64,000 nucleotides of DNA, taken from NCBI GenBank assembly GCA_039096225.1, contig JBBPEB010000026.1, positions 1 to 64,000 on the forward strand, written 5' to 3'. The notes below the pieces were generated by a model that ran no database searches, was not told the DNA's origin, and saw only the letters and a list, made by a program, of their open reading frames with translations. Positions 1 to 64,000 of the stretch are shown piece by piece. Made by a program: the position numbers and the translations under genes. The stretch is from Blastocystis sp. Blastoise. Its lineage: Eukaryota; Sar; Bigyra; Opalinata; Blastocystidae. Position 1 is the first letter of the stretch. Each line of letters begins with the position of its first letter.

Positions 1-81
1 AACCCTAACCCTAACCCTAACCCTAACCCTAACCCTAACCCTAACCCTAACCCTAACCCTAACCTAAACCTAACCCTAACC

Positions 82-113
<32 letters not shown>

Positions 114-265
114 CTAACCCCTAACCCTAACCCTAACCCTAACCCTAACCCTAACCCTAACCCCTAACCCTAACCCTAACCCTAACCCTAACCCTAACCC
201 TAACCCTAACCCTAACCCTAACCCTAACCCTAACCCTAACCCTAACCCTAACCCTAACCCTAACC

Positions 266-306
<41 letters not shown>

Positions 307-350
307 CCCTAACCCTAACCCTAACCCTAACCCTAACCCTAACCCTAACC

Positions 351-391
<41 letters not shown>

Positions 392-516
392 CCCTAACCC
401 TAACCCTAACCCTAACCCTAACCTAACCCTAACCCTAACCCTAACCCTAACCCTAACCCTAACCCTAACCTAACCCTAACCCTAACCCTAACCCTAACCC
501 TAACCCTAACCCTAAC
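1..516. repeat. Telomere repeat array, CCCTAA type
   Basis: The window starts with an almost uninterrupted array of CCCTAA, which is TTAGGG read toward the chromosome end. A few variant units are scattered in it, such as CCTAA, CCCTAAA and CCCCTAA. Unique AT-rich DNA begins directly after the last unit. This marks a true chromosome end with the left edge as the terminus. Confidence 0.98.
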
Positions 517-3500
517 CTGCTACATATAATTAACTTTAATACTTACCAGAAATTTCAAAAAAAGAATATTGTTTATATACATTGTTGTTTATCATTATAT
601 TGAAAATATGATGATATTTCATCAGAGACTATTGACATAATATATCATTCATTATAGTATATTAGTATGTTATAATAATATGTATATTGGAATAAGGTGT
701 GAGTACATAAAATAAATAACTTTATATTTTTTGTTATAAAACAAATGTGTTGTTTAAGTGTCTTTGCTTTAGTAACTATTATTTAAAAATTACTTGTTTA
801 GCTTCCTAACCCTAATGTTTCAATGTTATATATAAAAAAAAATATCTTCATTCTTTGATAATAAAACAAAACAAAAAAGATTAAGAATTAAATTTAATGA
901 ATATATCTTAAAATTAAAATATATAATAATTTAAGAATATCATACATGAATAAAACACTATCAATAGATATAGAAATATATAATATATCGTTTAGTCTAT
1001 GAATACAAAAGATGATTATTAGTCAATTTGTAAAACAACACTTGATACTTGATTATAAGAGAATATTAGAAAATAAAAGCAAATTATTGAAATATTTTAT
1101 ATTGATTTGAATGAAACTAAAACAATGAATAACTCTTGTGAATGTTTTAAGGAAATATATATTTACAAATTTTGGATGTCTTAAGAATGAGTTTAAATTC
1201 TGTTTGTTTAATATTTGAAAATAAGAAAATATTTAATGAAAAAAAGTGAAAGAAGGTTTAGGTATATAGACATAGCAAAATATATAATAAACAATTTTTT
1301 GATATATAAAATTTTGATGAAAGTTAAATTAACAAGAATGAGCCTATTATTTCTTAATTGTATACTTAAAGATATATTTTTAAAATTACCTTACAATAGT
1401 ATTTATCATCAATATAACATAAACTAATGAAATTAAAATATAAGAATAAAAACTGAAAGAAAAAAAAAGAAACAAACTCTTCTCATTCAACGATTATATA
1501 ATAAATAATATCAAAAATATAGTTTTCATATTTAGTTACATATCATCTTTTATATATTAGTATGATATTTTTGTTTAAAATCTAATTTCTATTAAAATAA
1601 CAAAACAAGTAAATCTTAAAGTCATTTCTATTCTTCAAAGCAATTAAAATATATTTTTAGGTTTTGATTGAATACACTTGATATGTGACATATATTATAT
1701 ACTCAATTATGAGGTCAAATATTGTATTCAAAAAAAGTCATATAATTAATTAAGAAAAATAATATAAGAATGACTTTTCATATAAATTTATATAGGTATC
1801 TATGACTGTTTAAACGAGCTTTTACTAAATATAAGATTACATATAACATAATAAAGTATTGAAAACAAGCTATATTTCATTTAAAAATATTGTTTTTTCT
1901 AATTAAATTTTTGATTTTTGAAATGACTCTAAAATTTTTAAAATATTTTTCTCTTCATTTCTTCTAGAATTCTTAAAATCTCTTAGAATTCTTTATTTTC
2001 TATTTTTTATTTAAATAATTTGTTTTTCAATTTACTTTTATTTTCTTTTTAGTCACTATTAAACAATATTAATATTCACATTTTTTTACTTTTTGTAGAT
2101 ATTTTGACCTGTAGAACATTTTCTTACAACTAGATTCTTTAAAAGTGAAAAATTAACATTTCGAAATGAGAATGCTGTGCCAAATACTTTCTAAAATGTG
2201 TATTAAACTAAAATACATATGATATGTGTTTAGAAACACACACTTATACTTTTCTATTCAAGTCAGCATTTGCATCAGTTTTGAAAAAGGTCCTTATTCA
2301 AACATATATGTATATCAAATAGATAGTAATAAGGATCTAGTACACATATGTATATTCATAATTTTTAAATATAACTTAAATGAGTACTTACGAATGAGAT
2401 TTAAAAAACTGAAATTTTTAGAAAAAAATAATTCGCATACTCAAGTTTCTTTTAACTCATTCACCAATAAAAATATATTAAATATATATGAAAGACACCA
2501 ATATCGAACAAGAATAACCTACAGATACATATTTTGTATATTTAAGACATATTAGTTCAAAAATGAGATCAGTAGCCTTGATTATTTAAAAATCATGATC
2601 AATCACTTTTTTAATCTTGTTATTGTAATAGTGTCTTCCATTTTCAGAATAATAATATAAAAGCATAATAGATATAAAGTTTATAAAACGTAGATATATT
2701 TTTTGGTGTCAAACATAATATAACGACAATCCATCATTGAGAAAAGTTGAAATAAAAAAAATAAAATTTTCGTACAAAATGAATCAGTTTTGGCAAGATT
2801 GAAAAAAGGGTCTTTTGACTTATTTAAAGTTATCAAATCAATTTATATCGTTTATATTCATATACAGTATTGTCCATACATAAGAAATAATACTTTAATA
2901 GATTTATCTTGACAAGTCGACATTGGGTCAAAATGCAATATGTTGTTTTTTTTTGTCTTCTAAATTTGTTATTTTTAGTTATTACTAAGCTATATCATGT
3001 ATTAAATGCATACGAACAGATTTGCTTCAAAATTCATTATCTAGGGTATCAAAAATGAAAAGAAGAAATTTAAGTTTTTTTAATTTTTTTTTGCCTCTCT
3101 TTAATAAAAGTCATATAGCTCCGTCAATTCTTATTTAATAATAATAATTCTTTTTGTATAGAATAATAACACTATCATAATTATATATAACATATAAAAG
3201 TGTTAAAAATATAATAAATAAATGTGGTTATGACTCTTTTATAGAAATCATTTCTTTAAGCTATCGATTTTTTAAACGATTTTCATTCAATTTTATATTT
3301 TAAAGAAACATATTTACTAAGAAATATCTAAATAGTATGTATATATATAATATAGCTTTAAAAGTGTTATAATTTGTGTGAATGAGTTGATAGGATCAAT
3401 TATGATTGAAAAAAATGATTTTTGATGCAAGATTTTTTATAATTTTTCATCGACAATTTTATGCTCTATATCCTGAAATATGATATTTAAATGAATCTCA

Positions 3501-3944
3501 TCTATATATTTATAATCTTTAGATTATATACATAGAATAAAATGGTGTCATATGTCAAAGAACTACCAAATTCAAATAGAATAAGTCATAATATAGATAA
3601 TATACTTTTATAAATTTTTTCAATTAATTTTTAATATTATTCTTTTGACTTATAAAGTATATACTATATACATAAATAAAAAACAATATATAAATTAGCA
3701 TCATCAAAAAAATAATATAATTAACAATAGAAATGATACTGATACTGATTGTCATCGTATCAACAGGGTTAGTATTAATTATTTTATTTTTCTTATAATT
3801 AAGTTTTTATAAATTTATATTCTAAATTTGTTAAACTGGAAAAAAATAATGTACGATATATAAAAACATATATATATATAATAATTATATTTAAAAATAT
3901 ATTTAAATCCTATATATATAAACCATTCGTTGATCAGAAAAATT
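517..3944. other. Gene-free subtelomeric DNA
   Basis: Very AT-rich sequence with frequent stops in all frames. Open stretches of up to about 109 codons (for example 2226-2555) lack an ATG start at the right place and show no domain-like composition or intron pattern. A short telomere-like patch, CCTAACCCTAA, lies at 805-815. I see no gene here. Confidence 0.6.
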
Positions 3945-4101
3945 TTGTATACAGTTTATATACAGTTTAATTTTATTTAGTATACAGTTAATATACAGTT
4001 AATATACAGTTAATATACAGTTAATATACAGTTAATATACAGTTAATATACAGTTAATATACAGTTAATATACAGTTTGTTTACAGTTTGTTTACAGTTT
4101 T
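3945..4101. repeat. Tandem 11-bp repeat upstream of the recombinase gene
   Basis: About eight near-perfect copies of TATACAGTTAA run from 3981 to about 4068. Degenerate copies flank them on both sides (TATACAGTTTA on the left, TTTACAGTTTG on the right). The array ends about 90 bp before the ATG of the recombinase-like gene. It could be a promoter element, a protein-binding array or a simple tandem duplication; the sequence does not decide. Confidence 0.85.
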
Positions 4102-4193
4102 TATTTTATATTAAAATATAATTGATTAAAAAAAAACTATTCAGAAAAAAATAAGTTATAAATAACAATATTTATTTTTCTTATTTAATAGTA

Positions 4194-5780
4194 ATGAAAA
4201 GAATTGTATGATATAATATACATAATACATGATAAATAAATTATTTATATTTATATAGCAAAACCAAATAAGTATTAATCAATTTGATTGTATCTAATAC
4301 CAAAATAATTTATATATTATTATTAATAAATCTATATATTAATTATTAAAATTATAGCGAATACTAAAAGTAATAAAATCAAAAAAAATAACAATCGTTT
4401 TAAAAATGATATACTAGAAACTCAACAATTATCTATTGATTCTACTTATGAAAAAACTCGTCAATCAAGTACACCTAAAAAAAGTATATATATACTATAA
4501 TAATATCTTATAATAAAATAGAAATCTCATCTTCAAATAACAATAAATTTCAAAAACAAAATAAAAAAATATTAAATAATAATTGTAATATATATATATA
4601 TACATTAATAATAATATAATTTTCATTTCATAAATAATATATATAGTTAATACAATTTTGATCGATGATTCTTCTTCTTGTTCTTCTTTTCCTCCTAGTC
4701 CTTTATCTAAAGACCCTAATCCATTATATATGAATAGTGATCTATATTACTCACCTTCTATATCATCTCCTTCTATTCATTCTATTCAATTTAATTTATC
4801 TTCACCTTCTATATCATCTCCTTCTCCACATATATCAATTTTTAATAATAATCATAATAATAATAATAATTCATCTATCAATAAATTTAATTCATCTTCA
4901 TCTTCTATATCATCTCCTTCTCCACCTATATCAATTTTTAATAATAATCGTAATAATAATTCATCTATCAATAATTTTCATTCATCTCCTTCTATTCATT
5001 CTATTCAATTTAATTCATCTCCTTCTATATCATCTCCTTCTCCACCTATATCAATTTTTAATAATAATCATAATAATAATTCATCTATCAATAATTTTCA
5101 TTCATCTCCTTCTCCACCTATATCAATTTTTAATAATAATCATAATAATAATTCATGTATCAATAAATTTAATTCATCTCCATCTTCTATATCATCTCCT
5201 TCTCCACCTATATCAATTTTTAATAATAATCATAATAATAATAATTCATCTATTAATCAATTTTATACATCTCCTTCTCCACCTATATCAATTTTTAATA
5301 ATAATCATAATCATAATTTATCTATCAATAAATCTCATTCATCTCTATCTCCACCTATATCAATTTCTAATAATAATAATAATGATTTATCTATCAATAA
5401 ATTTCATTCATTTCCTTCTCCACCTATATCAACTTTTAATAATAATCATAATAATAATTCATCTATCAATAATTTTCATTCATCTCCTTCTCCACCTATA
5501 TCAATTTCTAATAATTCTATTAAATCTACTATATCTAATAATAATTTAAATAATCAATGTAATCCCAATTCTATAAATAAACAATTACCTGCTTGTCATG
5601 AATTTCCTATTGAAGCATCATTTCTTTCACCGATTCTACATAAAAATATAAAAATAAAAAAGAAATCTATAGATAATAAAGAATATGATTCTATTAAGAT
5701 AAATAATAATCAATCTTATAAATTCAATTCTAACAAGAATAATGACGAAATTCAAGATAATGTAATTGATATAGACTCAC

Positions 5781-5836
<56 letters not shown>

Positions 5837-6203
5837 ATAATGGGAAAATTATATCAAATAAGAATAAAATAGACTATATACCACTAGCAATTAAAAATAA
5901 TGAAGAAGAAGATGATGAAGAAATTCTAATAAGTTCAGAAGAACTCAAAACATTTCTATATACATTATCAAGTAATAATTGTTTATATATTAAATGCATT
6001 ATTATTATTATAATTCATACGATATATAGATATTCAAAATATAATTAAGAATAATAATGAAATAGATGAAGAAGTATAAATATATTTTAAAATAATATTT
6101 TTTGATTTATATATATATATACTCAATAGATAAGATCAGAAATATATAATTTTTTGAAGCAATACAAAATAAATCTTGATGATAATGAAGTATATTTAAA
6201 ATC

Positions 6204-6260
<57 letters not shown>

Positions 6261-6562
6261 TAATATATATATACAGGATTTTATGAATAATTTGTGTAAT
6301 TTAATTTTGAACTCGGATACAAACTATACTAAACATGTATATATTTAAATAATAATCATATTTATTTTAATTTTAATTTATAGATTATTACTAACCCACT
6401 ACTTGTAAAAGATTTGGATCTTCAAACCTATATATATCTGCAATTAGGATATGTATCTATATATATATTATATGTATATACATTTAAAAATATAATAATT
6501 CTAGATACTTAAGAAAAATAACAATAATGAAGAATCATTAAATACAATTCAAGAATTAAGAA

Positions 6563-6621
<59 letters not shown>

Positions 6622-6940
6622 CCTGTAAAATTAAATGAAAAAATAAATCTTGGTGAGAAATCATTAGAAATAAATAAAAATCTTCTTGGTTGCTTTTTAC
6701 CAGAACGATTAAGTGATGATGATATTAGTCGCCTATATAATATAATAAAATATTGGAAATATCAAAGAAAGTGTAGTAGAAAAAGAATTCTACTAATGGA
6801 TACAAATACAAAAATATTTATAAAATATGCTTTACCTTTAATTAAATCTGTGATTACTGGAGACTTCTATGAAAACGGGGTTGAGGATAAAATACCGGAT
6901 ATATCTATATATTCTCTATCTGAGAAACAAATTTTGTATC

Positions 6941-6972
<32 letters not shown>

Positions 6973-9900
6973 TATATATATATATATATAGTTATGAAAT
7001 TATGCTTAGTATTTGTGATATAATCAATTTTGCTTTTGTATTATATCAGGAAGAACTTGATCATTATGGTTTGAATATTTTACTATTTCCTGATTTTATA
7101 TATAAATACGTTACTCTAAATATTCTGCCCAGATCAAATTGTCCAAAAACCCTTCATAATAGAATACAAGAGATAAGATCTATAATTACCTATATAGAAA
7201 GAAAAAATGTATATATAGATAATAAAATGAAAGATATAATAAAAGAAACACTAACATATATTACTCACAAGTCTTCAGTTATGATTACAGATAGCAATTT
7301 CATTAGTAAAAATGATAGTAAAGCTTTTGAGGATTTGAATAAGAAAAAGAAAATGGAAGCTCTTATCTCTTTACAAGATTACTACAATATAATTAGAACA
7401 TTATTTGAAAAAATTAATATATATATAGAAGAAATTAATAATAAGAAAAATATTAATGATATATATATAAAAAAATTTCATACTATTACGATTCTTATGA
7501 TGTATCTCCTTCAGACTTGCACAGGCTGTCCACTTAGAAATAATGATATATATAATTTGAAATTATTTGAAAACCTAAAGAAATATAGAAATGAAAATAC
7601 TAAAAAAGAATATATATATATAATACATACAGGATCTAAGAATGGAAATATTCCTTATTCTGACGGCAAAAAATTTCCTGATATATATATTTTATGCGAA
7701 AAATTTCAAAAGATATATGATAAATATATAATTATAAGAAATCAAATATGTGAATATTTAAAAGATAATGATATTGAATATACAACAAATTTATTCCTAT
7801 ATATACGAAAACCAAATACTAATAGTAATTATGTAGCATCCCAATTCACATATAGTACCTATCCCACTATGTATACCTATATATATATATTTATCTAAAT
7901 CTATATATATATATATATATATATATTAACTTATATACCTATATAGTTGTAAACATCAATTAAAAAAATTATTTAGTAACATACCTAAAGATCACTCAGG
8001 TTATTCCTATAGACATTGTTTTGCCACTTGGTTTGGAAGAACAAATTGTGTTAATCCTCTTTATTGCCAAAGTTTCATCAGAAGTTGCCATCATACAAAT
8101 GATGTTCATGACAAATACTATAATCTAAATATAAAATATAAAACTATATATAATAATAATGATTTTAAATTAAATGATTTATGTACTTCTGAGCTTGGTA
8201 TAAAAGTATTCATTGATTATGTCCTGGATAAACAATTCGCTAAAGAAATGAATTATTTTGTCCCAGAAAGAGATATTGATGGTAACCTAATAACCATTCA
8301 TGAAGCTCTAGTATGTAGATATCTATATATATATATATATATATATATAGACTTGCTCATATGAATTACTGGTTAGAAAGTGTACATTCAATTATGATAT
8401 AAATCGTTATATTGAATCAAAAGAAGATATATCATCTAAAGTATTCATATTATCAATATTATCCATATTATTTTTATTATCGATATTATTTATATTATTC
8501 ATGTATATTCATATTATCCATATATATTCATATTCATATATATTCATATTCATATTCATATTCATATTATCCATATATATTCATATTCATATATATTCAT
8601 ATTCATATTCATATTCATATTATCCATATATATTCATATTCATATTATTCATGTATATTCATATTATCCATATGTATTCATATTCATATTCATATTCATA
8701 TTCATATTCATATTCATATTATCCATATATATTCATATTCATATTATTCATGTATATTCATATTATCATATATATCCCATAGATGGAATCAAAAGATAGT
8801 GCTAAAATAAATAATTGTAACAATGAAAATAAATATATTAAATTATCAGATCAACAAATATCTCCTATAATTATATCTCCCATTATAAAGTTCAATAGTA
8901 TGAATGATGATGAAAATAAAAAAAGTATAGAACTTATTTCTCCTCTTCTTCTTCCTTCATTTAATTCTAATAACAATGATAATAATTATAGTATAAATGA
9001 TTCATTAAATAATCAATATAATCTAAATAATAATAATATATTAAATAATTATTATTCTCCAATTCCAAGTATTCATAATTCTGTTGAAGATATTAATCAG
9101 TTTAATATTTCTATCATTTCCAATAGTGATAATTCTATCAATGATAATTCTTCTAAGCAAATAATAAATAATTTATCTAATCCATTAATCAACAATAATA
9201 ATCAAAATAATAATAATTCTTCTAATTCATTCATTAATAATTCTTCTTATCCAATATCAAATAATAATCATAATTTATCTAATCCAATAGTAAATAATAA
9301 TCATAATTTATCTAATACATCAATCAATTATAACAATTCTTCTTATCCAATATCAACTAATAATCATAATTTATCTAATACATCAATCAATTATAACAAT
9401 TCTTCTTATCCAATATCAAATAATAATCATAATTTATCTAATACATCAATCAATTGTAACAATTCTTCTTATCCAATATCAAATAATAATCATAATTTAT
9501 CTAATCCAATAGTAAATAATAATCATAATTTATCTAGTACATCAATCAATTATAACAATTCTTCTAATCCATCAATCAATAATATCAATTATCTTAGTTC
9601 ATCAATCAATAATAACAACAATCTTAATTCATCAATCAATAATAATAATTATCTTAATTCATCAATCAATATTAATAATCAAAATAATAATAATTCTTCT
9701 AATTCATTCATTAATCATAACAGTTCTTCAAATCCATTAATAAATAATAATAACTATCTTAATTCATCAATCAATTACAATAATTCATTAAATCCAATAA
9801 TTAGTAGTAATGATAATATAATTTCTTCATCTCCTAATATCTTATTAAATAATATCAATAATAATTTGGCTAATCCAATAATTAGTAATAGTAATAATAT

Positions 9901-10354
9901 TTCTTTCCAAAAACTTCAAAATACTAATGAATATGCATCTAAAGTTATTCAAAATAATAACCAATCTTCAGCTAATATAATTTCAGCTAATAATTCTAAT
10001 ATACAATCATCTATTAAATATAATATTGATAATATTAATGCTGATAATATAATACCTACTGATGTATATGATTATACTTCATTATCTGAAAATAATGATA
10101 TAAGCAAAGAAATTCATAATCAATCATCAAATTTATCTATAAATTATTCAAATGATAATATTAATATTTGTATATATATATATAATATAATATAATATAA
10201 TATATATATATATAATGTATATAATATAATAATATAATATTTATATATATATATATACAGCTAGTTGTTATAATAATAGTCAAAATAGTCAATATGAAAA
10301 TGATCCTATACAAATAAATAATAAACAAACATATAATCTAATTAGTATTATATA

Positions 10355-10414
<60 letters not shown>

Positions 10415-10639
10415 TAATGAGATAATAGTTAATGAAAAACAATATGTATATAATATAATATAATATAATATAATATAATATAATATATATAGTATACATT
10501 CTTACATGAAGGATCTTTTCCAAGTGAATTATTTGATTTATATTTATATTTAAATGTTTATAACAAAATTGTAACAACCAATAATATAAATTTATTCATT
10601 CATAACTACTATAATTATAATGATTTTATTAATGATTCT

Positions 10640-10679
<40 letters not shown>

Positions 10680-11004
10680 TATTATTATTCATATATATAT
10701 AGCTATATAATATATCTTATGAAATTCAATTTCATTTTAATTCCAATTCACCAATATTTTTTATATTTACAATCTATTTAAAGTATTCATCTATATATAT
10801 ATATATTATTATTATTATTATTATAGAAATAAAGATAGATATTATTTAATAATTAATAAACTGACAAATGGTGATAAAAAGAAAACACTTACAATTAATA
10901 TATACAATTTCTTTGATATTGAAGATGGAAATGATAAATATCTCAATCAAATAATTAATCAAATCAAAAAGTATATTTAATTATTTTAATAGAATTATCT
11001 ATCT

Positions 11005-11042
<38 letters not shown>

Positions 11043-11390
11043 TTATTTAAAACTAATACATCAAAAATTATTGTTCAATATAAAAAAGTATATATATATA
11101 TATACTTATATATATATATATATAATAAAAAAATATTATATATAAAGTGTGATAAATCTTATGATAATAACAATGCAATTCTTATATTTGGAATGATTAA
11201 ACAATTTATCAAAGAATATAATATGTTTCAAAAAAATATAAAACATATTAGAAACTTGTATATATATATATATATACAATAATAACTTTTATATATATAT
11301 AGAAATTTTGATTATGATAATATAGATTTAGATTCTGAACAATTAAACGTTAATAAATTCTTCTTATATCACCTAAATAAAGAAAAATAA
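4194..11390 (+). CDS. Tyrosine recombinase-like fusion protein, about 24 exons
   Basis: Hand-spliced model starting MKRIQNQISINQFD at 4194 and giving about 1,880 residues; every junction is GT..AG and keeps frame. Residues 1-600 are Ser/Asn/Pro-rich with repeats of SPSPPISIFNNN. Residues about 850-1075 look like a tyrosine recombinase catalytic domain: TGCPLRNNDI carries the first Arg, SKNGNIP fits the beta-hairpin Lys, SGYSYRHCFATW the second Arg, and RSCHHTNDVHDKYY the His and nucleophile Tyr. The first His of the usual HxxR is a Tyr (YSYR). An Asn-rich linker (exon 8783-10165) follows. A C-terminal region (about 1659-1880) faintly resembles Ulp1/C48 proteases but lacks the catalytic Cys. 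Crypton-type elements encode such recombinases, but I see no element boundaries. Exon 8783 also begins with ATG, so two genes are possible, although the upstream exon joins it in phase. Confidence 0.72.
4790..5520. repeat. Coding tandem repeats in the recombinase gene N-terminus
   Basis: Eight or so imperfect units encode Ser-Pro-Ser-Pro-Pro-Ile-Ser-Ile-Phe followed by Asn/His runs and a SSIN(N/K)F(H/N)SS spacer. The DNA units (about 60-75 bp) differ by small in-frame changes, so the array is probably still translated. A long open frame in the next phase is a by-product of the same repetition. Confidence 0.8.
8441..8782. repeat. Intron filled by a TATTCA microsatellite
   Basis: From GTATTCATATT to CCCATAG the sequence is dominated by TATTCA, TATTCATA and TATCCATA units. 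It fits as a phase-0 intron between an exon ending in ESKEDISSK and one beginning MESKDSAK. It is the longest intron of the gene. If it were not spliced it would mark the border between two adjacent genes. Confidence 0.7.
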
Positions 11391-11560
11391 ATTATTTTAT
11401 GTATATATGATATTTTTAATAAATATATTTATAATTACTATTTCTTATGTATTCTTTTTTGTTGACTTTAAATAAATATACATATATACAATATAATTAT
11501 AAAATAATTTACAAGAAATATAAATGAAAATTATATATACATATCAAAAAGAAAAAATAA

Positions 11561-14390
<2,830 letters not shown>

Positions 14391-14700
14391 TTTATAGCTA
14401 TCTTATATTTTTTTAAACTATATATAATATCCTATTTCTTTTCTTTTTAGATAATATAATATATTGTATATAAATCGATATATTTACATCTATATATTAA
14501 TTAATAAGATATCTTTTAACACAAAAATAATTCCAATATTATTTATTTTCAAAACTAGCAATTCAAATGTAATATTCAATTTATTTATTCCTAAAAATAA
14601 TTCCATTTTAAATAATAAAGACCAAATATAGGATATATAAATATAAATAAGGATAACATTCAAATAACTATCTAGTTAATAACATCTCAATTGTTTTTGT

Positions 14701-14748
14701 TTCTATATATATATATATATATATTTCTTATCAGTTCTTTTTTTTTAA

Positions 14749-14792
<44 letters not shown>

Positions 14793-14848
14793 TGATTAGT
14801 GAGGAGAGTGAGTAATTTACATATAATAGTAATAGTTTGAATGTATTC

Positions 14849-14879
<31 letters not shown>

Positions 14880-15216
14880 TTATGAACAGATTCGTTTAAT
14901 ATATCAATATCTTTATTTGTTAACTATATATATATAATAAAAATATAATTATAATAAGAACAAATATAATAATAAAAAAATAAATAGATAAAAGAATATA
15001 TGTGTTGAAGGAGATAAAAAAGATATTTACAATATTTATATATTTAAACACCATCATAACAACACATCTATTATATATAATAAGTAATATATATTTATAT
15101 ATACTCTATTCCTCATATATATAATGAGTAAGTAACTTATTAGCAATTTATTTCTGTATTATTACCAACACAATAAATAATACAGTTGAATTAATTATTT
15201 CCTATATATATAATAA

Positions 15217-15256
<40 letters not shown>

Positions 15257-15339
15257 TATTCATTACATTAAAATTAAAAAATATAAATGTCTTAAAAAAA
15301 AATCAAAATCTAATTTTAAAACTCGTTTGAATCTTTAAT

Positions 15340-15408
<69 letters not shown>

Positions 15409-16670
15409 ATAAAATATAAAAAGAATAATAATTAAATAACTCTAATATAAATGAATTAATTTAAATAATAATTTTAATTAAAAATTAAAATAAATAAGAA
15501 ATTAAAAAAAAATATATATATATATTACAATTAATTCATCAAAATACAATACGGAATTCAATTAATAATCACGATAACTACGTGATATACTCTCTAATCA
15601 TTTTAATACTATAAAATATATGTATATAAAATAAATAAAACTAATTCAAAATAGAAATGCATACTAAAAGTATTTCTTTAATCCAATATGTTATTTGAAA
15701 CATTATATTGACCTATTCTATAACACAATAACAGACCAAATCTTAAATAATCATGTAACCTAAACAAAGAATACAATTAACTAAAATAATATATAAAATA
15801 TATACTAAATATTGAAGCGGAACATTGTTTATTTATTGAATTTAATATATTCAATCTGAATAAAGCATCACAGCAACACATAACTTAAAAAAAAAATAAA
15901 TCAAAGACCAAGTGTCAATTTTTTCTATATTTCAAGAATTAAAATAAAATTATACGGATTCATTTAACTTTTACCGTAAACGAATAAAACAACGATCTGT
16001 GTTTTACATTTTTAATATTCTTTTATAAATATCATTATAATATAAATTATTTTTTTATTTTTTTATCTCTATATACTATTTTAAACACAATTTATAATCA
16101 TTTAATCAATAAAAAGTTAACATTGTCAATCCATTCACTGTTTAATAATAAATAAATCTAAATCAACTCTATTCTATCAAGCATAAGCTCTATCAACTCA
16201 ATATAAACTCAATAAACTCATTTGAAATACAATTATAAACATCACCTTTTTATCTCTTAATATCAATAATTAAACAATATTTGAACTCATTTTCATCTTG
16301 AATTGCTTTATAAGTCTATAATATATGCTAAATACTCTTTATTAAAGCTTTTTGTCACGGATCACTATTTTTTTATCTATAAAATAATTCAATAAAATAA
16401 ATTTACTAATAATGTTTACATCTTGAGTTATTATAAACATTCAAAAACACATTTATATTTAAAACAACACATTATCTAAAGAAAAACTATTTTTAAAAAA
16501 CAAGTTTTAAAAAAAACATAAAATTTATTCAAATTATAACGAGATCCATTCATGAAATCGTGATTCTTATTTATAATGACACTTTTCTTTTGTCTTCACT
16601 AAAAACAATTTCAAATTTCATTATTTATCTATCTTATATATTTATCAAAACTTTATCTTTTTAATTAATT
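14701..16670. other. Gene-free AT-rich spacer with microsatellites
   Basis: Long TA arrays (14,757-14,788, 14,851-14,873 and a 60-bp array at 15,343-15,404) and an AAT array (15,217-15,255) lie in otherwise unique AT-rich DNA. I found no coding text, RNA gene or element ends in this stretch. Confidence 0.6.
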
Positions 16671-17320
16671 ATGTATGTTATCTATTTATCATCTCTATAT
16701 CTCCTAGCTGTCTCATTCTTAGGTCTTGTAGTCTCTCCATTCTTCAAAATCTCCATTCCTTTTGCTGTTCTTCAAAAAGTGCTTAAAATGGTATATATTC
16801 TATATTATTTATCTATTTAATATTATATATTTATTTAGGAAGTCTTGGTGTTACCTGATTGGTGATCTCTGTGTTGGTTTCCTTTCTTGTTGGTTTTAAT
16901 GTGTTCAAACAATCTACAAGGTATTTATATATTTATTCTATTCATTTTATTATTATTTTATATAGTTTAAAGGTTAATTCACCCATCATGGGTTCGTTGT
17001 TTCCTTTCTTCTTTGGTTTTAATGCTCTCAAACTATTATGATGTTCTTTATGACCTTTCTATTCTACTCAAATGATCTCTTCTTTATCAAAAATATCCTT
17101 TTTCCTGTATATTTTTATTTATTTATTTTTTCTTTTTTTTTTATTATTTTTTATTCTTTATTTACTTTTATATTATTATAAATATATTTATTATCATCTT
17201 ATTTATTTATATACAGTATTTATATATAGTTTTTGTTATCAAAGAGATGATCATCGTCTCCATTGTGCTTGATATTTTTCTTCTTTTGCTTCTATTTGGA
17301 TTCTTTGTCTTGTTTATAGT
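16671..17320 (+). pseudogene. Relic of a small membrane-protein gene
   Basis: An ATG at 16671 opens a 40-codon hydrophobic exon beginning MYVIYLSSLYLLAVSFLGLV, followed by a plausible GT..AG intron (16,791-16,838). The next two exon-like blocks each contain a similar phrase, SFLVGFNVFK and PFFFGFNALK, so internally repeated transmembrane hairpins are likely. A further hydrophobic run, MIIVSIVLDIFLL, follows near 17,244. The frames do not connect without stops, so I read this as a decayed gene. Family not recognised. Confidence 0.35.
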
Positions 17321-17742
17321 CTTGTAATGTTATTTGAGATGAATTGGGTTACAATTTTAGGTATCTTATGTAAATATATATATTATATTTTTATTTTTTT
17401 TTTATTATATTTGTCTTTATCTATTATATATTTATTTTTTATATTTACATATTTATGTGGTTTATTATACTATTTTATATTATTTTTATTAACTATTTTA
17501 TATAATATATATTTTATTTTTTATGTATTTTGTTCTCTTGGTGTATTAATAGCTTTGTTGCTTTCGTATATATATATATATATATATTTATACATAATCT
17601 TTTTTTATTCTAATATTTCCCTTTTTTTTCCTTTCACATTGGTATTCCTTTCTTGTAACTTTTATTGTGTTTTTCTATAATTTTATATATATATATATTA
17701 TTTTCTATTCATATATACTTATAATTACTTTTGTTTATCGTA

Positions 17743-17802
17743 TTTAAGCTCCATAATGGATGGATATATATATATATATACAGGTTCAAATCCTGGCTTA
17801 AA
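17743..17802 (+). tRNA. Compact tRNA-like element 1, possibly degenerate
   Basis: A 7-bp acceptor-like stem (TTTAAGC with GCTTAAA), a D-arm-like hairpin (CCAT with ATGG around AATGG), a 17-nt TA-repeat middle and a T-arm CAGG-TTCAAAT-CCTG fit end to end in 60 nt. GGTTCAAATCC is a perfect pol III B box. The middle arm is only TA repeat, there is no variable loop and the A box is poor. It may be a non-canonical tRNA, a relic or a tRNA-derived element. Confidence 0.4.
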
Positions 17803-17913
17803 TATTTTATTTTATTATATTCTTTTTATAATTAATTTTTATATTATAATTATATTATATATATATATATAGAAGATGAATTCAATATATTAAAATATAT
17901 TATTATTTTAATA

Positions 17914-17981
17914 TTTAATTTCTATAAATGGATAGAATATATAAATATTATATATATATCAGGTTCGATTCCTGACTTAAA
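17914..17981 (+). tRNA. Compact tRNA-like element 2, possibly degenerate
   Basis: It has the same plan as the element about 110 bp upstream: acceptor TTTAATT with ACTTAAA (one mismatch), D-arm CTAT/ATAG around AAATGG, an AT-only 24-nt middle, and T-arm CAGG-TTCGATT-CCTG with a perfect GGTTCGATTCC B box. The two share arm sizes and the D-loop end, so they are probably a tandem pair. The anticodon cannot be assigned with confidence. Confidence 0.38.
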
Positions 17982-19235
17982 TTATTCTATTCTTTTAATT
18001 TATAATTATTATTCTATATATATAGAATTCAAATGTTTATCTAATCAATTATGTAATATATATAGTTATCTTCAATTATTTAATCATCAAGAAATCTCTT
18101 TGTATTTACAAAAATTAAAAAATTTTCAAATAGTAATATAGTCTTCTAATTAATATTTCTTTCTTTTCTACCTTTATTTTCAATTCTCATGACAAATATC
18201 ATCTTAATATGTTTATATCAACACTTCAGCACCAGTAATTAAAACATTTTTATATAAAATATGTTAATTTATTATCTTTTTTCAATTATAAATATTCATT
18301 ATAACATATTAAACTTATATAAGCATTCTAAACAACTATGTTTACACACAATTCATCCATTCTTAAAAAATATTTTATTCTATTTTTCAACTTTTAGTCA
18401 TACTAGTGTATACTATAGACTATTATTCAATGAATAGTATCAATTTTAATTCAAAAGAATAATATATGTTATTTAAAAATAATAAAATGAGAATAAAAAG
18501 AAAAATTATACTAAGAACTTTATCTATCTTTTCAAACTTCTTCTTTTTATTTATTTATTATTTAGATACTCTTAATATTCATTATTTATTCATTTTTATA
18601 CTCATTATCATCTCTAGTCATCATATATATTTTTTATTTTATACTTTACTAAAACATTATCTTCTCATTCTTATTAATTATTTTCTTAAAGTTATTATTA
18701 TGTTTAATTCTTATTAATAATCACTTTATAAATTCATTTAACATGTTTTTATAAAATATTTAAAACAAATCATGTCAAAGTCTCTCCTTCAACTATCTTC
18801 AAACTGTTCATGATTCACTTATTTAATTACTTTATGACTTAATTATCAATATTTTATTATAATCATTTTTCAAGTATTCTTTTATACACACAATTCTTAA
18901 CATTATTAAACTATTTTGTTTTTAAAACAAGTTATTATCATACACATATGTTTATTAGTCTATAATAACTTCATAAAAGTTATTTTTGTTTATTTAAGTC
19001 AACATGAGTGAATTCATAGTTTTTTACAAAATGTCTTTAAACAAAACTTTTATTTATTTAAATAGTATCTATATGTTAATTCACATTGATTGTATTCATA
19101 TTATATTATAATAATTATATAAACATATTAAAAAATTAAATTTTAAAATAAAAAATAAAAATGATATTCAATCAATTTTTCTTTTTTTATTATGTATTTT
19201 TTATTTATATTATATATTATATATATATCCAACAC
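17982..19235. other. Gene-free AT-rich spacer
   Basis: Short open stretches only. An 83-codon ATG frame at 18466 is Ile/Leu/Phe/Tyr/Asn by base composition and shows no coding signal. No repeats of note and no RNA gene seen. Confidence 0.55.
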
Positions 19236-19239
19236 ACGC

Positions 19240-19895
19240 ACAACCTATATAATAATAATATAGAATAAAATAAATAATATATACCTATTTGATGGGTGAA
19301 ACACCCTCTAGTTGAAAGAATAGTTTAGAAATTTTTGAATTTTTGTTATAATTTTTTTTACCTATTTTAATAATTTCTATACCTAATACTTACAAAAAAG
19401 ACTTAATACTTCATTAAACACACTCAACTCATCCTATATATACTTTCTATATAAAAATAACTATATAATATAAAATATTTATACATAATCACCACAATTG
19501 TCTAATATAATATATACCTTAAAAAGTATTCCAATGATACTAAGACAACATAAATGATCCAAAATCATCGTAGAACATAGTTTATCATCATAAGTACCAA
19601 AACCAACACTACAAAGACAATGGGAAAAAGTGATGTTATGAATTTTCATTCATAAACATCACTTTCAACTATATAATAAGACAATCAATAATATAGTATG
19701 ATATAATATAAAAATAAAATATATACCATAATTAAAATCTTCCCATTCTTACCTTAAACCTTTTCAAACGTAGTAATTCAAACAGATCCATGAATAGCAC
19801 CATATTTCAACAGACCACAGGTATCCTAACACTATAAATAGCTACACATTCAAACCCAAGCCAAGAATGGCGTCTATTTATTATTTAATATAAAT
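19240..19895 (-). pseudogene. Possible decayed gene on the minus strand
   Basis: Less AT-rich islands at 19,290-19,320, 19,520-19,670 and 19,735-19,880 are separated by intron-like TATAT..TATAC boundaries (read as GTATA..ATATAG on the minus strand). Short open pieces such as SVGFGTYDDKLCS can be read, but frames do not join. A similar patch with shared GTGCGTGT wording lies near 21,660-21,880. Function unknown; it may be a relic of the same class as the other broken genes nearby. Confidence 0.28.
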
Positions 19896-20098
19896 AATAT
19901 TTCATTATAAAAATAAAAATAAATATATTGAATTCATTAAATAAATAAAAATAAAAGAATTACCATTATAATTTAAAAAATAAACAAAAAAAATAAAGCA
20001 AAATAAAAAAGCCTCTCAAAAAGGTCAACCACTTTTTTACCCTAATAACATTTTGGTTGACTTTTTTATTTTAATTCATTCTATTGGCTTATTTCATC

Positions 20099-20141
20099 CT
20101 ACAATCGTAGAATCGTAGACTCTACGATTCTACGATTGTAG
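20099..20141. repeat. Perfect 21-bp-arm palindrome
   Basis: The left arm starts CTACAATCGTAG and the right arm ends CTACGATTGTAG; all 21 pairs match around a single C. It would fold as a strong hairpin in DNA or RNA and is far more GC-balanced than its surroundings. Confidence 0.93.
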
Positions 20142-20235
20142 ACAGCCAATCAAATTCATTTTCCTACAATCCTACAATCGTAGAATCGTAGACTCTACGA
20201 TTGTAGACTACCAATCAAATTCATTATCTTATATT

Positions 20236-20278
20236 CTACAATCGTAGAATCGTAGAGTCTACGATTCTATGATTGTAG
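20236..20278. repeat. Near-perfect 21-bp-arm palindrome
   Basis: Same design as the palindrome at 20,099, with one changed base in the right arm (CTATGATT for CTACGATT), which still allows a G-U pair in RNA, and G instead of C at the centre. Confidence 0.9.
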
Positions 20279-20697
20279 AAATGAAAAACTCTATTTTTAT
20301 TGGATAAATCTTTTTTTATCCAATTATTTTCTTCTTTTTTCAATTCTACAATACCCAATTATTTTATTTTATTTTTTTAACCAATTAAATTAATTATTTT
20401 CACCCTAATAAAATTTTGAGAACCCTTCTTTTAAAACATTACCACTTTATTCTATCATTTTTTTACCCTAATACTATTTTGGTTCACTTTTTTACCCTAA
20501 TACTATTTTGGTTGATTTTTTTTTAAACTTATTCTATTGGTTTATTTAATCCTACAATCATACAATCGTAGACTCTACGATTCTACGATTCTAGACTACC
20601 AATTAAATCAATAATATCTTTTTTTATCCAATTATATTTATAATATTAAAAAATATTATAACATTTTATAACATACTCTCAGTATATATTTTTTTTT

Positions 20698-20713
20698 CCC
20701 TAACCCTAACCCC
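20698..20713. repeat. Interstitial telomere motif
   Basis: CCCTAACCCTAACCC occurs 20.7 kb from the chromosome end, immediately after the hairpin cluster. A shorter CTAACCCTAA patch follows at about 21,208. These could be scars of end healing, a former telomere or part of a mobile element. Confidence 0.8.
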
Positions 20714-22685
20714 TGAATTTATGACACTAAAATCTATTCCAAAACAAGAATTACAAAAATGTTTTCTTTTAAAATTTTATTTTTTTTCATATATTAATTT
20801 TATTTATATCTAAAAAATAGCAAATTAAAATTTCATAATAATTTTTATTTAACTTCTTTTACAATTCTAGATATTTCATAGAATTATTTATTTACTATTC
20901 ATTATTTAAAAATAAAATATTTATTCTTATTTCTTTTTAATTAATTACTTAATAACATTAATATTAATTTTTTAATTATTTTACTTTATGTAGATTCTTT
21001 GACATATAAAACATTTTCACTAATAATCAGGTTTTAGTTTTTTAGAAAAATAACTCTTAAGTTTGACCACTATCAGCCTCTAGAAAAGCACTAAATAGGA
21101 ATAAAAAATCACATTCTGACTCTAGAGTCAACACCAAATAACGTATATGACACCACTATCAGACCCAATATTTTTTTAAGAAGCAATTTCAGAAATGTAT
21201 TTGGTTCTAACCCTAAGCAAATAAAAATACACGAGAAATAAAACATATATATTATTTAATTAACATAATATGGATATTAATGATATATAAAAGGGTTTAA
21301 TAAGTCATTTCATATTTAATTAATATCCTTTTTAATCCCAAAACAACTCATTTTCATTTTATAGTATTATAAACAGAAAAATAATAAACTAATAAAAATA
21401 ATACATAAATAATTAATAAACTAACATAGATTTTTTTTATATGTTTAGTATTCATGCAGAGTGTCGTTTTTTGACCAATTTTTAAAGACTATAAAAATGT
21501 AATTATAAAAATGTTGATAATTTAATAATAATAAATTATACACCTTATATAAACACATCAAACATCATCTTATCTTCAATTTCAAAATCATTTTAATAGA
21601 CTATATATAGTTTAAAATAAAAAATGATAAAAAAATAATTATAAATAATATATATTAAACACGCACATCAATCAACGATTACACTTCAAGGACCACCAGC
21701 TAAAAAAGCCAATTATTACTATTATATAAAAATATTTAAAGCATACATTTCAAAGTAAGTCATTCCTGATCAGTAGAGCACCAAAAACAAAGTTATAACT
21801 ATAAAAAGTAGATAAATAGAGAAATAAGAACATATCTTCATCCAAGAGAAAAAATTGTGTTCATCTCCTATTTATTTGAGCCATAAATGATAGCTATATA
21901 ATAAATTATATAAAAAAATAATGATACATACCATTATAAATCAACAAAAAAAAACAATCGTAAAAAATCAATAATAAAATAATTTATATGAAAAACTTTT
22001 ATGTCAAATAATAATCTAACCTCTAACTCTAAAATATGTATAAAAATAAATATATAAGAACTCTGAAAATTCTACCCTATAGTGATTTCTCCTTTTTTTC
22101 TTTTGAATGATTGAAAACTAAAAAAGTCAGCATAGTCCAAATATCACTGTATATTCATAATATAATAATTATGATATTTATATTTATGTTATGACAAGTG
22201 ATATTAGGTTATTGAAAGAATAACAACCAATAATAAATACAATAAAAACTATATTGTGTTTAATCGAGATACTATAATGATTATATAGTATTTCATTACA
22301 ATAATTATATCATTTAAAATAAGAAAATATTTAATCTGATATACTTTCACAAACTGATTTACTAATTCTTTAAAAATATTTTTTATTTATAAAAATATAA
22401 CTCTTCTTATTTTTACATACTCATAGAAATAAATGTGCAAAGAACTAAGTTTTAAATAAATCAATTTAAAGAATATTAATAGAAATAAAAGTGTAAAAAA
22501 ATATTATTATTATAAACAAAACTATATATATAGAAAACTATTAATTATTTAGGTAGAAACATTAATAATAAACTAATTTATATTCTTATGATATTAATTA
22601 AAAAAAGAAATAAAAATAATAGTATAAACGAATATATATATTATTTAGTAAATAATAAAAAAGAGTAATAACATGGAATAGTAAT
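20714..22685. other. AT-rich spacer without a clear gene
   Basis: No frame longer than chance. A less AT-rich patch at 21,660-21,880 resembles, in composition and wording, the possible relic at 19.2-19.9 kb, and may be another fragment of it. Otherwise nothing recognised. Confidence 0.5.
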
Positions 22686-22689
22686 TATA

Positions 22690-25530
22690 TATATGTTGTA
22701 AAGATATAAAAGAACTTATTAAAGAATATATATATAGCATAGACTATTTTTTTAGAAATATATGTTTATTGCTCCTATTGATTATATCATTATTATTTAT
22801 TTTTATCATTAAATTCATTCTTATCTATTATAGTATAATTCAGTGAATAATTTAATAAAATACTTAGACTATAAAAAAAATAAGTTTATAGATATAATAT
22901 ATATAATAATAATATATAATAGAAGATATAACTAAATGAAAACATTCAAAATAACACTCTTCGAATTCGAAAGAACTAAAGTTAACAACATACAAAGAGA
23001 ATAACCAAAAGATCAAAGGAAGAAATAATATCATTCTATTTATCTTTGTATGTATTAATATCTAAATATATACATCAATAACAATATAATATATATAATT
23101 ATAATAATAATATATATATATATACTTGTCTATAATCTTATTTCCAATATTATTTCGACTTTTTAATACTTTTAATTGTTCAATATATGTAGATAATAAT
23201 AAAAACTTTATATATAAATAAATAATTAGTTTCTAAAGGAGATATGAAACCAGAATATATTCTTCTAAATTTTATATTAGTTTTAATTCATTTTATATTA
23301 TTTAATAGTTCTTTAATAGAATCCAGTATTTATTGTTTAGTTATAATAATAAATTTATTCACCTTAGAAAGATGAATGGACCCAATTTTTATATATCTGA
23401 AATTAGTTCTAGAGGAAGAAGAGTAGGTTTAGTAGATTCATTCTTAATAGTAAATAATTGTTCATATATAGTTACACATATATTTTTAATTGATTTCAAT
23501 AAATCTTAAGAGTAATTCCTTTTTTATACAGTAAATTAATACATATTAATTATTTTAATAATATTTCTTAAGAAAATTGAGTTGCTAATTATAATGATTG
23601 AATAAGATCAGAAAATAATTATATATAATACAATATATATATCTATATATATTACTTGTTTTTTTAGTAATAATAGAATAATTAGAAGAAGCTAACCAAC
23701 AGTTATTCATATAAATATTTTCATTTAAATCATAGAATAATGTAGTTATAGTAGATTTTGATTGTGATATAGAAGAAGGAGAAGTAAAATACATGTAAAT
23801 AAATGGATTCTAGAATATATATATATAATATAATAAACATAAAATAATAACAATAATAACTTATATATACTTCTTTAAGTTTTTTTAAGAATTATTCAGC
23901 ACACAGATATAGATACTCTTTTTTTCCTTCATTCTCATAGAAAAATGAAAGGAAACCTTTTGAATTTGAAGAAATTAAAAACCTATTTTATTCTTTATTT
24001 AAATAACATAACAATAAATTATATAGTTGTATATATCAATCAATATTTTCTTTATTATTATTATTTTTTATCTTCTTAAATTTATCATCTACATTATAAC
24101 ATATTCTTAAATAACTATTCTATGTATAATTTAATAAATTCCTAATAAATCAAATATATATTAATAATAAAACATTAATATATCGATAAAGGATGAAATA
24201 GTTCAGATAATAATGTTTGCATAGAGATATCCATAAGATTATATAATTCTATTAGGTATATATAATTTATTAAAATTATTAGGAAACCATTTTATAGTAG
24301 TCAATATTTTCATTATAGAAGAATCAGATCTATATATATAATAGATAAATAATACTGAATAAAAACAATAAATATATATACTTAATAATATTGAAGTTAT
24401 CTAGAATATAACTAATAATAGTATTTCATAATGTTATATTCATAGGAGTCACCTTAGAAAGAAAGAATTCTTTAGAAACAGTAAATAAGCAAGTCGATTA
24501 TTTTAGAGAAGACAAATTTATTAACTAATAGAAACTATATATATATGTATATACAATTTATAATTAATAACATTATTATATCCATAAAGATATTTCTATT
24601 GTATAAAATCATCGGATATATAGATATCTGTAGAACAAAAAGAAACACAGATATTTTCTTGGGTATAAGAAAAGGTAATTAATTAATTACTGTTCTATAC
24701 TATATATATATAATATTATAATTATAAATATATATATAAATATACTTTTTCAATATGATCTGGACTTCTTTCAATAATATATATTTATAAAAAAAATATT
24801 GTTTATTATCACTGAAAGATTCTACAGTTTTAAGTATGTTCTGGAACACAGATGAATCTTGTGCAATGAAACTAATATAGAATCAACATGACAAGGTGAA
24901 TAACAGGAATATAAAGAGTTTATTAGAGAGGAAGAGAGGGAGATGTCTAGAATAGAAATCGATAAGTATATATATATATAAATAGATACACAACGAATAG
25001 AAAAAAGAGTAATAATAAAATAGATTGAAGTAAGAGATAATTATATCAATAATTATAATCATAATATGTTTATATACTTATAATTATAAACTTGTCATTG
25101 TTTTTCTAATCCTTCTGTATTTATATAGAAAAAAGCATTAATAGTAAACCAACACATTATATTATTTTTCATGAGACATAAAAGGTCAGTAGACTTAATT
25201 CCCATGGAAATCTGAATGGTTTACGTTTATATATAATAAATATGTTAAAGTATTCATTCTTGAGTAAATTGAAAAATATAAGAAGATATAGAATTATATT
25301 CTATTCCTATATATATAAATGATATCAGTTAAAAAAGAAAAAAAATAATAAAAATAATAGCAATAAATAATTATAATAATATAATATACATATACATATA
25401 TATGTTGAAAACACTACATATTCTGGAGAGACATAAAAAATATATATGACTATACGAAGATGGTGAAGAGGAGGAGTGAACGAAATGAAAATGGATCTAG
25501 AATATAGTATGAGTAGCATTTATATATATA
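22690..25530 (-). pseudogene. Decayed multi-exon gene (relic 3)
   Basis: Minus-strand exon-like blocks are bounded by GTATAT..TATAG. Readable pieces include MYFTSPSSISQSKSTITTLF (near 23,790), SSIMKILTTIKWFPNNFNKL (near 24,320), NLMDISMQTLLSELFHPLSI (near 24,230), KEFFLSKVTPMNIT (near 24,470) and SISILDISLSSSLINSLYS (near 24,960). Several blocks begin with a related ILDxxS..SSS phrase, suggesting repeated exons. TAA and TGA interrupt frames at Gln- and Trp-like places, and frames shift within blocks. The Leu-rich pieces hint at a helical-repeat protein, as in relic 1. Function unknown. Confidence 0.5.
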
Positions 25531-27435
25531 TAACGATTTATATAGAATAACAACAATTATATATGGAGAATATATAGATACTAACTATAATAGCATTACT
25601 AATAATGTAAATAAATTAATAATAAATAAATTAATAATAAATAAATAAAAAATATAATATAAGATAAAAATTACTAATATATATATTTATATATACTTAT
25701 AGATACCTCTAGTAATCTATAGAGTGAGTCACATAATAGGTATTCCTGTTTATTAGTCTTTTTATATGACTGTAGAATATAAATGAATAACAAATAATGC
25801 AAATAAATAAATAGCAAATAATATAAATAAATTTAGCAAATAATATAAATAACTAAATATATATATACTATAATAATTCAAGTTACAAAAGTACTAATCT
25901 CTCTTTTATATTTCTCTGTTATTCTTTATATATATAATAATACGATCTGAACCTAAATATAAATAAATATAAATCTATTCATATATATTAAATAAAAACA
26001 ATATATATATATATATGTATATAAATTCTTCTTAATAATAATAAAAATATTTTAATATACCATAATATTTAATTAAAATTGTTTTAAACATTATTTTCTA
26101 ATTAAAATTTCCTATATAGGCAATAAATAAGATTAAAAATACAATAACAAAAAATATACATATAAAAAAAGTATTGAAATAATAAATAAATTTTATACAT
26201 ATATAATAAAATATTGAATTACCAAATTAACAGTAGATATACTGTAAAACAACTATTCAATATATTTATATCTAGTATAATTAGATTAATATAATAAACA
26301 TATGAATTAAATAAAAAACAAAATAAAATATATATATATATGTATATAAATATTTACCTATAAGAATTTTTGAAGATTTTGTTTGTTTTATAATTTAGAA
26401 CATTCAAGACACCAGAATGACATTAAAGTATTAATTTCGATATTCTAAGCTAAAATAAATAAATAATATAAAACAATAAATATATACAAAAAGAAATGAT
26501 CTCCATTTTCTCATTTTTTTGAATTTTTTAAATTTATTCTGATTAAAAACTGTTCGTATACCTTGTGAGAATGCTCTGAATCACTCCAATTATGATTAAC
26601 CTATATATAAATAATAATAATTATCAACATTTACAATACTTTGTCGAACATATTTCTTCCTGTTTCATCACAACTAGATCATAGTCTAATAACGTCAGGT
26701 ATTGCCAATAAACTATAAATATAAATAAATAAAAATATAATTATAATTAAGTTTTCGAGTATCAAATAAAAATACATTATTACAACTATACAGGTGGCAA
26801 ACACTTTCTTTAATAATTAGTAAAAAAATTAAATATTAATATTAATTATTCATTCAGAATATATATTATAAAAAGTAATCTTTATTTCAAAAGAAAAATA
26901 ATAGAAAAATTTCACTTATTTTTTATATTTTTTTTCTTTTTAGAAAAACAAAATATATTTTTGGATCTAGTTGAATTACATACCCATTTTGAGAATATAT
27001 TAGATCGATTTTGTTTTTTTTCGGTTATTTTGGTACCCAAAACTGGATCTAATAAAAAAAGATTTGAATGAAATTTTATTATATATATATTATAACAGTT
27101 TACAATCCACTTCTATTTCATGTATCATCATATGTTTATCATCAATTTTATCTATCTAATATATCATTATTATAGAAATTTACATTATTTTATATTATTC
27201 AATAACTATATTTGATAATTTTTCTATTCAAATATTATCATCAATTCATTCAAATATATATTTTTATTATATTATATAACTAAATATCATATTAATCAAA
27301 TAAAAATTATTCTATTTGTATAATAATATCATTAATATTGTTTTTTATAAAATTCAATATAGTACGAATAATAAATCTTAACCATTTTTATCATTCTTTA
27401 TATTATTATTATTATTTGAATTATTATTAGCAGTA
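25531..27435. other. AT-rich spacer, no supported gene
   Basis: Contains TA-rich patches and minus-strand intron-like boundaries near 25,930-26,360 that may be leftovers of relic 3, but no coding text long enough to name. A somewhat less AT-rich patch lies at 26,470-26,720. Confidence 0.45.
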
Positions 27436-27439
27436 GTAT

Positions 27440-29990
27440 TAGTATCAATAATATCATTAATATTACTAATGTCTTTATGAATATCTATTTAAATATTATT
27501 ATATTATGATTATAAGATTTATTCCCTATTTCTGAATGAAACATAATATAATAGGATAATGAAGAATATTTAGTAGCTCTTCAACAAATAAAAATACCTG
27601 TAGAAGAGAGAAATGAAGGAGAAATAGGATAAGTAATACCCTCATTATTATTTATATTCATATTATTATTATTATTATTATTATAAAAATTAGTTTTGAT
27701 TGTTAGCCTTGAATTTGAAGATATAGTAATAATAGTAGTAGTAACTAATAATAGTGATGGAGAATTCGGTAATGATTGAATTGGAGATAAACAAATAGTA
27801 TGACTTCTTTTAGTCTTATAATAAGAATGTATAGTAGAAGAAGTAGTAATAATAGTAGTTGCTGTTGTAATAGCAGTAATAGGAGGATCAGTCGTTATAC
27901 TGGTAATAATTGATTTAGATGAGAATGTAGGAACAGGCATACTATTAGAGTTAGTTAAATGATTCATATCAGAACTATTATTATGATAAGAAGAAAGAGA
28001 TTCTGAAGTCATAGAGAAAGAGTATATTGTGTAGATTAGATAAAGAATGGATAGTATATGATGTAGGAGGAAGACTACTACTAACAGTAATATGTATAGG
28101 ATTAAGAGGAGTAGAAATAGTAATAGTAGTAGCATTAGGAATATAAATATTATTATTAGTAGCAATTATATAATTATTATTTATATTAGTATTATTTGGA
28201 ATTATAAAATTATTATTTATATTATTATTAGTAGTAATAACAGTATTATTTGGAGAAGAGATATTATGAATAGAATGAATAAATTCAATATTATTAGTGT
28301 ATGCCATATTATTTTCATTAGTATCATTATTATTCATAATACTATTAGTATTATAAATCATATTATTAGTGTCAGTTTTCATAATCTTATGTTCTTCTTT
28401 TATGTGAATTAAGGATTGATTCTTCTCATTATATGAGATATTATTATCATTCTTTGCAGAATTATTAATAGTATAATTCTGATCTTCTGTTGATATAAAT
28501 TATGGCATATATATATTAAAAAAATGTTCTGTAGGATCTAATATATCATTTGATTGAATATTATTATTATTATCTTCATTATTATTATTATTTGAATAAT
28601 GTATATCTATAGAAGGATTAGATGAATATAAATCTATATTATATATATATTTAGAAGAAAGAAGAAGAGCAATAGGAGTATTATAATGAGTAGTTTCAGA
28701 CTGATTATGTATATATATAGATAAACTATACGATATAGTAGAAGGTAAATTATGAATAGAAGAAGAAGAAGAATGACTAAGAAGACGTAATGATGAATGT
28801 TTTGTTTTCGAAGATTCTGTTATATCTGTTAATAGTATATTATTATCATATACTGTAGATATACTATTTGAATGAAATCGATTATTTTGAGGTATTCTAT
28901 TTATACTATTCTTCTTTTTAAATAATTCTTTATCTTGAAGAATTATAGGACTTAATATATTCTTATTTATATATTCATTTTATGAATCATTGTAATGGTT
29001 TATAGCTATTTTATTAGTTAATATAAAGTTATTTGAATTATTATTATTTATTTGAATTATTATTACTATTCACAGAAATAAATTATTTATAAAACTTGAT
29101 GTATCTTCTTCATTTGCTGTAGTTAAATATGTTAGAAACAGAGAACATGTCTTTTGAGATATATATATGTATCAGAATATATATTATTTTCTTGAATAGA
29201 AGAATATGATTGAGTATAATCATTTGATATAGGTATAGTTGAAGATGATAAAGGTTGTGTTGAATAATTAGAAGAATCTGTAAATGAATGAGATGAAGAA
29301 GAAGGAATAGTAGATGAAGATCTATGTGTAGTTGTAATAGGAGAAATATTTGTATTATTAATAGAAGGAGAAGGAAAGATAGAAGGAGACATTGAACGAA
29401 GTGGAATAGATGAATGAGATTTCGGAGTTGAAAGCACAGAAAGACTTTTTCGATTCATAAATAATCGCCTTAATAATGTGTTATTCCAATGGGAAAGAGA
29501 AGCTTGATTTGGTTTATTTTTTTGTTGTGAGGATCGCATAGAAGAAGGAAATACTATAGTATTATTATTATCTTTATTATTATATATAACAAAATAGTAA
29601 TATTTATTTTTAAAGAATTTCTTCAAATTCATTCTGAATTTGTTTCATCACATTATATGCTTTAATATCATAAACTATTCTATAATCATAATATAATTAT
29701 TTAAAAAAGAATCTCATAAATTATTTTTAAATAGAAGAATATAAGTAACTACATTAATAGGAGAATAGAATAATAATATTCAAGATGCATATAATTTTTT
29801 ATGACTATAAATATATATAAATAATATATAACTATAATAAGAATAAATATAGTAATTATAACCATAATAAGAATATATATATACCTATAGAATAGTTCTT
29901 CTTCCATTTATAATCGATATTTCAATATATATATAAGTTTAGTATATTTAATAATGTTTATATCCTTCTTTTAACACTTCTAAACCATAT
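27440..29990 (-). pseudogene. Decayed Ser/Thr/Asn-rich gene (relic 2)
   Basis: Minus-strand text runs from about 29,950 to 27,450. The duplicated 5' part reads WILLFYSPINVVTYILLF with the W as TGA, then RIVYDIKAYNVMKQIQNEF. Next comes NQASLSHWNNTLLRRLFMNR (29,510) and a long Ser/Thr/Asn-rich region, ending near ATKYSSLSYYIMFHSEIGN (27,570). Breaks are TAA after NDS and after YMP, TGA in FIC-RATK, and a frameshift near 28,000 where two overlapping frames exchange. The Ser/Asn style resembles the low-complexity parts of the recombinase-like gene, but no catalytic domain is visible. It shares its first 650 bp with relic 1. Confidence 0.55.
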
Positions 29991-30260
29991 ACAACAATTT
30001 ATTTCTTTTCTTCTTAGATAATATTATATATTTTATATAAATCGATACATTTATATATTCATTAATAAGACATTTTTTAACATAAAAATAATTCAAATAT
30101 AAGCTATTTTCAAAGCTAACAATTCAAATATAATATTTAATTCATTTATTCAAAAAAATTAATTCCATTTTAAATAATAAAGACCAAATATAGTATATAT
30201 AAATATAAATAAGGATAACATTCAAATAGCTATTTAATGATTAATATTTGAATTGTTTTC
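29617..30260. repeat. Segmental duplication, copy B
   Basis: Partner of 14,025-14,700 in direct orientation. It spans the 5' exons and upstream region of relic 2. Both copies share a TGA in the exon reading (S)-stop-ILLFYSPINV, so that interruption either predates the duplication or arose twice. Confidence 0.85.
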
Positions 30261-30810
30261 TCTATCTATATATATATATTCTTATAAATTTTTATTGTTA
30301 GAAATATATATATATATATACATTATCAAGGTACTAAGTATATTAAATAGATCAACAGACCCAACAAATGAATTAAATGAATCATCCTCTATAGAATATA
30401 TATGTACTATATATATATATATTATTATTATTATAAATAATAGATACATATTATACAAACAATATATATATATAATATATATATTATACAATATCTTTAT
30501 ATACATCAAGTTATTGGAAACCCTTAGGAATATAATGCTTGTAAATGGGAGATATGAATTGTTGTAAGGGTAAGAATAATGATTTGAAGGCAAGAATATG
30601 AAAAGGAGGGACTTTTAGAAGATAATAATTATATAAATCTATATATATATATAATATTTGTTGATTAATAACTTTTATAAAACATTTAATTTAAAAGTAT
30701 AGAAAGAAATATATAGATTCAAAATGGTAGTTGAGAAACTACATATATGTATATATACTTGATAAAAATAGAATAATAAATATAAAGAATAAAAGATAAA
30801 TTATTAAATG
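30261..30810. other. Spacer with an isolated coding-like scrap
   Basis: A plus-strand scrap reading IKVLSILNRSTDPTNELNES at about 30,320-30,380 has more mixed composition than its surroundings, and another lies at 30,500-30,610. Neither joins to a gene. TA arrays fill the rest. Confidence 0.4.
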
Positions 30811-31215
30811 TCATGAATATTCTATATAACAAAGAAGAGAGAAATATACAAAAAATGTTACACTGTTATATGTATAATAATAATTCATATATACAAAACT
30901 ATCATCTTTATAAAATGGTATTAATGAGAATATCATATAATTCTCTTCATTTAATTTAATAGTATAAACATATTCATAATGTAAAATATATTCACAACTG
31001 TTCTCTATAATAATAATATAATAATCTCTATCTTCCCTGAAACACTTTTTTACAGCAATTGTCATAAAAAATATGACACCTTTGTTATTTTTTAACAATG
31101 TAAAATAATTTTTATTCAACTGTATTATGTCTGATTTAAATGTCTTTCTGTGATAGTCACAACAAGTACCAAAAAATATTGGCAAGACACCGATATTACT
31201 TTTTATATATTTCAT
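30811..31215 (-). CDS. Hypothetical protein, about 134 residues
   Basis: An uninterrupted minus-strand frame from ATG at 31215, beginning MKYIKSNIGVLPIFFGTCCD, has mixed composition (Cys, Asp, Glu, Lys, Arg well represented) unlike random AT-rich frames. No signal peptide or domain recognised; the C-terminal third is Tyr/Phe-rich. An alternative model splices out the first part: a GT..AG pair at about 31,150-31,200 would join an upstream frame reading NKEDKFDEIY. It lies at the border between the relic zone and the housekeeping zone and may itself be a remnant. Confidence 0.4.
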   Translation of the reverse strand: MKYIKSNIGVLPIFFGTCCDYHRKTFKSDIIQLNKNYFTLLKNNKGVIFFMTIAVKKCFREDRDYYIIIIENSCEYILHYEYVYTIKLNEENYMIFSLIPFYKDDSFVYMNYYYTYNSVTFFVYFSLLCYIEYS

Positions 31216-31218
31216 CAA

Positions 31219-32088
31219 ATTTATCTTCTTTATTATTTATTCAAATTTTCTATATTATTCTATTATTCATCTATATTTATACTTTTCATCATAATAAAAA
31301 CATTTTCATAATCATTCTCATTTTATAATAGTTATAAATACTATTAAAATGTTCATTTGGCTACTTTTGTAAATTGTATACTATTCATGAATTCTATACT
31401 ATTCTCAACTTATTCTTGTTTATAAACTATTTTTTTATTATATTTAAAAACTTTATTTAATTTTATTATTAATATTTAATTACATTTGTTCATTTCTTTT
31501 AAATAATATTCATTCTATATATTTATTTTAATCTTTTTTATATTTATTTTTTACAATTCAATGAATAATTAATTGTCTATTATTTAAATTGATATTAATA
31601 TATACAGTATTCCTATTATTATAGTTTATAAAAAGTATTAATTTTTTGATAAAAAAAGAATAGAAACATCTTTCATTTTATATTATTGATAACTATTTAT
31701 TGTTTTGAACCTTCAATAAGATTTTTTTATTATTTAAATAAACAATAATGTATTGATGTTTATTATTATCATAGAACTCCTAACATACATATATTTTATA
31801 GTTTTTATCCTTATGATTTATATATTATTCTTTAATATATACCTATAAAATAAATAGATGTATAAAAAAAATTTTATTAAAAAGCTATTTATTTATTCTT
31901 GAGATTATTGTATAAAAATTAATATTAATAAACTTATAATAATATAATGGTTAGAAAACAATTAACAAAACTATTTTTTATAATTTATTAATAAAAAAAA
32001 TAATATTAATATATTGAAAAAACTTTTCTCAATAAAGAAAAGAAAAATATATATATAAAAAAGAGAAATCATAATTTATTATCCTATT
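31219..32088. other. Intergenic spacer downstream of the TLDc gene
   Basis: AT-rich with no coding text or notable repeat. It contains the 3' flank of the minus-strand TLDc gene. Confidence 0.6.
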
Positions 32089-33652
32089 TTATGCTCTTCC
32101 CCATACTTCATAATCTTCTACTGTAAAATTATTAGTAGAATTAGCATTATTAGTATTTACAAATAATGAATGTTTTTGAGGAGTATTCACTTCAGAATAA
32201 GAATGTGCATTACAATAAGAATTAGTATTGCTATGACATTGATCAGATATATGGATATCATTGCCACCTCCAAATGTTGGACCATAAGAAGAAGAACAAC
32301 ATATACCATAGCTACTATTAATATTATCATATTTAGTAGGAGTAATACCATGTTCATTACTTAAAGTAAATAGAAATTCTTTAGAATTAGGTTTCCAACC
32401 TATATAAATGATATTGAATAATTATATAAATAAATAAATATACCATATGAACTATCCCAATTTTGATTTGTATATCCTCCAAATATATTAATATGATTAT
32501 TATGACCTTTATGTTTGATTATAGTTACTGTTTCTTCTGTATTATCACAATATTTATGAAATTCACTTAGAGAATAATAATGTTCACTTGCTCTATATAT
32601 AATGATATAATATAATAAAATAATAAATACCTAAATAATAATTTCCATTTCTTTTCTTTACCAAGCCAATTCATTAAGGGTGTAGCAAGTTCTTGATTAA
32701 TTATTGTTGATAATTTAAAACACATATTTACATTCCAGTCCATTTTTGAAGATTCTATTCCTTTATCACCAAATAAACAATAGATTTCAGTTTCTAATCT
32801 ATTTCGATCAACTTTTAAAATATCATCATCAGATATATAAATGTGATTTGTCTTTACATATTCATATATATAATCAACATATTCAAAACTCATATTCATA
32901 AACATAAAATTCTCTTTTTCATCATAATCTACATATCCATATCCATATTCATTAACAATATTATTCCATAATCCATTCTTCTTCAAATAATCTCTTAATA
33001 TACCATCTTTCTTATCATTTATATAAAGAATAACATCATCACCTTCTTCATATTTCTTAATATTGTGATCTCTTTGGTAATAAACTTTCATTAATTCTTC
33101 AGGCATAGGTAAATTACAATATTCAAGCATTCTTAATAAATCAATTTGATCACCTAATTTAAATTTATCAATATTCACTTTTTTATTCATTAAAGAATCA
33201 ATTAATAAAGGAAAAAGTGTTTCATCACCACGATAATCTAAATAAATACTTCCATCATTAGCCCTTTGATTTTCTTGGGAATATTCATAAAGAAGACTAC
33301 CCACTAAACTATTTGTTACTCTTTTAGGAAGAGAATAAACTGGACCTTTATTAGTGAATCGAATATAATCAATTCCATTATCATTATTATTCATAGTAGC
33401 ATCATATTCATTCAGAAAAGAAGATTCTTGGATAATTATATGTGGATCATCACCATTCTTATCATTCATTCCTTCACAATTTCTAGTTAATCGATTCACT
33501 AATTCATTCACGGACTCACCTGAATGAATACAGAAACTTATTGACTTACTTAAAATACCAATCAAATCACCAATCAGTCTTTCAAAATGAAATACATCCT
33601 TCTGAATATCACCCATCTTATCAGCATCAAATCCTACCTTCTCTTTCACCAT
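32089..33652 (-). CDS. BTB-like and TLDc domain protein
   Basis: Three exons (33652-32631, 32592-32444, 32399-32089) join in frame to 493 residues. The start is the ATG of MVKEKVGFDADKMGD. Residues about 105-190 resemble a T1/KCTD-type BTB domain: a hydrophobic start, then SIYLDYRGDETLFPLLIDSL, matching the family's conserved Asp and F/P positions. The C-terminal about 185 residues are a TLDc domain: WKLLFRASEHYYSLSEFHKY, INIFGGYTNQNWD, KEFLFTLSN, PTFGGGNDIHI and the closing EVWGRA. In TLDc proteins this domain is linked to oxidative-stress protection and V-ATPase regulation; here only the fold is supported. Both introns are 38-44 nt. The next gene upstream on the same strand shares a BTB-like N-terminus. 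Confidence 0.88.
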
Positions 33653-35472
33653 TCTTAACAATAAAAGAAATAAAATAAAAATGAAAACTTTTTAAAAACT
33701 ATTTTTCCATCCTATAAAGAGAAACATGTCTCTCTTATTCAAAATTCTAGTTAAATAACTCAATTGTGAAATATATTTTTATAGCGTAAAAAATAATAAT
33801 AATCGTAAATATTTATAAAAAACTAGGTTTTCACCAAATCACGATTATTTTTGATTTATTGACTTTTATTTTAAAATAAATACAGATTATTTTCAATTTT
33901 TTTATTCTTTTTTTAAATCTCTATATTATTCATTTAAATTGCATTTATAATGAAAAATATTTTATTTTGTTATTTATAAATCATGTAATCTACAAGAATA
34001 ACATTAAAATAGATCAGAATAAACAAATAATTATCATTCTTCATTCCATTAGCTAAGGTAACAAGTCAATTTTATATTAAATTTAAATCAGAATGTTCTA
34101 ATAATTATAAATTACTATTCATTACTTGTAAGAATTATCATTTATTCACATTTTGGTTTCAAATCTTCTTCATAGGATCTATTTGAGCTTCAATTCATAT
34201 TCTATGTTATTTAGATAATTATAATTCACATGAATCACTGATCTAAATTATAATTATGATGTTTCTTTAGCTAATCATTCCAATTCTATCCTCGATTTAA
34301 TATTTTTATATATTTATTGCATTCATAATATAATTCTTTACCCATTCAAATTATTTTATTTCTTTCAATTTCAATATCCTTCTAGTTAATTAAAAAAACA
34401 TTATTTTTTCTATTTTTATTCTTTAAAGAAATTAATCATAATATATCTTGTACTCCTTATAATCATCATGTAAATGAGTATATTATTTCCATCCAAACAA
34501 TTATTATCACTTTTATTTTTGTATACTATTCAACAAAAAATAATTATCTAAGATACTTAACTTATATATATTTACCATATTCATCTATAGACCAAATATG
34601 ATTAGCTCACAGTACAGAACGTTTCTTATTCATTATCTTATTTAAAAAATATCAATTATATAATAAATAATTAAATTATGGTATAATAGCATATAAAATG
34701 ATTTCAAGTATAGCAAATCATATATATACATTTAATAACTGTAATTTTTAAATATATTTTACATTTATAATTAATCATAAAAATTTTTTTTTTCAATATT
34801 TATAAACATGTATAATTCTATTGGATGGTATACTATATTATTAATCTATTTATATCAAAGTCTCTATATGATATTAATTATACATATACAAAAAACTATT
34901 TGGTATTTCATATATTAAGCATGAAAAGAGATTCTTATATAAACAACATATTTCCTCTATTCTTCTACAGCTTTCTTTGAAACTTCTTTTATAATCAGTA
35001 AAACAAACATATTATAACTACATAAGAAACCCTAAAACAAATATTTTTTTAAATATGAAGAATTTGTTATTCTTTTAAAAAAGTAGATCCAAAACAGTCT
35101 TTTTTCGTTTTAATACTTCATATATAGTAGTTAACAGTTGTTAAGCATTTTTTACCAAAAATTATTTCAAATTATTTTTGTATAAGAATAAATCTTTAGA
35201 AACATTTATAGTTCTAAATGAATACCTAATAAGCACAATAAAACAATGAATTCATAACAAACAATAATATATTATTTAAAAATATCAAATACTGAAAACA
35301 ACAGCTAACATATATACTGATTATTTTTATTCCATTATTTTCAAATAAAATAATAAATTTATATATATATATAATTAATAGAAATTTAAATAAATATTCT
35401 TTTTCTTATTAAAAAAAAATAAATTATATATAAAGCAACAAAAAAAAACAAAAATAAAATAATTTACCTAAT
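33653..35472. other. Intergenic spacer, 1.8 kb
   Basis: Lies between two minus-strand genes and must hold the promoter of the TLDc gene. No open frames of interest, no RNA gene and no repeat beyond short AT tracts. Confidence 0.6.
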
Positions 35473-38400
35473 TTAATCGAATTTATAATACACATGATTT
35501 TCTTGAATAAACATAGAATCAATCAATTGTTGTTTATATGAATTAATGTGTTCATCTGGAATATATTCATCTATACAAAACATTATAGATATATATATCT
35601 GTAAATATACTGATATGAATTATAAATTCTTTCAATTTTGGAATTCTTCTTGTAGTTATAAAATTGATCAATTCTAATAAGTGTTCCTCATTATAAATAT
35701 CTATAAAAAAGTATAATTTAAAATATTTATATATATGTATACATATTTCTAAACTTTTTAAACTTTTCGTCTTATTTTCATTTATACAATCAAATAATGT
35801 CTCTATTTCATATTCATTTATTGTTTTATCTACATATTATATAATACATATTAGTTACATATATGTACCTTCTGTACATTTAATTGTATCCATAAGTGAA
35901 TGAGTATCCTGTTTACATCGAAGAATAGAAGTATTAGGATCATAAATATACGTATAAGAAGAACCACCTATAGAATTAATAGCATTAATAAATAATATAG
36001 TATTATTTGGATTGACATACCAATTAATTGAATACTAGTTGATAATGGAAAGTTGTTATGATTCATATATGTGCATAATTTTTGGATAAAACCATTCCAC
36101 CAATCATTGTCTCTAAATGTTCCTATTAATATATATAATATTGAATAAAATAATATTATATAATAAAGAAATAATACACAAAAATTCATGATTTATAATA
36201 TATATCTTATTGTTACTATAAATATATACGAAACTTGATCAATTTCAACTTAGGGAAACTATCTGTAGTATATAGTTCACAAAAGTGTTCATCAGGTATA
36301 TCATCAGGGTCTATAATAATACAAATATTAAAATAAGATCAGATATGTCATGTTTTCTATTGAAACGTTTTGTTTGCAGAATATATATATACATAAAGAG
36401 AATTCAGTTATATTATGGAAACAACCTTTAAGAATCAATCTATTTATATCTGCCATATTTCCTTTATAGTTATATTTAAATTAATTAAATAATTATTATT
36501 GAACATAATCATCATATATATATATATATATAATTACCATAAATAAAAACAATAGAAGCGATAGGAATCAGTATATTCATTATGTTTTCTAATATTGTGA
36601 AATATTCAGAGAATGAGTCTTCCTTGATATAGCGTACTATATATTATCATATATTTATAATATAATATACAATTAATCGTTAATTTTTTAATAACTTTAA
36701 TCTTATTATCATTAAAAGCACTTGATATCCATTTTAAATATTCCAAACTTATATTTTCTTCAACTATAGACGTTATACAAAACATAATAATATATAATAA
36801 AGAATATACATGAAATATTTAATTCATTCAAATGTTCTAATACACTACTCTTTAAAAATCCTTCCAAAGAATTTCTTATATCATCTTCCATATTATCTAT
36901 ACATGAATATTAATACTATATATTAAATGAATACCATTGAATGTAATATCTAAACGATCAATATTATGTTTATACTTTTCAAAATAATCCAATTTTTTGA
37001 CATTTATAGAATCAGAAGTATCAACTTTATATGAATAAAAATAATATATAGCATATAAAATAATATTCTTTTAATATATATATATATATTTTATACTATA
37101 AATTTTATCAAAGGAAATAAGATTTTTCTCCAATAATTCTTTTAAATGTGGAAAACAATAAATCAATCCATCTATATAAAAACAAAGAAATGTAATTGTA
37201 TAGAGAGTGTAATACTATCAAATATATATACTACAAAGTAATGGGTTAATTTCATCAATATGAATTGAATGACTATAAACTAGGTTATCTAAAAGAGTAG
37301 CTATTTCCTTGTTATTGTTGATATCAATTCTATTTATTCTAATAGTATCAATTATTGACATTAAATCCATAGGAAAAAGGAATTCAAAATTACTAGTAGC
37401 TAGAATAAAAATAATAGTTATGTATTATATATGAAATTACTTATTGTAACATTGTAATTGATAATATGTAATTTAGGGAAGCATTCTTTTTTTATTGAAG
37501 ACAATCTGAATGGTTCTATATATCATATATACTTTATATAATATATATCTATACCATCATCATATATAATTTCAGTAACATTTGGAAATACATGTGTTGT
37601 CATTATTTTTATAAACAATTTATTATTAATTTTATCAAATAATTCTTTAACTATATTAAACAATAATATAGAGTAGTAATATTGACAATAATAACTAGAA
37701 ATACATACTCCACCTAATATTTAATGTTTTTAAAGAATCAAAGACACCTTCCAATGATTTTATAATAATCATAGCCTCATATTTTGAATAGGAATGTACT
37801 AGTGTTTGATATTATGTTTATAGTGTATTTATTTACATGTATTAAACCATATTTCTGAAATAGAAAAATAAGGACAAAGTTGTAATAATTGAGACATACC
37901 CCATTCTGAAGATACTTTATCAATACTATTTGATATATACATAAGAATAAATTAATGATATAAAAATATATATATATATGAAAATACCACAATTTTTTAT
38001 TGTTTTTGTGGTCTATATATAAGGATTATTAAAAAATGCTTGATTATATATTATAAGGATTATAAATGAAAAGTTTTAATTCTATATATATGTATAATAC
38101 TATCAAATGTAATTCTAACCGTATCTTTAAGCATATTATTACAAATCATTTCACTATTTTTGATTTCTGAATAATCATTTGTATATATAACTTCATTAAT
38201 ACTATTTTTAAATATTTTTGGTAACTTATTTTGTTTTTTTTTTTTATTATAAGAAACAATCAAATCACGAGAATAATAAATATTTTTAGTATCTAAAGAA
38301 GAAATCTTATTATAGTCATTCATTTCTGATTCGGTGTAATACTCATTTTTTTTACGTTTACTTATTTCATAGTCATCACTATAGTATAGGCGAGCATATT

Positions 38401-39252
38401 CCATTATATATTCTTCACTATTTGGATTCAATATTAATTCAGTTTGTTTACTACTTGTAGCTACTATATATATATAGTAAAACAAATGTATATATATACC
38501 ATTTATTGTTAATTCGTTTAATGAAGGGAATATATCTTTAATACACAATGGACATATATATTCTAATGGAATATCGGATGCATAATCATCTATATATATT
38601 TATTTATTATTTTAATATCTATTTACATTCAATTTCAACTATAATAATATTCATCAGTTTAATAAGTAATGAATAATAGAAGAATTCTTCTCTTCGTTGT
38701 TGTGTAAATAAGCCTATACATATTATTTGTAAATAATAATATAACTATACCTTTTATACTTATTTTTTTCCAATCTGAATCAAATAATTCAATAGGATAA
38801 TCATCATCCAACAGGTTTCTATTGTCATAACCTATAAATATCTCATAATTATTCTCTTTCAGATACTCTGCAAATAATTTTTTAATATGTAATAATAAAC
38901 ATTTTTGAGTTTTTTTATCAAGTGTAACTGAGTATTCATGAAGTGTTCTATATATATCATAACTATCTCGTAGATTTAAAGAAGAAATGTCTATATTTTT
39001 ATCATTAAACAAAGAAATAACTTTTTCTATGTGAAATGGAAGCATATTGATATAATAGCTACCATCCTTAAATTGTTCAGAGTGCTGAATAATATCATGA
39101 AAGGGTAATTGAGGATATTTCTCAATAAATTCTCCAGAAATCCATAATTGCGTCTCATCTTGAAATGTAAACAAATCTAAAAACATATATATCATTTGTA
39201 ATCATACTCACATACATTTATTTTCTGTTAATATTGATTCACTGTCTGACAT
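35473..39252 (-). CDS. BTB-like N-terminus plus leucine-rich-repeat-like protein, many small exons
   Basis: The gene starts MSDSESILTENKYLFTFQDE (39252, first intron near 39,210) and ends HVYYKFD at 35473. Residues about 20-130 resemble a T1/KCTD-type BTB: LWISGEFIEKYPQLPFHDII, then DGSYYINMLPFHIEKVISLF. The rest is about 15-18 short exons whose text has LRR-like spacing: FPSLNELTIN, FDSLKTLNIRW, FPNVTEIIY, FPKLHIINYN, LEHLNELNIS, FPHLKELL and FPKLKLIKF. The repeats are irregular and Asn/Ile-rich. A likely adaptor for protein interaction, perhaps recruiting through the BTB-like domain; this is inference from domain type. I did not resolve every splice site, especially around 37,980-38,110. 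It shares orientation and domain style with the TLDc neighbour. Confidence 0.7.
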
Positions 39253-40995
39253 CACTTGAATTCAACTATAATGATAACATAATCATAGATTATTATGCTT
39301 TGAAAAATCATTTCTATACATTATATCAAACAAATACTTTGAAAAATAGTTGCAAACTATAATAAATATAATGATTCATTGAAAGATGATAATAATAAAA
39401 CTTGCAAATTCCTTCTAAAAAAACATTTTGGGAAAAATTAAAAAAACGTTAATTTACACTCGATTTTCATTTTTTTTTTAATTCAATTCTTTTCAGAATA
39501 AATAATACATAAATTATTCAAATTTCAGACACTTTATTGTTCTTGCTTTTCAATCCCTATTATCAACTATTTATTTCAATTAAAATTCATTATACGTTCT
39601 TATCACCGATTTGAATATATATTTAATGAATAATACAAAAAATAATTCTAATTATCTGCGTTGAATTGTCAAAATAGAGTTTATACTTCTCTTAAACTAA
39701 GAATCTTTATATAAAACAATATAAGCATTATAAAATAGTTAGTCACTTCTTCAAATAATTCATTTTTTCACACATCTTGATTACTATTAGCAAGTTTGGT
39801 TATTAAAATATAAATGTTGATGTCTTCAAGATTGAAGTCATAGGCTCTAATGTATGAAATCACCTCTAATTGAATCTAATACATATATTTTGAAATAACA
39901 CCGTATTCAAAGTATATAGTTTCTTCGATGAATTCTATTATTATATTCAAAATATTTATTCTTGTTCTATCAAAATATGCTTATAAGTATTATCGAGTCA
40001 AAGATCCTTTTCTTTTAAGCGAAATATAGAAGAAACAATAACTTTTATATACTCGTTTTGTTAGTCTATATTATATTATATGCAATTCATTTAATAGGGA
40101 TTATTCTTGTTCTAAGAATTACTCACTTTTATTCATTTCTATAAATCTACTTAAAGTGTTATCTAATCATATTTTGTATCAGAAAACAAAAATATATTAT
40201 TCAACTTCAATAGCTATCCTTATTCAATTGTTTGTACTATACATAAATATATGTATCAGAACAAGAATCTATAACTATTTGCTATTTATTGAATACTATA
40301 ATACAAATCTTATGATAAGAAAACAAGTATTTTTCGCTTTCATAGTAAGAAAAATAAACTATATATATAGAATTATCCTACAATAAAATATTATTCATTA
40401 TAAACCTTTATAAATGTATATATATCTTTTCTTAATATCATATTATGTATATAATAATATCTTAAAAACTCATTTCTTGTGACATTTTAAAACGAAAACA
40501 CCGATAAAAACACAGACTTAACGTTATAATTGAAAAATAAACAAATTAAAAAATGACTACCAAACAATTTGAGAACTATCACAAATGCCTGTGACGATAG
40601 TTGTGAAGCAAAAATAATGATCTCAAGGAAGAAACTAATTATAATTAATACACAATTTAATTGACTTTTAGTGAATAGCCAAGTTTATGCCATTTAAAAA
40701 GAAATGGAATTAAGATAAACAAAACTCTTAAACTTTGTAAATAATTAAATAATTCTGAAACAAATAAAAATAAATGAAATAGAAAGATTGAATAAAAATT
40801 TATTAAAAAAAGATTGAATAAAAATTTTAAAAAATAAGAGAGAGAGAAGAAAGTAAGAAACGTGCAAGATATCAGAAAAGAATTTACATATAATACATTA
40901 TACTATTATTAATATATATACAGATAGACATACAGATTAAATACAAGTGAATAAAATTATAAACAAATGATGATTAATAGGTTTTTCAAGGGTCA
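39253..40995. other. Intergenic spacer, 1.7 kb
   Basis: AT-rich, without coding text on either strand. A 76-codon frame at 40,156 has no ATG start and Ile/Tyr/Leu-dominated composition. The 5' part should contain the promoter of the BTB-like/LRR gene. Confidence 0.6.
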
Positions 40996-42559
40996 TTACA
41001 AATATACTCTTTCAACATTATGTTGGCGTTTATATACATACATTTCATTGTAATCTATATATAAAAATAGGTTTCAAATTATATTATTTTACATAGTTAT
41101 ATAAATTTATGTATAGTTATAATCAATAATAAGCATATATATACCACGGTCTCCACGTTTTCTGAATATTTCATCATTTTTCTCGGATTCGATCATTTTT
41201 AATATATTCGCAGGTATACCAAAATCAACATTTCTACATATATATATATCTCGAGTATATAGTTCTTCACCTAAATTACTGACATCAGATTTAGGTATAG
41301 CAATAGATTGACGTATAGATTTTTTATCTCCAGTCTTAAGTGTAATAATATCAATATAGAAACCCTATACATATTTATAATCAATATATATAGTATAACT
41401 CTATTATAAAAAAAAATATATATATATATACATTCTTTGTTTTTTCAACAAAAGACTTACACACTTGTTGTATATACATAAATTGACTTTTTTTCTTTAA
41501 AAGAACATTTACATAATTCCTATCATGCTTACTATATTATGAATATAATAATAAATATAATTATGATAATAAATAGAATTATAATAGATATAATTATAAT
41601 AATAAATATAATTATAATAATAAATATAATTATAATAATAAATATAATTATAATAATAAATAGAATTATAATAATAAATATAATTATAATAATAAATATA
41701 ATTATAATAATAAATAGAATTATAATAGATATAATTATAATAATAAATATAATTATAATAATAAATATAATTATGATAAAAAAAAATTATAATACTAAAT
41801 ATTATAATAAGAATATATTTATATACGCCTTGAAATAAGCACCAAGTTGTTCTTTATAGTTAACGTCTCTATAACTAAATATATCTTTAAGTCCTTTAGA
41901 GTAAAGAGCACTAGTAACACTTTCATATCCAGGACTAAATAAAATTATATATTCATATACATTCACACATGGAATAATAAGATAGAAATATGAAGAGATT
42001 GTCAAAGCAAAAACCATAATAATTTATATAATAATAATTATATAATGATTCTAACAATAAATAATCTATAAATATATACGCTTGAATCATCTGAATAATT
42101 CGCTGAATAAAACTGAATCCGTAAATACCTCCATTCTCCATAAGGGTATTAATAGCACTAACAGCCTATATATATATATATATATTATAATTTCTAAAAA
42201 AAGTATATAAATAACATTATATTTATAAAAACAATATACTTGTTTATCAACGAGACTATCTAAGGGTAAAACAGGTAATTGACCAAAGAAATAATATTCT
42301 ACATCTCTAAATTCTATATGACGAGCTATAAAGAAAATATATTATATAATCTATTATTTTTTAGATATAAATGTTAAGGAAACATAGTTTTAGATATAAT
42401 ATGCATACTATATTCTTCTTTGGTTTCATTAAAATCTGTAACAAAAGGAGGTAAATAATGAATATTTTGAGTAATAGTAAGAAGCACATCATACCAAAGA
42501 TATAAAGGGAAAGGAGGATAAGGACTAAAGGCTAAGATCTCCTCACCATTCTATATATA

Positions 42560-42591
<32 letters not shown>

Positions 42592-45500
42592 GTTATAACA
42601 TATATACAATAATAATCATTAATCATTTTATATATATTATAATAATGAAAATAAAAAAATTATAAAAAATAATATCATTCATAATAACTAGAATAATTAA
42701 ATATATTTACCATAGAAATAACAATACAAGGTTCTTTATTCTTTTTCTTACCAAGTTTTTCACGTGAAATACTAAGATGGCAATTATAAATATCATATCG
42801 TTTATGTAAATGGCTTAAATCACTTATATTATATCTATATTTAATATATTTATTATAATAAATGTAATTAAAACGATACATAAATTATTTATAATAAAAG
42901 ACAAAAAATAATAATATATATATATATATTTATTATAAAAAATATAATTAAAACGATTTATATATTATTTATAATAAAAAGACAAAAAATAATAATAATT
43001 TAATATATATTTACTCCAATAAATAACGTCCAGTAATAACAAATATTCTATCTTTCCATTCTTTATTTCCATCACAATAAATACATCGTGAAACACGACC
43101 TTCAAAATCTTTTTCGGTTTCATATAAATTTAAAGTAGTATAATATTGAACACTACCAATATTTTCAATTCGTTTAGATATATTTAAATATTTCTTTTGA
43201 ACTGTTTCAAGTATATGTTTATAAGGTTCTGAGTCTTTATTTAAAAATCTATTCTTATCAAAATTTTGTTTTTCTTCTTTATTTATATTATAGATATAAT
43301 ATAATGATTTTTCAATGGTATCATTTCGTTGAGTAATTTGTTTATTTGTTTCAAACAATTTTGATTGAAATCCTTTAAAATTAATACCAAAGTTATTTTG
43401 TTTATTATTAAAAGATCCACTAGGAGAAGAAGGAGAAGTTGTTAATGAATCAATTTCTTTAGAATTCGATATAGAAGAAGAACGTTTTCCTCCTAAATTA
43501 GCAAATATATTTGTTTTATTAGTATTATCAACATAATTTAAATGTGGATTAAAGAATTCATAAGAAGGAGTAAAAGATCGTAAACAACGTAAATAGAAGG
43601 ATAATGCTAAAGAAGGATAAAGTGCAGGTATATGAGCATTGAAGAAAGAGAAAAATTGACTTAATACAATAAAATATAATCCAGGTGAATAAGAATAAGG
43701 AGGTAAAGAATAAGATAAGGGACAATGACTAGGAGTCTCATGAAATTGGAATAAACGATGAAACATATCCACTATATATAGATGGTATAGTGTTATTATA
43801 TTATTATTATTATTATTTTTATACTATTATTATATTATTATTTTTATTATATTATTATTTTTATTATATTATTTTTATATTATTATTATATTATTATTTT
43901 TATTATATTATTATTATATTATTTTTATAAATATTATTTTTATTATATATAATATTTATAAAATAAAATTAATATTTATAAAAAATAATATATATATACA
44001 AATAAGAATTCTATCATTACTATGATTATTTGTATAAACACTTAATATTCCTTCAAATAATCCTGGGATATCTAGCCATAACATAATAGTTCCTTCATAT
44101 ATAGATCGATATATAAAGTATAATGAGCAAGAAACAATAGAATTATCAGTAGAAACAAGATTTGTAACAAGCATCGTTTTAACATCTGTTGGAATATCAT
44201 CATTATATGAGAAATCAGGAAGATTACAGGATAAAGATACAAGTGATTGAAGAATAGAAGGAGCTAATTTGGGATGAGAAACATATGTAACATATAAATC
44301 TAAAGAAAATAAGAAATAGATAGAGTATATATGGAGAATAAATATTTATAACAGTTAATATTATTATTTAAAATTAAAAAAATATTATTAATAAAATATA
44401 ATTTAATATTATTAACATAATAAAACTAATAATAACAATAAAATAATAATTATATATATATATATACCCCAAAGAGTAGTAAATAGTCCAGAATCATAAA
44501 GTTCTGTGCATACACTTGTTAATCTACTTACATATCTAATAAGATCCGATAAAATAATTAATAGAGCTTCTTTTCCTTCTATCCATTCAGAACTAATATA
44601 TAATTCTTTTACTTCTTGTTTTTCTTGTCTCTTTGTAGAACTTATAGAATTTGTAATTTGAATAATAAGACCACTTGAACTAGCATCCATATAAGGAGGA
44701 TAAGCCTCATATTCAATATTATTCAATACAGTAAAGAACACAGAAGCAATAAAAGACTGTGACATATCATCAATAAAACGAGGAGATATCTGACATAATA
44801 ATACTAATACCTATTTAAATATGTATAACATAGTATATATAATAATATAAACTATAATGATATATAAAATAAAAAGTATATGAATATTGAACAAGAATAA
44901 TATAGAAAAAAAAGAGAATAAAAAAAATATTATAAAAAGCAAAGAAAATATCAATTACTATAATAAATAATATATAGAATATACCTTTAATGTAAGTTGA
45001 ACAATACCACGATTTGGGAATTTCAATAGATTTGTTAATAGAGGAATCATTTCATGTTTACGAATTGTAAGAACATAAGGAGAAATACTATACGCTACAG
45101 AAGTAAAACTTTTAGTTTTATTAAATTCAACAAAGGAAGGAACATAAATAAGTTCATCTGGCGAAGATTCATTTTGATGAGAAGAATACTGAACACTTTT
45201 CTTAATATTAATAAATTCTTCTGAATTAGAAATACCATTCCTAGCATCACGTTTAGCTTTCTTTGCATTTTCGATTTTTAATACTTGTCTCAAAACAATA
45301 TAAATGATATATAAAGAACGAATGCCTATTTGAATATCTGTTTCATCGCTTTCAGGATTTGTAATCAATTGTAATAAGAAATGAACAGGAATTTCAAATT
45401 GAGAGAAAAATACATAATTAATCTAGATATAGATAATTTTTATATATTAATATAATGAATAAATCAATTTTAAATGAGTGTATCACTTACACTAGATTTT

Positions 45501-45706
45501 TCTCCATCATCATTAGCATATTCTAATACTAATTTTGATAATATTTGAGCCAGAATTCCAGTAGTTTCCTCTTTGTTATTTCCAGCTATCATTCCAAACA
45601 TTTCACGGATAGAATCATCCGCATAACCTACGATTATTTTCAATTATATATACAAATCGTTCAAAAACATACCATAACAACTATCTCCAAATCTTCTTTT
45701 TTGCAT
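40996..45706 (-). CDS. Large helical-repeat protein with PH-like segment
   Basis: A minus-strand gene of more than ten exons and about 950-1,000 residues, ending YNEMYVYKRQHNVERVYL at 40,996. Helical, Leu-rich exons include EMFGMIAGNNKEETTGILAQ, IPVHFLLQLITNPESDETDI, HEMIPLLTNLLKFPNRGIVQ and LAPSILQSLVSLSCNLPDF, suggesting ARM/HEAT-type repeats. The middle (about 43,380-42,440) has a Ser/Asn-rich linker followed by WKDRIFVITGRYLLEY, HKRYDIYNCHLSI, EPCIVISMVNGEEILAFSP and LYLWYDVLLTIT, with the strand order and terminal Trp of a PH domain. No known family assigned. The start is uncertain: MQKRRFGDSCYG at 45706 splices in phase, but an overlapping frame (LLFIELINEGCKKEDLEIVV) looks equally protein-like and could be the true upstream exon. 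A tandem repeat fills the intron at 41.5-41.8 kb. Confidence 0.65.
41539..41790. repeat. 18-bp tandem repeat in an intron
   Basis: About 14 units of AATAAATATAATTATAAT-like sequence, with occasional TAGAATT and TAGATATAAT variants. It lies in an intron of the minus-strand helical-repeat gene and gives a false poly-Ile/Asn frame on the plus strand. Confidence 0.85.
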
Positions 45707-46594
45707 CCTTCGTTAATTAATTCAATAAAAAGAAGAAATACTAAAATATATGTTCTTTAAAAATATTATTTCATCTTTAAAAAAATAAAATCAAAATAAA
45801 ACTTGCAAAGATAAATTCACGTAAAACTACTAAAAATGAGATGAAATTCTAAGAATAATCTGAAAAAAAAATCTTTAATTTTTTTATCATGATCTTTCTA
45901 CATTTCTTTTATTTTCATCACTAAAGCAACAAGGGAAATCAAATTAACTCATAATAAGATGATATAAAGTCTTGGTTTAATGATTCATTTACTTGTAAAT
46001 CAATATTTATCAACTTTTTCAACTCATTTTTGTTTCTTTAATATATGATTTTTTTATTTGTATTTATGTTTTAGCTATCAATGTATGATATAACGAACCA
46101 TCTTCTGAGGATGTCTGTTACCTTTAAGCATTCATTTATCCATTTTTAGTATTTTAACAGATTTGATTGGCTATTTTGAGTTTTTATCCAATCAGTTTGT
46201 TTAAAATGAAAAATCATCGTTAGAAGATATTCTTTATTTTTATTCCTTTATTATTTGGTCTATAACTGCTTAGATATGTAAAAGATATATAAAAATATAT
46301 TTAATACATAATTTGAAGAGTATAATTCGCAGTAAATAAAGAAAATATAAGCTTGTAATAAACAGAAAATATTATATATATAACGTTAATAGACGTAGAT
46401 AACCCTTAAAAAGCAAGTCATTTTTTATGTATTATTCTTTTATTAACTTTTTTATAACTGAAAAAAATATTATATATATATATATATATATAGATTTATG
46501 GAACATTAAAAAAAAATAATACAAAACAATTTCTGTAGCATATAATATATTCATGATAACCAATCAATAATCTTATATATAAATATAATTATAT
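45707..46594. other. Intergenic spacer
   Basis: Between the helical-repeat gene start and the ArgRS stop. No gene seen. A patch at 46,080-46,240 is less AT-rich than its flanks but has no open frame. Confidence 0.55.
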
Positions 46595-49321
<2,727 letters not shown>

Positions 49322-50306
49322 TTAAAAAAAAGTAATTGAAGAATAAGAAGATATTTCTCAGTGACATTTCTTCGAATTCTCTTGAGAAAATTAATTAAAA
49401 AAAATTTTTTTAGAAATAGTTTAGAATCATATTCATGCTAAATATTAATTCCATACAACAATATTTATATCATTTCCGTAGAAGGCCTACTATTGAATGC
49501 TATATAACCTAGAAATTCTGACTTTTTCATTTATTTATTCTTCATTTTTTTCAAATAAGTTCTTGTTTTTCTTTTAACTAGTTTCTAAAGGTTCTGTATA
49601 GTTTTTTTAACAAAGATATTTTGAAAAATTATTACAAATGTAATCAATTATTTATAAAAAAAACAGTAAAACCATTTAGAATCACATGTATAGAATATTA
49701 TAGAATATCTATAAGGTATTCAACTAACTTGAATCAACGATATTTCAACAATAAAATATATTTTTCATGAATTTCGAACAAAAATGACTTTTGAATCAAT
49801 AATACGTTTGAAACTACTATGACATAATAAAAAGATTCTATATACGTCATGATATATATATATATTACAATAGAACTAAACAAGAAATGAGGGTAGATGA
49901 CATTCAAAAGTATAACCTATAAACAAAAAACACAAATATAATCTAAAAAATGATTATAATCAGTATTTTATGCATATATAAATGACAAATACAACAATAA
50001 TAAACGAATACATATATATAGACTGATAAAGTATGTGAATAAAAAAAAATTGAAAAGAAGATAACAAAAATTATTCTTTATTTTTAAAAAAAAAGAAACA
50101 TAAACTTTGAAATATAAATAAAGAAAAAGAAATTATGGTTTTAGTGATGAATAATATAATGTTAACTAGAAAAAAAAATGTATAAATGTATTTATAGATA
50201 TAGATATATTCATAATTAAATGAAATACATAGACATAGATATAATAGAGAAAACAATGAATATATTGTAATTAATAAATACATTTATATATAGAGGAGAA
50301 ATAACC
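49322..50306. other. Intergenic spacer, about 1 kb
   Basis: Lies between the ArgRS start and the L-aspartate oxidase stop. AT-rich, with no coding text or repeat worth naming. Confidence 0.6.
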
Positions 50307-53168
50307 TTATAATTTAGCTTCAATAACTTGTTCAGGTTCAGTAATAATATTCTTATTATCAGCTAATATATAATGGCATCCATGAGAAACAGGCTGATTG
50401 ACAGCATCGGTAGCAACACATAAAGCTATATAGAAATTGTTTAGTATATTTTTATTATATATTTTTATTATATATTATTAGAGTATATTTTTATTATATA
50501 TTACTTATAATATATTTTTTTATAATATATTATTATTATAATATTATTTATAATATATTATTATTATATATTATTTATAATATATTTTTATAATATTCTA
50601 TTATTATAGTATATTTTATAATATTTTTTTATAATAAACTATTATTATTATATATTATAAAAATCTAATAAATATCTACCTGTATCAATAGAATTTCGAA
50701 GAGAATAAAGTTCGCTATCTGGTTTAGAAGTCGAAATAGTTTTAGTGATATCTTCTTTAATACCATTTAATATACATATACTTTCATTTAACTTCTTAGG
50801 AGTACGAATAATACCTACATTATCCCACATTACCTACAGAATGAAATAGAATTAATAAATATATATATATTAATACTATTTATAAATAAACTAAGAATAT
50901 ATACAGAATGAATTCTATCCCAATAACCCTTAATAACCGCGGGAGAAACAGCTTCAGTACGTTTATTAATATTTTCATATACATTTCCATCTAATCCATT
51001 AATATCACTAATAAAAGATTTAGAACTAATAGATTGAGATAATTCCATTCCACAGAAATGTCCCCAAGTAAGACCTTCTAAAAGAGACGTAGAAGCAAGA
51101 CGATTGGCTCCATGTACACCCGTACAACTGACTTCACCAATACATAAAAGACTATACATAAATTATATATAAAAAAAAATAGTATTTATAATTGTTATTG
51201 AATACTAAATATAAATAAAATAGAAAGATCATTAATATATAGAGTAATAGAATAAATAATAACACTAATATATATATATACTTTTGAATATTTGTTTGTC
51301 CATGATTATCAACAAGAACACCGCCGCAGCTGAAATGAGCAGCCGGAACACAAGGAATAGGTCCTTTAGTGAGGTCATGACCTAGAGAGAGACAGGTAGT
51401 ATATACCTGAGGGAAACGAGAAGTAATCCAATCATGAGGCTTGAAGGAGATATCCAAGTAACTATATAGAGTAGTATTATTATGTTTATTATTATGTTTA
51501 TTATTATGTTTATTATTATGTTTATTATTATGTTTATTATTATTAAAATATATTATTATTGTTGTTAAAAAATAAATTATTATTATTATTACTATTAAAA
51601 AATAAATTATGATTATAAATACATACCAATGTTTACTATTATTTTTAAGCATTTCTCTATAGATCATTCTACTAACAATATCACGAGGAGCTAAATTACC
51701 AAGGGGATGATATTTCTTAGCAAATTCTTCATTCTTAGTATTCAATAAGACAGCTCCTTCTCCACGAAGTGATTCGGTTAATAAGAAATTACGATTATGT
51801 TCTACATATAAAGCAGTAGGATGGAATTGAACATATTCCATATCACCAGTCTTAGCACCTATATATAATATTTTATTATTATTTTAAATAATTATTATAA
51901 GTATGCTAATAAAACTAATATATATATATATCTAAAAATAAATTCCTGAATCTAACAATCGTTAACATAAATATAATAATAAATAATAATTATAATAATA
52001 ATAATTATTATTATATATATATATATATATATACCAATTCTCTTAGCAAGAGCTACACCTTCTCCTTTAGCAGCAGGGGGATTACTGGTAAATGGATATA
52101 ACTCACCAAGGCCACCTGTAGCTAAAACAACTTGCTTAGCATATACAGTCATATATCTAGAGAGTCAAATAATTAATATATAACAATAAACAATATCTAA
52201 CAATAAACAATAAATAATAAAAACAATAAAAAAAACATACTCATCATATTTTTTATTATAAATAAGAGCACCAGCACAAATATTCTCTCCATTATCTTGT
52301 TTCTTCATAGAAGTAAGAAGATCAATAACTTGAGATGTAGTAATAATATGAATATTAGGATGAGCTTGTACACTTGCAGATAAACCCTATATATATATAT
52401 AATAATAATAAATATATATATTTCATAAACTAAATAGCATAATTACAATTTTTAAAAAAATATATATATATATATATATAAATGTCAATAAAAACATACT
52501 CGAATAATAGCTTTACCTGTTTCATCCTTATAATGAATAATTCTTCGTGTACTATGAGCACCTTCTCTAGTCATATCTAATTCTTCATGATCATCATGAT
52601 CAAATTCTACATTAACTGGTTTTGTTAATAATACTTCATCTATAGCCTAAATTTATAAAAATTAGATTTTCTTTTTTATTCTTCAAAAATACACAAATAA
52701 ATATAATATAATATACTTTAGGTCCATTCTTAGATAAATATAAAACAGCATCCTTCTTATTTTCATTGGCACCAGCAACAAGAATATCATTAGCTAGAAG
52801 ATCAATCGAATCTTTCTTTCCTCTGTATACAATACCTCCTTGAGCCCTGAATATAGGTTAATTATAGAAATTTCAAAGCATAAGAATATTTCTTAACTCA
52901 ATATATACCAGTAAGAATTACATTCTTGAATATTTTCAGCTAGAGAAAGCATAGTTACATGACATCCTCCTTGAGCAGCAGCAAGAGCAGTAGAACAACC
53001 AGCTATACCACATCCTACTACTAATACATCAGTTTTAAAAGTATCTCCTTTTAAATCGTTTGTAGATATTGTATTGCAAGTAGAAGCAGCACGAGCAAAG
53101 GAACTAACGACATGAGTACGTTGAGCAATTGTTTTTATTGAAGAATTTAATATAGATATCATAGACAT
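50307..53168 (-). CDS. nadB: L-aspartate oxidase, mitochondrial-type presequence
   Basis: Oxidises L-aspartate to iminoaspartate with FAD, the first step of aspartate-route NAD synthesis. About ten exons give roughly 580 residues. The N-terminal 38 residues ([20 protein letters not shown]..) are Ser/Arg-rich without acids, typical of a mitochondrial presequence. The FAD-binding Rossmann motif is [16 protein letters not shown], followed by [13 protein letters not shown]. Active-site blocks are present: [48 protein letters not shown] and [17 protein letters not shown]. The last with [10 protein letters not shown], and MWDNVGIIR after it, favour L-aspartate oxidase over succinate dehydrogenase or fumarate reductase. 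The C-terminal ESRG-type motif before HY is replaced by QPVSHGCHY, and the protein stops soon after. No quinolinate synthase is seen in the window. An SDH/fumarate-reductase-like role is the main alternative. Confidence 0.88.
51478..51545. repeat. 12-bp tandem repeat in an L-aspartate oxidase intron
   Basis: About five and a half units of TTATTATGTTTA lie in the intron between the exons ending NNSKHW and beginning [11 protein letters not shown]. It reads as a false His/Asn repeat if the intron is retained. Confidence 0.85.
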
Positions 53169-53448
53169 TCTATTAGTTGATAAGAAGATAAGAAACGTGA
53201 GATAAAACTCACAAAAGAGACTTTATATAATTGAGAAAAAAAGTGAACAGTTCTTGAATAGAAAGAAAAAGACGTTGTGGATTTTTGTGGAGATAAACTT
53301 CCGTGAATAAGATCCCCTTAATGGAGAGTTTTCTTGAAAAACCGTTGATCTGACTAAAGCCGAGTGTATTTAATCACCAAGAATATTTGTGTTTTTTAAA
53401 GAAAGAAACGTTTCCATTGATTTTTATTGATGCGTCTTTTTACACCTC

Positions 53449-53667
53449 ATGCGTCATCCACGTAAACCAGTATTCCATGGTTGTTTAAAAAGGTCATTCA
53501 TGACTCCAGGAGTGTCATCCATTTTTCATAGTCCGTTGTTTAAAAGAACAAATGAATCCACGATAAAGAAGAGTTTCCATAAATTAGAATTCTTTATAGA
53601 GAAGAAGAAACGTTTCATGAAAATGGTTTCTATTTATTTTTCTTTGTTTAAAGAAATATATATCTAG
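53449..53667 (+). CDS. Hypothetical small protein upstream of L-aspartate oxidase
   Basis: A 72-codon ATG frame beginning MRHPRKPVFHGCLKRSFMTP is divergent from the oxidase gene and starts 281 bp from its ATG. It is basic (many Lys/Arg), with balanced codons and a local base composition clearly less AT-rich than the spacers. Two short phrases in the DNA recur within it (GTTGTTTAAAA at two places, GTCATCCA at two places), so it could instead be a small repeat or untranslated leader. No domain or signal peptide recognised. Confidence 0.3.
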   Translation: MRHPRKPVFHGCLKRSFMTPGVSSIFHSPLFKRTNESTIKKSFHKLEFFIEKKKRFMKMVSIYFSLFKEIYI

Positions 53668-54273
53668 AAGGGTTCTCTAGTAATAAAAACATATATTAAT
53701 AGCAATAAGAAAAATGCGTTACTTATCTCAACTTTTGAATTGAATTTATTTGTTTAAAATTGTTAAATTGATTCCATTATTTTCTAATTAGTTATTATAT
53801 AAGTTATTGAGTATTATGCATGTATGCATAGTATAAAACCAATTCTTAACTATTGAATATATACGAGAGTAAAGATATTTTCCTGGAATCCTCCTTCGTT
53901 TTCCTAAATAATAGTTTTTTTATAAATTAGTTATGTAGAGTATTCATTAATTTTCATATTCATATGCTCGTCAATAAATAATTTATGAAAAAATATTTAT
54001 GATTTCTATGAAAAACATAATAGTAAAACTATTCCTCATTTTTGATACTTTAATCAGGTATTTATTTTGATAATATGATGATTAAGAATATAAACAAAAG
54101 AAATAGACCATAAAATATATATATTTTGTTTTGATAATGATATTGAAAGAATGATATATATATTAAAAACAAAGAAAACAATATAGAAATACATTTTTTA
54201 AAAATTATATGAAATTACTATAAAAACTATAATTTATACATTAAGATACATATTGCTTCGCAAATAATTCAAG
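53668..54273. other. Intergenic spacer
   Basis: AT-rich DNA between the small frame and the 3' end of the PHD gene. Nothing recognised. Confidence 0.6.
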
Positions 54274-57200
54274 TTATACACTGTGAGTATATATTTTCTA
54301 TATATAAAACAAAGATAAAATGATCATAAATAATATATATATTTATATATATATACATTTGTAATCATTTGAACAAGTTTATCGAATCGAACTTGTCGAA
54401 TATCATTTGTTAATTTATATGGAGTAGCAAATGTATTAATAGGCACTATGAAATATATAGAATATATCATATAGTAAATATATAAGGAAATAATATACAA
54501 TATAATAAAAATAAATAATAATTATATATATATACTAGAGGGTGTTGTATTAAGTATAGTAGGTTTCTTTTGGACAACTATATATAAGTTTTATAATGAA
54601 GAATAAATAGCTAAATGAAAATGGATATAGTATATATTCATCATATAGAAAAAATGTTAAAACAGAAAAAAAAAGATAATAAATAAAAGAGAAAAAAAAA
54701 TTTAAAAAAAATAATAATAAATAAAAAGCAAAAAAAAAATAATAATAAATAAAAAATATTTTAAAATAAAAAAAAAATAAAACTACCTTCTTGTCGAATA
54801 GAATTTGTATAGTGTTTCGATATATCAGACATAGTATTATTACGAATCACAGGAATGGGTTCTGTTTTTGAATTATCAGACGAATTCAGACGCTTTAAGG
54901 TAGGAAGATTTGAAGAATTGGAGACAACTGGGTGTTTGGCGGGGATTTCTTTGTTTTTCTTGGTTTCAACAGACTTTTTCGTTTCCTTCTTCTTTTCTTT
55001 TATGTCTCGTTTTTCTTTTCGTGTTTCCACAGCTTTTGTTGAATTAATTGTATTTTCTTTATTACTAGCAGCAGCAGAAGAAGAAGAAGAAGAAGAAGAA
55101 GAAGAACTAGTACGTGTAGCTTTTGATCTTTTTTGAACATTTGTAGTATCAGAATTATCATTAGATTTTGTTCTTTTCTCTTTTTTCTCTGATGTAGAAA
55201 CAGTAGTCTTATTATTTTTCTCTTCCTTAGAGATATCTATATTTATTTCTATAGGAGAATCTTCATCATCTAATTAGATAAGTATTATAGTTATATATAT
55301 ATAGAGAGAGAATTAAAAAAAAAACATTTTTAAAAAATCATAGGTATAAGGTTTTTTATATATTCATATAAAAAATAATTCAAAAAAAATAATAATGTAT
55401 ATATATATACCAAAAACAGGTATATTTTCCTTATTAGAATTGGTTGTATCCTTTATTTTCTTACTTGTTCTTGGTGTTTTTGTTACTTTTACTTCTTTAT
55501 TCATAGATTCATGTATACCATTATCTTCTTCATCATCATCCATATAAGCACTTCCTATTTTAATAAGAGATTCTGCATTCACTTTTCGTGTTGATTTCAC
55601 TTGCTTCTTTGGAGAAGTTTTACGGGAATCTGTTGTTTTTGAATTAGTCTTTTTAGTTTTTTCTTTATTTATATCTATCTTTGATTTTTGTTTTGAAGGA
55701 GAAGTAGTTGTAATTGTAGTTGAATTTATCATCGAATTAGTTTCTTCTTCTTCATCTTCATCATCATCAGAATCATTATCATCCAAACATGTAGGAAAAA
55801 TACCTAGAAAACATATTATTATTATTATTATTATTATTATATGTTGCTATTAAACTTATTATTAAACTGATTATTATATGTATAATATATATATCCAAAA
55901 TAATATATTTATACATTCTTTTAGATTCGATTCTGGATCAATAACATCGTTGATAAATTTACTATATATATAGTCACATATATTTTATATATATAAAAAT
56001 TTAATTAATTAATTAAGAATTTTTAAATAAATAAATAATAATAAATAATAATAAAAAATACGAAAAGAGAATATTTTCATTTTTGCTTTTAAGTCTAGCT
56101 TCCCAAATAGTTTTCATCATTGCTGAACTATGATGACGACAAAAAGATAACTTTGAAATAGAATATGTATTTTCTTTTTCATTTATATAAGTCTATATAA
56201 TGTATATAATATATTATATTATATATTATATAATATATATATATTAAAAAGCAAAAAATATATATATACTAATTTCTTATAGATATATCCAGCTTTAAAT
56301 CCACAATAAGGATGATAAGATGCTCTACAATCTTTAGTAGAACACTGAATACAATACCCCTATATATATATTATTTAATTATTAAATAAGAATTATATAC
56401 ATATATAACATTGTTAACTAATAAATAATGGTTGTTTTTTAAATTATAAAAAAATATTATTATTATATATAATAAATATATATATATAAATATATATATA
56501 TACAAGCATTTGTCTGCAAACATTACATCGAAGAAGTTTTCGATCTGGATTTATTGTAGAAAGAGCAACTACTTCTTCATGACCCTTTATATATATATAT
56601 AGAACAACGCAAAAAATATATATTTAAATTCAAATATAAATTATAAATAAAATAAATAGAAGCAAAATAAAATACCTTTGTATACTTGATTTCAGGGATA
56701 AATTCAGCACAACAAGCGTGAACCCAAACATTATCCTTTCTATTTTTAAAAAACATTATATTTTAATTATATTAAATAAAAAAACATAGCAAATACTTGA
56801 CATGAATAGCAATTCCATCATCTAATCGTTGATAGCAAATCATACAACTATATAATAAGAAGAAGAAAATATCTAATAAATAAAATAAACAAAAAAATAC
56901 AGATTTTGTTTCACACTTTGAGTTTTTTTGGCTTGACATAAACGGCAAAACCAGGATTTATTACTATCGTTTAAATCTTCAATAGAATCCTTAACATGAT
57001 AACATTTACGATGAGTTTGTTGCCCACATCCATCGCAAATGACTATCATGTTCTTCTCTGTAAAATTATAGCTAAAACAAATACTACAAGGTAATTCTTG
57101 AACTACATCACCATCAGCAGCTAGATTGAATATATTTATATGATTGTTGAACTAGAATAAACATACGTTGCTTTTTGGTTAACCAATCAAGAGGAACAGA

Positions 57201-57477
57201 AAGCTCAGCTGAACCATTATCATAAACAACATCTGCACAATTCTCTCTTAAACGACTTATTCTACCCTTATACCAAGAATTCTGCAAACACCAATTAACA
57301 AAAACAAGTTCTCCTTGAAAAAAGACATTTCCATTTTCTATACTTGTTATTAAAGAAGAGATCCTACAATATACCAAATGACATCGTATTATTAAATTCA
57401 ATAAGCACTTTTTTAGTATTTATAGATGAATTCTCACTTTGAAAATCCTTTTCTAAAAATTGAATAAAGAGAGGCAT
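54274..57477 (-). CDS. Tudor-like, PHD and extended-PHD chromatin protein
   Basis: Likely a nuclear histone-mark reader. The gene starts MPLFIQFLEKDFQ at 57477; about 13 exons give some 650 residues. A Tudor-like barrel comes first (GELVFVNWCLQNSWYKGRI, ADVVYDNGSAELSVPLDWL). Then a PHD finger: CSICFSYNF, VICDGCGQQTHRKCYHV, WFCRLC. An extended PHD follows: CMICYQRLDDG, VWVHACCAEFIPEI, CNVCRQML, GYCIQCSTKDCRASYHPYC and FCRHH. This PHD plus ePHD order occurs in BRPF, JADE, AF10 and ATX proteins. The second half is acidic then Lys/Ser/Thr-rich and probably disordered, with a poly-Ser run from an AGA/TCT-type tract near 55,080. It ends after DIRQVRFDKLVQMITN; the final exon (KIYTHSV) is tentative, and an earlier stop inside the last intron is possible. 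No catalytic domain is seen. Confidence 0.85.
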
Positions 57478-58652
57478 GAATGTTTTAATGTATTTATATT
57501 TATTTTTATTTATATTTATTTTTATTCATTTTTTATATAAATCATGTAATTCTATTTATTTTATTAAATAAATATATTAAAATCTTTGTCCATAAATAAT
57601 TATTTATCATTTCAATAAGAAATAAAGTAGATACTCAAATATTTTTTATGAACATTCTCCTTTTTTCCATTCTAAACAGTATCTTAAACAAAAGAAAAAA
57701 AGTCTTAAATAATAAAATATACTAATTGAATCTATTCTACTAAAAATAACTTAGAAATGATCACATTTTGCGTTTTATAGAATTCATAATCTATAATTCG
57801 TACCTTATATTCAGCGTATCCTTTAACTATTGACTAACGAACACATTTATTTAAAAAAATAAAGAGTTTTTGCGAATTGTCATCCAGTTCTTATAGAGAT
57901 ATTGATTCATATCATAATATTATAATCCAAACAAAATATCAGTCAACATAAAACCAGAATAACCACAATAAAATCAATGTTTCATCAAATTCAACAAGAA
58001 ATCTAAATGAGTTTTACGTTTTTTTCCATCTAAATAAACTTTGCTTATTCCTAATATATATATATATATTATTACACTAATCTATTTGTTAAAATCAGCA
58101 AGAAAAAACAACAAATCTTCATTGAATCCTTGAAATCGTTCCTTCTTGAAAATGTCATTTCATTTATATTAATAAAAAATTAAAAAACAATTAACTATCT
58201 CTAAATTGATATCAACAGAACTAACATAATTCATCTTTTAGTACTTTGAAATTCTTATAATCATAAATACAACAAAAATCAATTGATTCTATCAAATCTA
58301 AGCAACCTATATAAATAAGAGAAAACAATTTATACATTATTTCTAGCAATTTACAGTGACATCACAAACAATTCATTATCCAAATCTCTTCCAAAAGATA
58401 GCTCAATATCTATTTTATGTCATCCATGCCAGCCAACTAGTTACTAACCTTAAAAACCATATTATAGCCGTGATATAACTTTGAAAAGAATAAACAAGTA
58501 TTTGGAATAACCTTGGAAATACGTCAAACAACACAGTTTTTCCTGAGAAAGAAATGCCAGTTCTTTTGACTGTTTTTCCATAAATAATATTTTTCACATT
58601 AAATACTCGATCATCATATCTTTATTAAGGAAAATAATTATCTCCATAGAAT
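57478..58652. other. Divergent promoter region
   Basis: 1.2 kb between the minus-strand PHD gene and the plus-strand surface protein gene, so it should hold both promoters. A 60-codon minus-strand frame at 58,415-58,597 starts with GTG, not ATG, and is not supported. Confidence 0.55.
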
Positions 58653-61600
58653 ATGACAATGATGACTCGCATAATAGCTTACTTTATTTTTGTGAATTGC
58701 ATTCTTTTTGGTATGTTCTTATAGTCAACTCATTAATTAGTTCTATTTAGTTGAATCAACATGCATTAACCCTAAAATCGATGTGCTTGTGACAAAAAGA
58801 TATGGAGCTAATCCTCAACAAGAATCTTTTTCTATTTTTGATGAAGAAAACTTACTTTTAAATGTATCTGGAAGTGTATCTGATGCCTATCAAATAAAAC
58901 AGTGGACTATATGTGCATCTTCCGAAGTCTATTCATTAGATTTATTTGATTCGTATTTTTTTATACTGTTTTTAAATATTTATATGTTATCTATTTTTCA
59001 ATCTAGTGTTGGTGATGGATGGGGAAGTGATACATCAACTTCTTATATTACTATTGAAGTCTTTGGTATTACTCTTCTTCATGATACACTTAATTATGTT
59101 TCTGGAACTTCTAATACTCATAAAACAATAACTTTTTCTTGTATATAATAGTTATTATTATTAAATTTAAATATCATATATTTTTTAGTATATTTAATAG
59201 TATTCTTATAATTCTTTTTTTTATTATATTCTTCTTATAATAGTTTTCGTATAATAGTTTACTTATTATACTCTTCTTATAATACTATTTTTATAATTCT
59301 ATTTTTATAATATTCTTCTTATAATTCTATTTTTATAATATTTTTCTTATAATACTATTTTTATAATATTCTTCTTATAATAATATATACAATATATATA
59401 CTCTATTCTATATAGCTCTTCCTACATTTTTACCTGGATCTTCTTGGCATTATTCATCAGAGAATCAAAATACAACGGAATGGACTATATCTTCTTCTTC
59501 TTCTTCTTCTTCTTCTTCTTCTTCTTCTTCTTCTTCTTCTTCTTCTTCTTCTTCTTCTTCTTGGCCTATTTATAATCCTACGAATCTTCCTTCTCCTCAA
59601 TCTATTACTCGATATTATTATCAATCTATTTCTTATTCTTATAATTATAATACTATCGGATCTTTCTATATATCTATTCGATCTAAAGGAGGTCTAATTA
59701 TATATATAAATGGAAATGAAATCTATCGACATAATCTACCTACGTATGCTTTTATTTATATATACATATATGTATATATTTGTTTTTTTACAATTATTTT
59801 ATTGTTATAAATTTATAAATATTTATTTTTATTATATATATATATATAGTGGCTCTATATCATCAACAACAAATGCTTTAGAATATAATTCTGAATCACA
59901 ATATAATGTGTATATATATATAATTAAGAATTATTTCATATCCTAATCATGCATTGCTTATAGTTAATATATATATATATATATTTAAATTGTATAGTTT
60001 TTTTAAAGTTATATACAAAGTGAATTCTTTTTTACAATTTACATATATATATTGTATATAATTCTTATAGTGCTTCTGTTTACCGTGGTTATTTAAGCGT
60101 TCAAGGTGTTCTTTCTATAGCTGTTGAAGTTCATATGACAGAAAATACTCAAACATTATTCGATGATTTTGATTTTGCTTATAATATTATTCCACTTGCA
60201 GACAATCGTATATATATTTATTTAATTATTATTATTTTTTATTATTAGATATATACATAATTTATTATTTATTTATTTTTATTATATATATATTTTTTAT
60301 TATTCTTTAATTTAATATATATATATATTATTTCCAATTTAATTTAAATATTCTTTCTAGAATGTTCTACTAGTTTATTTACTTATGGAGAAAGTGTATG
60401 TAATCCTGCTTCTGTGAATGTAGACCTCTATAAATGTGAATCTATTACCGATGGCAATTTATCCTCTTATTATATGGTTATGGATCAAGGAACAATGGAT
60501 ATTGTCTATTCTTTCCCTCATAATAGGTATATATATTATTATTATTATTTTAATAATCATTTATTATTATTTATTATTTATTTTTTTTCTTTTAATAATT
60601 TTTTATTTAAATATTTTTTATAATATTTCTTTCATTATTTTCTTCATAATAAAAAAGATTACAGAGTTTGATTCTAAATAAATAATACTATTATTTATAC
60701 TTATATCCTAGAGCTGAATGGTTTAATCAATATTCTATTGCTTCTCCTCCTAATATATTTTATGGTGTTCCTAAAAGTTGGTCTATTTATGGTTCTAATG
60801 ATGGCTCTTCATGGACACTTATTGATCAACAAACAAATGCTCAATTCTCAACATCCAATCAAATCAAAACGTTCACTGTATCATCCAATACAAAAGCATA
60901 TCAAATTATTCAACTCTCTATTAGTATACTCTATATTATTCTTATTCTTATTACATAAAAGTCTATATTTCTTACAGATTTCACATCTATAGATTCTTCT
61001 CTTCTTCCTTCTCAAGTAGCTTTAGGTTATTTTACTATTTCAACATGTAATTATCCAATTACATCAGAGCCACTCTCTTATACTTCTAATACTATTTCTG
61101 GAGTAGCTTATACTTCTTCTTTCTCTATTGAACCTATTCCTACTCAATATATATCGTTCTCTATATCTCCATCAATTCCTTCTACTGTTACTCTTAATAC
61201 TCAAACAGGTCTATTGTCAGGATATGCTCTATATAGTATTGAAGGAATATATACTATTACTGCTATCGACCAATTTACTCGAAGAGAATCAACCTATAAT
61301 ATCACATTTGCTATTACTGGTATTTATATATATTTGTTCATTTTTTAAGTTTTTTAAAATTTATTTATATTTATTTATGTTTTTTTTTTCATTTTTTTTA
61401 TAAATATTTTTTAATTTTTTATTTTTTTTAACATTTTTTATATTTATTTTTTATATATTTTTAAATTTATTTTGCATTTTTTTAAACTCACAATAAATCA
61501 ATAAAATGAACTCTACCTCTAATACTATATAATTTATTCATTACTATATATATATTTCAATTTTTTTTATAGGATGTCCTTCTACTTCACCTGTTCCTAT

Positions 61601-64000
61601 TCAAATATCTCGTTTTACAAATATAAATGCAAATCAAGAGACTTTTAAATTATATACGAATCAAGGTCAAGAACTTTATAATTCAGAATCCACTCTTTTT
61701 GAAGATAATCAAAGTGTTACTATTTCTTTATGTGTACCTCATTCTATTCTACGTATTATTCTATTAGATACAACAGGTGATGGTTGGTCTCCTTCTAGTT
61801 CTGTCTCTATATTCCTTGTTCTTTCTTCTTATAAAACTCAAATTGGATATTTTCATCTCTATAGTGGATCTGAAACATCTTATTCATTCTCTACTATACA
61901 TCCTATTCCTTATAAATCATATAATTGGTATTATTTACAAGGAACTATACCTAATGAATGGTATACAGATTCTTTTGATATAAGTAAATGGTCTATATAT
62001 CCTGCTATGAACACACCTTCTTCTACTTCTACTATATCTTTATATAAACAATTCTTTGAAGTTAATGATCTTGATAATTATAAATCTATTGATATACGTC
62101 TAAAAGCACGTGCTGGATTTATTATTTATATAAATGAACAAGAAGTTTATAGAGCTAATCTTCCTTCTACTACAATTACTACGTCTACTGTTCCTACATA
62201 TTCAAAAACTAGAGCTTATATCTTTATAACAACAATTCTTATTAGTTCATTACATAGTGGCACAAATTCAATTTCTATTTTAACATTAAATAAAGCTAAT
62301 TCAAATCCTTCTAAACTTGAATTTGATTGTATAGTATCTCTTACTAGTTCAAATGTTAATGAAATTCCTAATTATCAATCTGTTTCTTTAACTGATTATG
62401 ATAATAATGATTTATATGCTGCTATTGATTATAATTATGATACCTCTTTCTTTGCTTATTCTACTAGTTATGATGGATCACTTGCTCTTATATTTCATTA
62501 TAGTGATATCGAAGCTTATTTCCATAATAAATATTGTTTTGTTTCTTCTTCTGATAATCCTCAAGATAATGATCCATATACATGGACAGTATATGGTAGT
62601 ACAACAGAAGAACCTCAAGATGAACTACATCGTGTTGATGAATATGAATTTATAGGTAGAGGAAAAAAGAAATGTTGGTATATGACAAGTCATACTACTA
62701 TTTATCCTTATTATATTTTTGTTTTAGAATTTCCTTATGGATTAACTGCTTATGAATTTAGTCTTTCTCAAATTGAATTATTAGTAGAAAATCCTTCTAC
62801 TTTAGTTTTACCTCCTCTTTCTTATTCTCCTAATCCTGTTAATGCTTTTATTGATTCTACATTTCCTACATTAACTATTAATGATCCTCTCTATGAATCA
62901 TTTACTATTACTCCTTCTCTTCCTACTGGACTTACTTTTGATAAAAATACTGGTTTAATTTCTGGTAGTACATCTATTCCACAATCTAGAAAGATCTATA
63001 CAATTACTGCTTTATCTCCTCTTGGTACTACTTCTTTAACTAGATTATCTATTACTATTATTGGTTGTGATTTCCCTAGTACTCGTCTTTCTATTATTAT
63101 TTCTACAGATTCTTTTGGAAATGAACAAGGATTTATATTAAAATCAATTACAAATGAAATTATTGATGAACATACTTCATTTCCACTTAGTACTTCTGTT
63201 TCTTATACTTATTGTTTAGAATCAAATACATATATATTTATAGCTCTTGATTCTGCTAAGAATGGATGGGGTATATCTACTTCTTATTCTCTTTTATTAG
63301 CAGATAATTCTATTATCTCTAAAGGTATTGTTGGAAAAGATTATGAAGAAAAACAAGTTATATTAGATTTTAATTATATGATTCATCCTATTAATAGTTA
63401 TTGGAAATATTGGAGTGAAATGAGTGTACCTTCTGATAGTTGGAATACTATTTCTTTTAATGATGATTCTTGGGATACAGTCATGTTATCTTCTATTAGT
63501 AGAGGTATTAGTATTAGTAAATTCTTAAGAGGATCTTTCTTTTTTGATAAATCTAAATCTTTTATAGGTATTGAAATAACAATTAAAAGTAAAATTGGTA
63601 TTGCTGCTTATTTAAATGGTAATATAATTATTAATAGAAATCTACCTACAAATTTTGTAGCTAGTTCATTAGCACTTCAAGAATATTCTATGGATCAAGT
63701 TTATTCATTAATATTATTTATGAATGATACTCAACTTATTGATGGTAATAATCTATTAGCTATTCAAGTTCATCGAAAAAGTTTAACGAATACAGCTAGT
63801 TTTCTATTTACATCACAAGTTCTCTATATTAGTGAAGGTATGAGTAGAATGAAAGAAGGTAATATTATTATGGATATGGATATATCATCTGAAAATATGA
63901 ATTTATTAATAGATAGTAATACAGATACTGTTCTTATTACAGGTCCTCGTTGTATTGGAGCTATTTATGGATATCAATTTAATAATGAAAATCGTGATTA
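58653..64000 (+). CDS. Secreted modular surface protein with Ig-like domains, partial at the 3' end
   Basis: Starts MTMMTRIIAYFIFVNCILFV, a clear signal peptide, with an intron at 58,711-58,750. At least eight exons follow, then one long open exon from about 61,574 to the window edge. Three jelly-roll-like segments share a DSxGDGW-type phrase: LFDSVGDGWGSDTS, LLDTTGDGWSPSSS and ALDSAKNGWGISTS. Each is followed by a module with GLIIYINGNEIYRHNLP, AGFIIYINEQEVYRANLP or GIAAYLNGNIIINRNLP. A discoidin-like piece reads SWSIYGSNDGSSWTLID (about 60,780), and Ig-like (He_PIG-type) pieces read LNTQTGLLSGYA and PTGLTFDKNTGLISGSTSI. The modules recur in the same order, indicating duplication of a composite unit. 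A Ser tract comes from a TCT microsatellite. Likely cell-surface adhesion; no membrane anchor is visible before the edge. Confidence 0.85.
59491..59562. repeat. TCT microsatellite coding poly-Ser
   Basis: 24 consecutive TTC/TCT units lie within an exon between EWTIS and WPIYNPTNLP. In frame it encodes about 24 Ser, a length-variable linker in the surface protein. Confidence 0.95.

Follow-up and report, generated by a model that had tools for sequence, protein, structure and literature searches.

The Y' elements of yeast are large subtelomeric blocks, each with a long helicase gene, which form stacks at chromosome ends, their units separated by short telomere tracts. To our knowledge, few end-stacking subtelomeric blocks are known, and the yeast one encodes a helicase. 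Here we describe a block of about 20 kb, block A, from Blastocystis sp. Blastoise, a stramenopile gut microbe with an assembly of 34 contigs and 33.3 Mb. Block A spans positions 518-20699 of the window, by which we mean the whole 64,000-nucleotide stretch of DNA that was analyzed. What is new here is that a recombinase-like gene rides in a subtelomeric block with a fixed centromere-side end. Like Y', block A is large, carries a long gene, and is stacked at ends with short telomere tracts between units; the units at ends share one orientation, and one block-to-block junction (L045) was found. The likeness is one of arrangement only. Y' has a helicase, while block A has a recombinase-like gene, a different sequence, and a stramenopile host.

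Among recombinase elements that sit in telomeric hexamers, the closest precedent is kinetoplastid TATE, described as a tyrosine recombinase element forming tandem clusters in telomeric hexamer repeats and discussed among the DIRS-type retroelements (PMC6681497). Block A also sits in telomeric hexamers, as read at 15 of 16 right junctions. It differs from TATE in that its insertion is putative and that no reverse transcriptase was found in it. A search with the reverse transcriptase profile PF00078 returned 21 rows in the genome, none of them on contig C17, to which the window belongs, or within a block copy, and a retroelement reading of block A was set aside for this reason.

Cryptons, the other relevant group, have terminal direct repeats of 5-6 bp, and some of those in oomycetes encode a C48 peptidase; CryptonS and CryptonF groups are described, and tyrosine recombinase elements are reported from stramenopiles, namely oomycetes and a diatom (PMC3212892). 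Short Crypton-like recombinases are also present in the Blastoise genome, but the gene studied here differs from Cryptons in its 1,856 amino acids, its 23 introns, the lack of a PF00589 match, and the lack of gene-sized insertions among the copies seen. A search of the C-terminal domain for the C48 peptidase that some Cryptons carry did not find it. At its own termini, block A has a right end fixed at a telomere hexamer and a left end that varies.

Gene model, copies, and missing introns

The window forms the left end of contig C17 and begins in telomere repeat, in agreement with the subtelomeric position proposed in the initial annotation. The features around the gene are as follows.

1..517, no strand: telomeric (CCCTAA)n tract that opens contig C17 on the left, read directly
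3948..4099, plus strand: about 14 copies of the 11-base repeat TATACAGTTAA directly upstream of the gene, present in 11 of the 12 close copies fetched
4194..11390, plus strand: gene of 24 exons encoding 1,856 aa, from the splice search and NCBI WA158_006557

The splice search, in which both gene ends were taken from the initial model and in-frame stops were forbidden, gave 23 GT-AG introns of 38-342 bases and a single frame that opens with the ATG at 4194 and closes with the TAA at 11390, the boundary between exons 15 and 16 having been placed by hand. The earlier proposal of about 24 exons kept in one frame over 7.2 kb is borne out by this model and by a near-identical NCBI protein, WA158_006557 (P0007, 1,795 aa), which by-eye comparison found to be the same protein lacking exons 4, 8, and 11 (61 aa). 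Intron-less copies bear out exons 4, 10, and 11, and exon 8 has 75% identity in a second, diverged subfamily. The longer 24-exon model is supported by the exon order in that subfamily, by dN/dS, and by exact intron absences at predicted junctions. The large recombinase-like gene is real.

The core exon is found at at least 17 loci in the genome, comprising 13 close copies (the window included), three copies of the second subfamily (L020, L022, and L023, on C14, C20, and C33), and one fragment. Identity of the second subfamily is 54-64% by region, and its alignable exons are in the same order as in the window gene; exon 5 and several small exons had no match there, and exon 16 was matched partly. 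The fragment, L024 on C23, is a 1.3-kb piece of second-subfamily type whose adjoining sequence is hAT-like by eye. Two further loci have other parts of the gene only, a 3' piece at C14:1309865 and an exon-13 relic on C28 at 261 kb. A search for paralogues at other chromosome ends, suggested by the initial annotation, yielded 16 subtelomeric gene loci at 12 contig ends, at most 86 kb from the end and all oriented away from the nearer end. When the window exons were lifted onto the 12 other close copies, the frame was open to the end in six (L011, L012, L015-L018), and the remaining six had stops or frame breaks, some possibly from aligning repeats. The 11-base repeat is missing only from L019, which is 5'-truncated. 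Apart from L019, the close copies have the flanking DNA on both sides of the gene in common, and the second-subfamily copies share flanks with one another. These common flanks argue for dispersal by large segments, and no copy resembling an insertion of the gene alone was seen among the copies examined.

A protein search of about 5.8 billion sequences gave no match among the 7,997 candidates scored, under length limits that excluded full-length proteins, and a second search of about 5.8 billion sequences returned five proteins, all from Blastoise. The absence of relatives elsewhere is weak evidence, since the search also missed Blastoise's own diverged subfamily. Viral contigs had no match to two short peptide patterns. 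A literature search, with most subscription journals outside its reach, found no publication on this gene and none linking Blastocystis with a tyrosine recombinase.

Four near-identical copies lack introns exactly: L011 (introns 10 and 11), L015 (9 and 10), L017 (3 and 4), and L021 (5). These are seven exact absences at six predicted junctions, and neighboring introns are gone together in three of the four copies. In L015, intron 11 keeps its length but starts with the four bases that open exon 12 instead of its own. Because this pattern fits an ungapped spliced read, polishing of the assembly with RNA-derived reads has to be taken seriously as an alternative to intron loss. Weighed only against that artifact, true recent loss, by recombination of reverse-transcribed spliced transcripts with the gene, is a possibility we place somewhat below even odds. 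It is favored by the number, exactness, and adjacency of the absences, by a 41-base intron exactly absent from a short recombinase copy, and by the reverse transcriptases contained in the genome, whereas the four-base swap in L015 resembles a misaligned spliced read in a polished assembly. Both readings require that RNA spliced at these junctions once existed. Either reverse-transcribed transcripts entered the genome or RNA reads entered the assembly, and both are useful to the genome's users.

The recombinase-like core and its flanking domains

The regions of the protein discussed here are encoded by the following features.

4647..5782, plus strand: exon 5, N-terminal arm rich in Ser, Asn, and Pro and containing internal repeats, from the splice model and composition
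6992..7870, plus strand: exon 13, encoding R888 (codon 7536-7538) and K922 (codon 7638-7640) in the first half of the core, from profile comparison and motif check
7947..8310, plus strand: exon 14, encoding Y1018 (8002-8004), R1021 (8011-8013), H1048 (8092-8094), and Y1056/Y1057 (8116-8121) in the second half of the core, from profile comparison and motif check
8441..8782, plus strand: intron 15, with ATATTC-type repeats, the truncation site in the C14 copy (L059/L046), from the junction read
8783..10169, plus strand: exon 16, second arm, Asn/Ser-rich, from the splice model and composition
10493..11390, plus strand: exons 19-24, conserved C-terminal domain of no recognized family, from Pfam, PDB, and profile comparison

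Tyrosine recombinases carry a catalytic set in the order R, K, HxxR, H/W, Y. Of the positions described in the initial annotation, R, K, R, and H are residues 888, 922, 1021, and 1048, and Tyr is residue 1056 or 1057. The unusual replacement of the first His in HxxR by Tyr, which it had noted, was also found, at Tyr 1018. Fifteen of the 16 other copies fetched keep all four motif stretches, the fragment L024 being without the first two, and the C28 fragment retains the R and K stretches. In comparisons of the second subfamily with the window, exons 13-14 gave a dN/dS of 0.16-0.17, exons 6-12 one of 0.31, and exons 19-24 one of 0.37-0.40, at dS values from 0.8 to 1.5. The gene is under purifying selection.

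Searches of curated profiles and sequences (Pfam, PHROGs, and PDB sequence searches) did not find a tyrosine recombinase for this gene, and hmmscan of the protein, the profile check that had been proposed against Phage_integrase (PF00589), gave no match. A genome search with PF00589 returned 12 rows, none at this gene family; ten of them were read as loci and are other, short recombinase genes. With a HMMER model of the short recombinases, the whole-sequence score failed to separate the gene from shuffles, and the best domain alignment, of 4.6 bits, was located in the expected register. A two-row full-length profile compared with six short recombinases found nothing. Trimmed to the catalytic part, the profile scored 23.9 in local comparison, with 0 of 150 column shuffles as high; in global comparison, it did not beat the null. 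The predicted structure of P0011 (1,015 aa) had a mean pLDDT of 31.6, too poor to use.

Later profile comparisons included a third subfamily fragment. The core profile then scored 22.9 against the short recombinases (1 of 120 shuffles as high) and 19.3 against XerC/XerD (0 of 120). Neither Cre alone (14.4, 17 of 120 shuffles as high) nor lambda Int alone (11.7, 68 of 120) gave support. Against all of these recombinases merged into one set, the score was 29.3, with 0 of 120 shuffles as high and a null maximum of 24.1. As method controls, five pairs of true recombinases scored 26.6-61.1 (Xer-Cre 29.5, Xer-lambda 26.6), and a C48 control scored 13.3, with 43 of 120 shuffles as high. In a relaxed merged alignment of 158 columns, R888, K922, Y1018-x-x-R1021-H-C-F-A-T, and H1048 fall on the expected boxes. 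The register of K is less sure, as the XerD row has the second Lys of its box in the K column. Y1056 meets the Tyr column after a one-residue gap, and ungapped spacing from H1048 picks Y1057.

Could the core be something else? An unrelated subtelomeric gene, merely carried along, might have the R, K, R, H, Y pattern by chance. The silence of the curated profiles, the failed full-length and global comparisons, and the lack of support from lambda Int and Cre taken singly all speak for this. Against it stand the merged-set score, on par with true recombinase pairs and reached by none of the shuffles, and the boxes lying in order. The box regions are also among the best conserved, with identity of 78% in exon 14 vs 58% in exon 13. 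We consider a core unrelated to tyrosine recombinases unlikely. Homology to tyrosine recombinases is supported statistically, and the core is probably a divergent tyrosine-recombinase homologue with an unusual Tyr for the first His. For the recombinase core of the initial annotation, support as a recombinase-like core comes only from profile-profile comparison and not from Pfam.

On either side of the core lie the Ser/Asn-rich arms that had been noted earlier, and composition agrees, with Asn and Ser together accounting for 48% of the sequence between residues 78 and 456 and 52% of that between residues 1161 and 1640. A protease-like fold had been suggested for the C-terminal domain. That candidate found no support: Pfam gave no match, PDB gave none of relevance, and a Peptidase_C48 profile built from four genes of this genome scored 14.1, no better than shuffles (null mean 12.4, maximum 24.4, 150 shuffles). 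By eye, the C-terminal domain has an Asn where the Cys of SYDCG would stand.

Ends and junctions of block A

The block and its ends were mapped from 13 close left regions and from right ends elsewhere in the genome.

518..20699, no strand: block A, carrying the gene, with a telomere-side end that here begins at TGCTACAT, from 13 close left regions and 16 other right ends
20099..20141, no strand: perfect palindrome with 21-base arms
20172-20206, no strand: weaker palindrome, 94%, with 16-base arms
20552-20594, no strand: weaker palindrome, 86%, with 21-base arms
20688..20714, no strand: right terminus of block A, fixed as a T-run followed by CCCTAACCCTAACCCC, where other sequence adjoins, from the genome search and junctions read

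Between 11400 and 20712, no other convincing gene was seen, and the recombinase-like gene is the sole substantial gene recognized in the ~20-kb block. A genome search was run with positions 18800-20900 as the query, and 40 of 97 candidates were scored. Besides the window, at least 16 places stop at query positions 1907-1923, and none of the 16 continues into the sequence that follows in the window. Junctions were read in the window and in 15 of the 16 places (L045, L047-L060). At the centromere-side end, 15 of the 16 junctions read have the T-run plus CCCTAACCC; the exception is L048, where the T-run is followed by a C-run. Past the right end, at least 14 different partner sequences were counted by eye, with L048 left out; in L047, telomere repeat continues up to the end of the sequence read. 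Several of the partners are different points of apparently one satellite, and two (L054, L056) are apparent coding sequence by eye. In L045, the right end is joined to the left end of another block A. Two partners are the inside of truncated copies of the same gene, in exon 5 (L060) and intron 15 (L059).

The left end is not fixed. Three of the 13 close left regions (window, L061, L045) begin at TGCTACAT on telomere repeat, nine (L062-L070) extend further left, and one is cut by a contig end. Two block relics of 79% identity lie inside C4 and C5, and right-end pieces of block A are also internal to contigs C10, C22, and C28. The second-subfamily block at C20 terminates in CATTT plus four telomere units, and at C28, a similar end abuts the interior of the exon-13 relic. 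Both subfamilies therefore have the gene together with a terminus in telomere repeat; for the second subfamily, one such end was read beside an intact core.

These ends bear on whether block A moves by itself. It might be a DNA-only, telomere-targeting mobile element, TATE-like without a reverse transcriptase, whose own putative tyrosine recombinase would integrate at or attach to CCCTAA hexamers, possibly via the palindromes, with the telomere-side ends eroded later. The fixed end is in one hexamer phase wherever this is clear (15 of 16), although a single ancestral junction would likewise pass on its phase. Precedents exist in TATE, described at one position in telomeric hexamers (PMC6681497), and in the short terminal direct repeats of Cryptons (PMC3212892). 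The strong selection that conserves the core residues also fits an element of this kind, as do the palindromes, all three within ~600 bases of the right end and so adjoining it, and the right-end pieces at internal sites in C10, C22, and C28. In opposition, the left end is not fixed, the enzyme activity is putative, and the C14 stack speaks against simple insertion because the block beyond the exon-5 break ends in its own copy's intron 15 rather than in the half of exon 5 that is missing. We regard a self-spreading element as quite improbable. If it were true, a recombinase would partly rebuild chromosome ends in this lineage, beyond telomerase and homologous recombination alone.

How the block may have spread

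The reading we prefer, with a probability of roughly 0.6, is that the gene, whose 1,856-aa product has a divergent recombinase-like core, lies in a subtelomeric block of the Y' kind, spread by break, cap, and copy. Chromosome ends would lose sequence, at times within this gene; CCCTAA repeats would then cap the broken end; and a new block would be copied from another end onto the cap, via recombination in the telomere repeats. Copying onto a telomere cap would give blocks with a common centromere-side end and differing telomere-side ends. Such a common end, together with variable telomere-side ends, short telomere tracts, and stacked truncated copies, is as repeated loss, capping, and re-addition would leave. 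We infer the order of these steps, from break to cap to copy. The right-end pieces in C10, C22, and C28 are unexplained by stacking at present ends, and either reading, copying onto caps or insertion as an element, needs further rearrangement to account for them.

The initial annotation had offered a choice between a domesticated recombinase acting at chromosome ends and the coding body of a mobile element. The evidence falls between both, with the gene carried by a large subtelomeric block that appears to move from end to end by way of telomere repeats.

A stramenopile block with a conserved recombinase-like gene makes it testable whether a recombinase helps to rebuild chromosome ends. The stacked truncated copies may be a record of breakage and repair at single ends, and a block copied onto many chromosome ends through the telomere repeat would offer a view of how those ends are rebuilt.

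Short recombinase genes

Several families of short recombinase genes, of ~370 aa each, were found in the same genome as matches or near-matches to PF00589 (loci L025-L034). By eye, hAT-like or MULE-like open frames were observed to adjoin some of them. Two Crypton-like copies differ by an intron:

C22:950088 (L025), short Crypton-like recombinase copy, 41-base intron exactly absent
C14:82104 (L032), short Crypton-like recombinase copy, differs from L025 by the 41-base intron

This precise absence in L025 compared with L032 is the same phenomenon as that observed in the intron-less copies of the large gene.

Peptidase genes of the genome, and gene parts in the window

The C48 (Peptidase_C48) genes, at loci L037-L044 of the genome, form a multi-copy family with introns, in which the SYDCG-type motif is intact. 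In the window, the following were observed:

46758-47234, minus strand, arginyl-tRNA synthetase exons (DALR_1)
50833-51162, FAD-binding fragment, resembling succinate dehydrogenase by eye

Pieces of block A and contig ends

Parts of block A, the subtelomeric block that carries the large gene, were also observed at further places:

C4:375576 (L071), internal relic of the telomere-side part, 79% identical
C5:331741 (L072), internal relic of the telomere-side part, 79% identical
C10:167208-168185, left (telomere-side) region

Contig C10 has no gene copy among the loci listed by the core-exon search. Contigs C14, C20, and C33, all of which hold the second subfamily of diverged large-gene copies, have right ends (L074-L076) that fall at nearly the same base and lack the telomere repeat; therefore, these assembled ends probably stop at a common repeat.
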